From the IMG/VR virus record IMGVR_UViG_3300027773_000204, positions 1 through 50,376 of that record: a stretch of 50,376 nucleotides of DNA. One strand, 5' to 3'. This document shows, piece after piece, positions 1 to 50,376 of this stretch (the first letter of the stretch is position 1; each line of letters starts with the position of its first letter). The position numbers were made by a program, and so were the translations under genes. The notes below the pieces were generated by a model. That model saw nothing but the letters and a program-made list of their open reading frames with translations, was not told the DNA's origin and made no database searches. Origin of the DNA: a virus.

Positions 1-399
1 ATGAAACGCTATTTGACGCTGGTGGAAGACACCGAAATCAAGGATGTGCTGCTCTTCGTGATTGCTGCCAACTCCCCGGATGCGGCACGCGCAAAGGCCC
101 GGCAGCACTACCGGGATAATCTCTGGAATGAGCAGACCGTCGGACGCATGCGGGCAGTGCTGCTGAAGGAAAATCGCAACGTGCAGTACATCGGCAAGGC
201 CGGGATTGACACAGAAGAGAAACAGAAGCAATTGCAGGCTGCCTATGAGTTGCTAACTCATAGGCAGCACGATGGTTGGAAAGCGAGGGTGATACGGCGT
301 CCTATGATGATATTTTCGCCTTTCTTCGGCAATCGCCAGAGGGGCGCAAAGTCGTTGAAGCCTATTTGCACGAAGAGGGGGCCTTATGAAAGTCGTTGA
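1..399 (+). CDS. Hypothetical early protein, possibly frameshifted near its 3' third
   Basis: I do not recognise the family. The 132-residue product begins with a compact, plausible domain (residues 1-85, hydrophobic strand LLFVIAA, then a basic helix). After a perfect hairpin at 238-268 its sequence turns basic and unlike a folded protein. In the -1 frame, by contrast, the DNA from about 270 to 389 reads as an acidic, well-formed C-terminus (SYDDIFAFLRQSPEGRKVVE) that ends with a TGA overlapping the ATG of the next gene, the coupling used throughout this operon. So the real gene may end at 389 after a frame change, or a short TTG-started gene may begin near 276. The start is at the window edge, so its ribosome binding site cannot be judged. 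Confidence 0.45.
   Translation: MKRYLTLVEDTEIKDVLLFVIAANSPDAARAKARQHYRDNLWNEQTVGRMRAVLLKENRNVQYIGKAGIDTEEKQKQLQAAYELLTHRQHDGWKARVIRRPMMIFSPFFGNRQRGAKSLKPICTKRGPYESR
238..268. repeat. Perfect 13-bp inverted repeat inside the first gene
   Basis: GCTGCCTATGAGT (238-250) and its exact reverse complement (256-268) are separated by 5 bases. No T-run follows, so it is not a typical terminator. It sits where coding character jumps from frame 0 to frame -1, and the -1 frame carries TGA and TAG inside the hairpin. It could be an inserted palindrome, an operator or a recoding signal. Confidence 0.6.
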
Positions 400-751
400 A
401 GCGCACGCTGACTATCTCGTCGTCCAGATCGGGGAGAGTCGGTGTCGGCTCACTATTGAGCAAATCGCCTACATCGTGAGACAGGCGTACTGGCAATTGC
501 CTGATCGCAGTGCGGCGTATCTTGCGCGCATCATTTCCGATGCGCTCATCGAACCACCGGTTGAGGCACATCCAGAAATCAAGAGCATGCGCCGCTTCCA
601 CTTGAACGACCTAGCAAGTTCATGCCGTAAGGCCATCAGGGACGCCAATCCACCCGTAGGGCGCGAGAAGCCACAAGAGCAAGCCACTGAGCAGCAGGCA
701 GAACAGGTAGAGCAACCACAAGAGGCAGAAAGCGAGGCGGGCAATGGATAA
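386..751 (+). CDS. Hypothetical early protein with Gln/Glu-rich tail
   Basis: The product is 121 residues and of unknown function. Residues 1-85 look globular (VVQIGESRCRLTIEQIAYIV, then helices). The last 35 residues are a low-complexity stretch of Glu, Gln, Ala and Pro, typical of a flexible tail. The ATG overlaps by 4 bases the TGA that closes the -1 reading of the preceding gene, and its own TAA overlaps the start of the next gene at 744, so it is probably translated by coupling within the rightward early operon. Confidence 0.6.
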   Translation: MKVVEAHADYLVVQIGESRCRLTIEQIAYIVRQAYWQLPDRSAAYLARIISDALIEPPVEAHPEIKSMRRFHLNDLASSCRKAIRDANPPVGREKPQEQATEQQAEQVEQPQEAESEAGNG

Positions 752-929
752 CGTGATCTGGGTCATGGATAGCGATTTCTGTGAGGAGTGCGGGGCGCTT
801 CTGGACTATTTCGGCTGCTGCCCCAACGGCTGCGACTTCCTTTTTCCGGGTGAGGAAGACGAGGATGAGCCTGATCTTGACCCGGACAACCTTGATTTCG
901 ACGAGAACGGGAAATACATCGGAGGCTAA
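744..929 (+). CDS. Small acidic Cys-rich protein, putative zinc-binding
   Basis: A 61-residue protein with a cysteine cluster CEECGALLDYFGCCPNGC (residues 13-30) that could bind one zinc ion. It is followed by a strongly acidic segment (GEEDEDEPDLDPDNLDFDEN). The ATG overlaps the end of the preceding gene. The arrangement suggests a small adaptor or DNA-mimic-like protein, but no function can be assigned from sequence. Confidence 0.6.
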   Translation: MDNVIWVMDSDFCEECGALLDYFGCCPNGCDFLFPGEEDEDEPDLDPDNLDFDENGKYIGG

Positions 930-934
930 AGAAA

Positions 935-1348
935 GTGAGGCATCGTCATGAATCTCTGGACTCCATCGGGGGGGCAAAGAAGCGACGTACCGGACAGAAG
1001 CAGGTATGGCACGAGATAGCCAGCCCGCTCAATGACCCGGCGTTACAGGCAAGGTTTCCCGAAGCCGCGCGCAACACGCGGCAATCGGAAGCCTACATTG
1101 ATCTCTCTGGCCTGCGCGTCATTCTCTCCATTGAGAAGTTGCCAGACGGGCGCGAGTATCAGCATGTGAGCGTTTCGCGAGAGGATCGCTATCCGAGCTG
1201 GGAGGAATTGCTGGAGATCAAGTCCGAATTTATGGGGGATGACGTTGAAGCGTATCAGGTATTCCCGCGAGTCGGCGAGTATATCAACGTTCACCCGAAT
1301 TGCTTTCATTTGTGGCGTTGTCTTGAGGCTGATCTGATGCCTCATTGA
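935..1348 (+). CDS. Conserved phage protein, DUF7694-like
   Basis: A 137-residue protein beginning at GTG, with a GAAAG Shine-Dalgarno-like stretch just upstream. The central and C-terminal part (YIDLSGLRVILSIEKLPDGREYQHVSVS, ...YPSWEELLEIKSEF..., ...YINVHPNCFHLWRCL) has the layout I associate with a small phage domain annotated as DUF7694: a strand-rich segment, an SRxDRYPSWEE motif and a terminal HxxxLHLW-like motif. The function is unknown. Such genes usually lie in early phage operons, as here. Confidence 0.6.
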   Translation: MRHRHESLDSIGGAKKRRTGQKQVWHEIASPLNDPALQARFPEAARNTRQSEAYIDLSGLRVILSIEKLPDGREYQHVSVSREDRYPSWEELLEIKSEFMGDDVEAYQVFPRVGEYINVHPNCFHLWRCLEADLMPH

Positions 1349-1368
1349 ACGAAAGGAGAAAAAGCCAC

Positions 1369-1548
1369 ATGAAACGAGAACATGTAGAGCAGTTCGTGGG
1401 CAAACTGGACGGCATGATTGCCGCGCTGCAGCAGGCGGTTGTTCTCGGCGGACGCACGAAAGAAGAGGGCGAGGCGTGCGAGTTGCTGATAGACGCCCGG
1501 CTCAAACTCATTGAAGCACTTGAAAAGAAACAGGAGGAACATCGATGA
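1369..1548 (+). CDS. Small helical protein of unknown function
   Basis: I chose the ATG at 1369 rather than the ATG at 1345 because AAAGGAG lies at normal spacing before it. The 59-residue product is almost entirely helical (FVGKLDGMIAALQQAVVLGG, then ARLKLIEALEKKQEE) and could form a short coiled coil. Its stop overlaps the next start (ATGA). No family recognised. Confidence 0.55.
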   Translation: MKREHVEQFVGKLDGMIAALQQAVVLGGRTKEEGEACELLIDARLKLIEALEKKQEEHR

Positions 1549-1928
1549 CCCAAAAACACAGCAGCCCTACGCCAATCCCCACCGGCATAGGGCTGCCAAC
1601 ACATCTTTCTCTCTCTCAGTATAACACACTGAGAGAAGAGATGCAACCGTTTCTCAACCCGAATACACCAGCCCTTAACGAGTTCTTAACCACAAGAACA
1701 GACTTGCTGGCAAGCGGGACGAGTAGCGGTACAGACATCTGTAGCTTAACCGAAACGCAACCTGTGGGCAAGGGACAAATGTCCCAAAACAGGTTAGAAG
1801 TTGCTGGGCAATTCTGCTTACATGCCTGGCGCGCGCTGATCTTCTTCGTCTTCACACGGCTTATCGTGCGCGTTGATAGGGTGCCGTATCCGACACCAGA
1901 GTGGCTGGAAAGCGGGGTGAGGGTGTGA
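1545..1928 (+). CDS. Hypothetical protein
   Basis: A 127-residue product with a Thr/Pro/Ser-rich N-terminal half that looks disordered and a hydrophobic stretch near residues 92-106 (AWRALIFFVFTRLIV) that could be a membrane helix or a buried helix. It overlaps its neighbours by 4 bases at each end (ATGA at the start, GTGA at the end), which supports it being expressed. Composition is odd and no family is recognised. Confidence 0.45.
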   Translation: MTQKHSSPTPIPTGIGLPTHLSLSQYNTLREEMQPFLNPNTPALNEFLTTRTDLLASGTSSGTDICSLTETQPVGKGQMSQNRLEVAGQFCLHAWRALIFFVFTRLIVRVDRVPYPTPEWLESGVRV

Positions 1929-2752
1929 CGATCAAGCCGATACTCAAGTACCCCGGCGCGAAGTGGAAGCTTGCGCACTGGATTGTATCCTACTTTCCAG
2001 AACACAGCCATTATCTTGAGCCGTTCGCTGGCAGCGCAGCCTGTTTCTTCTCGAAGTCACCTGTGGGCCACGAGATTTTAGGCGACTTGAATAGAGATAT
2101 CACCAATCTCTTTCAGGTCATCCGAGAACACGGGCAGGAGTTGGCGCGGCTCGTCGAGTTCACGCCCTGGTCAGAGGCAAAATTTGAGCGCATAAGCGAC
2201 TGCTATAGCGGAACGGGCGACCCGATTGAAGACGCCCGCCGATTTTTGGTGCGATGCTGGCAAGCGCACGGTGTCCGCTTCAGGGGCGCGCAAAGCTGGA
2301 AACACAACGGGCTGAAGGGGCATCAGTACCCAGCGCGCCGCTGGCGGGATGTGCCTGAGCGTATCCTTGCGGTTGTTGACCGGTTGAAAGACGCTGAGAT
2401 ACGCAACCGGCCCGCCCTCGAACTTATCGCCTACTACAATGACCCGGAGTGCCTGATTTATGCAGACCCGCCCTACGTCCGGGCGACCCGCAATGACCGT
2501 TTCTACCAGCATGAGATGACGGATGACGAGCATATAGCCCTGCTCAACGCGCTGGAAGCCCATCGCGGCCCGGTCATACTTTCTGGCTATGCGCACCCGC
2601 TCTACGATAGCCGTTTGCAGCACTGGTACCGTGTGACCGCGCCTGCCGTTGCAGAGCATGGTAGACAGCGTACCGAAGTCCTCTGGCTCAATCTGAAAGC
2701 GGCGCGATTGCAGCAATTGCCACTCTTTGCAGAGAGCGAGGTGGCAGTGTGA
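1925..2752 (+). CDS. Dam-like adenine-N6 DNA methyltransferase (D12 class)
   Basis: Transfers a methyl group from S-adenosylmethionine to N6 of adenine in DNA. The 275-residue product carries the family's N-terminal SAM-binding stretch (LKYPGAKWKL, residues 7-16, and LEPFAGSAA, 31-39) and the catalytic DPPY motif at 181-184. Length matches Dam/M.DpnII-type enzymes. I chose the GTG at 1925 because it overlaps the preceding stop as GTGA. An in-frame ATG at 1901 would add eight unlikely residues. It is followed with another GTGA overlap by a cytosine methyltransferase. No cognate endonuclease is visible, so it probably protects phage DNA from host restriction or marks it for replication timing. 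Confidence 0.9.
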   Translation: MTIKPILKYPGAKWKLAHWIVSYFPEHSHYLEPFAGSAACFFSKSPVGHEILGDLNRDITNLFQVIREHGQELARLVEFTPWSEAKFERISDCYSGTGDPIEDARRFLVRCWQAHGVRFRGAQSWKHNGLKGHQYPARRWRDVPERILAVVDRLKDAEIRNRPALELIAYYNDPECLIYADPPYVRATRNDRFYQHEMTDDEHIALLNALEAHRGPVILSGYAHPLYDSRLQHWYRVTAPAVAEHGRQRTEVLWLNLKAARLQQLPLFAESEVAV

Positions 2753-3489
2753 AACCTCGTCTCTTAGACCTGTTTTGCGGGGCTGGCGGCTGCGCTCGCG
2801 GTTATGCCGACGCGGGCTTTGAAGTGATTGGCTGCGATATTGCCCCGCAAAGGCACTATCCGTACACCTTCTATCAGGCCAACGCGCTGGATGTCCTCGA
2901 CATGCTGCTCAGCAACGATGGACTCTGGCACGGCTACGCGCTCGACGATTTCCACGCTATCCACGCTAGCCCGCCGTGTCAAGAATACAGCCAGAGTCGC
3001 CATTTACGCAACGCGACGACAAAATACGGCGTGAAACACGCGCCGATGCTAATTGAGCCGGTACGCGCGCGCCTGGCTGCAACGGGCCTTTTGTGGATCA
3101 TCGAAAACGTGGCGTTCTCTCCGCTTCCTGATGCGCTGGTACTGTGCGGTTCGATGTTTGGCTTGCCGGTCAGACGGCATCGCTGGTTTGCGAGCAACCT
3201 GATGCTGTTTGCGCCGGGGCCATGCCAGCATACAGATAGCTGCATCAATCCGGTTGGTGCGAAAGTGCGCGGCTACGGGGCGCTGGCCTCGAAGACGACG
3301 TACAGGGACGCGAAAGGGGCCATCAGAAAGCGGGAAAGCTATCTGCCGCTTGCTACCGGACAAGCGGCGATGGGCATTGACTGGATGACGCTGGACGAAC
3401 TCAGTCAAGCCATCCCCCCCCCGTACACTGAGTGGATCGGCAATCAACTGCGCGCCGTCATCGAGGTAGAGAGGGTGGTGGTAGCATGA
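2749..3489 (+). CDS. C5-cytosine DNA methyltransferase (Dcm-like)
   Basis: Methylates cytosine C5 in DNA using SAM. Motif I LLDLFCGAGG (5-14), catalytic Cys in SPPCQ (Cys77), ENV motif (119-121) and an RRHRWF motif VIII (142-147) are all present, so the enzyme looks active. At 246 residues it is much shorter than bacterial Dcm and has only a small region available for target recognition, as in a compact family common in actinobacteriophages. It starts at GTG in a GTGA overlap with the Dam-like gene and ends in ATGA with the replication gene. With the Dam-like enzyme and the DpdA-like enzyme it forms a DNA modification block. Confidence 0.9.
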   Translation: MKPRLLDLFCGAGGCARGYADAGFEVIGCDIAPQRHYPYTFYQANALDVLDMLLSNDGLWHGYALDDFHAIHASPPCQEYSQSRHLRNATTKYGVKHAPMLIEPVRARLAATGLLWIIENVAFSPLPDALVLCGSMFGLPVRRHRWFASNLMLFAPGPCQHTDSCINPVGAKVRGYGALASKTTYRDAKGAIRKRESYLPLATGQAAMGIDWMTLDELSQAIPPPYTEWIGNQLRAVIEVERVVVA

Positions 3490-4967
3490 GCCAGAATCCC
3501 CAAGAAAAAGGCCAATTCGTACAATTCCCTGTACATCTCATCTATGCCTGCTCTGGCCTCACCAGAGATGATAAGTGGGTGCTGCTCTCGATCATGGGCC
3601 GCTACTGGAACGCTGGCCCGCATCGGCTCTCTTATCGAGAAATTGCTGCGCTCTCTGGCGTTTCTGTTTCCTTGCTGGCTTCATACACCTGTAGAGAAAC
3701 AGGCCAGCAGCGAGAAGGGATTATTGCCCGCATTGTGCGCGTGACTGGCTATTTGCAGGTGGCCATCGACAAAGAAATCGATGAGGTCACTGGTCAGCCG
3801 CGCAAACAGGCGCAACTGTACATCACCATCAACTACTCGCGCATCTGGCAGGATAATCAGACCTATTGCCAGCAAAAAGGGACGAAGAGCGTTCCATATG
3901 CGAACACTTCAGAGCAAAAAAGTGTTCTCTCTGCGAACGCTACCGTTTCATATGCGAACGCAAGTGTTCTACCAGCGAACGGAAGCGTTCCATATGCGAA
4001 CAAGAGCGTTCGCAACCCACGCTCAAAACAGCCCCATAGATTACCAGATTACATAGATTCAGCAGATACAGAAAAGAGAGTGGGCAATGCGCAACCTGAA
4101 AGCGGATACACACACTCTTTTTCCTCATCTCTTGATTGGAATGTCTATGGTCTAAATGACTCATCCGATTCGTATAGCCACGAGTCACCGGCTACAGGAA
4201 GTGATCTGGATGAGTTATCCATGATCGAGGATGAAATCGATGAGGATGAAACGATACACCGCATGCCTGCCATCAACCCGGCGGGGAAAGGACAATCCGA
4301 TGCTTCACACACTCTGGCAATGGGCGGAACTGCCCCTGGCGATAGCGGGCGTGATCTCCCTGCTGAGCGCGGTAGTCACGCTGCCGCTCATGCTGGCTCT
4401 GGCAAAAGCGGCGGGCAAGCCAGTACCAGAACCGGAATAGACACTCTCTCTTCAGGAGCATCGGCCTCTGCTACTGCACGCGGCGGTCAGCATGCCGATG
4501 CTCCTGTGGCGGCGTCTCGACCCCCCGGCGTGGTTTCCCCCCATGCCACGCCAGAGACGCCGCCGTCGCGGGGCCGAAAGCCGCCCGAAATGCCACTTGC
4601 CGCTATCCAACTACTCGACGCATGGGATCGCGAATTTGGCCTCTCGGGACGGCCTCAGTGGGTCGTCAAAGCGGCTATCGATATCGTGACGCGCCTCAAA
4701 GGCGATATCGAGGACGTGAAGCGCGTCGTGGAGCGCATGCGCTCTCTGGCGAAGTACCGCGATAAAGTGCTGAACCTTGAGCAGGTCGCGAATGAGTGGG
4801 GATTGCTCACTCAGAAGCCAGCAGCCCGCGCTACGCCGAAAGGCGGGGACGAGCCGGACTACCTGAACCAGGATGGGACAACGGATTATCTCAAGTATAT
4901 TGCGTATAAGGCGCGGCATCCAGACCCGATAGCGGTTGCCGGCCAAGCGGCATGGGGGGCATCATGA
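3486..4967 (+). CDS. Phage replication initiator, lambda-O-like, with origin repeats inside the gene
   Basis: A 493-residue protein that probably binds the origin and recruits helicase. Residues 8-120 form a winged-helix-like domain (SYREIAALSGVSVSLLASY as helix-turn-helix). Residues 135-176 are a repeated heptad of the type SVPYANx, encoded by DNA iterons. A long low-complexity linker follows (about 190-375). Then comes a helical C-terminal domain (AIQLLDAWDREFG... onwards), the part expected to contact the helicase or loader. Layout, an origin embedded in the gene and a DnaC-like loader two genes on match lambda O/P logic. The start at 3486 (ATGA overlap) is preferred to an upstream ATG at 3432. 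The linker overlaps a possible second gene in another frame at 4300-4440. Confidence 0.8.
   Translation: MSQNPQEKGQFVQFPVHLIYACSGLTRDDKWVLLSIMGRYWNAGPHRLSYREIAALSGVSVSLLASYTCRETGQQREGIIARIVRVTGYLQVAIDKEIDEVTGQPRKQAQLYITINYSRIWQDNQTYCQQKGTKSVPYANTSEQKSVLSANATVSYANASVLPANGSVPYANKSVRNPRSKQPHRLPDYIDSADTEKRVGNAQPESGYTHSFSSSLDWNVYGLNDSSDSYSHESPATGSDLDELSMIEDEIDEDETIHRMPAINPAGKGQSDASHTLAMGGTAPGDSGRDLPAERGSHAAAHAGSGKSGGQASTRTGIDTLSSGASASATARGGQHADAPVAASRPPGVVSPHATPETPPSRGRKPPEMPLAAIQLLDAWDREFGLSGRPQWVVKAAIDIVTRLKGDIEDVKRVVERMRSLAKYRDKVLNLEQVANEWGLLTQKPAARATPKGGDEPDYLNQDGTTDYLKYIAYKARHPDPIAVAGQAAWGAS
3888..4016. repeat. Iteron array, putative replication origin
   Basis: Copies of an 18-bp element with consensus AGYGTTCNNNNNGCGAAC start at 3888, 3921, 3942, 3963 and 3984, with a partial copy at 4005. 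The last five are spaced exactly 21 bp, two helical turns. Each contains GTTC and GAAC in inverted orientation. An A+T-richer stretch follows at about 4017-4080 (ending in CAGAAAAGAGAG), placed as an unwinding element would be. This mirrors lambda ori inside gene O. Confidence 0.75.
4300..4440 (+). CDS. Putative small membrane protein overprinted on the replication gene
   Basis: In the +1 frame relative to the initiator gene, an ATG with a good Shine-Dalgarno sequence (AAAGGA at 4287-4292, 7 bases away) opens a 46-residue frame ending in TAG. The product has a short amphipathic start (MLHTLWQWAELP), one or two hydrophobic stretches (LAIAGVISLLSAVVTLPLML) and a charged Pro/Glu tail, like a small holin or regulator peptide. 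The initiator's own product across the same bases is a low-complexity Gly/Ser/Ala linker, which suggests that this frame is the constrained one. It could still be chance; comparison with relatives would settle it. Confidence 0.5.
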   Translation: MLHTLWQWAELPLAIAGVISLLSAVVTLPLMLALAKAAGKPVPEPE

Positions 4968-5986
4968 ACGAGGGAATCCGCTTCTACTGTGGCATAGGAG
5001 AGAAGCAGTGGAACTGGTGGCCTGTTGCGCCGGGACCGGATGCTTGCATTTCTCCCGTCTACGGCAATAGCACTGCCAGCAAGGAAATCAACAGTGTGCG
5101 TGTGCCTGAAGGCGTGCAGGTCATTCAGGATAGCGGGGCATTTTCTGACGGCCCTGGTCAGCGCCTGAACTTTGCCGACGCTTTGAAGCGGCAAGAACGC
5201 CACGCTGAACGCTACGGCTATACTGAACAAATTGAAGCGCGGGCGTCCTATGATCTCCTCATCGATGAGATGTGGGACGAGGCCGAGGGCAGTAGCGCGG
5301 TGTACCGGCGTGCGAAACGGCGCTGGAGCGAGACGCAGGCCGAACTTGCTGTGCAAGAGACGATTGCGGCGGCGCGCTTCCTCTCTGCGCATCGCAACGG
5401 CTTGCCTTGCATCCTCTCTGCTCAGGGCGTCTCACCGCAACAGTACCGGCGCTGCGCGGAGAAAGTTGTGCCGCTCATGCAGGACGGAGACCTGTTCGGG
5501 TTAGGTGGCTGGTGCATCACGGGCAAGTTTCCCGCCCAGATGCTACCCGTCTTTCGGGAGACGATGTATAGCGTCATCCCATTTCTGGGCAACGAGGGCA
5601 TAAAGCGCGTCCACATCTGGGGCGTCTGTTTCGCGCCCGCGCTCGGTGAGCTTTTGTGGCTGTGTGACCAACACGGCATTGCGCTTTCGACCGATAGCAT
5701 GGGGCCGTCCGTGCGCCCGGCCATGGGCCGATGGGGCTACGGCGACTGGACAGATACGAGCTACCGCAGTGCGCCGTCACTCAAGCCAGAAGAGGCGCAC
5801 GAAACCTGCATGGTCAAAAGCTGGGCAGTCAAAGCAATTGAAGTGGCGTGGGCGCGTGGGGCGCATCGCGCGGCGCATGTCAATTTGGTACGCACCTGGC
5901 TGAAATACTTCCGGTACACAGACTACTACCCGAAGGCAACGCCGCTCTATCTTGCGCGGCCTCATCAGTTACAACTAGCGATGTAA
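4964..5986 (+). CDS. DpdA-like transglycosylase for 7-deazaguanine insertion into DNA
   Basis: A 340-residue protein of the tRNA-guanine transglycosylase fold. I see the substrate-binding motif VIQDSGAFSD with Asp56 (TGT: DSGGFQ), a glycine loop LFGLGGW (178-183), and HIWGVCFAPALGELLWL leading into STDSM with Asp244 at the position of the nucleophilic Asp of TGT. Phage members (DpdA) exchange guanine in DNA for preQ0 or related bases, making DNA resistant to restriction enzymes. Neighbouring DNA methyltransferases support a DNA rather than a tRNA role. No queC, queD, queE, queF or folE gene is visible, so any precursor would come from the host. ATGA overlap with the preceding gene fixes the start. 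The exact base inserted cannot be told. Confidence 0.75.
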   Translation: MNEGIRFYCGIGEKQWNWWPVAPGPDACISPVYGNSTASKEINSVRVPEGVQVIQDSGAFSDGPGQRLNFADALKRQERHAERYGYTEQIEARASYDLLIDEMWDEAEGSSAVYRRAKRRWSETQAELAVQETIAAARFLSAHRNGLPCILSAQGVSPQQYRRCAEKVVPLMQDGDLFGLGGWCITGKFPAQMLPVFRETMYSVIPFLGNEGIKRVHIWGVCFAPALGELLWLCDQHGIALSTDSMGPSVRPAMGRWGYGDWTDTSYRSAPSLKPEEAHETCMVKSWAVKAIEVAWARGAHRAAHVNLVRTWLKYFRYTDYYPKATPLYLARPHQLQLAM

Positions 5987-5996
5987 GGGGGATGAT

Positions 5997-6866
5997 ATGC
6001 AACACAAACAGCAGCCCTGGTGGCAGAGCGAAGCCATGCAGGAGTTGAACCGTATCTATGGCGACCCGGCGCATGGTGTTGCCGGGCCATTGAGCAAACC
6101 AGAACGCGGCTTGACGCGGCTGAGCAATGTCCTTCCTGCACAGACCGAGCCGCCCGCCGATCTCTTCTGGACGTGCGAGACGTGTGGAGAGGTTGCGCCG
6201 CGCCAGCTTCCATCAGGCAGATGGTTTCGCGCTCAGTGCGCGTGTCAGCAGGCGCGGGCGCAGGCGCAGCGAGAAGCGGAAGAGGCGCGCCAGTGGCAGG
6301 CCGCGCAAATCTACAGGACGTTTGGCGGCTGGCTTGGCACCGGCTGGACGGATACGAAGCTTGCCACGCGCACGCTTGCCAACTTTGAACACCGCTTGAA
6401 ATGGCAGCACGAGGCATGGCAGCGTGCAACGAAATTCGTTGAGAGTCGGCAGGGCAACCTGCTCTTTCACGGCTCATTCGGGACCGGAAAAACGCACCTG
6501 GCGGCGGCGATCTGCAACGCGCTGCGAGAGAAACGGATCACCAGCCTTTTTGTCAGCGCGCCCAAATACTTTGCAGCCCGAAACGATCTTATCAAGCATG
6601 ATGGTGACTATCACCGCCTCGACAAAATGGCTATCAGTACGCCGTTGCTGGTGCTAGACGACGGTGATAAGGCGCATCACACCGACAGTCGCGAAGAGGC
6701 GTACTGGCTGATTATCGATGAGCGGGCAAAGGCGGGGAAACCGACCATTGTGACGTGCAACGATACGGGCAAGTTGCTGGCAACCTACGGGCAAGCGGCG
6801 TTTTCGCGGCTTATGGTTGGAGTGCAGTCCATTGAAATGACCGGCAGTGACTACCGGGCAAAGTGA
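5997..6866 (+). CDS. DnaC/IstB-like helicase-loader ATPase
   Basis: A 289-residue AAA+ protein that should load the host replicative helicase at the phage origin. An N-terminal zinc-finger-like segment (CETCG at 60-64 and CAC at 81-83) precedes the Walker A motif GSFGTGKTH (159-167). Walker B is LLVLDD (217-222), and a sensor-1 segment TCND (253-256) replaces the common TSN. AAGGGGG lies 5 bases before the ATG. It follows the initiator and DpdA genes in the same operon, the usual order of initiator then loader. No helicase or polymerase gene is seen nearby, so the phage likely borrows the host replisome. Confidence 0.8.
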   Translation: MQHKQQPWWQSEAMQELNRIYGDPAHGVAGPLSKPERGLTRLSNVLPAQTEPPADLFWTCETCGEVAPRQLPSGRWFRAQCACQQARAQAQREAEEARQWQAAQIYRTFGGWLGTGWTDTKLATRTLANFEHRLKWQHEAWQRATKFVESRQGNLLFHGSFGTGKTHLAAAICNALREKRITSLFVSAPKYFAARNDLIKHDGDYHRLDKMAISTPLLVLDDGDKAHHTDSREEAYWLIIDERAKAGKPTIVTCNDTGKLLATYGQAAFSRLMVGVQSIEMTGSDYRAK

Positions 6867-6875
6867 GGAAGTGTG

Positions 6876-7307
6876 ATGAACGAACACCAGCAAACAGCAT
6901 TGTCCCATCCTGGCAGGCTTGCTATCGAGTCGCTGTACCCGCACTTTGCCTACAAGGGCGGGACGCATAGCATTGTACTGACGGTCAATGCGGGTCATGA
7001 GTGAATTGAAGCGGGCTTTGGCGGGCCGGTCTGGCACGCATCAGCAGCACCGCTAGCGGGTTGGCCTGCGGAGCGGAAATTCTTACGGCGTATGGCTTTC
7101 GATGCATTGCGCGGCGTGGGTGACGCCGATCTGGGTGAGTGGGAAGAGTGGTCGGGCAGAGCCTATCATATCCGACGCCGCTTACGACCTGAAGAGCAGG
7201 CATTGGTAGGCGATGCGGTAGATATTCGCGGGACGCCTGAGCAGGAAGAACGCTATCAAGCTGTCAAGCAGTACATTCCCGCGCATTTGCAGGATTGGAG
7301 AGAGTAA
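6876..7307 (+). pseudogene. Conserved phage gene interrupted by an in-frame TGA
   Basis: The ATG at 6876 (GAGGAAG upstream) opens a frame that stops at TGA 7002-7004 after 42 residues, yet the same frame continues without another stop to TAA 7305-7307. Joined, it would be a 143-codon gene. The flanking protein text (LTVNAGHE, then IEAGFGGPVWHASAAPLAGWP) reads smoothly across the stop, and Trp (TGG) would fit there. The downstream half keeps a normal composition (EEWSGRAYHIRRRLRPEEQALVGD). It may be a recent nonsense mutation, a sequencing error or a readthrough site. An internal restart at 7092 would give a 71-residue fragment. Confidence 0.6.
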
Positions 7308-7308
7308 G

Positions 7309-7605
7309 GTGAGTGACATGCTTTTCGACATGCCAACGACCGAGCCTGCTCATAAGCCGGTCACAGACTGGTCTGGCAATGATCTCACAGCGCGGGCAGA
7401 ACATCCGAATCCATGTGTTCGCCTCTACGGATTCGGGCCTGCACACGCGATCTGCAAAACGTGCAGGCATCTCGTCCGGCGCGGCGCAAATAAGAGCTAT
7501 CTCAAATGCAAACAGTACAAAATCACGCACGGGCCTGCAACCGACATGCGCGCCAACTGGACGGCGTGCGCGAAATACGAGCAGGAATTGGAGGAGAAAT
7601 CATGA
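7309..7605 (+). CDS. Small Cys-containing protein, putative zinc-binding
   Basis: Product of 98 residues (GTG at 7309; an ATG at 7318 is an alternative start). Conserved-looking core CKTCRHLVRRG..SYLKCKQYKITHGPATDMRANWTACAKYEQ gives four cysteines in a CxxC...C...C arrangement, typical of small phage zinc proteins of unknown role. It ends in an ATGA overlap with the next gene. Confidence 0.6.
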   Translation: MSDMLFDMPTTEPAHKPVTDWSGNDLTARAEHPNPCVRLYGFGPAHAICKTCRHLVRRGANKSYLKCKQYKITHGPATDMRANWTACAKYEQELEEKS

Positions 7606-7829
7606 GCAACCATCAGGTCATCGTCCCTACATGGGCGCACTGGATAACGCCACGTGAAGCCCACAGCGACGAACGGCCCTTTTGCCAGCACGAAACCTGC
7701 CTCTGCCACTTTGACGGCGAGCATATGGAGCGGCATTTCGTCGCGCCGGTAGCATCTGGCAAGCTGTCCATTGGTGAGGCCCTGGCGAAGTATCACGGGC
7801 GTGTGCTGGTAGAAAGCGAGGTGCGGTAG
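7602..7829 (+). CDS. Hypothetical 75-residue protein with Cys/His cluster
   Basis: Starts at the ATG in the ATGA overlap with the previous gene, so an upstream ATG at 7506 is not favoured. The middle has CQHETCLCHFDGEHMERHF, enough Cys and His for a metal site. It has no recognised family and lies in a string of tightly packed small early genes. Confidence 0.55.
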   Translation: MSNHQVIVPTWAHWITPREAHSDERPFCQHETCLCHFDGEHMERHFVAPVASGKLSIGEALAKYHGRVLVESEVR

Positions 7830-8098
7830 TGGGAAGGAAGAAAGATCAGCAATGTACCTGCGGCAATGCCCCAATTGAGGAGATGTTTGGCACCTGTATC
7901 GCTTGTTTTGCGAGGGATGCTGCGGTCTACATGGTGTTTGTCGAGATTGTCTGCCGTCACGGCATGGCAGTAGCCGAAGCCGCGAAGCCAGTGCTGCAAA
8001 AGGCGCTTGAGACTGGCTGGAAAGAGGAGTATCTGGAAGAGTTTCAAGTCAATCTTGCAACACAAACAGCGAGGTACGGAGGCGAATGTGGCAGCTAA
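7829..8098 (+). CDS. Hypothetical 89-residue protein with zinc-ribbon-like N-terminus
   Basis: GTG start that shares one base with the preceding TAG. The N-terminus has CTCGNAP...GTCIACFARD (two CxC/CxxC pairs), followed by a helical segment (VYMVFVEIVCRHGMAVAEAAKPVLQKALE). It overlaps the start of the next gene by 11 bases. Function unknown. Confidence 0.5.
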   Translation: MGRKKDQQCTCGNAPIEEMFGTCIACFARDAAVYMVFVEIVCRHGMAVAEAAKPVLQKALETGWKEEYLEEFQVNLATQTARYGGECGS

Positions 8099-8297
8099 TC
8101 TCATCGCGGGCAAGCGCATCAGGGCCTATGCGTACTTTTGCGCATCTTGCCATACACAGTTGACCGTGTACCCGATGGGCTATAATCCTGGCGACAAAGC
8201 CGATAAACTGGCTCGTAAAGCCTATTGGACGAAGAAGAAAAGCGGATGGCATTGCCCGGATTGTCAGAAAGAGGGGGTGAAGCGGGCAACCGCTTGA
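8088..8297 (+). CDS. Small zinc-ribbon protein
   Basis: I place the start at GTG 8088 because GGAGG lies at 8078-8082; the frame is open further upstream only as a shadow of the previous gene. The 69-residue product has CASC (FCASCHTQLTVYP) and CPDC (WHCPDCQKEG) pairs separated by about 35 residues, a classic zinc ribbon, with a basic middle. Such proteins often bind nucleic acid, but its role is unknown. Confidence 0.6.
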   Translation: MAANLIAGKRIRAYAYFCASCHTQLTVYPMGYNPGDKADKLARKAYWTKKKSGWHCPDCQKEGVKRATA

Positions 8298-8363
8298 CAT
8301 AGATCGGAAAGCGTAGGCGCGACTCCTGGCACGGGTTGCGCGGTTCGTAGTGCGTCCGATAGC

Positions 8364-8408
8364 GAGCGACGTAGGACGGCTGACACACGTCTTGCGTCGC
8401 TCAGGAGG
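8364..8408 (+). promoter_or_regulatory. Hairpin abutting a Shine-Dalgarno sequence
   Basis: GAGCGACG (8364-8371) pairs with CGTCGCTC (8395-8402), and the next bases are the AGGAGG that serves the gene at 8416. The 118-base gap 8298-8415 holds no gene I can support and is rich in short inverted repeats. It may be a structured leader controlling translation. Confidence 0.35.
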
Positions 8409-8415
8409 TGAAGCA

Positions 8416-8631
8416 ATGGGACTGTTTGGCAGCAAAGACAAGAAAGCTGAGGAAATTGTAGCGCAATTGAATGATCTTCCGATCACGCCCGCCACGCAAG
8501 CAAAGCGGGATAAGCTCGTTGAAAAGCTGGCACAGGTCGCTGATGTTCCCTATACGAAAGGGGAAGTGACCTACAACGGCAAGCCAGTCACGCGACCTGG
8601 CAGTGTTCGGGATAGAAGCAAGAAATCGTAG
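8416..8631 (+). CDS. Small basic protein of unknown function
   Basis: ATG with AGGAGG 8 bases upstream. The 71-residue product is highly charged (FGSKDKKAEEIVAQLNDLP, then KRDKLVEKLAQ) with two short helices and a basic tail (RPGSVRDRSKKS). A 5' leader with a hairpin precedes it and two hairpins follow it, so it may form its own transcription or processing unit. No family recognised. Confidence 0.55.
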   Translation: MGLFGSKDKKAEEIVAQLNDLPITPATQAKRDKLVEKLAQVADVPYTKGEVTYNGKPVTRPGSVRDRSKKS

Positions 8632-8651
8632 TGCGTCACACGAATGAAATA

Positions 8652-8713
8652 GGGAGCCTCTTACTCCCCATAACAGTCAGTAAGATGCCCCTGAATCTAC
8701 AACGTTCAGGGGC
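8652..8713 (+). repeat. Two adjacent hairpins upstream of the membrane-protein gene
   Basis: GGGAG (8652-8656) pairs with CTCCC (8664-8668). GCCCCTGAA (8687-8695) pairs exactly with TTCAGGGGC (8705-8713). No T-run follows. The second hairpin ends just before the GAAAGG that serves the next gene, so it may act as an attenuator, a processing site or an operator. Confidence 0.45.
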
Positions 8714-8728
8714 GAGAAAGGCAAAAGG

Positions 8729-9469
8729 ATGAAACTACCATCGTTCTCAAAGGGCTTTGCACGGTTGCACAGCCCACAGGCTGGCATGGTCTGGTACCAG
8801 CTTTCCCTCTTTGCGCTGTCTCTCTACGGCGCATGGTCGGTCTCTGTTGCCATCGACATGTACTACCAGACCGCCAACTGGATTGACAAGGGTGGCCTGC
8901 AACTCTTTGCATGGCTGGTACTCCTGTCCTTCGGCTCGTATCTCATGACGCAATGGGCTTCTCTCATGCACGCGCTTGGCGAGGCGTCACCTGCCAATAC
9001 GGGCAATTCGCGGCAGAAACAGGGTTGGAACTGGGGCATGATCGGCATAGGTACCGGCGTGGGCCTGATGCTCGTCACTGAGGCGGCAAGTCGCGCCTCG
9101 GTCTTCCTACGCCGCTGGCCGGATGTTTCGGTAGCAGAAATCATCTTTGCCATTGCACTCACCCTGTACTTCTGCATTCCCATTTTTCTTGGTCCGGCAA
9201 TGGCCCACCAGGCGCGCCGTATCCGGCAAGATGCGGATAGCGAGGCAAAAGAGGCGGTCACGAACAGCGTCAAAGGGCAGCTTGTGAAGGCTCTCACTCA
9301 CCGTGTAGAACAAATGTCTGATGATGAGCTATTGCAGAAGTACGGACATCTCTTGCCTGAAGTGACCGGCTCGCTGGCGTTGCCCAGCCCAAAATCGGCA
9401 GCTCTGCCGGAATACCAGGCCAGCCAGCAGAGCGTGAACCAGAACGGCAGGACGAGCAGCCCAAGGTAG
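8729..9469 (+). CDS. Multi-pass membrane protein of unknown function
   Basis: A 246-residue protein with about four hydrophobic segments: near residues 20-43 (VWYQLSLFALSLYGAWSV), 56-77 (LQLFAWLVLLSFGSYLM), 100-118 and 133-158 (IIFAIALTLYFCIPIFLGPAM). A cytoplasmic-looking helical tail follows (QARRIRQDADSEAKEAVTNS onwards). Such four-helix proteins with a long charged tail occur in early phage operons, possibly as membrane anchors for replication or as exclusion proteins. Nothing in the sequence fixes the role. Confidence 0.6.
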   Translation: MKLPSFSKGFARLHSPQAGMVWYQLSLFALSLYGAWSVSVAIDMYYQTANWIDKGGLQLFAWLVLLSFGSYLMTQWASLMHALGEASPANTGNSRQKQGWNWGMIGIGTGVGLMLVTEAASRASVFLRRWPDVSVAEIIFAIALTLYFCIPIFLGPAMAHQARRIRQDADSEAKEAVTNSVKGQLVKALTHRVEQMSDDELLQKYGHLLPEVTGSLALPSPKSAALPEYQASQQSVNQNGRTSSPR

Positions 9470-9480
9470 CATCGAAACCC

Positions 9481-9903
9481 GTGCCAGAGATTTCAAAAGA
9501 TTTCGAGGAGAATCACGGCCCGTCGAAATCTTTTGAAATCTCACAACCTCCTGAAGAGGCTTCAGAGGAGGACGCGCCAGCATATCACCGTTATGAGCAT
9601 GTTGGCGCGTGGAGAACGCTGGAGCAACGGCGCGAAATTGTGCTGTATCGCAAGAAAACTGGTCGCTGGCCTGATGAGGTAAGCAAAGAAACGGGGTTGC
9701 AATCGTACTATGAAATTCGGTACTTTAGCCCACTAGAGGAGCATAAGAAGAAATATGCCAGGCAGCATGCCCTTGCCCGCCAATGGTGGGCAGAATACAA
9801 GCAGCAAACGACGGCGGACACCAAAGAAACCGCCGAAATGGACGCTGTTACGCCTCCTGGAAACGTGGTTCCTTACCGACGACGGCAAAGCGGTCATCGT
9901 TGA
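9481..9903 (+). CDS. Hypothetical early protein starting within an inverted repeat
   Basis: GTG start with only a weak ribosome binding site. Residues 2-20 (ISKDFEENHGPSKSFEIS) are encoded by a perfect 20-bp inverted repeat. A charged linker and a helical domain follow (AWRTLEQRREIVLYRKKTGR, then HKKKYARQHALARQWWAEY). The last 20 residues lose protein-like character, while the +1 frame there looks coding and continues into the next gene. The two may therefore be one gene split by a frameshift. Function unknown. Confidence 0.45.
   Translation: MPEISKDFEENHGPSKSFEISQPPEEASEEDAPAYHRYEHVGAWRTLEQRREIVLYRKKTGRWPDEVSKETGLQSYYEIRYFSPLEEHKKKYARQHALARQWWAEYKQQTTADTKETAEMDAVTPPGNVVPYRRRQSGHR
9487..9542. 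repeat. 20-bp perfect inverted repeat, first of two related clusters
   Basis: GAGATTTCAAAAGATTTCGA (9487-9506) is repeated as its exact reverse complement at 9523-9542, with 16 bases between. Each arm is itself a double of a GATTTC core, giving four cores. A related cluster lies at 10116-10172. It may be a binding site for a dimeric protein, or a translation-blocking hairpin at the start of the gene. Confidence 0.65.
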
Positions 9904-10210
9904 TCCCACTGCCGGGGAGGGCGCAGATCACGATGAATGGCGGCATCTTGTGCGCAGAACGGGCGTTCGTATCCCCACCGACGAACTGAATGCGCCCTGG
10001 TTTCAGATGGCTAGGCGCGACTTTCTTAACTGGTGTGAGGAGAACTTGCCGGAAGAGAAGCGCCCGCGCTTGTTTGCCTCAAAACAAGAGGCGCTTGACT
10101 GGTGGAATGAGCAAAAGATTTCAAAAGATTTCGAGAGTTCAGAAGAATCCTCGAAAAGTCTCGAAATCTCTGAACGGGGCGAATCGGCTTCAGAAGGGAG
10201 CGCATCATGA
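9755..10210 (+). CDS. Hypothetical early protein, start uncertain, possibly continuous with preceding gene
   Basis: The convincing part starts near 9842: TLLRLLETWFLTDDGKAVIV, then HDEWRHLVRRTGVRIPTDEL and a helix-rich segment to the end. No good start codon or ribosome binding site exists there. The ATG at 9755 gives 28 additional residues that look like a shadow of the overlapping gene. It ends with KISKDFESSEESSKSLEIS, a near-repeat of the first residues of the gene at 9481, because the same DNA repeat recurs. A +1 frameshift near 9838 would join both into one protein of about 240 residues with this motif at both ends. Confidence 0.4.
   Translation: MPGSMPLPANGGQNTSSKRRRTPKKPPKWTLLRLLETWFLTDDGKAVIVDPTAGEGADHDEWRHLVRRTGVRIPTDELNAPWFQMARRDFLNWCEENLPEEKRPRLFASKQEALDWWNEQKISKDFESSEESSKSLEISERGESASEGSAS
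10116..10172. repeat. Second GATTTC repeat cluster
   Basis: AGATTTCAAAAGATTTCGAG at 10116-10135 matches the left arm of the inverted repeat at 9487, and a degenerate inverted partner (CTCGAAAAGTCTCGAAATCT) lies at 10150-10169. With the first cluster it brackets about 630 bp. Confidence 0.55.
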
Positions 10211-10470
10211 GTTGGTTTTCACGCAAGCCAGAACCGCGACCGAAAGATGATTCGGAAGAGGTTTCACCAGTGCAGGAGAGCCTTGATCGCATGAACGCGC
10301 TGGACGCTGAGATCAACCAGCGTATCCGGCATGGCGCACGCCGGGGAGATGCCAGCCGCGTCATGCTGGAATGGGAAGTCACACAAGAGCAGCGCAAGTT
10401 GTTGCATCAATACGGCGTGACACCGGTAGTTGACATGAAAACCGGCAAATGGAAGTTGTTTGGACGATAG
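10207..10470 (+). CDS. Hypothetical 87-residue protein
   Basis: ATG in an ATGA overlap with the previous stop. A charged N-terminus (FSRKPEPRPKDDSEEVSP) is followed by helices (ESLDRMNALDAEINQRIRHG, then EWEVTQEQRKLLHQYG) and a short terminal strand pair (VVDMKTGKWKLF). It looks like a small soluble, possibly oligomeric early protein. No family recognised. Confidence 0.55.
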   Translation: MSWFSRKPEPRPKDDSEEVSPVQESLDRMNALDAEINQRIRHGARRGDASRVMLEWEVTQEQRKLLHQYGVTPVVDMKTGKWKLFGR

Positions 10471-10505
10471 GAAACTGAACATTTGTTCAGAAAGGAAGCG
10501 CCCAC

Positions 10506-10913
10506 ATGAAGGGATTGAAACGGTTTTTCGCGTCAATGAAGACGGCCTATGACCACGAGCGCGCGCTTCGTGGCATGTTTCGCCTGGGCAAGATCGAGGG
10601 CCGCAAAGAGCAGCCCATGACGGTGTACCGCCAGTGCTGCGAGCGGCATGGCACACACCTGCAAGAGATTGGCCCTGGTATCTTTGTCTGTGGGTCGTGC
10701 CGCGTCGAGGCCAATTTACCGCAAGTCATCGCCAACGTCGAGCGGGTGACAGGGCCGATGCAGCCGCTCGCTACCACCGACCCTGCACAGCCTGTAGCAC
10801 GTACCGCACACCCCACGCGCCCGCTCTTTAGTTATCTGCAAGAGCAAAAGAAGACGCCAGGGCCACGCACGGAACATCATCGGGCGCTCTGGTGGCCGCA
10901 ACAGGGGAAATAA
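10506..10913 (+). CDS. Hypothetical protein with zinc-ribbon-like centre
   Basis: ATG preceded by AGAAAGGAAG. The 135-residue product has a basic N-terminal helix (KGLKRFFASMKTAYDHERALR), then YRQCCERHGTHLQEIGPGIFVCGSCRVE (about residues 41-68) with Cys/His pairs that could bind zinc. A Pro-rich tail follows. Function unknown. Confidence 0.55.
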   Translation: MKGLKRFFASMKTAYDHERALRGMFRLGKIEGRKEQPMTVYRQCCERHGTHLQEIGPGIFVCGSCRVEANLPQVIANVERVTGPMQPLATTDPAQPVARTAHPTRPLFSYLQEQKKTPGPRTEHHRALWWPQQGK

Positions 10914-10932
10914 GATCATGAGGGGGAAGCCA

Positions 10933-11232
10933 ATGAACACGCCATCCTGGATAATCGTCGTCATCAGTTGCGCACTGGCTGCGCTCTTTGTCGTCGTTGG
11001 CCTTGCGGAGACTTTTCGCAAGGCGGAACTGATCACGACATCGCGAGATGAGCAGGACTCCCACGAAGGCGACGAGACGCTGGTACCGGCCTACGTGCGC
11101 AAACAGGCCACACGCGAGGCCATGCGCGGCGCATTGTGCTGGCAAGATGAATGGGAACTTTACGAGGCAGAGGATGAGGCGTTGGTTGAGGACGTGGAGC
11201 AGTTTCTGAGAGAGGAAAGGGGAGTGAGATGA
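10933..11232 (+). CDS. Single-pass membrane protein with acidic cytoplasmic tail
   Basis: I prefer ATG 10933 over 10918 because the run AGGGGGAAG lies at good spacing before it. The N-terminus has one membrane helix (SWIIVVISCALAALFVVVGLA), then a soluble part ending in an acidic helix (EWELYEAEDEALVEDVEQFL). The 99-residue product overlaps the next gene by 4 bases (ATGA). No function assigned. Confidence 0.55.
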   Translation: MNTPSWIIVVISCALAALFVVVGLAETFRKAELITTSRDEQDSHEGDETLVPAYVRKQATREAMRGALCWQDEWELYEAEDEALVEDVEQFLREERGVR

Positions 11233-11672
11233 ATAGAATCATCAAGTTTCGCGTCTGGACTGGCAAACAGATGCTGTATCAGGATGAGCAATATCTCGCC
11301 TCGTTTATCCGGCGTGCTGTGCTGCAAATCAATCTCGACAACGAGCGTGGGTTTCAGCAAGCGCATGAGTCGTACCTACCAGACGGCAAAAGCATTGACG
11401 ACTATCTGATGCAATTCACCGGTCTTACAGACTGCCATGACAAGGAGATTTACGAGGGGGATGTTATACGGTGGAAGATTTGGCCGTCTTCTGTCGAGGA
11501 TGAGAACGATACGATAGAAAAGTACGTTGTCGATGCCGTTACAATGTTGCGTGGCTGCTTTCATGCAGTAAGACGCATACAAATCATTGGGACAATAGAG
11601 CCTTATCGTAGATTGGAAGTCATCGGCAACCTTTACGAAAATGCAGACCTGCTGCCACAGAAAGAGGGCTAA
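11229..11672 (+). CDS. YopX family protein
   Basis: A 147-residue protein with the YopX layout: IIKFRVWTGKQML at the N-terminus, MQFTGLTDCHDKEIYEGDVI in the middle (about 60-80) and LEVIGNLYENADLL at the C-terminus. The family is widespread in phages and prophages and forms multimers, but its biochemical role is unknown. The insertion between EIYEGDVI and LEVIGN carries strands of an OB- or SH3-like barrel. It sits near the end of the rightward early operon. Confidence 0.85.
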   Translation: MNRIIKFRVWTGKQMLYQDEQYLASFIRRAVLQINLDNERGFQQAHESYLPDGKSIDDYLMQFTGLTDCHDKEIYEGDVIRWKIWPSSVEDENDTIEKYVVDAVTMLRGCFHAVRRIQIIGTIEPYRRLEVIGNLYENADLLPQKEG

Positions 11673-11870
11673 ATGCTCATCATTCCCCTGCTCGCCCTCC
11701 TGCTCGTCTGGTACGCCCTCATCCTCATCGTGGCAATGGATGACGACGAGCCGCGTATCACCCGTCCGTTGCCAGAGGTGAGCAGTTGGCGCGACCGGCA
11801 AACACAGCCGATCACGCTGGACCCCGTACCGATCTGGAGCAGGACGACGTTTCAGATTGCGGTAGTGTGA
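11673..11870 (+). CDS. Small single-pass membrane protein
   Basis: The ATG follows the YopX stop directly. Residues 1-21 (LIIPLLALLLVWYALILIVA) are a membrane helix, followed by an acidic turn (MDDDEP) and a soluble Pro/Arg-containing tail. At 65 residues it is the last gene before the operon terminator at 11874. Function unknown. Confidence 0.5.
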   Translation: MLIIPLLALLLVWYALILIVAMDDDEPRITRPLPEVSSWRDRQTQPITLDPVPIWSRTTFQIAVV

Positions 11871-11873
11871 AAC

Positions 11874-11906
11874 AAAGAGCCGATGGAAACAGCCCATCGG
11901 CTCTTT
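11874..11906. terminator. Bidirectional Rho-independent terminator
   Basis: AAAGAGCCGATGG (11874-11886) pairs perfectly with CCATCGGCTCTTT (11894-11906) around a 7-base loop. The A-rich 5' side and T-rich 3' side let it work in both directions. It ends the rightward early operon and, from the other side, the leftward three-gene cassette. Confidence 0.9.
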
Positions 11907-11930
11907 TATAACAAAAATTTGTTATGTTGC

Positions 11931-12383
11931 CTATTCCTCTTCTTCAGGCTTTGTGAAGAATTCGATAAGGCTTCCGAGACAGGCTTTTAGCATAATCTCG
12001 CCCAGAGAACACCTGTAACAACCTAGCTGATACCGCATTTTCATGAGTTCTTCTTTGCTTATCTGCTGTAAAGTACGCCAATCGATATAGCTCTCCTCGT
12101 CCATCAGCGGCCCCTCAGATGGAAGATAAAAGGCATTTAGGACTTCACCGGCTCTTACTACGCCCCGGAATTCCTCTCTCTGAGATTTTAACCTTGCAAG
12201 CCTTGCTACTAACACCGAATTGGTGCCTTTGTCTATCTCACAATTGCGAGAGACGACAATAATATTGCTCTCTTTGTATTTCGGGCCATTGCCTTCTCCT
12301 CCAACAACATTCGCTATCGCTCTAATGTGGCGAAGGATGTCCCCTTGTGAGAGTTTTTTGTGCGGAGAAAAGTTATATGTCAC
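11931..12383 (-). CDS. Hypothetical protein with QGDI and CEID motifs, last gene of insulated cassette
   Basis: I chose the GTG at 12383 because it overlaps the previous stop as GTGA; a TTG lies one codon upstream. The 150-residue product starts with KKLSQGDILRHIRAI, then SNIIVVSRNCEIDKGTNSVL, a pattern (QGDI, a strand, S-x-C-[DE]-I-D) that I have seen in uncharacterised bacterial proteins, and continues with VRAGEVLNAFYLPSEGPL and EESYIDWRTLQQIS. It ends in a helical tail. Lower GC than flanking phage genes suggests separate acquisition. It may be the effector of the cassette, but that is a guess. Confidence 0.6.
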   Translation of the reverse strand: MTYNFSPHKKLSQGDILRHIRAIANVVGGEGNGPKYKESNIIVVSRNCEIDKGTNSVLVARLARLKSQREEFRGVVRAGEVLNAFYLPSEGPLMDEESYIDWRTLQQISKEELMKMRYQLGCYRCSLGEIMLKACLGSLIEFFTKPEEEE

Positions 12384-12706
12384 CAATCGCTATCTTCATC
12401 CATCATCGGAAGGTCAATATCAGCAACCTTTCGAGGTTGTCGACGGAGCATACTTGTTTCATAGGTTCTCACAAGATCATCGATGGTTCTCTTGGGTACA
12501 AGGGTATAATTGGCCCGAATACGAGCATCTTCGATGATAGCTTCTGCTTCTTCAACCACCTCTGAGGGTGAGACGGCTATTGCAGCATCGGCTACAATGC
12601 GTCTATTAGAAACATGTAACGTGCTGGATGTTTTGGGCAAACGGACAGCGGGAAGCTGTGGATCTGTTGTACCAGAGGTTCTTTTTAGAGAGGAGGAAGC
12701 ATTCAT
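12380..12706 (-). CDS. Hypothetical protein, middle gene of insulated cassette
   Basis: A 108-residue product with a disordered Ser/Thr-rich first third and a helical second half (SPSEVVEEAEAIIEDARIRA, then RTIDDLVRTYETSMLRRQP), ending in an acidic tail (DLPMMDEDSDW). Size, charge pattern and tight overlap with both neighbours (ATGA in front, GTGA behind) resemble a partner or antitoxin-like protein. No family can be named. Confidence 0.55.
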   Translation of the reverse strand: MNASSSLKRTSGTTDPQLPAVRLPKTSSTLHVSNRRIVADAAIAVSPSEVVEEAEAIIEDARIRANYTLVPKRTIDDLVRTYETSMLRRQPRKVADIDLPMMDEDSDW

Positions 12707-13047
12707 CTCTTATTCTCTCTTTCTTCACGTTCCTTGCCGACATAGTAATTATCCAGCCCTGTTTGCAGAGTCTTGATTACCTCTGACAGAAACTGTGGAG
12801 ACACCACAAACTTGCCAACGCACTCGAGTCGAGCAGATTGCCCTTTCAAAAGTTCCCTGTTATCTTCAGGTGAACCTATATACGGGGGAATGTGCATCTC
12901 AAACAAAAAGAGAGTAATTTCGTTCGGCCCAGGCTGTGCAATCACGTTCTGGATATACTGATTGTGGATAGTCTCAGGGATATGCCAGTTGATGGGCAAA
13001 AGGACTCCTTGAGACTCCTGTTCTTCTCGATCTATCTCTTCACTCAT
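12703..13047 (-). CDS. DUF3467-like protein, first gene of insulated cassette
   Basis: I place the start at 13047 (GAGAGAGA upstream) rather than at 13116, which would extend over the promoter. The 114-residue product reads WHIPETIHNQYIQNVIAQPG, then NEITLFLFEMHIPP and CVGKFVVSPQFLSEVIKTLQ. This is close to the DUF3467 layout (a Y-A-N-like start, a strand with an aromatic pair, then a V-x-S-P-x-x-[LM] helix). That family's function is unknown. It overlaps the next gene by ATGA. Confidence 0.6.
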   Translation of the reverse strand: MSEEIDREEQESQGVLLPINWHIPETIHNQYIQNVIAQPGPNEITLFLFEMHIPPYIGSPEDNRELLKGQSARLECVGKFVVSPQFLSEVIKTLQTGLDNYYVGKEREERENKR

Positions 13048-13083
13048 GGATATCTCTCTCTCAACTAAGCTATGGTTTCTTGT

Positions 13084-13112
13084 AATATAAACCATATTGA
13101 CAAAAATCGCAA
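13084..13112 (-). promoter_or_regulatory. Promoter of the three-gene cassette
   Basis: On the minus strand, TTGCGA (13107-13112) and TATATT (13084-13089) are separated by exactly 17 bp, with an A+T-rich spacer. It lies 37 bases before the first cassette gene and directly after the terminator at 13130-13172, so the cassette can be expressed independently of the lytic programme. Confidence 0.7.
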
Positions 13113-13129
13113 TCATTGCTCAGTAAGAA

Positions 13130-13172
13130 CCATAAAAAGAAGGCTATCGGAGTGATAGCCTTCTTTTTATGG
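13130..13172. terminator. Bidirectional terminator ending the late operon
   Basis: A 19-bp perfect stem (13130-13148 with 13154-13172) around the loop GGAGT, flanked by A-runs and T-runs on each side (AAAAAG and CTTTTT). It would stop leftward late transcription after the gene at 13181 and isolates the cassette promoter. Confidence 0.9.
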
Positions 13173-13180
13173 CCTGGATA

Positions 13181-13429
13181 CTACAGCATCGCATACCCTC
13201 GCGCCAGTATCACACCAACGATGAGTAGCCCCACGATCAACAGTGCAAGCAGAACACAGGCCACTATCGGCATCGTCTCTTGCCGTGTCCGTGCCTGCCA
13301 TGCCTGCTCTTTGCGCGTGGCACACCGATCAATCCCGCCGGTGTTCCAGGTCACGACTAAATGCTTTCCAGCAGCCAGAAGCTTCGGTTGTGTTGTGCGC
13401 GGCGCGCGCAAATGTATTTTTCTCAGCAT
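13181..13429 (-). CDS. Small membrane protein at the end of the late operon
   Basis: ATG at 13429 with AAAGGAGAG upstream. The 82-residue product has a basic N-terminal part and a strong C-terminal membrane helix (IVACVLLALLIVGLLIVGVI). Its place after the holin-like gene and endolysin suggests a lysis accessory or a tail-anchored antiholin, but the C-terminal anchor is unusual for either. No family recognised. Confidence 0.55.
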   Translation of the reverse strand: MLRKIHLRAPRTTQPKLLAAGKHLVVTWNTGGIDRCATRKEQAWQARTRQETMPIVACVLLALLIVGLLIVGVILARGYAML

Positions 13430-13482
13430 ACTCTCTCCTTTACTCATAGAACGAATGGCCGTGCAAAGGATGAGTATGTTAC

Positions 13483-14271
13483 CTACTGCTGAGGCGGTGG
13501 AACGGGAATGACCTGCGAATCACCAAAGTGACGAGTGAGCGGCGAAAATTGCAGCAGGTTGCTCGCTGGCTCTGGTTGTGCTGGCTGTGCAGGGATTGTC
13601 GACTGCACCAGGCCAAGCCCCGGCGTCGCTGTAGCACTGGTGTTCGCAGCGAACGGACTCTGTACCTGCTGGATGCCAGGGAAGCTCTGTTGTGGCGATG
13701 GGGTGTTGCTGGAAAAAGTGTTGTTCGCAGGCCATGTCATCGGCGCATCGAGGTTCGGGTTCGCAGCGTTGCTCTCTGTTGGCCCTGCGTTGGTCAGTAG
13801 TATCGGTTTGGGCGTGGGCTTCTGAGTGCGTTGCGTCGCCTGCTGGCCGGCGGGCTGGATGTATTTCTGGACGGCCCGCTCAATTTCGGGTACCGCAGCT
13901 GCTACCAGGCGCGCCAGATCAAAGTTTTGCAGGCCGGGAGTTGCGCCCTTTGCCACATCGAAGACATTGCTCTGTATCCAGTCGAGACCCACCAGATACG
14001 GGCGCAGCTTGCCCATTGAACCGTTCACGAGCAAGAAGATGGCCGGGATGAGTGCGTAGGCAAAGACGGGGAGGCTGGTGATCTGGTTGGCTGCAAAGAC
14101 GCTGCCCACGCCTGTGGCAATCAGTACGAACCAGGCAAGGATGTCATTGACGAATGGCGGGAAAGCGTCCTGGGCGAGAATGGCCGCGAAGGCATCTCCC
14201 GCGGGGGAAAGCACCGCCGGGGTGAAGATGATTGTCAGAATCATCTGAAGCGTGCGTACATCGATGGTCAT
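13483..14271 (-). CDS. Putative holin-like membrane protein with long Pro/Gln-rich tail
   Basis: A 262-residue protein with about three membrane helices in its first 85 residues (LQMILTIIFTPAVL, ILAWFVLIATGVGSVFAA, LPVFAYALIPAIFLLVNG). An amphipathic stretch follows (RLVAAAVPEIERAVQKYI), then about 120 residues of Pro-, Gln-, Asn- and Ser-rich sequence. The membrane part fits a holin that releases the neighbouring C39-like enzyme. The long tail does not and may face the cell wall or cytosol. A virion or regulatory role is possible. AAGGAG lies 10 bases before the ATG. Confidence 0.5.
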   Translation of the reverse strand: MTIDVRTLQMILTIIFTPAVLSPAGDAFAAILAQDAFPPFVNDILAWFVLIATGVGSVFAANQITSLPVFAYALIPAIFLLVNGSMGKLRPYLVGLDWIQSNVFDVAKGATPGLQNFDLARLVAAAVPEIERAVQKYIQPAGQQATQRTQKPTPKPILLTNAGPTESNAANPNLDAPMTWPANNTFSSNTPSPQQSFPGIQQVQSPFAANTSATATPGLGLVQSTIPAQPAQPEPASNLLQFSPLTRHFGDSQVIPVPPPQQ

Positions 14272-14331
14272 AGCATGATTTCTCCTTGTTAATTATTCTG
14301 CAATTTTAATAAGCAGCTTTGTTACAATCCC

Positions 14332-15315
14332 CTAAAACGGCCCTAGAAGGGGCTTGATCTGCTTTACCACTGTAAGAGCTTGCGCTGCCTGTGGGTCGGC
14401 CTGTGGCTGTGCGGCTTTCGCAGCTTGTAACTGCTTTTCCAGGTCGATCAGCGCGGGATCGGTGCCGGGGCCGCCGTCATAGAGCTGAGCAGGATAGACC
14501 GCGCCCGCCCCTGCCGGTGGGCCGTATTTGCCATGCGGGTCATACAGCAGGACGCCCCGCTCAAAATGCTGCTTGGTGTTGCCCTGGTCATCCAGGGCAA
14601 TTTCGTTACTGAGCGGCAGACCCAGTTCAGAATAGCCACAATAGGGCTTTGTGCCGCTATTGCGGTAGTAGGCCAGCATGCCGTCTTTGATGATGATGGG
14701 CTTGCCCGGATTGCTCGTGGTTTTGCACAGCCAGGCGCTGCCAGACGCCTGAAAGTGCTGCGCAATGATCGGTATGTTGAAATCAATCACAATAGCTTCT
14801 TCCTCCTTTTGCATGACCCAGATTTCGTTGTTGAGCAACAAATCTGTCCATTCGCGGTCACTCTTGGTAATCGGCTTCCCCGGCCAGGGGTCGAGAAACG
14901 TGATGATCCCCGGCGCATCAGCAAAGGCTATGAGAACGTGCGTCCATCCGTAGCTGGAAGGGACGTAGGGGTCTGGCTCCGTGATGATGCACGGGCAACC
15001 CTGCGCAAGGTAGCGGTGAATCTTGCTCACCAGCGCGCCTGGTATCCCCTGCACAGGGAAAAGTTTCACGCCATACTTTGCGCACACTGACACAAAGCGC
15101 GCCGCGTCCGTTCCGCCTTTATAGCCCTCTGGATAGGCTTCGTCCAGAATATGATCGGGATTCCACTCATCATTCATCTGCTTGATACCCAGCAAGTACA
15201 TGAGTCCAGCAAGCGTACAGGTCGGTACGCAGTCCATTTCCTCGTTTGGACTGCTGCCGTCCCAGGAAATGGGCGTCTGCTGGCTAATCAAGGGAAAGTC
15301 TTTCAGAATGCTCAA
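14332..15315 (-). CDS. C39-like cysteine peptidase, putative endolysin
   Basis: The start is TTG 15315, with AAGGAGG 6 bases upstream. The longer frame from 15369 overlaps the previous gene. The 327-residue product has the papain-like C39 pattern: DCVPTCTLAGLMYLL with Cys29 as nucleophile, GWTHVLIAF with His126 and FLDPWPG with Asp142. The C-terminal half contains a segment resembling an LGFP repeat (YSELGLPLSNEI, then QHFERGVLLYDP), a cell-wall-binding unit, and ends in a helix. It probably cleaves peptide cross-links in the host wall. It lies beside a holin-like gene, which supports a lysis role, though a tail-associated peptidase is not excluded. Confidence 0.65.
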   Translation of the reverse strand: MSILKDFPLISQQTPISWDGSSPNEEMDCVPTCTLAGLMYLLGIKQMNDEWNPDHILDEAYPEGYKGGTDAARFVSVCAKYGVKLFPVQGIPGALVSKIHRYLAQGCPCIITEPDPYVPSSYGWTHVLIAFADAPGIITFLDPWPGKPITKSDREWTDLLLNNEIWVMQKEEEAIVIDFNIPIIAQHFQASGSAWLCKTTSNPGKPIIIKDGMLAYYRNSGTKPYCGYSELGLPLSNEIALDDQGNTKQHFERGVLLYDPHGKYGPPAGAGAVYPAQLYDGGPGTDPALIDLEKQLQAAKAAQPQADPQAAQALTVVKQIKPLLGPF

Positions 15316-15329
15316 TAAGCACCTCCTTA

Positions 15330-15656
15330 TCAGTGCGTCGCCAGAATATTGATCGTGTCCGGCGCCCACGTCTTCTGATAGCCAGGAAACAGCACGGTCA
15401 GGTACACGCTGTAGCCATTGCCGGAGGGCGTCGCTGTGGCCACCTCAGAGGGCAATGGCACATACACCACCGTGTTTGGCGAGCCGGGCAGCACATAGAA
15501 GGTGCCAGCGCATACGACGGTACCGAGCGTCGAGTTATACCAATGCATAGAAAAGTTGCTGGCATTCATCCCCGCCAGATTGGGCTGGCTTCCATCGCTA
15601 TAACTGAGCGGAAACTTGATCGGCGCGGTATCGTTTTGCATGATTGAAATTGCCAT
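15330..15656 (-). CDS. Baseplate/fibre protein with BppU N-terminal-like domain
   Basis: A 108-residue protein that is essentially one beta domain: IMQNDTAPIKFPLSYSDGSQ, then AGMNASNFSMHWYN and a C-terminal strand (TWAPDTINILAT). This is the pattern of the N-terminal domain of phage upper baseplate proteins (a direct Q-x-D-T-A-P start, a 'dG' turn and a closing 'P-dt-i-i-v' strand). It lies between the glycoside-hydrolase tail protein and the endolysin and probably forms part of the distal tail. Confidence 0.6.
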   Translation of the reverse strand: MAISIMQNDTAPIKFPLSYSDGSQPNLAGMNASNFSMHWYNSTLGTVVCAGTFYVLPGSPNTVVYVPLPSEVATATPSGNGYSVYLTVLFPGYQKTWAPDTINILATH

Positions 15657-15664
15657 AAATCCTC

Positions 15665-18112
15665 CTATGGTACCGTTGCGGAAAGCGGCAGGCTATTCGC
15701 ATTGGCTGTGAGCGGCAGGCTGCCAGCGTCCGCTGTGAGCGGCAGGCTGCGATAATCGGGCTGCTTCCAGTATTTCGTGCGCGGGTCCTGTGCATAGAGC
15801 ATGGTCAGGTAGTACCCCGGCGCGTATCTGTATTGGCCATCCTGCGTCTGTGTCCAGGATTTGGGCCAGTTGCTTACCTCTGGATTTTGCGCCTCTGTCA
15901 CAACTCCCAGGCTGTTGAGGTCATAGCGCAAGCAGTGCGAGGCCCCCGCCGCCTGGCAGGCGTCATACATCGATTTCGTGTACTGATAGTCTGCCGTGGG
16001 GCTGGTGACATTGGTCGTCGTCGCGCAGTAGATCGTGACGCTGGCGTGGCTGAAGGCTGGCACCCAGCCGACCTGCGCTATACCATTCGTGTTGCCGCGC
16101 GGGTCGGTGGTGATCTGGATGCTGTTGTGTCCGCTGTTGGTTTGCCCGTAAGCATAGACCAGTTCGGTCTTGCCGGTATTCTGATAATCCACAAAGATCG
16201 GCGTCGCGTTGCCAATCGTCTTCGACAGGTTGGCCGAGAGCGACAGGCTGGTATATGGTCCGGCTCCGCTGGTGTAGGTCGCGTTCGTGGTAGCAGCCAC
16301 ACCACCGCCATCGTCATAGAGGCTCCAGCCGAATTCGCCGATATTGGGCGGGCAGTTCGGAAAGCCATTCTGGATCGCGCACTGTTTGAGCGTCCAGAGT
16401 TCAAGCCCGATTGAGGGGCAATTCACCACCGTCTTTGTGCCATCTGTGTAGGTATTTTTCGTCGGGTCAGGAACGGGCGTTCCGTCCCAATCCGTCACGC
16501 TGTCACGGTAGTAATGCCCGTCCGTCTCGTCGACGCTGCCGCCTACCGAGGCGACGTAGGCAAAGAAGAGATTCAGCCAGTTGGTGATGTGCGCAAGCGC
16601 CATTGCCGGCGTTTTGCGCACGGCTCCAGCCACCACCACGCAGCCGGGATAGACCGCCTTGATGGCGTTATAGGCTGCGACATAGATCGGCCCCAGAATG
16701 CCGCCGCCATTGTCCCACGAGGCATTCTGCGAGGCGCCAATGCGCGTGATCGTGTCCATCTCTTCATTGAAGACTTGCAGGTAGTCGATCTTGCCATAAC
16801 CCGCCTGCCCGTTATAGCGCGCGGCAACGAGGCCCGCATAGGTTGCGAAGTCCGAGGGATTGGGCAACTGCGGCCCGTTCGTGGTTTGCCCATTGTCGGC
16901 GGCAAAGATCGGCTCACCCACGACGTGGTTATTGGCGGGCGTAAAGGGGACAATCGAGAGCGATTGCGCGCCCTGCGTGTAGGTCTTGCCAGAGCTTGAA
17001 ATCGTCACCGTTTCCGCGCCGCCTCCACCGCTGTCGAGGCCACCATAGTTGATCGTGAGCGTCGCGCCGTCGGGGATGAAGGCCCCAGCAGGCAGTGCGC
17101 TGATTTTGAGCGTGCTGACCTGTTGCCCGGCAGTGAGCGCCTGATTGAGCGTCGCATTGCTGCCATAGCCGTCGCGGGTCTGTCGCCAGCTTGCAAAGCC
17201 CTGAAGACACAGCCAGACTTTTACCCCTGCCTGGTTGCAGCGATAGACCATATCGTCGAGGAGCGCCCAATCGTACAGGTTTGGGGCAATCTCTATCGCT
17301 TTTTCCATCAGTTGATGCCGCACTACCGAGCCGTTGCCCCAGGCGGCTACATCCGAGAGCATCTGCTGCGCGTAGATGGGCGGATTGTTGCCAACAACGT
17401 AGTTGGTATAGCCATAGGGCAAGTCCTCGTAGCAGTTGTAGGCGGGCGCCGGGGTGAATTGCGGCGGGTCAATAGCCAGGAAGCTATCCACGCTCTGGGT
17501 ATTGCCCGTTGCGTTGCCCTTCAGACGCACACCCACGAGTCCCGGCCCGACTACCGAGGCATCGCTTGCCCCGATCATGTAACTGGACGGCTCGGAACTG
17601 CTATCCAACCACGCTTTGGCCTGGATGTTTTGCGCCGCGCCATTTAAGCCGAATTCCTGCACAGAGAGCTTGATATGGAAGAGCGCGCCGCCGTCCGCAA
17701 AGGCGATACTCGCCAGTTGCGTCCCCGTGCCATTGACCACTTTATTGATCGTGAGTTGGCCGCCCGAAACTGAGGCGTGGATGAGATTATTAGAGTTCGT
17801 CAGGCGCGCGACGACACCACAGCTATCATTGCTGTTCGTCTTCTGGAAGCGAGCTGACACCACGCTATCATACCACTGCTTTGTCGCGCTCTGCGTCGCC
17901 CCGTTGGTCACAATCGAGGCTGTGCCGTTGAGCGTCACAATATTGGCGGTGGTGGAGCCGGTTGTCTGACCCTGGCTGCCGGTGAAGCTGAAATTGCTCC
18001 CACTTTGCTGCACTGTCCAGGTATCTCCACCTGAAGAGGGATTCCAGGCGGCAATGCCAGGGCCTGCGCCGCGCCCGCCCGTCTGGAAGGTGTCTTGCGT
18101 TTGCGTTCCCAT
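15665..18112 (-). CDS. Tail protein with a clan-A glycoside hydrolase-like domain
   Basis: An 815-residue virion protein. Residues 1-215 form a LamG/concanavalin-like beta sandwich (starting DTFQTGG). From about 225 a TIM-barrel hydrolase begins (LYDWALLDDMVYRCNQAGVK), with the acid/base pair Asn449-Glu450 in YLQVFNEEMD and a candidate nucleophile Glu593 in IGEFGWS, the NE / E pattern of clan-A glycosidases. Two beta insertions (about 327-405 and 610-700) interrupt the barrel. The C-terminus has three 9-residue repeats of SLPLTAxAx. It probably degrades or binds a host surface polysaccharide during adsorption. The substrate is unknown. Confidence 0.65.
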   Translation of the reverse strand: MGTQTQDTFQTGGRGAGPGIAAWNPSSGGDTWTVQQSGSNFSFTGSQGQTTGSTTANIVTLNGTASIVTNGATQSATKQWYDSVVSARFQKTNSNDSCGVVARLTNSNNLIHASVSGGQLTINKVVNGTGTQLASIAFADGGALFHIKLSVQEFGLNGAAQNIQAKAWLDSSSEPSSYMIGASDASVVGPGLVGVRLKGNATGNTQSVDSFLAIDPPQFTPAPAYNCYEDLPYGYTNYVVGNNPPIYAQQMLSDVAAWGNGSVVRHQLMEKAIEIAPNLYDWALLDDMVYRCNQAGVKVWLCLQGFASWRQTRDGYGSNATLNQALTAGQQVSTLKISALPAGAFIPDGATLTINYGGLDSGGGGAETVTISSSGKTYTQGAQSLSIVPFTPANNHVVGEPIFAADNGQTTNGPQLPNPSDFATYAGLVAARYNGQAGYGKIDYLQVFNEEMDTITRIGASQNASWDNGGGILGPIYVAAYNAIKAVYPGCVVVAGAVRKTPAMALAHITNWLNLFFAYVASVGGSVDETDGHYYRDSVTDWDGTPVPDPTKNTYTDGTKTVVNCPSIGLELWTLKQCAIQNGFPNCPPNIGEFGWSLYDDGGGVAATTNATYTSGAGPYTSLSLSANLSKTIGNATPIFVDYQNTGKTELVYAYGQTNSGHNSIQITTDPRGNTNGIAQVGWVPAFSHASVTIYCATTTNVTSPTADYQYTKSMYDACQAAGASHCLRYDLNSLGVVTEAQNPEVSNWPKSWTQTQDGQYRYAPGYYLTMLYAQDPRTKYWKQPDYRSLPLTADAGSLPLTANANSLPLSATVP
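15668..15748 (-). repeat. Three 27-bp tandem repeats at the 3' end of the hydrolase gene
   Basis: Three in-frame 27-bp units encode SLPLTADAG, SLPLTANAN and SLPLSATVP. The core AGCGGCAGGCT on the + strand recurs at a 27-base period. They may be attachment or trimerisation repeats that can expand or contract. Confidence 0.7.
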
Positions 18113-18637
18113 CTACGGAAGTCCTCCTGATGTCACCGCGCTAAAGACTGGATAGGCCCCGGTTGGCGCGAGAATAGCGCCTAATGTCGATGGCAGGACG
18201 CCAGAGCTTGCGTTGTTGGTGGCAACTCTGAAATTGCTCATGGAGCCAGGTACACCAATGGTCGTTGCTCTTGAATAGGTATCCGTTCCGTTGTCGTTGG
18301 CAAACGCCAGATAATAGATGCCCGGCGAAAGAATCAGATTGCCATTGGAGAGCGCGTTGGTCATAGTCGTCGAGGCTGAATTGGCAACCGCCCCCGTGTG
18401 ATCGAGCCGGTTCCCGTTGCTGTCATAAATCCCCATATCAGTATGGCCAGTCGCGGTGCTTCCCACATGAACCCGCATGCCGGTCACAATGGTTTGCCCG
18501 TTGACTTTGACGGCAATCAGATACACCTGATTGGCTGTGAGTGTGTTGGTGGTTCCGCCCGCGCTGGCCTCAGCGGCGTCAGAGCCCAGATACGTCTCTG
18601 GTATTTGATTGGCGTCAACACTCGAAGGATACGGCAT
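18113..18637 (-). CDS. Tail fibre-like beta-sandwich protein
   Basis: GAGGTGAGTT precedes the ATG. The 174-residue product is Ser/Thr/Gly/Asn-rich and strand-rich (NQVYLIAVKVNGQTIVTGMR, then MGIYDSNGNRLDHTGAVANS and GIYYLAFANDNG), like jelly-roll receptor-binding modules of phage fibres. It lies between two larger fibre proteins. No catalytic motif is seen. Confidence 0.6.
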   Translation of the reverse strand: MPYPSSVDANQIPETYLGSDAAEASAGGTTNTLTANQVYLIAVKVNGQTIVTGMRVHVGSTATGHTDMGIYDSNGNRLDHTGAVANSASTTMTNALSNGNLILSPGIYYLAFANDNGTDTYSRATTIGVPGSMSNFRVATNNASSGVLPSTLGAILAPTGAYPVFSAVTSGGLP

Positions 18638-18646
18638 AACTCACCT

Positions 18647-20272
18647 CTATTTCCCGTACACGTTGGCGCTGAGGGTAAATGAAGGGCTTGTGCCACCCAC
18701 TACCCAGCGCAAACGGCCTGTCAGCCCTAAGCTCTGGTTATAGGCCATGCCTGCGCCGATACTGGTGCTGATCTGCTCTGCCAGCGAATCGGTTGAAAGC
18801 ACCGTTTTGCTCTGCCAGAGCGGATAGTACACGCCGTCCGCGCCTTTCCTATCCCAGAAAAATTGGATGGTTTCGTTCGTACCGGAATCCGCCGTGATAT
18901 TGATATCAATGCCGATTTCTGTGTACAGTCCAACCGTCAAATCACCAGAGTTGCCGTTGGCGGTTTGCGCGCCGGAGGCCAGCGAATAGACCGCAACGGC
19001 GCTGCGTTTGACCGCCAGCACGCCAGAAAGCAGAGAAACCACGCCTTTGATAAAGGCCATCAGGGTATCGCTATTAGAGGAAGTGGTATCGGCGGCATCG
19101 GCTTTTGTGCCAATGGTGGCTATTGCGCCATCGGCAAAGTCGCCAGAAGCGGCTTTCACCGCCATTTTGTTGCCAGAAACGGCCCCGGCAACAGTATTCG
19201 TGTTCGTCGCCGTATTGCTGGTGTTGGTTACGATGCTGGACAGGCTCGTGTTGGCCGTTGACTGGTTCGCGGAAGTCGCCAGCCCTGCGGTATTGTCTTC
19301 CTGAATTGCCACTTTGAAATTGCCGTTCGCGGTGAGCGTGCGCGGCATGACATTTTCCGCTACCTGCTTAATCGTTTGCAGGCGAAATGTTGCCTGGTTT
19401 GTGCTGCCATTCACGTACTTGATCTGGTAATACTGGCCAACCAGGTCAATTACCGTCGCAAAGGGCGTTGACGCTGAAACAGTAAAGCTATCCGTCAGAT
19501 CAAAATGGGTATTATCCTGGCTTTGCAGGATTTGCAGGCCACCTGCCGCGCTGGCCTGATCGCTGTAGACCTCGATAGAAAGCGTGCTGTAGCTCAGGGC
19601 AGAGGCAGAAGTCCCGGTAAATGTTGCACCGGCCGTCAGTAGCGTTGTGCTGCTGTTGCTGGAGTCAACAGCATTGCTGTGTTGAATAGGAAAGTTCACG
19701 CCCGCATTGACGCTGTTAATGGCTGTCTTGACCGCCCCCGATGCATTGATCGGAAACGGTGAATCGCCGTCTACGGCGTTGGTGCCATACACCGACACTT
19801 TGAGCATCGTTCCGCTCTGATCGGTTCCGAGTGACGCCAGCGCAGCCAGGCGCGTGAAAATGCCCTTCAGCAGCGCAACGAGCGTTCCTGCGCCGCTCGT
19901 GTAGGCTGCGTCGGTAGTGGTGCCTGTCGTAGCCTGCGAACCGTCTGTGCTGCTTACCGGCTGCGTCGCCGGAAAATTGGAGACGGAGACCGAGCCGCCA
20001 ATTGTCAGAGTTCCGGCCAGTTTGGCATACAGCCCTTTCAGCAGCGCAATCGCCGACCAGGATGAGGTGCTGTTTGTGGCCGCGCTATCCCCTTTCGCGC
20101 CCTGCGTGACATTGTTGCCGTCCGCGAGATAGACCTGCACCGTCGTTTTGGTATTGCCCGAATCGACATACGACGGCCCGCCTGCTACCGCGTAGGGCGT
20201 GGTTGTGCCATCAGGCACCGCGCTGCTCATGATGTTGCCAGCGCCGTCGGCTGGCTGGTTTCCGAAGCTCAT
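18647..20272 (-). CDS. Large tail fibre/baseplate protein
   Basis: A 541-residue structural protein, low in charge and rich in Ser, Thr, Ala and Gly. It has two copies of an [AT]xLLKGxxx[KR]LA segment followed by strands (IALLKGLYAKLAGTLTIGGS and LVALLKGIFTRLAALASLGT), then beta domains (SYSTLSIEVYSDQASAAGGL) and a C-terminal beta domain containing IQFFWDRKGADGVYYPLW. The leucine/lysine units probably form trimeric helical stalks between beta modules. It overlaps the preceding gene by ATGA and is likely part of the distal tail. Confidence 0.6.
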   Translation of the reverse strand: MSFGNQPADGAGNIMSSAVPDGTTTPYAVAGGPSYVDSGNTKTTVQVYLADGNNVTQGAKGDSAATNSTSSWSAIALLKGLYAKLAGTLTIGGSVSVSNFPATQPVSSTDGSQATTGTTTDAAYTSGAGTLVALLKGIFTRLAALASLGTDQSGTMLKVSVYGTNAVDGDSPFPINASGAVKTAINSVNAGVNFPIQHSNAVDSSNSSTTLLTAGATFTGTSASALSYSTLSIEVYSDQASAAGGLQILQSQDNTHFDLTDSFTVSASTPFATVIDLVGQYYQIKYVNGSTNQATFRLQTIKQVAENVMPRTLTANGNFKVAIQEDNTAGLATSANQSTANTSLSSIVTNTSNTATNTNTVAGAVSGNKMAVKAASGDFADGAIATIGTKADAADTTSSNSDTLMAFIKGVVSLLSGVLAVKRSAVAVYSLASGAQTANGNSGDLTVGLYTEIGIDINITADSGTNETIQFFWDRKGADGVYYPLWQSKTVLSTDSLAEQISTSIGAGMAYNQSLGLTGRLRWVVGGTSPSFTLSANVYGK

Positions 20273-20613
20273 TTCACGTTCTCACTTTCCGCGTCCGCTT
20301 TCGCGACGCTGCTATGCTTCAAGGCAGGGGAGGCTGGACGGCTATGCTTTTGTGTCAACCGCTTGCGCGCCTCCTCCACTGCCACCAGGTCATCAATCGT
20401 GGATTGCAGCTTCTCTTTGTCCTCTTCAAGCTGTTTGACTTTCTGTTCCAGCAACTCCACCTTTTTTATCAGGCTGTCGATGAGTTCGTTTTTGAGCTTG
20501 ATGGCCGTCTGCTGGCCTGCCGATCTGGCGGTAAAGTAGCCAGCCGCCACGCCTGCCACTAGCAAAGCGATATTGATTAATAAGTTCAGATAATACGGGT
20601 CATTCGCGCTCAT
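20269..20613 (-). CDS. Membrane-anchored coiled-coil protein in the tail module
   Basis: A 114-residue protein with an N-terminal membrane segment (LNLLINIALLVAGVAAGYFT) and a long heptad coiled coil (ELIDSLIKKVELLEQKVKQLEEDKEKLQ). The layout is that of an inner-membrane spanin or of the small membrane proteins often found near holins. A spanin would be unexpected if the host lacks an outer membrane. AAAGGACGG precedes the ATG. Confidence 0.55.
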   Translation of the reverse strand: MSANDPYYLNLLINIALLVAGVAAGYFTARSAGQQTAIKLKNELIDSLIKKVELLEQKVKQLEEDKEKLQSTIDDLVAVEEARKRLTQKHSRPASPALKHSSVAKADAESENVK

Positions 20614-20625
20614 AGGCCGTCCTTT

Positions 20626-23600
20626 CTAGGTGAGTAGCCCGTTAAAAACTTTCTGCCAACTATCAAGTGCTGGGGCCTCTGAAGCCACGACAGAATACCA
20701 GTACGTGAGGCCCACCACGCCGTTTTGTATCGTCGTCTGCGGCACAATATCGATCTGTGTAATTAGCAACTGCGCATTGTTCATGGCAAAACAGGAAATA
20801 AATGCTGGCAGTTGCTGCCCGATCGCAAGGCCAGATTTGAGCGTCATAAACGAGAGAATGCGCCCGATCACGCCGTATCTCTGAAGCAGGCTCGTGGCGT
20901 AAGCAGTCGCCGCCGCGACATCCATATTTTTGCTGGAAACATCCTCCACCGCCTCGACAATGCCCGATGGGTAGCCTGTTCCGGTCGGGTCAAGAATCGC
21001 CTGATATTGCGCCTGCGTGACCGTGCCAAAGCAGAACACCGTTGGATAGGGCGTCGCGTTCGGATTATTGACGCCGGTGTTGTCCACCACCACCGTCATG
21101 GTATACGCGCCGATGTACTCGACAATCAGCTCATCGAAGAAGCCCAGCACAGCCCCACTGGCGTCCTGTGTGATCGTCGTGGATCCGATCTGATAATAGA
21201 AATCCTTGCCGGTGTCCGTTCCCAGGATTCCCACGCTCTGCTTTTGCCCGTTGACCGTAACCGCCGGCGGCAGCGCGTTTTGCGCTATCGGATAGGTCAG
21301 CGTCCACGAGGTGCTTTTGGTGTCGCCGAAGACATCCAGCGTGGCCGTCTTCGTCGCCTGTACACCTTTCAGCTTCTGCCGGTTGCGGTAGAGGTCTGAT
21401 CCATTTTCCATCGTCAGATTTTTCACCTGCACGTTGGCGGTGTTGGTATCACTGACGGTTTGCAGCACCCAGGGAGCCGGTACCGCCGTTTGCGCCTGAA
21501 AGGTGAGCTGGCGCGAGGGCAGCACCGTCCAGGCGTAATTCGCTTTTTTGTTCTGATCGTCAATATTGGCGCTGACATACGTATCCTGATAGTTGTCGCT
21601 GGCGTCCAGCATGCCGGGGCCTATTGTGCCGTCCGAGACAAATACCGCAGAATCCAGCACCTGTGGCGTTTGCGTCGGGTCGGTGCTGGTAAGCGTAAAT
21701 TTGAGCTTCACGCTTTTCCCAGACAGATTATCCCCGTAGGCTTGCGCCCAGATTTGATAGCAGCGCAAGAGGCCATTTTCTAAGAGGCCAAATTTACCCG
21801 CCGCGAGCGGAGAAATATCGGTGTATTGCAGCACCTGCACGCCATCGAAGTAGACGGTCAGGACGCCGCCCTGATTGTCGAGCTTGACAATATGCCACGT
21901 GCCTCTGACAAAGCTGATCGTGACATCGGCTCCAAGCTGCGTATTGGAGCCGCCGGAGCGTTTATAGAGGCGCAGCAGGTTCTGATTTGAGGTTCCCTGA
22001 CTATCCCACACGCGCACGAAATAGGAGTTATTCGCGTTCTGGTAGTTGGTCATCGGGCCGGAATTATCGGCCTGGTCAAAAATCGCCTGTATCCAGTTAT
22101 CGGCCTGGCTCCATGCCGTATTGTAGATGAGCGTGGCGTTCGTGCCGCTATTGTTGGAGACGCGGCTGTTTGGCGTATCCCAGACCCAGTTGCCGCCCGC
22201 GCTGGCAAATTTGAGCGTAGAGCCGAAGGCGCGCGAGATATAGAAATACCCCGGCCCGCCGCCGGTAAAGCTGCTCTCGGTATAACTCGCGCTATCATTG
22301 CTGCTGAAGAGATCGACAAAAGCGGCAGGCTGCGTATTGATGCCCGATATGCCATTGCCAGGAGCGGCGATGCTCTGCCAGGTTGCGCCGCCGTCGATGG
22401 AGGTAGCCGCCGCGACGCTCGTATTCGCTGGCTGATTATCATTCCAGTTCACCAGCGCAGCCCCTGCCCGGCCAACGCTCGTGAGCGACAGGGCAGGGGA
22501 GACCCAGGTTCCGCTGGCACTCGGCTGTGAAGCAAGCCAGAGCGTCACGCCATGCAGCACGCCGGTCATGTATTCCGTTCCGTCGAGGGCGACGGTCACA
22601 ATGGAGGCCGCGTTCTGCATGCTGAGAATCGCCTGCACGTAGAGATTGGTTCCACCGGCGGGCGTGACACCCGGCCCGAAATTGGGGATAGCGGCCCCGT
22701 TCATGCAAGCGTACCAGTTCGTGAGGTCGGTACTGGTCTGAATGGTGAGCGTGGCCCCGGCGGGCAGATCATCGTCCCATTGCACAACGCTATTTTCGAT
22801 GGTACCAACAGAGCCAATCGCCAGGGCAGGAGAGGTGTGTGTGCCGGTCAGGCTCTGCACCAGTCCGAAATTATCAAAGAAACCGCTATGCACCAGGCCA
22901 TCAGCGGCATTATTCCAGAAGCGCAAACCCACGCCGCCCGATGCCGTGTAGGTCGAATCAGTGGCGTTGAGATATAGCACCTCATCCAGATAGACTTTGT
23001 GACTGCTGCCATTCACCACGACCTTCAGGCGATGCACGTCGCCCGGATTGAGCGTCAACGCCTGACTGGCAACCGTCGTAAACGTGGTTCCGACGTTGTT
23101 GTTGGCCCCATAGCCGAGGCTGATCAGCGTTGGCTGAATGGCCGCATTGTAGGCGAAGCTATTGGAGCCGCTGCCCCAGTTCGTCGTCCGGTAGACAATG
23201 CCGCTATTGCAGTTGGCTGCCGGTACCTGTACATCGAGTTCGACCGTAAAATCTTGCCAGTTGCCCACGAAATTGAGCTGGCAACGCGCGTCATTGCCGT
23301 GCGCGCAGGTACAAAGCTGCTGGCCCTGTAGGAGCGGCGTGGTGCCGCCGGGGTCGCTGCTCCACGTCGTTTGATTGGCTGTATTGGCGTCATCCCAGTT
23401 GCGCCAGTAGCCCCAGAGGTAAATGTCTCCGCCAACGACCTGCAAATTGCTGTTGGAGCCGCCGGAGAAGTTGTCCGCGAGATGCGCGTCGGTTTTCGTG
23501 CAGGCGTAGGCGGGATTCACCGTCCAGCCAATGGCAGAGAGCGTGGGTGAGGCTTCCGGCGATGGGCCGACAATCGAAAAACTGATTTTCGTCTGAAGAG

Positions 23601-24972
23601 AGACGCCGCTCGTGTTCATGCCCACCGGCAAATTGGGAATAGGCGTGGTGGACAAAAGCTGAGAAAGATCAGGCAGCGTCTGCCAGGTCACGCCGCCATC
23701 GAAGCTACTTTGCACTGTCAGCACCGTGCCAGCGGCGCTCACATCGGCGGTGTAGGAAATCGTCGAGGACTGCATGATGCCCACGCTGGCAATGCTCGTT
23801 GCGGGCGAAATCCGATAGCCGTACTGGCTGTAGGCGGTAACGGTCGTCACGCTCGGAAATTCATAACCGAGCGTCTGGAGCTGCACATTGGTATTGAGCG
23901 AGCTATTGAAGATCGTCAGCTTTGTTGTTCCGCCGTTGGTAATGCGGACGTTGCGGAAATACGCTGTGTACTGGCCCTGTGAGTCGCCTTCCAGCGCCAC
24001 CATCGCCTGCGAAAGCGTGCCATGTCCGTTGGCGGGCAGGCTGGAAAGGTCAATGGAACGGCTATACCATTGATCGTTGGCAAAGCCAGAGAGATCGGAG
24101 CCTGGATGCAGGTTGAAGCCCTGCTGATCGACCAGCTTGTGCGTATTGCCAGAACTGGTATAGGTGAAGTCTCTGAGCGTCTGCCCGTCTGAGCAGATGC
24201 CGTCAACGCCCGCCTCGATTTGCGGGGATGTGCTGGAAATCCAGACATCGTATTGCAGCGTGTCACCTGAAACAAGCGTGTAGCTGCCCGCCCAGATTTT
24301 GAAGTAGACGTACTGGTTGCCATAGCCGGTAGAGGCCGTGCCGGTCAGCTTGATGGCCTGCGTTGAGGCCAGCGAGAGCAGATTATTGGCGGCTGCGACG
24401 TTGTTCAGCGTGCCACTGCTAAAGGCGCTGGTCGTCTTCTCCGTTTTCGTGACGATGCTGCCTGCCAGCGCCAATTCCAGATCGCCGTCGCCCGCGTTGC
24501 CATCCCCTGCATTGCCGGTCGCCTGTGTGTTGGAAAGCGTCGCGCCCGCCGTCCAGTCCGTTTGCAGGTGATTGAAGTCCAGCGCGAAATTACCGAAGAT
24601 GCCTTCTTGCGCAAGCACCTGCTGGATTTGGTCAGCCACGATCACGCCGCCATACTGGTTGGCGTAGAGGCTGTTGGACGTGCGTTTGGAGGTCAGCCAC
24701 GTCATGTCTGCGATGCTATTGCACGTCCAGAGGTTGGTTGACTGCGGCGTGAGGTTGCTGGCTACAGGATCAATCAAAAAGCCTGCGAAAATGGTGCCTT
24801 GCACGCTATCCACAATCGAAACGGGCTGGCCTTTGCCGTATTGCGCCGTGCCTGCATTGTCGATGATCGTAAAGCTCACTTGCGGAACCTGATTGAGCTT
24901 TGAAGAGGCTTTCAGCGAGCCTTCTCTGATCTGGACAGCGTTGTTGTTGACGGTGACAGTAAGATTGCTCAT
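20626..24972 (-). CDS. Baseplate hub/tail-associated protein with inserted lectin-like domains
   Basis: A 1448-residue virion protein. The first 140 residues (LTVTVNNNAVQIREGSLKAS, then VSIVDSVQGTIFAGFLIDPV) and the last 270 (VKNLTMENGSDLYRNRQKLK to the end) together resemble a gp27/gpD-like tail hub, split by a very long insertion. The insertion holds a carbohydrate-binding-like sandwich (about 150-345), a LamG-like domain (about 490-700, starting DNFSGGS) and a second LamG-like domain (about 890-1080), joined by repeated Ig-like segments (SVGxxxxxxVxWxDxxPAxxxV). It probably closes the tail tube and contacts host sugars. It overlaps the tape-measure stop as ATGA. Confidence 0.75.
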   Translation of the reverse strand: MSNLTVTVNNNAVQIREGSLKASSKLNQVPQVSFTIIDNAGTAQYGKGQPVSIVDSVQGTIFAGFLIDPVASNLTPQSTNLWTCNSIADMTWLTSKRTSNSLYANQYGGVIVADQIQQVLAQEGIFGNFALDFNHLQTDWTAGATLSNTQATGNAGDGNAGDGDLELALAGSIVTKTEKTTSAFSSGTLNNVAAANNLLSLASTQAIKLTGTASTGYGNQYVYFKIWAGSYTLVSGDTLQYDVWISSTSPQIEAGVDGICSDGQTLRDFTYTSSGNTHKLVDQQGFNLHPGSDLSGFANDQWYSRSIDLSSLPANGHGTLSQAMVALEGDSQGQYTAYFRNVRITNGGTTKLTIFNSSLNTNVQLQTLGYEFPSVTTVTAYSQYGYRISPATSIASVGIMQSSTISYTADVSAAGTVLTVQSSFDGGVTWQTLPDLSQLLSTTPIPNLPVGMNTSGVSLQTKISFSIVGPSPEASPTLSAIGWTVNPAYACTKTDAHLADNFSGGSNSNLQVVGGDIYLWGYWRNWDDANTANQTTWSSDPGGTTPLLQGQQLCTCAHGNDARCQLNFVGNWQDFTVELDVQVPAANCNSGIVYRTTNWGSGSNSFAYNAAIQPTLISLGYGANNNVGTTFTTVASQALTLNPGDVHRLKVVVNGSSHKVYLDEVLYLNATDSTYTASGGVGLRFWNNAADGLVHSGFFDNFGLVQSLTGTHTSPALAIGSVGTIENSVVQWDDDLPAGATLTIQTSTDLTNWYACMNGAAIPNFGPGVTPAGGTNLYVQAILSMQNAASIVTVALDGTEYMTGVLHGVTLWLASQPSASGTWVSPALSLTSVGRAGAALVNWNDNQPANTSVAAATSIDGGATWQSIAAPGNGISGINTQPAAFVDLFSSNDSASYTESSFTGGGPGYFYISRAFGSTLKFASAGGNWVWDTPNSRVSNNSGTNATLIYNTAWSQADNWIQAIFDQADNSGPMTNYQNANNSYFVRVWDSQGTSNQNLLRLYKRSGGSNTQLGADVTISFVRGTWHIVKLDNQGGVLTVYFDGVQVLQYTDISPLAAGKFGLLENGLLRCYQIWAQAYGDNLSGKSVKLKFTLTSTDPTQTPQVLDSAVFVSDGTIGPGMLDASDNYQDTYVSANIDDQNKKANYAWTVLPSRQLTFQAQTAVPAPWVLQTVSDTNTANVQVKNLTMENGSDLYRNRQKLKGVQATKTATLDVFGDTKSTSWTLTYPIAQNALPPAVTVNGQKQSVGILGTDTGKDFYYQIGSTTITQDASGAVLGFFDELIVEYIGAYTMTVVVDNTGVNNPNATPYPTVFCFGTVTQAQYQAILDPTGTGYPSGIVEAVEDVSSKNMDVAAATAYATSLLQRYGVIGRILSFMTLKSGLAIGQQLPAFISCFAMNNAQLLITQIDIVPQTTIQNGVVGLTYWYSVVASEAPALDSWQKVFNGLLT

Positions 24973-27908
24973 GCTGCACGCCTCACAGGGCCCGAATGGC
25001 TAGCCATCTTGAGGATACGCTGCCCGACCATATCGGCCATCTCCATGCTGTCAATATAGAGATGGTTGTGAATATGGATTTCCGGCGCGCTGCCCCCGCT
25101 CATCGCGCTGTACATGGCAGGGGTAGGATAGCTGCCGCTCGGATAAATTGACGCGCCCTGCGGAACGTACATGAGTTCAGGCCCGTTCTCACCTACCACG
25201 GCAATATGTGATGTCGGGCTGTTGGTAATGCCGCTGGCATGGCCGGGAAACGGGCTGTTACTCGTGAAATCGGAGCTGAAGCCCGTTCCCATGTGGTGGA
25301 TACGCATGAAGTTCGCATTCGCTTGATCTGCCGCCTCCGCGCTTTTCTGCTCAATGTAGGCCGCCACATCATTCATGTACTGAATGGTCGACTGATCCAA
25401 ACTTTGCAAATCGCCAATGGCATTGCCGACAAATTGTTTGAATAAATCCTGCGCTTTTTGCGACAGGGTTTGCGCGCTGGTCAGGCTGTTATCGGCCATG
25501 TTGGCGAAGGCCCCGCGCACATCCTGGCTCATGTCGTTGGTCTGGTCGACCACGACGTTTTTCATTTGCACAGTATCTTTTGCCACGTGATTGCCCATGT
25601 CACCCATGACACCCTTGACGCCCTGAAGGACGGTTTCCATGTCCAGCGTTTTGCCCTCGACATGGCTGGTGAAATCGTCCCACATGGCCTTGATATTGCC
25701 GAGGCCGCTAAAGGGAGCCAGTCCGTCCAGCAGGCCATTTTTGATGTTCTCGCCAACGGATGAGGCCCATGACGGGTTACTCGCGTCTTCCTGAAAATGG
25801 TTGAGGTTGATGGCGACGGCGGCAATCGCGAGGGCGGCAGGCCCCATTGCCGCCACAATAGAGCTTCCGGCAGTGGTGGCAGCCGTGCCAACGGCCTCGG
25901 TGCTGGCAGCGGTCGCGTCCGCCGTCTCACCCACTGCGGCAATTTCCGTGTCCATCCCCGCCGATGAGGCCGCGACCTCCCCTTCAGCAGTGGTGGAGGC
26001 CGCGCCGATAGACTCGACCTCGGTAGCAGTGGTTTCCGCTGTCGTACCAACGCCCTCGACGCTGGTTTCCATGTCGTCCCAGAGCGAAAGTTGCGTCGGA
26101 CCAGTTTCGGCGACCGCCGCCACTTCTTCCTGTGTCGTTTCAGCTTCTGTGCCAAGATTTTCAACGGAGGTTGCTGTTTCGTCAGTCGATGTCTTCAGGC
26201 CATCCAGATCGGCCTTCAGGTTCGGGAATTGCTTGGAGATCAGGTTGTCGATGGATGCGCCGAGCTTGTCTTTGAAAGAGCTAGCCAGATTGGCAACGAT
26301 GCCCTCGCCCTCGTTGAGTTTCGCAAAGATCGACGCGAAACCGGAGACGGTATCGGCAATTTTCAGGCCAATAAAGGCCGCGCCCAGCACCCCTACTGCC
26401 GTCGCCAGAATGTAGGTTTGCGGCCCGCCTGAAGTCAGCCAGCCAACGAGATCAGCCAGCCAACCAACAAGCGTCCCGGCCACTGAAGCGACAGTACCGA
26501 TGGTATCTGCCAGATTCGACAATGTATTTTTGGCCGCGCCGCTGGTATCCAGCCACTGCGCAAAGCGGCCAACGGCGGAGCCGACGTTGGAAATCAGGCT
26601 TTCCAGCGGCGGCAATACGTTCTGCTCTAAATCGTTGCCGACGTATTGCAGGAAAGCGGAGACATGCGGCAGGATGTCACGCAGCGCGCCCATGACATCC
26701 TGCACCACGCCGCTGTTATTGGCGGCGCTGAGCAGGCCAGAAGCGAAATGGCTGAGATCGCCGGTTACGGTCTGGACGATGGACGCGCCGCCGCTCAGAA
26801 TGCTGAACAGGTCAGCAAACGCGGCCTTGACATCCGCCGGATTGACGGTACTCAAATCCTTCTGGACGGTGATGAAAAATTCGTGGATATTGCCGAAGAT
26901 ACCGGAGACATTGACGCCTCCGCCCAGGTTCAGGCCCTTGAACAGCCCGCCAAGCTGTGTCAGCGTGTCGCCCACGTCCTTGCCAACCGAGGCCAGCCCC
27001 TTTTGAAAACTGCCGGAGGCCAGCAAGGTTCCGATTCCATTCAGCCCCTGCTCGACATCGTAGAACAGGCTGCCCTTGACGACTTGCCCGCCCTGCACAC
27101 CCAGAAAGGCTTCCCATCCCAGTTTGAGGTTGGAGACAAAGGTGGAAAGCTGGCCGTTCATGGTCGTGGCTTGCTTTGCCATGCCGCCGCCGAAGGTGTC
27201 TTCCATGCCTTTTGACAGGGCAGGCAACACCACGTCAGACGTGAGCTTGCCCTGCTTTTCCATCTCTTGCAGGACAGAAACCGGCTTGCCCATTGCCTCT
27301 GACAGCAGTTTCCAGGCGGGAATACCATAGGTTGAAAGCTGCATCATATCGACGGCGGTGAGCTTCCCTTGCGCCTGAATCTTGCCGAAGATATCGATCA
27401 CGCTGGACAGGTTGGCGTCGGTACCTTTGCCTAGCGCGCTGAGTGAGTCGCCAATAGCCGTGATGTAGGGGATGACCGATTTCGTCTGGAAGCCGAAGGC
27501 AATCAGTTTTTCAGCGGCGTTGTCGATGGCGTCGGTCTGGAACGGGGTACGCGCCGCGAAGTCGTTGAGCTGCGAAAGTTCCTCTTTTGCCGCGCTGGTA
27601 GAATGCATGAGTGTATCAAAGGCAACGCCGGTCTGCTCAGCGGAAGCGGCGGGGGCAAGCAACGAGCCAACCGTATTGATTGCGGTAGAGGCCAGCGTTT
27701 GCAGGCCCAGAACGGCCATGCCAACCTGAGAAGCGAAACTGACGACGGAGCCGATTGCGCCAAAAAAGCCGCCACCGGCAGCGTCGCCTGCCTGTTGCGC
27801 GGCAGGCCCGACGCTGTTGATTTGCTCTTTCGCAGAGGCTATTCCGCTCGTGAGGCCCGATAAATTGACCTCAAACGAGACTTGTAACGCTCCCAGATCG
27901 TCGCTCAC
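24969..27908 (-). CDS. Tape measure protein
   Basis: A 979-residue protein that sets tail length and is thought to pass into the host at infection. The N-terminal region has the tape-measure domain (SAEQTGVAFDTLMHSTSAAK, then AFGFQTKSVIPYITAIGDSL and MMQLSTYGIPAWKLLSEAMG). The middle is hydrophobic and helical, followed by a Thr/Glu/Ala repeat region around 590-680 (ENLGTEAETTQEEVAAVAET). The C-terminus has a short motif-rich tail. It starts at GTG overlapping the end of the frameshifted chaperone as GTGA. At this length the tail would be roughly 145 nm by the usual 1.5 angstrom per residue rule. Confidence 0.9.
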   Translation of the reverse strand: MSDDLGALQVSFEVNLSGLTSGIASAKEQINSVGPAAQQAGDAAGGGFFGAIGSVVSFASQVGMAVLGLQTLASTAINTVGSLLAPAASAEQTGVAFDTLMHSTSAAKEELSQLNDFAARTPFQTDAIDNAAEKLIAFGFQTKSVIPYITAIGDSLSALGKGTDANLSSVIDIFGKIQAQGKLTAVDMMQLSTYGIPAWKLLSEAMGKPVSVLQEMEKQGKLTSDVVLPALSKGMEDTFGGGMAKQATTMNGQLSTFVSNLKLGWEAFLGVQGGQVVKGSLFYDVEQGLNGIGTLLASGSFQKGLASVGKDVGDTLTQLGGLFKGLNLGGGVNVSGIFGNIHEFFITVQKDLSTVNPADVKAAFADLFSILSGGASIVQTVTGDLSHFASGLLSAANNSGVVQDVMGALRDILPHVSAFLQYVGNDLEQNVLPPLESLISNVGSAVGRFAQWLDTSGAAKNTLSNLADTIGTVASVAGTLVGWLADLVGWLTSGGPQTYILATAVGVLGAAFIGLKIADTVSGFASIFAKLNEGEGIVANLASSFKDKLGASIDNLISKQFPNLKADLDGLKTSTDETATSVENLGTEAETTQEEVAAVAETGPTQLSLWDDMETSVEGVGTTAETTATEVESIGAASTTAEGEVAASSAGMDTEIAAVGETADATAASTEAVGTAATTAGSSIVAAMGPAALAIAAVAINLNHFQEDASNPSWASSVGENIKNGLLDGLAPFSGLGNIKAMWDDFTSHVEGKTLDMETVLQGVKGVMGDMGNHVAKDTVQMKNVVVDQTNDMSQDVRGAFANMADNSLTSAQTLSQKAQDLFKQFVGNAIGDLQSLDQSTIQYMNDVAAYIEQKSAEAADQANANFMRIHHMGTGFSSDFTSNSPFPGHASGITNSPTSHIAVVGENGPELMYVPQGASIYPSGSYPTPAMYSAMSGGSAPEIHIHNHLYIDSMEMADMVGQRILKMASHSGPVRRAA

Positions 27909-28422
27909 TCTGGCTTTGCCGCTTTCAATTCAAACAAGGCCCGATAACCCAGCAGTTCGCTATCAGGCCAGTGGACAATCTCATGCACAGGCACGTGCAA
28001 AATCAGGCTTAGCTCGTAGAAGAATCGCTCCCTGGGGTCGGACTCGAGTTGTCTTTTTTTTCGTCAACCACCTGTGGCGTCCAGGCGGCTGTAAGCGCGC
28101 GCGCCTGATTGATAAGCGGAAGCAACTTCGTGAGGCCCACGCCCTCGGCCAGCGTCGTAATTTCCTTCAGGTCAAACACCGGCTGCGGCGGGCTTTCCTT
28201 TGTAAGCAGCGCCAGCGCGATATGGCGCAAACCGGACGTGGGCAAGTCAGCATTGACGATATTGGCCTCAGCAGGGGTGAGTTCGCGCAACTGCACGGCA
28301 GGGGTACCATCGTCGTTGAGAAAGCCAGGCAGGACAGCTTTCAGAAACTTCACATCGACATCCTGCATGGTGAAGCCAAGATTGTAGAGATAGTTTCTGA
28401 GTTCGTCTCGTGTTTTTGCCAT
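27905..28422 (-). CDS. Tail assembly chaperone G-T fusion made by -1 frameshift
   Basis: Read through the A8 run at 28054-28061 with a -1 shift, the chaperone frame continues for about 50 codons as RQLESDPRERFFYELSLILH and on to AALFELKAAKPE-like sequence (actual end FELKAAKPE), stopping at TGA 27905-27907. That stop overlaps the tape-measure GTG. This is the standard G/GT arrangement of long-tailed phages, where a minority of ribosomes shift to make the longer chaperone that contacts the tape measure. The extension is clearly protein-like, whereas the unshifted end (NSSPTPGSDSSTS) is a disordered tail. Confidence 0.85.
28009..28422 (-). CDS. Tail assembly chaperone G (unshifted)
   Basis: A 137-residue protein made without frameshifting. 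The core is helical (MQDVDVKFLKAVLPGFLNDD, then LTPAEANIVNADLPTSGLRH and ITTLAEGVGLTKLLPLINQA). GGAGGATTG precedes the ATG. Its position between the tail tube genes and the tape measure is the invariant place of gpG-like chaperones, which coat the tape measure while the tube polymerises. Confidence 0.85.
   Translation of the reverse strand: MAKTRDELRNYLYNLGFTMQDVDVKFLKAVLPGFLNDDGTPAVQLRELTPAEANIVNADLPTSGLRHIALALLTKESPPQPVFDLKEITTLAEGVGLTKLLPLINQARALTAAWTPQVVDEKKDNSSPTPGSDSSTS
28054..28061 (-). promoter_or_regulatory. Slippery sequence for -1 ribosomal frameshifting
   Basis: Eight A residues on the coding strand, read in frame 0 as GAA AAA AAA GAC. The heptamer A-AAA-AAA allows both tRNAs to re-pair after a -1 slip, giving GAA AAA AAA AGA CAA. 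Downstream bases (GACTCGAGTC on the + strand map at 28040-28049) contain a short palindrome that might help pausing. Confidence 0.8.
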
Positions 28423-28447
28423 GTAATCAATCCTCCAATGTTCTGTG

Positions 28448-29083
28448 CTAAATCAGGACAATTTGTCCATCGACTTGAAAACTGGAATTGTTTTCGTTGA
28501 TCGCTGCAACGGGGCTATGGATATCCGAATCCTTGACATAGCAATAGCCCTCGGCGCGCGTGTTATCCGGCGCGACGCAGGAGAGGATGAGCAGATCGCC
28601 AGCAGAGAGATGACCCACCAGCGTCTCGTCAATCCACCAGCGTTTGAGCGTGAAGACGCCACCGCCAAGTACCGGCAGATAGTCCGCCCACATGGAGCCG
28701 CCGGGGCCTTTGTGCGTCGTCACGTCGGCCATGTTGCGCGTCATTTGCGCATCCCAGTCGGATGTACCGCCAACAGAGGCATAGACATAGTATTTGCCGC
28801 TGTGGATGCGAACCTGTGTGCCTGATGCGTTCGCGGAACCAAACACAATCTGCGCGGTGAGCGCGCGCAGGGTGTACGTGCTGGATGAAACTGTTGACCA
28901 GGTTGTGCCATCAGGGGAGGTCTGCACCACAAAGACGGCTGATCTATCCAGATAGCGATGCGCCTGGTTCGTGATGTTGTAGGTTTTGTGATCCCCGCTA
29001 TCGGTAAAGGCTTCATCGGTCATAGTGACCGAGGGCAGAGAGACGATGAGGACATCTCCCTGCACACCTGCCATCGCGCTCAT
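28448..29083 (-). CDS. Tail protein, probably tube-associated
   Basis: A 211-residue strand-rich protein (VLIVSLPSVTMTDEAFTDSG, then YLDRSAVFVVQTSPDGTTWS and VRIHSGKYYVYASVGGTSDW) with the fold style of tail tube and tail-tip proteins. AAAGGGGTG precedes the ATG. It lies between the smaller tube-like protein and the assembly chaperones. It may be a second tube protein or a tube decoration subunit; I cannot tell which. Confidence 0.6.
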   Translation of the reverse strand: MSAMAGVQGDVLIVSLPSVTMTDEAFTDSGDHKTYNITNQAHRYLDRSAVFVVQTSPDGTTWSTVSSSTYTLRALTAQIVFGSANASGTQVRIHSGKYYVYASVGGTSDWDAQMTRNMADVTTHKGPGGSMWADYLPVLGGGVFTLKRWWIDETLVGHLSAGDLLILSCVAPDNTRAEGYCYVKDSDIHSPVAAINENNSSFQVDGQIVLI

Positions 29084-29117
29084 GCTTCACCCCTTTCACG
29101 CCGCTCTACAGGCTGAT

Positions 29118-29516
29118 TTATGCGTAGACTACCGCGCCGGTTACCGTAATTTCGGCGGTGAAATCGACTTTGTTGTTGACGGGCGCGTGTGGATGCCACT
29201 GCGACACATAGCCGGTAAAGGTCGCGGTTGAAGTACCATCCGGCGAGAGGATGAAGTACAGCAGCGTGGCGTTGGCAAAGGCGTTGCGCAGCACGACCTG
29301 TCCATTGGTATCAGACATGTCGTAATTGCCCTTGATCGTCAATTTCCCGGATTTCAGGCCGGGAATGTACTGTTGCCAGGTGTTGCCCATCGCAGACACA
29401 TCGTACATAGCCTGTTGCGCGGGCATGTCATAATCGTTGCCATTGCCCATTTGATTGGTCGGCGACGCGCTGGTACCGACTTTCAGGGTAGCTACTGAGC
29501 CTGCTGATGCTCCCAT
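29118..29516 (-). CDS. Major tail (tube) protein
   Basis: A 132-residue protein of the siphophage tube type: an N-terminal strand, GLKSGKLTIKGNYDMSDTNGQ in the middle, then ATLLYFILSPDGTSTATFTG and a final strand pair KVDFTAEITVTGAVVY. Small tube proteins of this kind carry the 'G-x-x-[ST]-[AG]-x-x-[ST]-x-x-G-x-[FY]-D' region seen here around residues 57-70. AAGGAGC lies upstream. Its place directly after the tail terminator gene supports the call. Confidence 0.75.
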   Translation of the reverse strand: MGASAGSVATLKVGTSASPTNQMGNGNDYDMPAQQAMYDVSAMGNTWQQYIPGLKSGKLTIKGNYDMSDTNGQVVLRNAFANATLLYFILSPDGTSTATFTGYVSQWHPHAPVNNKVDFTAEITVTGAVVYA

Positions 29517-29540
29517 GATAATAAGCTCCTTCCGAGGGCC

Positions 29541-29975
29541 TTAGCCCTGCGTACACACAAGATAGCGATGAAAAATTGCTTGCGTTAAGCCGTCGTTTTG
29601 CGGCGGTTCCTGCTCATTGTCGAAGTAGAGCAGAAAGTTCGTAAAGCCACCGGCAAGGGTAAGCGGCTTATTATGCGTAAGCTCATGCACTTGCTTCATA
29701 ATGGCCCGTGCTTGCGCGCCGCCGCCTGATTGCGTGAAGCAAGAGACTTGCACGTACACATCTTTGCCGTCCGTCCCGAAGGCAAAGCCCCTGCCTTGCT
29801 GTGTCGTGATCGGAAAGACGACCAGGTACGGAAATGACTGTCCGGTGGGCGCGCTGCCAGCATCGAACACATTGCCAGGCGGGTTCGTCGGATTACCCAG
29901 CAAACCTTGCAATGTCGAGTCGCCCATATAGCGCGCCATCAACGCAGCCTCGATTTCTCCGGTTGGTAGTCCCAC
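29541..29975 (-). CDS. Tail terminator/completion protein
   Basis: A 144-residue protein starting at GTG with AGGAG upstream. N-terminal helix EIEALMARYMGD, then FPYLVVFPITTQQGRGFAFG, DVYVQVSCFTQSGGGAQARA and a closing pair of strands. This follows the fold of DUF3168/gpU-like tail terminators: one helix pair over a sheet, with a DVYVQV strand at the ring interface. It would cap the tail tube and join it to the head connector. Gene order (after the gp10-like protein and before the tube) is standard. Confidence 0.7.
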   Translation of the reverse strand: MGLPTGEIEAALMARYMGDSTLQGLLGNPTNPPGNVFDAGSAPTGQSFPYLVVFPITTQQGRGFAFGTDGKDVYVQVSCFTQSGGGAQARAIMKQVHELTHNKPLTLAGGFTNFLLYFDNEQEPPQNDGLTQAIFHRYLVCTQG

Positions 29976-29978
29976 TGG

Positions 29979-30329
29979 CTAGCTCCTGTAAATGTCCTGT
30001 AGCTCTTGAAGCAGGTTCGTTCGAGCGTCCACATACGCTGGAAAGAGCGATGGGCGCGCCCGCATGCGGCTCGTACCAAGTTCCAAAAAGATGCCGTAAA
30101 AAACGGTGTTGTAGACACGACACTGGCATGGCCCCGTCTTCTCATAGGTATAGCCAGCGCGAAAGCGACCTGTATCAACCGGCGCGCGCTGCTTTGCCCC
30201 CGCCTGGCAATCAATACCGGCCCCCTGCACGGCGTTGTCGGTCTGTTGTGTCTTTTGCGCCAGCCATGCGTCCAACTTTGCGTTGATGGCAGCAGTCCCG
30301 TTGATGTTGATGGAAAAGCTATCTGCCAT
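29979..30329 (-). CDS. HK97 gp10-like head-tail/tail completion protein
   Basis: A 116-residue protein with the family's signature: APVDTGRFRAGYTYEKTG (about 49-66), then YNTVFYGIFLELGTSRMRARPSLFP. The VDTGRfR motif and the YaxfxExGTsxMxARPfxxPA segment are typical of HK97-gp10-like proteins, which help complete the tail or join it to the head. It sits between the connector genes and the tail terminator, as usual. An internal CQCRV segment is unusual. Confidence 0.8.
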   Translation of the reverse strand: MADSFSININGTAAINAKLDAWLAQKTQQTDNAVQGAGIDCQAGAKQRAPVDTGRFRAGYTYEKTGPCQCRVYNTVFYGIFLELGTSRMRARPSLFPAYVDARTNLLQELQDIYRS

Positions 30330-30536
30330 TTATGGCATCTTCCCACTCTGCATAGCCGCCTGAACAGCCAGGCGCATGGCAACGGCGTTCGTTAGCTCGT
30401 GTAGCGGCAAATTCTTGATATCCGCAAGCTGGCGCGCCACTTCCTGCCGGATAAGTTCTTTGATGTCCAGCGACTTCACCAGTTCGCTGACTTCCTCGGA
30501 AACATCGATGCGGATAGTTGCATCAGTTGTCGCCAT
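30330..30536 (-). CDS. Small helical protein in the connector region
   Basis: A 68-residue product, mainly helix (EEVSELVKSLDIKELIRQEV, then LHELTNAVAMRLAVQAAMQS). It overlaps the nucleotidyltransferase-like gene by one base and abuts the gp10-like gene. It may be a small assembly factor. No family recognised. Confidence 0.5.
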   Translation of the reverse strand: MATTDATIRIDVSEEVSELVKSLDIKELIRQEVARQLADIKNLPLHELTNAVAMRLAVQAAMQSGKMP

Positions 30537-30919
30537 TAGCCCGCCTCTTTCTGTTTGTATCGCTCTTGCCCCTGAACGCGGGTGATAATCCCAAGTGCAG
30601 AACGTACCCCGCTATAATGCTCATTGGCATAACTCTGCTGTTGGATCTGAAAATCGATAGTAAGCCCGGTCATCGACTTGCCCAGAGCGGAATAGGCCAG
30701 CACGAGTGACACCCACCGCTCATTGTAGTGCGGGTTTTCCGGCTCACCTAACTCTAGCCGTGCGTATTCCTCGTCAGGCAAGATGAGTCGGACATCTACG
30801 TCACGCCACTGCTTATTTAGCACGGAGGAGCCGACGTGATAGGCGGTATGCCCGAACGCCGCCCATATTTGATGTCCGAAGGCTTCTAAGTACAGGTCTG
30901 CTGGCATCCCGACGCTCAT
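30536..30919 (-). CDS. Nucleotidyltransferase-fold protein within the head-tail module
   Basis: A 127-residue protein carrying the minimal nucleotidyltransferase signature: hG-S-x8-D-V-D-V in YHVGSSVLNKQWRDVDVRLI (Gly30-Ser31, Asp40, Asp42) and a third acidic residue Asp89 in LTIDFQIQ. All three metal-binding positions are kept, so it may be catalytic, transferring a nucleotide to an unknown target (protein, RNA or small molecule). Similar genes occur in actinobacteriophages. It lies between connector genes rather than with replication genes and overlaps its small partner at 30919. Being inside the late operon it would be made with the virion. Confidence 0.7.
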   Translation of the reverse strand: MSVGMPADLYLEAFGHQIWAAFGHTAYHVGSSVLNKQWRDVDVRLILPDEEYARLELGEPENPHYNERWVSLVLAYSALGKSMTGLTIDFQIQQQSYANEHYSGVRSALGIITRVQGQERYKQKEAG

Positions 30920-31113
30920 TAGTTCGCACCTTTGCGCTGCAATGCGCGCTGCTGCAATGCCGCCATACGTCGCTTGCGGTTCTCTTCCCGCATGGCACGG
31001 CTGGTGTAGCTTCCCAGCGCGACCACTTGCGTCATGCTCGGAAAGCGCCGCGCTATCGCCTTCTTAAAGCGCGCTATATCCTCATCCAGTTTTTGTTCTG
31101 CTGTATCGTTCAT
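30919..31113 (-). CDS. Small basic protein paired with the nucleotidyltransferase
   Basis: A 64-residue, strongly basic, helical product (DIARFKKAIARRFPSMTQVV, then EENRKRRMAALQQRALQRKG). It overlaps both neighbours by one base (TGATG and TAATG junctions), so it is translationally coupled to the nucleotidyltransferase-like protein and might be its substrate or RNA/DNA-binding partner. This is inference from context only. Confidence 0.5.
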   Translation of the reverse strand: MNDTAEQKLDEDIARFKKAIARRFPSMTQVVALGSYTSRAMREENRKRRMAALQQRALQRKGAN

Positions 31114-31514
31114 CAGTTCACCACCTGTGCTTGCACTTCATGGCAGATGAGCCAGAGCGAGACATTGGCCTCGTTCGGATTCTCGACGCCCAGAAGCTGA
31201 TAGACATGGTTCACGCCGTGCGCGCTATAGAGTACCCGCATCGGCTTATTGTTCAGGTCGCCCGCGCCCACTGCCACTGACTTTTGAAAGCGAATTTGCA
31301 TCGCTCTATCCGCCTCTGGATAGAGTTGGAAGTAGCGATACACTTTGCCCATGCCGCGCCCCATTGATCGATCAACAAAATTCGCCCAACAGGTGTAGAT
31401 CGTTTGCCAGTTGTCCTGCCGGTTGTTCTGATCGACCCAGGTATACTGGTTTTGCTGTATCTGAATCCGCCGGTTCAGGTCTGAACTGCTGATCTGATCT
31501 TTTGCCCCTGGCAT
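31113..31514 (-). CDS. Head closure/head-tail adaptor protein
   Basis: A 133-residue protein from ATG 31514 (GAGG 7 bases upstream; a TTG lies one codon earlier). DLNRRIQIQQNQYTWVDQNN at the N-terminus and VYRYFQLYPEADRAMQIRFQ, then MRVLYSAHGVNHVYQLLGVE follow the SPP1 gp16 / 'head-tail joining' layout: an L-x-x-R-[IV]-x-[IL] strand, then a strand with R-[YF], and a closing Y-x-[IV] pair. It should seal the connector and dock the tail. The order connector, adaptor, gp10-like, terminator is conserved in siphophages. Confidence 0.7.
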   Translation of the reverse strand: MPGAKDQISSSDLNRRIQIQQNQYTWVDQNNRQDNWQTIYTCWANFVDRSMGRGMGKVYRYFQLYPEADRAMQIRFQKSVAVGAGDLNNKPMRVLYSAHGVNHVYQLLGVENPNEANVSLWLICHEVQAQVVN

Positions 31515-31525
31515 CAATTACCTCG

Positions 31526-32191
31526 CTATATCCAGGCCGTCGCCTCGCGCTTTGCCAGGAATTTCTGAAGCAAGCCAGGCGGCAAGTCCTCTGCCTCACG
31601 GTTCTGATAGAAAAAGGCCAGGCCATCGAACATGGCCTGTTGCAGATCAGGTGGGAGTCCACCGAAGCCGTAGCCAGACCAGTACGTGAACAGCCAGAAG
31701 TTGACCGTGAGTGGGTCCTGCACATACACCCGCGCCGGTTCGCTCGTGTCATCAATCCAGATGTTGGTGGAGCCGTCTGGGTTGGTGAATTGCGGGAACG
31801 TTGCCCACTGGTCAAAGGCCGTCGTTTTCGTTTGCATCAGGAAGGTCTGATCGGTCTGTACCGGCGCAACGGAGAGGTCAAAGTAGAATTGGGCCGCCCC
31901 GAACGGGTTTGCGCCTAGCTGTTCCTGGTATTTGTACCAGTTTGGGCCACGATTGACCGGTCCTGACAACTCCCCGCCTGTTGGCCGGTCAATCGTGTAG
32001 AGTTCCTGGATTTGCTGGGTGGCAAACGCCCGGCCTGAGATCGTCTCCCCGATGCCGCGCACGCGGGTGATGAGGCCAGAAATCACCGTATCGTCATCGC
32101 TGAAGTCAACGCGCAGCCACGCTTTTGCATCAGCAAGCGCAATCGGCTCCTCGGATACTGGGGTGATGACCTTGTAGACGCCGCCACTCAT
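31526..32191 (-). CDS. Head-tail connector, gp6-like
   Basis: A 221-residue protein. It opens with EPIALADAKAWLRVDFSDDDTVISGLI, the classic start of HK97 gp6-like connectors (a 'sl.eaK.hLRvd..dDd..i..li..a' pattern), then helix ...GIGETISGRAFATQQIQELY. The C-terminus has a helix pair (PPDLQQAMFDGLAFFYQNRE). A long loop (about 75-165) of strands is inserted between. It forms a ring under the portal. Confidence 0.75.
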   Translation of the reverse strand: MSGGVYKVITPVSEEPIALADAKAWLRVDFSDDDTVISGLITRVRGIGETISGRAFATQQIQELYTIDRPTGGELSGPVNRGPNWYKYQEQLGANPFGAAQFYFDLSVAPVQTDQTFLMQTKTTAFDQWATFPQFTNPDGSTNIWIDDTSEPARVYVQDPLTVNFWLFTYWSGYGFGGLPPDLQQAMFDGLAFFYQNREAEDLPPGLLQKFLAKREATAWI

Positions 32192-32210
32192 GCAGATTCA
32201 CGCTCACTTT

Positions 32211-32615
32211 CTACAGTTGATAGCCGTGCGCGTTCACACAGTTGTTGGTATTGCCGCTGCCCAGGCTTGGGCAGGTGACAGTAATGGCCGTGTTCACAGC
32301 ACTGGAACGCAGGGGCGGGTTGAATTCCACCACGAGCGGGCTGTTCTGTGCGTTCACGCCTGCAACCACACCGACCGGAAACGTCTCCGTCCATGTGCCA
32401 TCGGAGACCGTCGCATTGACCACTGAGGCAGCCGTTGCGCCCGTGCCAACAATCTCAAAGCCGGTGATATAGGTATATTTGCCGGAAGCCGCGGCAAGCG
32501 TTGCCGCCGCCGTTGCCGCCGCCTGGTTGCCAGAACTGGCAACAAGCGGCGTAGCCCCAGCAGGGTAAGGCGCAACGCTGGCGGCTGGCACATCAGGAAC
32601 AACCGGATAGGTCAT
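32211..32615 (-). CDS. Putative small head decoration protein
   Basis: A 134-residue Ala/Val/Thr/Pro-rich product with a single beta-sandwich-like domain (YTYITGFEIVGTGATAASVV, then WTETFPVGVVAGVNAQNSPL and NTAITVTCPSLGSG). It lies between the capsid gene cluster and the connectors, where decoration or minor head proteins are found. No catalytic features. The function is inferred from position and fold style. Confidence 0.5.
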   Translation of the reverse strand: MTYPVVPDVPAASVAPYPAGATPLVASSGNQAAATAAATLAAASGKYTYITGFEIVGTGATAASVVNATVSDGTWTETFPVGVVAGVNAQNSPLVVEFNPPLRSSAVNTAITVTCPSLGSGNTNNCVNAHGYQL

Positions 32616-32638
32616 ACTTCACCGTTTCCTTTCTCTGC

Positions 32639-33115
32639 CTAGACATTGGCAGGCATCAGGCGCGGGCGACCCGCAACGATAATCACGTCATAGCCACAGC
32701 CAGTAGACGGGCTGCCAGTGACGGTGGAAACCACGCGAATGTAGCGTTTCGCGCCGATGTAACCCACGCGCTGGTTGATGGCCGTCGCGGAACTACTGAT
32801 CGCATTGGGCTGAGCGTTGCCGGTGGGATTGCTATTGCTGTCATTCAGCTTTGAAGGCGCGCTATTCGTCGTGCTGGTAGCACTCCAGGCCACCAGGTCA
32901 GTGGCTGCCACCGCTCCCAGGTCAGTGCTGCCATCGGCGCTCTCATGGATAACCGGGGTGATCGTGCCATCGGTGTAGTTGCCAGCCAGAATGTAGATCA
33001 TGGCCCCGTCGTAGTTCGCCAGATCAATCCAGGCGCTGGTCTGCGTTGTTTTCACCACAGGCAGGGCAGAGAGGCCGGTAAAGAAGCTGCCCACCTCCGA
33101 AACAATATCTCTCAT
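32639..33115 (-). CDS. Putative head decoration/minor capsid protein
   Basis: I prefer ATG 33115, with GTGGAG upstream, over the GTG at 33130. The 158-residue product starts VGSFFTGLSALPVVKTTQTS and has strands ending in YIRVVSTVTGSPSTGCGYDV. This matches a group of small structural proteins encoded just downstream of major capsid genes in siphophages, which reinforce the capsid surface. It has its own weak promoter candidate upstream, so it could be made in excess. Confidence 0.55.
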   Translation of the reverse strand: MRDIVSEVGSFFTGLSALPVVKTTQTSAWIDLANYDGAMIYILAGNYTDGTITPVIHESADGSTDLGAVAATDLVAWSATSTTNSAPSKLNDSNSNPTGNAQPNAISSSATAINQRVGYIGAKRYIRVVSTVTGSPSTGCGYDVIIVAGRPRLMPANV

Positions 33116-33139
33116 GTGCTGTATCTCCACTGGCAGGGG

Positions 33140-33168
33140 ATAACACCCCCGCCTTGATTACTTGACAA
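33140..33168 (-). promoter_or_regulatory. Weak internal promoter candidate
   Basis: TTGTCA (33163-33168) and TGTTAT (33140-33145) with a 17-bp spacer on the minus strand, in the 70-base gap after the major capsid gene. The -35 matches 5 of 6 and the -10 only 4 of 6, so this is tentative. Confidence 0.3.
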
Positions 33169-33185
33169 TAACAAACGCTTTGCGC

Positions 33186-34463
33186 CTAGTTGCACTTGAG
33201 CGTGCGGAACGCTTCGGGAAGCAGCACGCCACCGCCCACGCGCATGCGGGCGATGAAGCCGATCAAGCCGGACTGCGCGTAGAGTTCGTTCAACTGCTGG
33301 ATGTTGAGGGTGATCCTGTCCACGATCATGTAGTTGGAAAAGTCGCCCACCGCAATCGGGTAGTTGCCCGTGCCGATTTCCGACATGTCTGGCATCTCGA
33401 CATAGGGCGTGTCGTAAATCTGGGCGGGCAGGCCACCTGCGGCGAAGGGCTGCCAGAGCGGGCGGTTCTGGCTGTCCTTAAAAAGCCTGATGGTGTTGAG
33501 CGTACCGCGTGTGAAGATGTACGTCGCGTTGGCATCGTAGTCGGCCTTGAGGTCCATCTTGACGTTCAACACATCGTCGGCGTTGATCTTGCCCACTGCC
33601 GCGCCGGAAAGCACATAGGGAATCTGCTGGACGTTGTTGTTTTTGCCAGCAGAGCCGCCCGTGAAGCTGGATGTTGCGGCATTGGGATAGCTCATAATAC
33701 CCTGTGGCTGCCCACTACCAGAGCCATTGATAAACGCCGCGCCCTCAGTTTTCGCGAACTGGAGCATGAGGCGCTGCTTGATGAGGTCTTCCAGGTTGAA
33801 CATGGAGTCTTCCAGGTTCTGCTGGCTAATCCTGAGCAGGCCACGCAACTCATGTACCGGAATGGTGATCATGCCGATGGTCGGGTCTTGCGAGTTGCTG
33901 AAGGACGCCGGCTCAGAGGACCAGTAGGCCGTCGTGTCGTTCTGCAAACTGGGCATCTGGACTTTTTCGCCGGAAGTCGTCTGAGTGCGGCAAATCTTAC
34001 GCATGGGCGAGACAAGCAGCCGATAAGCAATCAATTCGTCCATGAAGTCGGTGCTGGCGAAAAAGCCGCCGGTGGTCGCATCTGCTGCATAGAGAGCTTT
34101 GCGCTCGGCAGGCATGAACTCTTTGACAATGAGTGCCTTTTCCGCAGGTTCGAGCAGGTTAATGTCGCCCCTGGCTTTCATGGCCTTGATAAACGCCTGG
34201 TGTGCTGCGCTGCGCTCTTTCTTGCCACTACTCATCGGCGGGCGGGAGCGGGCAATGCGCTCAGCGTCCACCGCGTCCATCAGTTCGTTGACGCGCTCGT
34301 TGAGGCGGTCAATAATCGTTTTCTGCTCAGTAGGCATGGCCCCGGTTTTCGAGGTCAAATCCTCCTTGATCTTCTTTTGCTCTTTGTCGAGACCATCGAC
34401 GCGGGCGGAAATTTCCTCAGCCAGTGTTTTGATCTCGTCCTGAATATCCGTTAAAGTTGGCAT
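33186..34463 (-). CDS. Major capsid protein, HK97 fold
   Basis: A 425-residue protein. Residues 1-120 form a charged helical scaffolding (delta) domain (IKTLAEEISARVDGLDKEQK), removed on maturation. The boundary is RKALYAADATTGG (121-133), and the mature shell protein begins at about 125. The shell part has typical HK97 elements: an E-loop region (GEKVQMPSLQNDTTAYWSSE), the spine helix (NLEDLIKQRLMLQFAKTEGA), a GSGSGQPQGIM segment and a P-domain ending VGGGVLLPEAFRTLKC. AAAGGATG precedes the ATG. It is preceded by the protease, as is standard. Confidence 0.9.
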   Translation of the reverse strand: MPTLTDIQDEIKTLAEEISARVDGLDKEQKKIKEDLTSKTGAMPTEQKTIIDRLNERVNELMDAVDAERIARSRPPMSSGKKERSAAHQAFIKAMKARGDINLLEPAEKALIVKEFMPAERKALYAADATTGGFFASTDFMDELIAYRLLVSPMRKICRTQTTSGEKVQMPSLQNDTTAYWSSEPASFSNSQDPTIGMITIPVHELRGLLRISQQNLEDSMFNLEDLIKQRLMLQFAKTEGAAFINGSGSGQPQGIMSYPNAATSSFTGGSAGKNNNVQQIPYVLSGAAVGKINADDVLNVKMDLKADYDANATYIFTRGTLNTIRLFKDSQNRPLWQPFAAGGLPAQIYDTPYVEMPDMSEIGTGNYPIAVGDFSNYMIVDRITLNIQQLNELYAQSGLIGFIARMRVGGGVLLPEAFRTLKCN

Positions 34464-34488
34464 ATTCGATCATCCTTTTGTAAGGTTG

Positions 34489-36294
34489 TTATGATGCACG
34501 TTGGGTCAGTTTCTGGCGGATAGCGCGGAGACTGGACAGGGCAGCATCGATTTCTTCCTCATTCGCGGTATCGCTTTTCTGCGATGGGCGCGGGGAAGTG
34601 GCACGTGTCCCGGCACGGGACGAGGTGCTTGCTTTGCCTTCCTGGTTCGTTCCGGCGTTGCCTGAGTCGGTACCATAGGCTCCCTCTGAGCCTTGAAGGA
34701 TGGTTGCCAGATCGTCGGCGACGTTTTGCACAGACTTCATCTGGCGTTGCACGCTCTTGGTGAGCGAGTCAGCGGCGTCATGCAGGCCGTCTGCGTGGTC
34801 TTGCAGGGCCTGCACATTGGCTGCGCTGAAGGCGCGCCCGGCTTTGAGCGCCTTGCTGTCACCATTTACCATTGAGGAAACGCTGTCGGCCGCGTCGTGC
34901 AGTGCGTCGGCATGGGCCTGAACTTTCTTCATGGCCTTGCTTGCGGCAGTGCGGAGTGAGTCAACATGATCTGAGGTGAAGCCGCCGGTTGTCGCGTCGG
35001 CAGCATAGCTGGCCTTGCGGGCAAGCTCACGTTGGCGGCTCATGTAGTAGTAATAGGGGCGGGCGATGTCATAGCCGTACTGGTCGGCGATTTCCTGCAT
35101 GTAGTTGGAAACATCCAGGTCGATGCCCTTTTGCACATAGGCTTTCAGGGCATCGATGAAGCCCAGCGTGTTGCCGGTATCGTCGCTGCCATCAGCGGTC
35201 CCTTCCAGAATGGTGTTGACCACATCATCCTGTGGTTCGTCGCCGATGCTAAAAATATCAATGACCGACTGCTGCAATGCACACACGAGATTCTGAAAGT
35301 CGGTGTAGAGCCAATCTTTGATCTGCTCAAGTCGGTAGTGGTCGTTGAAGTCTTTGCGCTGCATAGGGCGTCTCCTTGCCTTGCCGTCGTCTTTCCAGGG
35401 CGCGACAATCGAATCGTCGTCAAATTCCTTTGCCATGCGGCTGTAGTAGGTTTCGATTTTGGCTTTCACACCGTCCACGTCGCCCTCTGGAATGTCCGCC
35501 GCCTCCACGCCGTGCGCACCTGCACAGGCGAAAATGGCACGCGGCATCGCTTTGATAGCGCCGCCAACGACATCGCAGAAGAGGAGTTTGTAGGAGGTGA
35601 CATTCTCTGGTGCTGAGTCATCGAACCAGAAATGCACACTCTTCATACCGGCGGTGTCTAAGTTGCCATCGCTATCAGTGAATTGGGCAACAATGCGCCC
35701 ATATGCTGCGTCGTTATCCCAGGTCGTCTTCCGATTGCCGAGCGGCCATGTTGTTTTGCCGGAAGCCCCTTTGCGCTGCATGGCTTTTACTCCCGCGATA
35801 TAGGTGGCGTCATTCATCGGGAACGTGACGGGATCGACCGAGAAGAGGCGCAGTTCTGAGAGGTCGCGCACGCCCGATTTGTCGTATTTCGCCCCGCCTG
35901 CTGGCACATCGTAGATAATGGAGAGATCGTCAATCATGCCCGCCTTTGCCAGCGCGTAGAACTCGCGCCCGCGCTGGGTTGCTAGAGCAATATCGCCCTT
36001 ACAGAGCAGCCCCGTCGCGTCCTCGGTCATGTCATACCAGCCGCCGATCAGCTCATGGTCATCGTGCTGCCAGAGCATTTTGAGGATGTATTTTTTCTCG
36101 CGTGCCTTTGCCCGCGCCTTGCTGTTTTTGATCGTGCGCGTGAACGCGCCGGGCAGGATGCGATCATTACCCTCATCAACATTGTTGAAAATGGCTCCAT
36201 AAGCTTCGATGTGTCCGAACTCTTGCCCACTCTCATCGGTAGTGACGCCTGTGGCTTTGACCTGGAAAGTCAGGCGTTTTGTCTCTCTGCTCAT
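34489..36294 (-). CDS. Prohead maturation protease with long C-terminal extension
   Basis: A 601-residue HK97-family serine protease, about three times the usual length. Residues 1-170 are the protease: the catalytic His lies in WQHDDHELIGGW (His77 or His80) and Ser125 in IDDLSIIYDV. Residues 185-300 form a second domain found in other phage proheads (FACAGAHGVEAADIPEGDVD). The last 300 residues are helical (AHADALHDAADSVSSMVNGD, then AADDL-like heptads) and look like built-in scaffold. At 426-438 the protein has RKASYAADATTGG, almost the same sequence as the capsid cleavage boundary, so it may cut itself. It overlaps the portal stop as ATGA. Confidence 0.85.
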   Translation of the reverse strand: MSRETKRLTFQVKATGVTTDESGQEFGHIEAYGAIFNNVDEGNDRILPGAFTRTIKNSKARAKAREKKYILKMLWQHDDHELIGGWYDMTEDATGLLCKGDIALATQRGREFYALAKAGMIDDLSIIYDVPAGGAKYDKSGVRDLSELRLFSVDPVTFPMNDATYIAGVKAMQRKGASGKTTWPLGNRKTTWDNDAAYGRIVAQFTDSDGNLDTAGMKSVHFWFDDSAPENVTSYKLLFCDVVGGAIKAMPRAIFACAGAHGVEAADIPEGDVDGVKAKIETYYSRMAKEFDDDSIVAPWKDDGKARRRPMQRKDFNDHYRLEQIKDWLYTDFQNLVCALQQSVIDIFSIGDEPQDDVVNTILEGTADGSDDTGNTLGFIDALKAYVQKGIDLDVSNYMQEIADQYGYDIARPYYYYMSRQRELARKASYAADATTGGFTSDHVDSLRTAASKAMKKVQAHADALHDAADSVSSMVNGDSKALKAGRAFSAANVQALQDHADGLHDAADSLTKSVQRQMKSVQNVADDLATILQGSEGAYGTDSGNAGTNQEGKASTSSRAGTRATSPRPSQKSDTANEEEIDAALSSLRAIRQKLTQRAS

Positions 36295-38723
36295 ACCAGC
36301 ACCACCTCCTGCACAAACTTGCGGTAATCCGCCCGCCGGGCGCGCTTCTCTTGCTCATCATCGTCGCTCTCGTCATCAGTGCTGGCAGGTACTTGCACGC
36401 GCTTGAAGAACACCGTGCATCGGCAATTCGCCAACTGAGAGGCAGGTGCGCCCATCGTGTTGTCACCTGGCTGCATCAACTGATAGCCACCCACCTCAAA
36501 CGGCTCGTCCATTGCGACTTCCTGACCGTCAGCATCAGCATGATCGGGCCGCGTGCGACCATCTGCCGTTGCCAGCCAGACTTTGTTGAGCGTCAACCCG
36601 CTCTGCTTTGCGGCCTGCACCGCGCCCCAGTTCGATGCGGCCACAACTTCCGTTCTGGCGATGACGGTACTTCTGTTGGGGATGATCTGTTGCAGGTAGA
36701 GCGTGTCGATGCGCTTTGCAAGCTGGGGGATGGATTCACCGGCGTCTACACCGTCTGCCAGTGCCTGACGCAACAGATCCAGCGTGGTCTGGTTAATCTG
36801 GCTAACCTTTGTCCCGGCAAGCTGAAGCAGATACTGAATGGTCTGCGTATTAAAGAGATTGGCCAGTGTCGTTGTCTTGGTAACATGGCGCGCTCCCTGT
36901 GATTTCAAGTCCTTTGCGATGGCCCCACCCACATCGCTTGCCACGTCCTGATAGAGCTTGACGAGCAGCGAGGTGAGGTCATCGTCCTGGCTGTCTACCG
37001 CCTCTTCCACGAGATTTTCCAGGTGATCCTCGTCAGTTGCGGTCGGTAGGGCCTTGTGCAGCTTCTTGATAACCGCTTCTTTCTCCGTCGTGAAGTAGTC
37101 CTGTAAGCGGCTCTCTGCTTCCTCCTCCCACTTTGTGCGTAGTTCCTCTACCGACGCCAGGTAAGCAGCCTTTTGTTCAGCAGTGGAGAGGTCGAGTGCT
37201 TTCGTAGCACGAGCGGCAGCGTAACGATGAAGAGGATGAGCAGATTTGCCAGAGCCGTTGCTACCGCGATCATTGCCATTTGCATCAGGCTTTGTATTAT
37301 CAGGGCGTGTGTTGGCATCGCTAGTGTTTCCTCCATCAGCGGGTTGCCCCGGCGGGGGATTGTCGAGTTCATTTTCTGGTACCGGTGCAGGTGGCGCGGC
37401 TGGCTTTTGCAGCGATTGTTCGGCGTATTTGTCCAGTTCGTCCTGCTGTACCAACACGGCTCCGAAGCGGAACACGTCGCCGCCTGGCACCGATGGCAAG
37501 TCTTGCAGAGTGCGCGCCTCATTGAGCGTGATGCTGGACGCAGAGCCTGCCGCCCAATTCTGAAAAGCCCGCTGCGCACGCGCCGTCTTCGACGCCTGGA
37601 TGACTTCCTGCACGACTTCTACGGTGGTTTTGTCGTAGTAGAGATAGGCTACGGGTCGTCCGCTGCTATCGCAGAGGTCAGGGTACATGGGAACCAGCCA
37701 CATGTTGAGCAGGTCGTAAAATTCGTCATTCTGCGGAAAAATGGCCTCGGTGTAACTGGCCGCTTTCGCTTCCTTCATGTTGTCGTAGGTGGTGGAACTG
37801 GTATCCCCGATCAACTGAGGCGGCATGTTGAGAATGTTGGCAATGCCTCCGCCGTTATACTTCATCGAGTTGAGCCAGTCCATCTCTGAGGGCGGCAGAC
37901 CCGTTGACTGCCACGACAGCCCGCCGTCCAAGAGGGGCGCTTTGCCCGCGTTCTGATAGCCGGACAATTCCTCTTGCAGCGCCTTTTTGAGTTTTTGCCG
38001 GTCATTGGGTGAGAGAATTTGCGCCAGTATCCACGCGCCGGGCGGCTTTGCCATGTTCTGTAGGAGCGCGAGGTTCCATTTCTTCGCGGCGGTCTGTTGA
38101 TCGATCAGAAGCGCGGCCACCTCGACAGGAGAGAGTCCCCAGAGCGGGTCATCCGGCGCCCACGTCTTGAGATGACCGATATTGCGCGGGTCAATGGGCT
38201 TATCCCTGCCAAACGGCTCGTATTCGTAGTGATCGATACCCCGCGTCGCAGTCGGCACAATCGTAACTTTTTCCGGCTCCAATGTCCACAGTTCATCGGG
38301 CGGACCAGATGCGGCTTTGCGAATGGCGTAGAGAAAGGCGTTGCCCGTGACATTGAAGAAGCCCAAAACCGACTTCCTGAAATAGACGCCGCTCCACTCC
38401 GCATTCGGGCGCGCCAGTTTATCCAGCAGCGGATGGCCGTCAATTGTCTTGCTCATCGTGCGGTCGGTGTAGAGGACAGGCGGGATGGCTGCGCCGTTGG
38501 TGATGAGGTAGTTGACGCATTTGTACAGGGTATCGGATGTGCGATAGCCCTCTTGGGCGTAGGCGCGGTAGTTTCTGGGCATGGAACGCGGCTGGGGGAT
38601 ATCGTTGACAGCGAGGGCGGCAAACATGGGGTTGCTTTTGAGATCAGCAACCTCAATGGAGGGCAGGCGCTGTACCGGCATGCGCGAGATATGCGATTGT
38701 TTGCGATTGCGCCGTCTGCTCAA
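36291..38723 (-). CDS. Portal protein fused to a MuF-type head morphogenesis domain
   Basis: An 810-residue protein with two parts. Residues about 30-430 are an HK97-type portal (YRTSDTLYKCVNYLITNGAA, then LFNVTGNAFLY-like segment and NGGGIANILNMPPQLIGDTS), the ring through which DNA enters the head. A disordered Asn/Asp/Pro linker follows (about 450-510). The C-terminal part (about 515-790) ends in the MuF/SPP1 gp7 domain: VIARTEVVAASNWGAVQAAK, WLATADGRTRPDHADADGQE and ASQLANCRCTVFF. These are usually separate genes. The start is TTG 38723; the AGGAG before it is inside a hairpin. Confidence 0.85.
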   Translation of the reverse strand: MSRRRNRKQSHISRMPVQRLPSIEVADLKSNPMFAALAVNDIPQPRSMPRNYRAYAQEGYRTSDTLYKCVNYLITNGAAIPPVLYTDRTMSKTIDGHPLLDKLARPNAEWSGVYFRKSVLGFFNVTGNAFLYAIRKAASGPPDELWTLEPEKVTIVPTATRGIDHYEYEPFGRDKPIDPRNIGHLKTWAPDDPLWGLSPVEVAALLIDQQTAAKKWNLALLQNMAKPPGAWILAQILSPNDRQKLKKALQEELSGYQNAGKAPLLDGGLSWQSTGLPPSEMDWLNSMKYNGGGIANILNMPPQLIGDTSSTTYDNMKEAKAASYTEAIFPQNDEFYDLLNMWLVPMYPDLCDSSGRPVAYLYYDKTTVEVVQEVIQASKTARAQRAFQNWAAGSASSITLNEARTLQDLPSVPGGDVFRFGAVLVQQDELDKYAEQSLQKPAAPPAPVPENELDNPPPGQPADGGNTSDANTRPDNTKPDANGNDRGSNGSGKSAHPLHRYAAARATKALDLSTAEQKAAYLASVEELRTKWEEEAESRLQDYFTTEKEAVIKKLHKALPTATDEDHLENLVEEAVDSQDDDLTSLLVKLYQDVASDVGGAIAKDLKSQGARHVTKTTTLANLFNTQTIQYLLQLAGTKVSQINQTTLDLLRQALADGVDAGESIPQLAKRIDTLYLQQIIPNRSTVIARTEVVAASNWGAVQAAKQSGLTLNKVWLATADGRTRPDHADADGQEVAMDEPFEVGGYQLMQPGDNTMGAPASQLANCRCTVFFKRVQVPASTDDESDDDEQEKRARRADYRKFVQEVVLV

Positions 38724-38725
38724 TG

Positions 38726-38751
38726 AAAAAGCCGCTCCTGTTCGGAACGGC
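38726..38751 (-). terminator. Terminator-like hairpin that sequesters the portal Shine-Dalgarno
   Basis: On the minus strand GCCGTTCC pairs with GGAGCGGC (one wobble) over a 5-base loop (38731-38751), and TTTTT follows (38726-38730). The AGGAG of the portal gene lies in the 3' arm. AGCCGCT upstream could pair with AGCGGCT instead, giving an alternative structure. It can act as an attenuator or a translational switch. Confidence 0.6.
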
Positions 38752-38798
38752 CTGGTAGCATGGCGCTTAGCGGCTCTCAGATTATGATTGTTGAGAGT

Positions 38799-38827
38799 AG
38801 TATAACCTATGGGAATGAATTATGCAA
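38799..38827 (-). promoter_or_regulatory. Promoter upstream of the portal leader
   Basis: TTGCAT (38822-38827), a 17-bp spacer and TATACT (38799-38804) on the minus strand. A transcript would start near 38792 and meet the hairpin at 38751 after about 40 bases, so a 65-base RNA is made unless termination is overridden. Confidence 0.65.
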
Positions 38828-39101
38828 GAGTTATTAGCCGATCAGAAGAAAGATGCTCTCTTGCCCATGTTTTGATCTCGTTCAGCTTTGCAGTGGGCGC
38901 GGGCGTGTTGAGCGTATCCAGGTTCACTTGAATCACGTAGCCGATCATGTTTTCAGCAGCAAACAATTCACGCACAATGCCATGATGCGAACTGGTGATA
39001 TAGGGATGCCAGGCATTGAACAGCTTTTCGTATTCTTTCTGCGCAGACTGCTGAGCTTGCTGTACAACCTGATGCTTTTTGAGAATAGTAATATCATTCA
39101 C
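38820..39101 (-). CDS. Hypothetical protein in late-operon insert
   Basis: A 93-residue helical protein (HQVVQQAQQSAQKEYEKLFN, then HGIVRELFAAENMIGYVIQV). With the next gene it forms a low-GC pair inserted between the terminase/Com-like genes and the portal. Its end overlaps the portal leader promoter. GGGAGGATG lies upstream of the ATG. Likely an accessory (moron) gene. No family recognised. Confidence 0.5.
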   Translation of the reverse strand: MNDITILKKHQVVQQAQQSAQKEYEKLFNAWHPYITSSHHGIVRELFAAENMIGYVIQVNLDTLNTPAPTAKLNEIKTWAREHLSSDRLITLA

Positions 39102-39104
39102 TGC

Positions 39105-39707
39105 TCATCCTCCCGCGCTAATCTTTTCCATAATATCCAGGGCCTCTTTGGATATATTCTTCGGGAATTTGATAAGTTTCCACTCCATTTGCATATAATC
39201 AAATACGCTCGCGAGATTTTGGTCAAAGACATCCTGATAGGTGATTACAAGACGATAGTAACTCTGACTTGGAACTAGAGCAACCCCCGGAGCGAGTCTA
39301 CAATCTTCATTGAATTCTAACTCACGATCGAAATATTCTACGGCCAACTCTTTTCCCTGTGGCACATAGTTGTTTGTCTTTGACGAAAGTACCGTAACCC
39401 TGGCAGCCTTTTTGCCATCATGGCTTGACTTAGGATAAAAGATATACCCTCTTACATTCAGAGCAATTCCTGTTCCTTCATTAGTTATTTTATGCGGGGG
39501 ATTGAGTATTGTATCAGGAATAAGCAATGGACGATGCTGTTCATAGAGGGCATCTTGGCTTAGCCTTACCTGATCTTGACCAATCTTTACCTGCTTTCGA
39601 TAAATAAAAATGATCCAGGTATTAACCCCTATTGAAATCGCAGCAATAACAGCTAAAACTACCGTTGCCCAAGCCGTCACCATAGATGATACATCATTCG
39701 CTTGCAT
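39105..39707 (-). CDS. Membrane-tethered accessory protein
   Basis: I use ATG 39707, with GGCAGGG upstream, rather than the longer frame from 39782. The 200-residue product has one membrane helix (AWATVVLAVIAAISIGVNTW), then a helix (QVKIGQDQVRLSQDALYEQH) and RPLLIPD leading into an Ig-like soluble domain with ITNEGTGIALNVRGYIF. This architecture is common in uncharacterised bacterial and prophage proteins. In a phage it may act in superinfection exclusion. Lower GC than neighbours supports acquisition by transfer. Confidence 0.55.
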   Translation of the reverse strand: MQANDVSSMVTAWATVVLAVIAAISIGVNTWIIFIYRKQVKIGQDQVRLSQDALYEQHRPLLIPDTILNPPHKITNEGTGIALNVRGYIFYPKSSHDGKKAARVTVLSSKTNNYVPQGKELAVEYFDRELEFNEDCRLAPGVALVPSQSYYRLVITYQDVFDQNLASVFDYMQMEWKLIKFPKNISKEALDIMEKISAGG

Positions 39708-39735
39708 ACTACCCTGCCCTTCCAACAATTCACTT

Positions 39736-39936
39736 TCAGCCTGTACTACTACACAGGCTCTGCTTATCTGACAGTATAGCACATTCCGCCATCTCTTGCC
39801 GCATTTTGTCCAGTTCTGCCCACGGAATGATATACACCTGCCTGCATTCCCCGGCGCGGCATTTGATCGCTATGCCCTCAGCGGTAATGCGAAAGAGCTG
39901 GTGCTTGCGTGGGCAAGAGATGCGCTGGTCAGTCAT
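39736..39936 (-). CDS. Com-like small zinc-finger protein
   Basis: ATG 39936 overlaps the end of the terminase gene. The 66-residue product (DQRISCPRKHQLFRITAEGI, then AIKCRAGECRQVYIIPWAEL) has the shape of Mu Com-like proteins: a first Cys pair, a short strand and I-K-C-x-x-x-x-C-x-x-[VI]. In Mu, Com controls translation of the mom DNA modification gene. Here the target is unknown, though the phage does carry DNA modification genes. The first Cys pair is incomplete (CPRKH). Confidence 0.5.
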   Translation of the reverse strand: MTDQRISCPRKHQLFRITAEGIAIKCRAGECRQVYIIPWAELDKMRQEMAECAILSDKQSLCSSTG

Positions 39937-41527
39937 TCCAGCCTCCATGACTTTCAAACCACTCGAAGGGGTCAATTTTTTGGATCTCCGCAATCGTGGG
40001 CGGCTTCGTCTTCTCTTGCGGCTCGACGCCTTGAAGCGGTAGAGCAGGTACGCACACTTCTTCAGCGGCCATTGAATGATTATCCACCTGATCATCATGC
40101 GCGCCTTTTGGAAAGGTCAGATGCTCCGCTTCCCAGTCCGGCAGCCACGACGCGCCCGCCAGGAAATACGTTTTGCCGTTCTCGCTCCACACACTGGCAG
40201 TCGCGGCCCGGCTCACTTTGTCCTTCACCGGCTTGTACTCGCGGCACGGTATCCCCTGCGCCAGTGCCTGCTGAAAGAAGGCAAGCTGATACGCGACCGT
40301 CTCGACTTTCCAGTAGCCAGGACGAAAACGAGCGTGCAGGCTCTGAAGCATCCTGAGCTGCGCAGCATTATCCAGATGGTCACGCGCCACAAAGCGCAAG
40401 AGCAGATCGCTGTCGGGAGTGACCACCCACACGGCAAACACGGTGTAGTCCGCTTCCTGCTTGCTACTGATTGCCAGGTCCAGCGTGCCGAATTCAGAGC
40501 AGGCGCTCTTGAGGATTGACTTGTTGCCCTGGGGGGCGTGCAGGACATATGCCTCTTCTGTCTCGCTGAAATAACGGAACCAGTCCTGGCGAAACATGCC
40601 GCCAGTGGAAGGCACGGGCGACTGCTGGTACTGCGCAGCGTAGCCCAGGTTTCCCAGGTCACGCTTGAGACCGTCAAGCGCCGCCTGGTCGAATCGATCT
40701 TTCCAGAGCAATTCTCCCTCTTCTGTGCGCGGGTCGGTTCCCTTCCACACCTTGCCCATAACGGGCGTGTAGCAGCGCCGCGACGGCTCAAACTCGGAGG
40801 GCAAGATCAGGCCAATCCAGTCTTTGCGCTCTCGCAGGATGTAGCCACACACATCATTTTCATGGATGCGCTGTCCGACCGTAAGCATTCGCCCCGTTGC
40901 CTGATTATTGAGGCGGTTGCTCCATACCTCGCGAAACCAGATCAGCGCCGCCTCACGATCAGCTTCTGAATACGCCTCGCTGGCATTATGCGGATCGTCG
41001 ATGAGCAGATAGTCACCGCCCTGACCGGTCGTTGTCCCGCCGATACTCGTGGCAATCTGGTAGCCCCGGCAGTCGTTCTCGAAGAAGCTCTTGACGTTCT
41101 GATCTCCGGCCAACTTGAAGACATCGGCATAGCGCGCCTGAAACCACTCTGATTCGATGAGGACACGCTTACGGCGGTTGTCTCTGATAGAGAGTGACAG
41201 GCTATAGCTTGCTGAGAGAAACCGCCACTCAGGAGAGTGCAGCCAGGCCCAGACCGGCATAGCAACGGAACAGAGCGTCGATTTGAGCGTGCGCGGTTGG
41301 ATGTTGATGACCAGGCGCGTGATGTCTCCATGTACCAGCGCCTCTAAATGCTCACAGAGGGCGTCAATCACCCATCCATCGACAAATTCAGTTCCCGGCT
41401 CCAACACATGCCAGCAGCCCATCAGAAATTGCTTGAGTGACCGGCGGCATACCTCGCCATCGGCCCAGGCCCAGGCTTGCTCAGGCGTTTCAGGTGTTTT
41501 CGGTTGTGCTGGCTGCACACTACTCAC
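39929..41527 (-). CDS. Terminase large subunit
   Basis: The DNA-packaging motor, 532 residues from GTG 41527, which overlaps the previous stop as GTGA; an ATG-like longer start at 41581 overlaps that gene. The ATPase half has a Walker A variant INIQPRTLKST (about 75-84) and Walker B YLLIDDPH (173-180). The nuclease half has FGTLDLAISSKQEADYTVFA with a catalytic Asp and ends with KGAHDDQVDN. The layout is that of Terminase_6-type large subunits. It is followed by the Com-like gene and the portal module. Confidence 0.9.
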   Translation of the reverse strand: MSSVQPAQPKTPETPEQAWAWADGEVCRRSLKQFLMGCWHVLEPGTEFVDGWVIDALCEHLEALVHGDITRLVINIQPRTLKSTLCSVAMPVWAWLHSPEWRFLSASYSLSLSIRDNRRKRVLIESEWFQARYADVFKLAGDQNVKSFFENDCRGYQIATSIGGTTTGQGGDYLLIDDPHNASEAYSEADREAALIWFREVWSNRLNNQATGRMLTVGQRIHENDVCGYILRERKDWIGLILPSEFEPSRRCYTPVMGKVWKGTDPRTEEGELLWKDRFDQAALDGLKRDLGNLGYAAQYQQSPVPSTGGMFRQDWFRYFSETEEAYVLHAPQGNKSILKSACSEFGTLDLAISSKQEADYTVFAVWVVTPDSDLLLRFVARDHLDNAAQLRMLQSLHARFRPGYWKVETVAYQLAFFQQALAQGIPCREYKPVKDKVSRAATASVWSENGKTYFLAGASWLPDWEAEHLTFPKGAHDDQVDNHSMAAEEVCVPALPLQGVEPQEKTKPPTIAEIQKIDPFEWFESHGGWND

Positions 41528-42084
41528 ACGCTCTCTCCATGTAGACACTCGATATGAAACGGCTCGCCGACGCCGCGACAAAAGTGTGACGCCGCCTCTA
41601 ACGCCAACTCTATACGCTTCTGAGGGATAAGCGACATAGAGTGCGTGGCAAAGAGCGCGCCGAGGGCTTCAACGCGATTGGCAGTGGCAATGAGGTGGCC
41701 CTCGGCCACCTCCGTTAAACTGTAGTCTGACGAGACGGTGAACAGACGGCCCCGATAGCCGATCAAGAAATAGCCCGGCGTACTCTCCTGCTCATTCTGT
41801 TTGTAGGCATTGCCTTTGTCCTTCAGGACGTTGCGCAACTCATCGACAAAGAGGGTAGAGAAATAGCATTCGATGCTCATATCAGCGGGATGCTCCGGCG
41901 GGGTGAAGGCATATTGCAGCAATTGCAGCATACGTACCGAGCCGCTATAGCCGATCAGGAAGTCACCCTGTCGAAATACTTTGCTAAAGGCCAGTGTCTG
42001 TTCCACATAGCCAGTGGACGCGCAACTATCACCACCGATATAGACATTTCCACTCTCATCAACCAGGCCAACAATACAGGTCAT
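41524..42084 (-). CDS. Proteasome-beta/HslV-like Ntn hydrolase
   Basis: A 186-residue protein from ATG 42084 (ATGA overlap with the previous gene). It begins MTCIVGLVDESGNVYIGGDS; Met removal would expose Thr as the N-terminal nucleophile. Counting that Thr as 1, Asp18 (in GGDS) and Lys34 (in FSKVFR) fall where proteasome beta subunits have Asp17 and Lys33, followed by LIGYSGSVRM in place of the S/G substrate strand. Such genes occur in phages but their task is unknown: proteolysis in head assembly, host protein degradation or a structural role. It is coupled directly to the terminase. Confidence 0.75.
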   Translation of the reverse strand: MTCIVGLVDESGNVYIGGDSCASTGYVEQTLAFSKVFRQGDFLIGYSGSVRMLQLLQYAFTPPEHPADMSIECYFSTLFVDELRNVLKDKGNAYKQNEQESTPGYFLIGYRGRLFTVSSDYSLTEVAEGHLIATANRVEALGALFATHSMSLIPQKRIELALEAASHFCRGVGEPFHIECLHGESV

Positions 42085-42404
42085 GAAACTACTCCTAACC
42101 GTGCTTTGATCGCCGCGTTCACTCGCGCCTGGTGTTGCCGATACGTGCGCTTGCGGGCGTACAGGCGACGCAACTGCACTTTGCGGAGTTTGCGCGTAGG
42201 GTCTGGGAAGAGATGGAAGCGTTTCAGGGAGTCGTAAGTTTCTGAAGAAAAGCACCAGACGACATCTGGGTCATACTGAGCTTTGATCTTCTTAATCAAT
42301 TCTTCCACAGAAGCGGGTGGCTTCCTGCCCTTCAATGGCACATCGTTAAAATATTCACCCAAATCAACCGGCGTATCCAGGTCACTCACCTTGATTATGT
42401 CCAT
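42081..42404 (-). CDS. Hypothetical basic protein upstream of the Ntn hydrolase
   Basis: A 107-residue product with GAGGAGG before its ATG. N-terminal segment VSDLDTPVDLGEYFNDVP, then a helix (SVEELIKKIKAQYDPDVVWC) and a very basic C-terminal part (KLRKVQLRRLYARKRTYRQH). It overlaps the Ntn hydrolase start as ATGA and could be its partner or a DNA/RNA-binding protein. No family recognised. Confidence 0.5.
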   Translation of the reverse strand: MDIIKVSDLDTPVDLGEYFNDVPLKGRKPPASVEELIKKIKAQYDPDVVWCFSSETYDSLKRFHLFPDPTRKLRKVQLRRLYARKRTYRQHQARVNAAIKARLGVVS

Positions 42405-42759
42405 GTGCCTCCTCTTGCGCAGCCGCTATCCGGTTGCGCGTCTCTAGCGTGCGCTCCAATTCCAGCTTCTCCAGTTCCAGGCGCAGGTTCTGCTTCTCCA
42501 GATTTCTGATGTCCTCGGCCATCGCCTGTGCCTGACTGGCATCAACATTACACAGGCACGGAGCCAGATGCTGGTAGTAGTCATCCCAAAGCCGGACTTG
42601 CTGCTCAGTCCAGTCAGCCAACGGCAGCGTCAGATGGTTTTTCACGCCACCACACACCGCGCAGCCAATGACGACGACGTGATCTTGCACAATGAGATAG
42701 GTCGAATCATTAGCCGCGACGCGGGCAGTCTGGGTGCTACTAACTGTCAATTCGCGCAT
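42382..42759 (-). CDS. Hypothetical protein with Cys pairs and coiled coil
   Basis: A 125-residue product with GAGAGGAG before its ATG. The first half contains CAVCGG and APCLCNVD, enough for a metal site. The second half is a coiled coil (RNLEKQNLRLELEKLELERT). It overlaps both neighbours slightly. It lies in the run of small genes between TerS and TerL. Function unknown. Confidence 0.5.
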   Translation of the reverse strand: MRELTVSSTQTARVAANDSTYLIVQDHVVVIGCAVCGGVKNHLTLPLADWTEQQVRLWDDYYQHLAPCLCNVDASQAQAMAEDIRNLEKQNLRLELEKLELERTLETRNRIAAAQEEAHGHNQGE

Positions 42760-43103
42760 GACTCACTCCTCTCACGCCGCTTCTCTGCCCGTTTTACCGG
42801 TTTTCTACTTTGTTGCTTTTCAAGTGCTGATTTACTATAAATATGAGAACTTAGCGGTTCTGCTGGTGTCAGTGATTCGGGCGACTCACAATGCAGGTGT
42901 TGCTGACAGAACGCGCGCCTCTGTTTCTGCACAGTGGCTTTCTCACGCGGCGTAAAGGTGATCTGCTCTCCACAATTGAGACAACGCACGCCATCAGGGA
43001 AACCCAGGCGACGGATAGCGAGAAAGTGCGTCGCGCTTGGTGGTTGGAGTACGTTGTCGTGTACGGGGTGCAGGGCCTTGTTTTCGTAGGGAGTGGTTCT
43101 CAT
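42747..43103 (-). CDS. Hypothetical protein with Cys pair
   Basis: ATG 43103 with AAAGGAG upstream. The 118-residue product has GVRCLNCGEQITFTPREKAT (a CxxC knuckle followed by a strand), a FCQQHLHC segment that could complete a zinc site, and a basic tail (KPVKRAEKRRERSESC). It may bind nucleic acid. No family recognised. Confidence 0.5.
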   Translation of the reverse strand: MRTTPYENKALHPVHDNVLQPPSATHFLAIRRLGFPDGVRCLNCGEQITFTPREKATVQKQRRAFCQQHLHCESPESLTPAEPLSSHIYSKSALEKQQSRKPVKRAEKRRERSESCAN

Positions 43104-43144
43104 GAGGATTGCTCCTTTCTGGATGCTACCCTTTTGCTTCTGTA

Positions 43145-43372
43145 TCACTGCTCTTGCTCCTTTGCCAACTGCTCCAATTCATCCTTGCGCTCGTAGAGAT
43201 AGGCCAAGAGCGAGAGGGCTTGACGTGGGTTGAAGAAGATATGGTAGACGGTCAGGTTCATGCCCATTGCGGAGAGATGCACGCCGTCATGCAGCACACA
43301 CTCCGCATGGCCTTCCTCATGAATAGGAAGCGCGTCCAGTTTCCCATCGTGCTTGTACCCAACTTCGCTCAT
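43145..43372 (-). CDS. Hypothetical protein coupled to TerS
   Basis: A 75-residue product overlapping the TerS stop as ATGA. Strand-rich first half (EEGHAECVLHDGVHLSAMGM) and a C-terminal helix (RQALSLLAYLYERKDELEQL). Small genes next to TerS often have no known function; this one shows no diagnostic motif. Confidence 0.5.
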   Translation of the reverse strand: MSEVGYKHDGKLDALPIHEEGHAECVLHDGVHLSAMGMNLTVYHIFFNPRQALSLLAYLYERKDELEQLAKEQEQ

Positions 43373-44058
43373 GTACCTTGCCTCGCTTTTGCGTTTGCCA
43401 GCAGCGCACGCACTTTTGCCAACTCCTCATCAGTGAGTGCGCGTAGATCGTCTTTGGTGAGGGTGAGCGCGCCGGAAACGTGCGTGTTGACGTTGGCGTT
43501 GACATCAACTGTGGATTTGTCGCGGTACTCTGGCATGAGCATCTTGGCATGGAAGATCAGCAGCGTGTCGCTGTACTTGCGCACAGTTCCGGCATACTGG
43601 CCGAACTGGTACACCGGCTCGTCCCATCCCTCTTTGGCGCGGCGGAAGATTTCGGCGCGCAGGGTGTCACGGGCGTCTTCTTTGGCGAGGTTGAACGCAA
43701 AAGCAAAATCTTCATCATGCTCTTGCCAGTCGTAGACGGTGGAACGGTGGATACCGGCGGCTTCTGCCGAAAGCTTGATGTTGGCATGCACGGCGTAGGC
43801 GTCGAGGAAGAGGCGCTGGCGATCTTTGGTGGACAGTCCTTCTTTTTGTGGTGTCGGATTCTCGTTAGCTACCGGACGGACAGGGGGCGATGTCCGCGTC
43901 TCTGTCCGGCTCTTTGTCCGCGCCGGGCCATCCCACTGCTCTTTGTGCTTGCGCTCACCAATGACCGATTTCGAGACGCCATACTTCGCCTGCAGCGCGC
44001 GCAGCGACAGGCCCGCTTCGTAATCCGCTCGTATCGCCGTCCAGTTGGTGTCACTCAC
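43369..44058 (-). CDS. Terminase small subunit
   Basis: A 229-residue DNA-recognition subunit of the packaging motor. It starts at GTG 44058. Two helix-turn-helix segments are visible: AIRADYEAGLSLRALQAKYGVSKS (7-30) and KLSAEAAGIHRSTVYDWQEH (about 95-114). An oligomerisation region follows (DTLRAEIFRRAKEGWDEPVY, then KYSDTLLIFHAKMLMPEYRD), and a helical tail. The PEYRDK segment is typical of the family. TerL lies five genes downstream, further apart than usual. A terminator lies just upstream, so transcription must read through it or start from a promoter I cannot see. Confidence 0.75.
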   Translation of the reverse strand: MSDTNWTAIRADYEAGLSLRALQAKYGVSKSVIGERKHKEQWDGPARTKSRTETRTSPPVRPVANENPTPQKEGLSTKDRQRLFLDAYAVHANIKLSAEAAGIHRSTVYDWQEHDEDFAFAFNLAKEDARDTLRAEIFRRAKEGWDEPVYQFGQYAGTVRKYSDTLLIFHAKMLMPEYRDKSTVDVNANVNTHVSGALTLTKDDLRALTDEELAKVRALLANAKARQGT

Positions 44059-44132
44059 TCACAATTGCCTTTTGCTAGCCAGGCAGAGCCGGGCCGTTAC
44101 ACCTTCCACGCTTGGTGGATGTGCCAAAACAC

Positions 44133-44182
44133 AAAAAGGCGTTCTCATCCACTCATCACAAGGATGAGCAGATAAGAACGCC
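44133..44182 (-). terminator. Terminator after the single-gene unit and before TerS
   Basis: On the minus strand a 20-bp imperfect stem (44163-44182 with 44138-44157, 17 matches) with a 5-base loop, followed by TTTTT (44133-44137). It ends transcription from the promoter at 44460-44488. Confidence 0.7.
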
Positions 44183-44217
44183 GGGAACTGCCGCCTCTTC
44201 GTCGCGTTCAGATCATA

Positions 44218-44430
44218 TCAATTCAGGGTGCGCTTTTTCGGGGGCCGCAGCACGCGCCGATCCGTTTTGAGAAACGTTTCGAGGAGTTGCAGCACGCCGT
44301 CATGAGTATGCATCAGGAAGTAGGCGAAGCGGTTATGTGCGACCGCCTCATCCAGTTCCTTGATCTGGCTGCCATGCAGTGCCTTGAGATCAATTGCCTG
44401 TGTTTCGCCAGTTTCAATAAGCTTTGCCAT
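44218..44430 (-). CDS. Hypothetical 70-residue protein with its own promoter
   Basis: ATG 44430 with GTGGGG upstream. The product (MAKLIETGETQAIDLKALHG, then VAHNRFAYFLMHTHDGVLQL and a basic tail PPKKRTL) is a small mixed helix/strand protein. It lies alone between a promoter and a terminator, upstream of TerS, the place where late activators or antiterminators are sometimes encoded. That role is only a suggestion. Confidence 0.5.
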   Translation of the reverse strand: MAKLIETGETQAIDLKALHGSQIKELDEAVAHNRFAYFLMHTHDGVLQLLETFLKTDRRVLRPPKKRTLN

Positions 44431-44459
44431 GCGCTTACCCCACAAACTTTGTTGAATCA

Positions 44460-44488
44460 AGTATACAGCACACACCGCAAAAGTACAA
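44460..44488 (-). promoter_or_regulatory. Promoter of the 70-residue protein gene
   Basis: TTGTAC (44483-44488), 17-bp spacer and TATACT (44460-44465) on the minus strand, 30 bases before the gene start at 44430. Confidence 0.65.
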
Positions 44489-44516
44489 GAGAAGCGTGGG
44501 CGTGTGGAAGAGATTG

Positions 44517-44559
44517 AAAAAGAGCAGAGTCAGGAAACACTCCCCTTCCCTGGCTCTGC
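44517..44559 (-). terminator. Second leader terminator
   Basis: GCAGAGCCAGG pairs with CCTGACTCTGC (one G-T pair) on the minus strand (44549-44559 with 44524-44534), followed by CTCTTTTTC. It would stop any leftward transcript that escapes the terminator at 44614-44649. Confidence 0.7.
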
Positions 44560-44613
44560 TCACTCCCGCCGTATCACCCACCAGCGTCCCTTTTTCAGTA
44601 TAGTGGGGTCTCC

Positions 44614-44649
44614 AAAAACGAGTACAGGCCCTGTCGGTAGGGCCTGTAC
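44614..44649 (-). terminator. First leader terminator
   Basis: A perfect 11-bp stem (44622-44632 with 44639-44649) over a 6-base loop, followed on the minus strand by TCGTTTTT. It lies about 35 bases after the start predicted from the promoter at 44688-44717. Confidence 0.7.
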
Positions 44650-44687
44650 AATGCAGGACAGAACTTGCAGAACGCTTTTCCGGGGAC

Positions 44688-44717
44688 ATTCTACCATACA
44701 CACTACGGTTGTGTCTA
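44688..44717 (-). promoter_or_regulatory. Putative late leader promoter
   Basis: TAGACA (44712-44717), 18-bp spacer and TAGAAT (44688-44693) on the minus strand, each matching 5 of 6 consensus bases. It lies in the 384-base stretch 44431-44814, which holds no gene I can support, only promoters and hairpins. Confidence 0.5.
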
Positions 44718-44754
44718 TCTAAGAGACGCGCTGGATGTAGGATTGCAAAATACA

Positions 44755-44790
44755 GCACAGCGACCAGGAGTGTCAACTTGGTCGCTGTGC
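44755..44790 (-). terminator. Terminator of the leftward early operon
   Basis: A perfect 12-bp stem (44755-44766 with 44779-44790) with a 12-base loop, followed on the minus strand by TGTATTTTGC. It lies 25 bases after the stop of the gene at 44815. Confidence 0.65.
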
Positions 44791-44814
44791 GTTCCCTCCC
44801 TCGTAATGCGCCCC

Positions 44815-45078
44815 CTATTGCTTATCGGCCTGCTTTGCCAGCACCTGCTCTATCGCCATGATCACCGCCAACTTTGTGCCGTTCTTTTCCAGTGTCCATT
44901 GGTACCATTGCCTATATTGATTACAGGCAGCAATGATCGTGGCGCGATGCTGCTTGCCGAATTGCAGCACCAGTTCAGCATAGATGCGCAGGCGCATATC
45001 ACGCGCCCAGGCTTCCTGGCGGTCGGTGTAGGCGGCGATGCCAACGAATTTCAGTTGCTCGTCAGAAGGGGTTGCCAT
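44815..45078 (-). CDS. Hypothetical helical protein, end of early leftward operon
   Basis: An 87-residue, mainly helical product (WARDMRLRIYAELVLQFGKQ, then RATIIAACNQYRQWYQWTLE). GGAG lies 7 bases before its ATG. It overlaps the HAD gene by 17 bases and precedes the operon terminator. No family recognised. Confidence 0.5.
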   Translation of the reverse strand: MATPSDEQLKFVGIAAYTDRQEAWARDMRLRIYAELVLQFGKQHRATIIAACNQYRQWYQWTLEKNGTKLAVIMAIEQVLAKQADKQ

Positions 45079-45595
45079 TGCTTGACTCCGGCTCGTATTC
45101 CAACTTCAGCGAGCGATAGCATTTGATCGGATATGATACCCGCTCAGCATACTTCATGATCTCGCTGATATTGTCCTGTTCATCATCAATGACGAGGATT
45201 TCTTCAGCCTCATAGAGTGCGGCCAGCGTGTACACCATCCCGGCCTTCCAGATGATGGTTTTGACAAACTGGAACGCAGGGGACTTGCAGACCAGATGGT
45301 CACGCAGAATAGGTGGGAAATAAATTCCCACCTGCCAGAGCCATTCTATCGTCGCGGCGCGCATGGATTCTGGACGACTCGTGAGATAGATGATCTCGTA
45401 GTCTTGCGCTTCGAGGCCCTCTATCGTCTCTATCGCGCCCTCGATGAGCGTATCCAGAGCCACATATTCAGGTGTAAAAGCGGTTTGCCAGTACAGATTA
45501 TTGCGCACACCGCCTGTTGCTGCCTCCGCCTTTGCAAAGCGCGCCTCTGGATTGGCAACGACGCCATCCAGATCAATGATAGCCAGTTTGGTCAT
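45062..45595 (-). CDS. HAD-superfamily phosphatase
   Basis: A 177-residue phosphatase with the HAD motifs: I, IIDLDGVVA (Asp8 nucleophile, Asp10), II, IIYLTSR (Thr72), a lysine near 104-117 for motif III, and IV, ILVIDDE (Asp137, Asp138). The overall shape (a phosphatase core without a large cap, with a DLDGVVAN start and EIIYLTSRP) resembles the 3'-phosphatase domain of T4-like polynucleotide kinase and phage 5'(3')-nucleotidases. It may repair nucleic-acid ends or act on nucleotides. It lies beside the Sak4-like recombinase, which favours a DNA role. AAGGAAAT precedes the ATG. Confidence 0.75.
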   Translation of the reverse strand: MTKLAIIDLDGVVANPEARFAKAEAATGGVRNNLYWQTAFTPEYVALDTLIEGAIETIEGLEAQDYEIIYLTSRPESMRAATIEWLWQVGIYFPPILRDHLVCKSPAFQFVKTIIWKAGMVYTLAALYEAEEILVIDDEQDNISEIMKYAERVSYPIKCYRSLKLEYEPESSNGNPF

Positions 45596-45618
45596 GATTT
45601 TATTTCCTTCCTGTTCGA

Positions 45619-46542
45619 CTACGACACCTTGCGTTGCTGCTCAATTTTTGTGAGATGACCATTGACCTTACCAATGAGCGCAATAGTCACATCCTCATCA
45701 TGTAGCGTCTCACCCGTCGCCTCTTGCAGGACAGATTCCCACTCTTCCTTCGTAGAGGCAAGGCCGAGGGCAAAAGCACGGCTCTTTGCGCGCTGCAAGA
45801 GTTGCGCAAGGCCACTGCTTTGCGCAGGTTTCGCAGACTCAGCAGCAGGGGCAGGTGCGCCAGAAAGCCAGGACTTGAGCGTGTCCATGACCTTGCCGTC
45901 TGGCTTTGCGATTATCACACCTGAAAGCGCAGGGCAGCGCGACTTCTGCACGATGGCCGTATTATCCAAATCCATGTCCACCACCACGTCAAATTCGTAC
46001 TCCATGCCATCGCGCTGGATCGGGGCCATGCCAACCTTCTTCGGGGCAGATTTGCCATTCTTCTCTTCCATGATGTACTCCTGTTTGGAGCGCATCGTCA
46101 CAATAATGTGCAGTGGCGAGCCGGTGAGGGCGTCGATCAGCGCGTTTTGTAGCGGCGTCGCATCCTTCCAGGCGGCAAAGCTATTGCCCTGGTACTTGCG
46201 CTTTGCGATGCTGTCCACGAGGTCAAGCAGGCCACCTGTGCCATTCCAGGCATGCGAGAGGCTGTCAATGACGAGAACGCTATACCCCCCCTGCTCAGCG
46301 TCTTTAATGCCCTGGATGAAGTTGTTGGGATGGAAGCTGTCCAATTCCAACACATCAAATTCAGGGAAGATATCCGCATACTTGCTGGCAGAGCCACGTT
46401 CGGTATCGATGAGGGCCACTGTACCGCCATTAGCGAGTGCATGCGCCCAGGTCAGGGCTGTCCATGTCTTGCCGCTTCCGGCAGGGCCTGCAATCGCTAC
46501 GCGGGCCTTTGCCTCGTGCTTTACCGCTTTCTTGAATGTCAT
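45619..46542 (-). CDS. Sak4-like RecA-fold recombination ATPase
   Basis: A 307-residue protein with a Walker A AIAGPAGSGKTWTAL (16-30), Walker B VLVIDSLSHAW (89-99) and later strands (HIIVTMRSKQEYIME, then FDVVVDMD), the layout of phage Sak4/AAA_24 proteins. These share the RecA core and promote strand annealing or exchange in phage recombination. The C-terminal 80 residues form a linker and helical domain (LAQLLQRAKSRAFALGLAST) probably used for protein contacts. I use ATG 46542, with GAGAGGAAAAG upstream, rather than 46557. No Erf, RecT or SSB gene is seen nearby. Confidence 0.75.
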   Translation of the reverse strand: MTFKKAVKHEAKARVAIAGPAGSGKTWTALTWAHALANGGTVALIDTERGSASKYADIFPEFDVLELDSFHPNNFIQGIKDAEQGGYSVLVIDSLSHAWNGTGGLLDLVDSIAKRKYQGNSFAAWKDATPLQNALIDALTGSPLHIIVTMRSKQEYIMEEKNGKSAPKKVGMAPIQRDGMEYEFDVVVDMDLDNTAIVQKSRCPALSGVIIAKPDGKVMDTLKSWLSGAPAPAAESAKPAQSSGLAQLLQRAKSRAFALGLASTKEEWESVLQEATGETLHDEDVTIALIGKVNGHLTKIEQQRKVS

Positions 46543-46567
46543 AGCTTTTCCTCTCATTCATAAGAAC

Positions 46568-46599
46568 GGATGAACGGTAGTACGAATTACCGTTCATCC
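46568..46599 (-). repeat. Intergenic 12-bp perfect hairpin
   Basis: GGATGAACGGTA (46568-46579) and its reverse complement (46588-46599) around 8 bases, lying between the stop at 46608 and the Sak4-like start. There is no T-run, so it is more likely an mRNA processing or stability element than a terminator. Confidence 0.5.
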
Positions 46600-46607
46600 T
46601 GAACGCG

Positions 46608-47090
46608 CTACTCAAAATTGATCTCTGTATCCTTGCCCTTCATGTTCTCAACCTGAATCTGCACATAGAGCAGCAGATCATCTGTCTCACAGCCGGTGAG
46701 GTACTCCCCATTGCGCCGGATATCCCAGAAGTACCCGTTGTCAGTGCTGACCAGCATGCCGTGCTGAGCGGCCAGCGACTGCGCCTCGGCTATCAGCTTG
46801 GCTTCCGCTTCCGCTGCTTCCCGCGCTTTGGCCGATTCCGCGTCACAATGGGACTGGAAAGCGATCTGATACTGCTGGTAGACCTCGACAAAGGCGACTG
46901 CCACCTCTGCTGGAATGTAGTATTCTCTGGGGGCCTCATCTTGACCCAGGCGACGGATAATCGCGTTGCCAGAGGAATTGAGTACCGCGAACCATTCAAC
47001 AATCTCGCTGCCGTAGCGACTGGCAAGACGCACCACCTGATGATCGTCCTCATAGTTGTCAAAGTCTGCTGGCTTTACAATCTCTGCCAT
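46608..47090 (-). CDS. Hypothetical protein upstream of the Sak4-like gene
   Basis: A 160-residue product with GAGAGGAG before its ATG. Strand-rich N-terminal part (HQVVRLASRYGSEIVEWFAV), then an Ala/Glu helix (ESAKAREAAEAEAKLIAEAQ) and a C-terminal part with GYFWDIRRNGEYLTGCETDD. It may be a partner of the recombinase, since small unknown genes commonly precede Sak4 genes. This is from context only. Confidence 0.55.
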   Translation of the reverse strand: MAEIVKPADFDNYEDDHQVVRLASRYGSEIVEWFAVLNSSGNAIIRRLGQDEAPREYYIPAEVAVAFVEVYQQYQIAFQSHCDAESAKAREAAEAEAKLIAEAQSLAAQHGMLVSTDNGYFWDIRRNGEYLTGCETDDLLLYVQIQVENMKGKDTEINFE

Positions 47091-47105
47091 CTCAAAAACT
47101 CCTCT

Positions 47106-47732
47106 CTACACCTGCAATCCATAGTGCAGGCGGTTTGCTTCCTCGCTGGTCAACAGGCCATCGAAATATGGCTCCGTCAGTAGCTTGTGTACCAATTCAT
47201 AGTCCCAGTGGCAGGGGCATGAGGGGTCTGAGCAAAACGGGCGCGCCTCCGTGTGCATGGGCGAATCCTCCATCAGCACTGATGGCGCCGCAGCCTCAAA
47301 GGCTTCCTCCGCCAGCCGCTCAATCTCCGCATCAGAGGGCTGCGCTGCTTCTTGCGCCCGTTCCCACGTCATTTCCTGATTGTAGCCAGAGAGATCGTTG
47401 AGGTATTCTGTGTTGTCCTCTGGCACCGGCTCGTCGGCGCGGTAGATCAGCTCCTCCACCGCGAAATGTACTGTGTTCTCATCCAGATCAACCTCAAACA
47501 CCAGGGTGCCTGGCAGGTCGTCCAGGTAGACGGTGTAGAGGTTGGTGTTGTAGATATGATAGATCAGCGAGATGGCCTTATCGCTCCACGAATGCCCTTT
47601 GCCTTCTGCATCATGCAAGTAGTCTTCGATGAGGCCAATCACACGCTGATTTTCAATCTGCTCACTCACGCTGAACGCTCCTTTTCTCAAATCATCCTCA
47701 ATATGCACAATCAGATCTTCTTCTCGTATCAT
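47106..47732 (-). CDS. Hypothetical acidic protein
   Basis: A 208-residue, strongly acidic product: helical N-terminus (REEDLIVHIEDDLRKGAFSV), a strand region (YTVYLDDLPGTLVFEVDLDE), a Glu/Ala-rich helix (SDAEIERLAEEAFEAAAPSV) and a CSDPSCPCHWDYE knuckle near 170-182 that could hold a metal. No family recognised. It might mimic DNA, given its charge, but that is a guess. Confidence 0.55.
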   Translation of the reverse strand: MIREEDLIVHIEDDLRKGAFSVSEQIENQRVIGLIEDYLHDAEGKGHSWSDKAISLIYHIYNTNLYTVYLDDLPGTLVFEVDLDENTVHFAVEELIYRADEPVPEDNTEYLNDLSGYNQEMTWERAQEAAQPSDAEIERLAEEAFEAAAPSVLMEDSPMHTEARPFCSDPSCPCHWDYELVHKLLTEPYFDGLLTSEEANRLHYGLQV

Positions 47733-47780
47733 TCCCGTTGCCCTCTCAGGGGCGGGGATTGCCCGCCCCTTCCCTCCCCT

Positions 47781-47969
47781 CTACAGCAGGCAGCGCCCGC
47801 AAAGCCCGACAGGCCGCTTCGTGTCACGCCCACAACAGGGGCAGCTATAGCGAACCTCCACGCGGGGATGCTTTGCCGCCTGTGCGCTGCGCACGAATGC
47901 CACTGGATCGCGGTTAAAGACGCTGGCATTCCGGCTCAGCACGGTTTCTGTCTTCGAGGTCTGATTCAT
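47781..47969 (-). CDS. Small zinc-finger protein
   Basis: ATG 47969 with AAAGGAAG upstream. The 62-residue product ends with SCPCCGRDTKRPVGLCGRCL, a CPCC...CGRC treble-clef-like zinc site, after a basic helical stretch (FNRDPVAFVRSAQAAKHPRV). A GC-rich hairpin (about 47748-47771) follows the stop. Likely a nucleic-acid- or protein-binding early regulator, otherwise unknown. Confidence 0.55.
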   Translation of the reverse strand: MNQTSKTETVLSRNASVFNRDPVAFVRSAQAAKHPRVEVRYSCPCCGRDTKRPVGLCGRCLL

Positions 47970-48032
47970 GCTATACTTCCTTTTGTGGCGACGGCTTCGG
48001 GTTCCAATCGCCGCCGTCGCCCGGTCTAGGGG

Positions 48033-48056
48033 TGGCTGGCTTGCGTCAGTCACCCG
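48033..48056. repeat. 24-bp intergenic repeat, copy 1
   Basis: Begins TGGCTGGC and ends CAGTCACCCG on the + strand. It matches 22 of 24 bases with the copy at 48405-48428. Both copies lie just after a stop codon of a leftward gene and before the next start. Confidence 0.6.
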
Positions 48057-48063
48057 AACAACT

Positions 48064-48381
48064 TTAACGGGCTATCAAATAGCCATCGAGATTTTCCAGG
48101 GAAACGATATCCAACCAGCGACCGGCCTTCTCTTCCATCATGCCGTCCTCGTCCATCATGTAGTAGCCGATGGTTTGGAAGTCGCTGACATACCACTCAC
48201 CATCCACCTCCACCTCACCACCGCAGATGAAACTCACGACAAAGCCCAATTCCCTGAGCCACATCTCAACCGCGCTGTATTGCTGGTTGCAAATCTCGGC
48301 TTTGCGCCCAAACTGGCGAACCTGCTTGCGAACCCATTTTGCGAAATCTGCCGCTGTCAGGCTTTCAATCGTCTTCCGCAT
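48064..48381 (-). CDS. Hypothetical early protein
   Basis: A 105-residue product with AGGGGA before its ATG. Helical first half (SLTAADFAKWVRKQVRQFGR, with CNQQYSAVEMWLRELGF) and a strand-rich second half (VVSFICGGEVEVDGEWYVSD, ending ENLDGYLIAR). It lies second in the leftward early operon, between the two copies of a 24-bp repeat. No family recognised. Confidence 0.55.
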   Translation of the reverse strand: MRKTIESLTAADFAKWVRKQVRQFGRKAEICNQQYSAVEMWLRELGFVVSFICGGEVEVDGEWYVSDFQTIGYYMMDEDGMMEEKAGRWLDIVSLENLDGYLIAR

Positions 48382-48404
48382 TTCCGTTTTCCCCTTACGT
48401 TACT

Positions 48405-48428
48405 TGGCTGGCTCTCGTCAGTCACCCG
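48405..48428. repeat. 24-bp intergenic repeat, copy 2
   Basis: Same element as at 48033-48056, with two differing bases in the middle (CT for TG). Its placement in two adjacent intergenic gaps of one operon suggests an RNA-level signal such as a processing or antitermination site. Confidence 0.6.
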
Positions 48429-48435
48429 GTCCACG

Positions 48436-48636
48436 CTACTCCAATTCCAGGAGCCACGCCCCTGAGCGCGTGCGCCGCGCGTCCCCACCACCGTCCGGTA
48501 GGTACTCGACGGGCTGCTTCTCGCGGCGGGCCTGTGCCTCTTCCTCGGCGATCTGCGCTTCCGTTTCGGCCATCAGGCGGGCCAACATCGCTGCGCTTTC
48601 GCGGCGGGCCTGCTCAAGATACTCGTTTCGGGTCAT
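48436..48636 (-). CDS. Small helical protein, first gene of leftward early operon
   Basis: ATG 48636 with GGAGG upstream; the frame upstream to 48708 runs through the promoter and is not used. The 66-residue product is a highly charged helix (EYLEQARRESAAMLARLMAE, then TEAQIAEEEAQARREKQPVE) with a short terminal segment. It is the gene closest to the operator-bearing promoter, so it may be a regulator, but no DNA-binding motif is visible. Confidence 0.55.
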   Translation of the reverse strand: MTRNEYLEQARRESAAMLARLMAETEAQIAEEEAQARREKQPVEYLPDGGGDARRTRSGAWLLELE

Positions 48637-48657
48637 GTCAAAACCTCCAATTTTTCT

Positions 48658-48708
48658 CATCACCAGCGGTGATGTCTCTATTATAGTCTTCACCGCAAGT
48701 GATGTCAA
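48658..48708 (-). promoter_or_regulatory. Consensus promoter with two palindromic operators
   Basis: TTGACA (48703-48708), exactly 17 bp, then TATAAT (48680-48685) on the minus strand, a perfect sigma-A type promoter. One operator, TCACCGCAAGTGA (48690-48702), fills the spacer. A second, TCACCAGCGGTGA (48660-48672), lies around the start site, inside a longer palindrome CATCACCAGCGGTGATG (48658-48674). Centres are 30 bp apart, about three helical turns, so two repressor dimers could sit on one DNA face. The same half-sites recur at 50070-50082. Confidence 0.85.
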
Positions 48709-48761
48709 GTGGTTTTCAGGCCAGTTTTAGAAAGATCAGAAAATTGTGAGAAAGCACACAA

Positions 48762-48798
48762 AAAGAGCCGCGTGAGTGAAGTTCTCACGCGGCTCTTT
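48762..48798. terminator. Bidirectional terminator after the surface-protein gene
   Basis: AAAGAGCCGCGTGAG (48762-48776) pairs perfectly with CTCACGCGGCTCTTT (48784-48798) around 7 bases, with A-runs on the left. It ends the leftward gene at 48811 and isolates the early promoter at 48680-48708. Confidence 0.9.
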
Positions 48799-48810
48799 CG
48801 ATTGAGATGG

Positions 48811-49320
48811 CTATTTGAGGGCCTGCACCTGCACTGTCCAGTCACCCTGAGCGTAGATGTGCAGGCGGATGACACCGCCGTGCTGCTGCTGCGAGCCGGT
48901 TCCGGCGAGATCGCTACACAGGCCATGTGCGGCCACGTTGTCATCGCCAGCGATAGGATTGCCGGAATGATCGTAGGCGGCAATGGTGACGAGCGGCAGA
49001 CTTGCATCGTCGCTCGCACATATCCAAGCAACACGCCAGTGGTCAGGAACGGCAAAATACGGGCTATCGTACCAGTGGCCACCAGAGAGATGACCCCTAA
49101 ACGAATGGATCGTCATCCAGGCGGGTGTAGGCTTCGTTGGTGTCGCCACTGGACGTGCAGACTCTGAAGTCGGCGTGGCGCTGCTGGTTTGCGCCTGCGA
49201 AAATGGGTAGGTAAGCAGCGAGAGCTTACCATCGTGCGCAAGTGTACCCAAGAACGTGGCACTGAAAACGACGATCAGTGCCACCAGCCAGAGCGTGAAC
49301 CAGAAACGAGAACGGTTCAT
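48811..49320 (-). CDS. Membrane-anchored surface protein
   Basis: A 169-residue protein with an N-terminal signal anchor (FWFTLWLVALIVVFSATFLG), a Ser/Thr/Pro linker (SSATPTSESARPVATPTKPT) and an extracellular beta domain (FAVPDHWRVAWICASDDASL, then IRLHIYAQGDWTVQVQAL) with two Cys that may form a disulfide. Similar domains (a 'f-x-[IV]-p-x-x-W-x-[LV]-x-W-x-C' start and a 'W-x-[IV]-x-[IV]' end) are abundant in Ktedonobacteria. As a phage gene expressed on its own it may change the host surface, for example against superinfection. GGGAGG precedes the ATG. Confidence 0.6.
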   Translation of the reverse strand: MNRSRFWFTLWLVALIVVFSATFLGTLAHDGKLSLLTYPFSQAQTSSATPTSESARPVATPTKPTPAWMTIHSFRGHLSGGHWYDSPYFAVPDHWRVAWICASDDASLPLVTIAAYDHSGNPIAGDDNVAAHGLCSDLAGTGSQQQHGGVIRLHIYAQGDWTVQVQALK

Positions 49321-49382
49321 ATCGCCTCCCAGAGAGATATATGCTCATCATAGCAGAGATGAGAAGGTTCATCTGTTCTAAT

Positions 49383-50009
49383 ATGCATCAGCTTTCATTA
49401 CAATTTCTTCATCTTCGCAAGAACAGGCGACCACAGCCACCACTGCCCCATCAACGTGCCTGGCACTGGTTTCGTGCAAAGTCGCTGAAATTCCAGCTTG
49501 GTCTGGGATGTCTCGCTGTCCTGTTTCTCTTCTCGTGCAGCGTCTGCGCTGTAACCGGCGCAATGGCCGGGACCGGAAATCCGCAGACAACGATCACGCC
49601 GACAGCTACACAGCAAGCCGCTCAGCAGCCAACGGCGTCCAGTGCAGTGCTAATCGCCACGAATACGCCAACAGCAACTCCAAAGCCCAGTCCTACCCCA
49701 TCGCCGACTCCGACACCCAAGCCGACACCCAGACCGACACCAAAGCCCACGCAGCAGGTCAGGCCCACGCCGACGCCGAAGTGCGTAGCGGTCAACGGCA
49801 ATCCCTGGTGCTATAACTTCACGCCCGGCTCGTTGATCTACAGCCCAAATTCGGCATTCTGCGATTACTTCAACTGTGTCAGTGATTTCTGGACTGCCGA
49901 TCATGGATATGTTGTAGAATGTGCCAATGGAGAGTATTCCCATAGCGGCGGTGTCCGTGGCGATTGCTCAAGAGATGGAGGGGTGTCGAGAACGCTCTAC
50001 TCACATTGA
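49383..50009 (+). CDS. Membrane-anchored surface protein with DUF3761-like domain
   Basis: I prefer ATG 49383, which leaves room for control sequences between the divergent genes; an ATG at 49341 is also possible. Near residue 40 a hydrophobic anchor (FQLGLGCLAVLFLFSCSVCA) contains Cys residues. A long Thr-Pro-Lys linker (TPTPKPTPRPTPKPTQQVRP) leads to the extracellular domain CVAVNGNPWCYNFTPGSLIY, then CANGEYSHSGGVRGDCSRDGG, which resembles DUF3761 (C-x-D-G-x-[YF]-S-x-[ST]...C-S-x-H-G-G). Such proteins are common in Ktedonobacteria. Divergent from the previous gene, it may work with it at the cell surface. Confidence 0.6.
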   Translation: MHQLSLQFLHLRKNRRPQPPLPHQRAWHWFRAKSLKFQLGLGCLAVLFLFSCSVCAVTGAMAGTGNPQTTITPTATQQAAQQPTASSAVLIATNTPTATPKPSPTPSPTPTPKPTPRPTPKPTQQVRPTPTPKCVAVNGNPWCYNFTPGSLIYSPNSAFCDYFNCVSDFWTADHGYVVECANGEYSHSGGVRGDCSRDGGVSRTLYSH

Positions 50010-50038
50010 AGAAATACGAACGAATTTTCAGGTGCCTC

Positions 50039-50082
50039 TTGCAATTCTTGCGATTATCGGGTACAATCTTCACTATCAGTGA
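50039..50082 (+). promoter_or_regulatory. Rightward promoter with the shared operator
   Basis: TTGCAA (50039-50044), 17 bp and TACAAT (50062-50067) on the + strand, followed by TCACTATCAGTGA (50070-50082), which shares TCAC-N5-GTGA with the two operators at 48660-48702 and covers the predicted start site. GAGAGGAG (50090-50097) then serves the ATG at 50101. Confidence 0.75.
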
Positions 50083-50100
50083 TTTCTTGAGAGGAGAAAT

Positions 50101-50376
50101 ATGGAGGACCTGAAGATCAAAGACCTGCTCAATCGAGATCAGGCTATTCAATATCTACGTGACAAATGGGGGCCAAAATTCGCGAACTGGTCGGAGGATT
50201 CATTCAAGCACTACCGCTTGAAATATGGCGTGCGCCCGATTCTGGGGGCATACTTCACCAGAGAGCAGCTCGACGGCTTGCCCATGCCAGATCGCAGCAA
50301 GCCACGTCCAAGTCGAAGAAAAAAAAGCCAGCAAGCAGGCGACGATAGTGGCGCAATTCCACCATCGGTGGTATAG
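50101..50376 (+). CDS. Small helix-turn-helix (excisionase/MerR-like) protein
   Basis: A 91-residue basic protein with GAGAGGAG before its ATG. Residues 8-62 read as a winged-helix of the excisionase/HTH_17 kind: DLLNRDQAIQYLRDKWGPKF, then WSEDSFKHYRLKYGVRPILG and AYFTREQLDGLP (a hairpin wing followed by a short helix). A basic tail follows (SKPRPSRRKKS). It is the first gene after the operator-bearing promoter and may regulate it. Its stop is the last base of the window. If the genome is circular, the gene at base 1 follows directly in the same direction. Confidence 0.65.
   Translation: MEDLKIKDLLNRDQAIQYLRDKWGPKFANWSEDSFKHYRLKYGVRPILGAYFTREQLDGLPMPDRSKPRPSRRKKSQQAGDDSGAIPPSVV

Follow-up and report, generated by a model that had tools for sequence, protein, structure and literature searches.

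The window analysed here, the whole 50,376-nucleotide stretch of IMG/VR virus record IMGVR_UViG_3300027773_000204, carries a gene for a proteasome-like Ntn hydrolase directly upstream of the gene for the terminase large subunit (TerL), on the same strand as the small terminase subunit, portal, head maturation protease and major head protein genes (Table 1). The hydrolase ORF has an ATG start, and its protein reads MTCIVGLVDESGNVYIGGDS...KVF.... At its 5′ end the ATG overlaps the stop codon of a basic ORF in the tetranucleotide ATGA (42081-42084), with the ribosome-binding site AGGAGT (42091-42096) lying six bases 5′ of this overlap. At its 3′ end the stop codon overlaps the GTG of TerL in GTGA (41524-41527), with GGAGAGAG upstream. 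Purine-rich ribosome-binding sites, as read from the sequence, precede both the hydrolase and the TerL starts, and the GTG at 41527 is the best start for TerL. Overlaps on both sides bear out the translational coupling to TerL and to a basic protein that had been proposed in a sequence-only reading of this DNA. The interval given there for the hydrolase (41524-42404) does hold the gene and has to be narrowed, as it also takes in the upstream basic 107-aa ORF.

Table 1. Features of the window at and around the hydrolase gene.
Feature	Position	Strand	Basis
Terminase small subunit	43369..44058	-	phrog_4044 E 4.4e-39
Basic 107-aa ORF, orphan; stop overlaps hydrolase start (ATGA)	42081..42404	-	no relatives found
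Proteasome-like Ntn hydrolase, AAH-type, 186 aa	41524..42084	-	PHROG 1040 E 2.7e-19; AF2 pLDDT 94.7; BPH/HslV fold
Thr1 codon (residue 2), nucleophile, N-terminal once Met is removed	42079..42081	-	Thr 151/152, Ser 1
Asp18 codon (residue 19)	42028..42030	-	153/153
Lys34 codon (residue 35)	41980..41982	-	153/153
T-A-N, residues 134-136 (family G-[C/S]-G), proteasome Ser129 region	41677..41685	-	family alignment
Terminase large subunit (TerL), GTG start at 41527, 532 aa	39929..41527	-	phrog_38 E 1.5e-86; Terminase_6C; start read from sequence
Portal protein fused to Mu-F-like head morphogenesis domain	36291..38723	-	PF04860 E 9e-54; PF04233 E 1e-16
Head maturation protease (N-terminal 175 residues) with long C-terminal extension	34489..36294	-	phrog_80 E 5e-38
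Major head protein (MCP), HK97-like	33186..34463	-	phrog_10 E 1e-65

The basic ORF is coupled to the hydrolase through the ATGA overlap and is not a conserved partner of it: a search for relatives detected none, and its single-sequence structure model, with a pLDDT of 39.9, was uninformative. ORFs that overlap the hydrolase gene by 4 bases on its upstream side on Rhizobium etli and Paraburkholderia plasmids were considered as relatives and dropped, as they show no resemblance.

The hydrolase exists besides the prohead protease, as had been proposed; the latter is a separate gene of a different family (phrog_80) in the same cluster. Since the window and many other loci carry both, replacement of the prohead protease by the hydrolase was ruled out. 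The HK97-like MCP, too, recurs at many of the other loci. Of the 601 aa encoded by the head maturation protease ORF, only the first 175 match protease families, and the C-terminal 425 residues are without assignment. A RecA-like ATPase encoded at 45619-46557 belongs to PHROG 1366 and weakly matches Sak4-like annealing proteins.

Identity and fold of the hydrolase

The window protein matched PHROG 1040 ('peptidase HslV family') with an E-value of 2.7e-19. Relatives were found by tblastn in 203 phage records and were present in 399 IMG/VR stretches, so that the observation is far beyond chance. Used alone, the protein gave nothing significant against Pfam and NCBIfam, including their curated HslV model, no hit in PDB by phmmer, no match to known prohead protease families and no relative when IMG/VR was scanned with it as a single sequence. 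A profile of 96 relatives, compared with PDB, identified BPH (E 3e-6) and also HslV. The AlphaFold (AF2) model (pLDDT 94.7, pTM 0.90) is an Ntn sandwich with helices at residues 50-59 (H1), 71-89 (H2), 137-147 and 154-168. Foldseek searches with this model returned BPH 5ovs at the top (E 6.7e-13, TM 0.81) and HslV next (TM about 0.7), and BPH, HslV and proteasome beta subunits were all retrieved with probability 1.00. Model and structure search thus agree on the Ntn fold that had been proposed, and the evidence for a proteasome-like Ntn hydrolase of a known family is strong.

Fuchs, Alva and Lupas (2021; PMC8665760) reported 22 new proteasome homologue families with no genomic context hinting at function, and described AAH and PPH as of unknown function, with 'no genomic contexts'. 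Since the family is already known, both there and as PHROG 1040, the occurrence of a proteasome homologue in a phage has a precedent. We place the window protein with AAH on the basis of its length, helix H2 and taxonomic spread. Both H1 and H2 are present in the model of 186 aa, the nearest solved relatives are BPH and HslV, consistent with group I similarity, and relatives occur in alphaproteobacteria, Actinobacteria and phages. The likeness extends to helices H1-H4, the lack of a propeptide, the Thr1/Asp/Lys arrangement and occurrence in phages, and AAH bacterial relatives include Rhizobium, Azospirillum, Streptomyces and Frankia. Assignment to PPH is disfavoured by length and H2, PPH proteins lacking H2 and having about 140 residues.

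BPH (PDB 5ovs, 5ovu), which is about 22% identical to the window protein, is the closest solved fold; it forms a double heptameric ring and has no known unfoldase. HslV has the fold and the triad in common with the window protein and partners an unfoldase, HslU, for which the window ORFs scanned gave no match. Connectase, a proteasome homologue that ligates (PMC8665760), raises the idea that the hydrolase is a protein ligase or transpeptidase with sequence specificity and a head protein as its substrate. We regard this as very improbable, because connectase lacks H1-H2 and its active site is covered by an insertion of two helices, whereas the window model has H1-H4 and no such insertion.

Active site of the window protein and its relatives

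Conservation was assessed on an alignment of 153 non-identical relatives. Thr1 is present in all but one of the 152 sequences that cover this position, the exception having Ser, and Asp18, Lys34 and Gly45 are invariant. The window protein keeps all of these as well as Ser49, with Thr1, Asp18 and Lys34 at the positions proposed from the sequence after Met removal, and the relatives retain the triad. Neither of the two refuting conditions named in the sequence-only reading, a structure lacking the Ntn fold and relatives that do not keep Thr1 or Lys34, was therefore borne out. The aligned sequences begin at Met-Thr; therefore no propeptide is needed, again as proposed.

The further claim that this arrangement matches active proteasome and HslV subunits holds for the triad and fails at the G-[C/S]-G motif, which reads T-A-N in the window protein and by alignment corresponds to the Ser129 site of the proteasome. 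The first glycine (G134) is found in 152/153 sequences and the last (G136) in 150/153, and the window protein is the only sequence in which both are changed; in the other 152 relatives the motif is intact bar single changes. The Ser129-equivalent position (window residue 135) is Cys in 123/153 sequences, those of L052 and L077 among them, and Ser in 24/153, so that AAH proteins mostly have a cysteine near Thr1. The motif is common in proteasome-like Ntn hydrolases and is not a membership criterion in PMC8665760. Neither of the other two reading frames gives G-S-G, and we therefore rejected a frameshift artefact and consider T-A-N a real substitution.

For the 20S proteasome, Ser129 and Asp166 are described as part of a second triad on which efficient proteolysis depends (PMC4792962). 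Loss of G-[C/S]-G makes the activity of the window protein itself uncertain, and to judge from its sequence full activity in this phage is doubtful. The protein could be a degenerate member of the family, weakly active or inactive, that binds and does not cut. T-A-N occurs in just one of the 153 sequences, and it is accompanied by five further changes at positions at least 90% conserved; altogether the protein differs at 7/40 positions 90% conserved, against a family median of 1, with some large-phage members differing more. With Thr1, Asp18, Lys34, Gly45 and Ser49 all kept and the model confident, we nevertheless consider degeneracy improbable.

Genomic context in phages and bacteria

PHROG 1040, by profile the same phage protein family, comprises T5-like, Vibrio, Aeromonas, Geobacillus and Moorella phages, and in these isolates the gene is not beside TerL. 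Among cultured phages it lies with nucleotide-metabolism or early genes (Moorella MTATph1, Geobacillus E3 and T5-like Salmonella, Vibrio, Aeromonas and Ochrobactrum phages), and none of those whose neighbourhood was read has it in the head module. IMG/VR head modules, on the other hand, hold the gene in several slots (TerS-hydrolase-TerL, TerL-hydrolase-portal, portal-hydrolase-protease), frequently at -8 to +30 bases from its neighbours and often with overlaps of 1-8 bases.

Where a TerL or portal gene was detected in contigs below 80 kb, the hydrolase gene was less than 3 kb away in 17/23 cases, all 17 on the same strand, compared with 5.2 expected under uniform placement; in phages above 100 kb the association was mostly gone, and jumbo and T5-like phages do not show it. 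Devosia, Pelosinus and Metabacillus loci (L111, L155, L162) have the gene 0.03-0.7 kb from TerL. Of the non-redundant metagenomic virus loci, 32/63 had TerL or portal on the strand of the hydrolase gene and less than 3 kb from it. By the same criterion, the two controls, relatives of other window genes gathered in the same way, scored 1/48 (Sak4-like ATPase; Fisher p 3e-9) and 5/54 (DNA methyltransferase; p 1e-6). Some bias remains in these comparisons, because the HMMs that label TerL and portal started out from hydrolase loci and so favour detection at these; all loci were included when the HMMs were rebuilt. Five or more families are represented among the TerLs beside the hydrolase. A tree of 113 members requires no fewer than 24 switches of head context, compared with an average of 34 when shuffled, which argues for inheritance together with gain or loss on repeated occasions. 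In ct2KA10, even a distant relative lies directly after a portal-like ORF and downstream of a TerL-like ORF, both read from sequence. The TerL neighbourhood stressed in the sequence-only reading is thus a recurrent context and not a universal one, large cultured phages having the gene elsewhere. A literature search on phage proteasome homologues beside the terminase found nothing on context; the signal beside head genes is not mentioned in the literature examined and is new here.

In some phages the hydrolase gene is tandem or adjoins a second annotated hydrolase gene (locus L084, 4698-5812; Aeromonas phage 2L372X; Vibrio phage R16F). Both copies at L084 keep Thr1, Asp and Lys, and such tandem hydrolases could form mixed rings. 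The 2021 survey reported no actinobacterial phage with AAH (PMC8665760). One IMG/VR contig of 63.8 kb (L070) carries an AAH gene resembling those of Streptomyces, with a portal gene 1.1 kb downstream of it, and on the tree the AAH gene is sister to the Streptomyces mashuensis copy.

Many bacteria carry an AAH gene outside prophages. At four Sinorhizobium/Ensifer loci it lies within the nif cluster, with nifQ on one side and iscA-nifU-nifS-nifV-nifW-fixA on the other; we know of no proteasome homologue with a role in nitrogen fixation. In most Azospirillum genomes it occupies a conserved chromosomal neighbourhood, with neighbours that we take, from our own reading of the sequences, to resemble cysS, gltX and NAD synthetase. 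Four Rhizobium loci have a frame that ends after 38 codons, although blastp gives two pieces, indicating either broken genes or a frameshift.

A possible role in head assembly

Our preferred reading, to which we give close to an even chance, is that the hydrolase is an AAH-type, propeptide-less peptidase co-expressed with the head genes and processing or clearing proteins during head assembly. As a group I, N-terminal-threonine enzyme it would use Thr1, Asp18 and Lys34 once Met is removed. It would be translated from a presumably shared TerS...TerL-portal-protease-MCP transcript and so would be made when heads are built. Like BPH it would most likely assemble as a ring-shaped, ATP-independent, self-compartmentalising peptidase. 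It may then trim or clear proteins in head assembly and packaging, candidate targets being scaffold or delta-domain peptides and surplus or misfolded head proteins. Identity is strongly supported, while role is inferred.

Against a head role stand the missing G-[C/S]-G motif of the window protein, the detection bias of the labelling HMMs, the large phages that place the gene away from head genes and the many bacterial copies outside prophages. The large phages and the bacterial copies fit an accessory, moron-like protease that rides on a strong late transcript, with the head operon as its landing site and host defence, stress or metabolism proteins as its targets. The slot varies between phages, the large phages have the gene among nucleotide-metabolism genes, and the bacterial copies include those beside nif genes in Sinorhizobium. 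Such a strong preference for TerL or portal would however be unexpected for an accessory gene, the two control genes show no preference of this strength, and the overlaps of a few bases with the neighbours resemble those within a coupled operon. Given the varying slots and the different placement in large phages, the accessory protease stays a serious rival, although probably not the correct explanation.

Returning to the head-assembly peptidase, the window protein differs from described AAH proteins in its loss of G-[C/S]-G, and the phage copies examined here differ in recurring in head modules. This recurrent placement, with at least five terminase lineages and in several slots, is the first testable hint at AAH function. 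It is conceivable, if on balance unlikely, that AAH homologues in unrelated tailed phages carry out a dedicated second round of proteolysis during head assembly or packaging, in addition to that by the prohead protease. If so, AAH would gain its first function, and virion morphogenesis its first proteasome relative. Many environmental phages would then have a second head-morphogenesis peptidase, overlooked by isolate-based work on model phages because no cultured phage read here has the hydrolase in that position.
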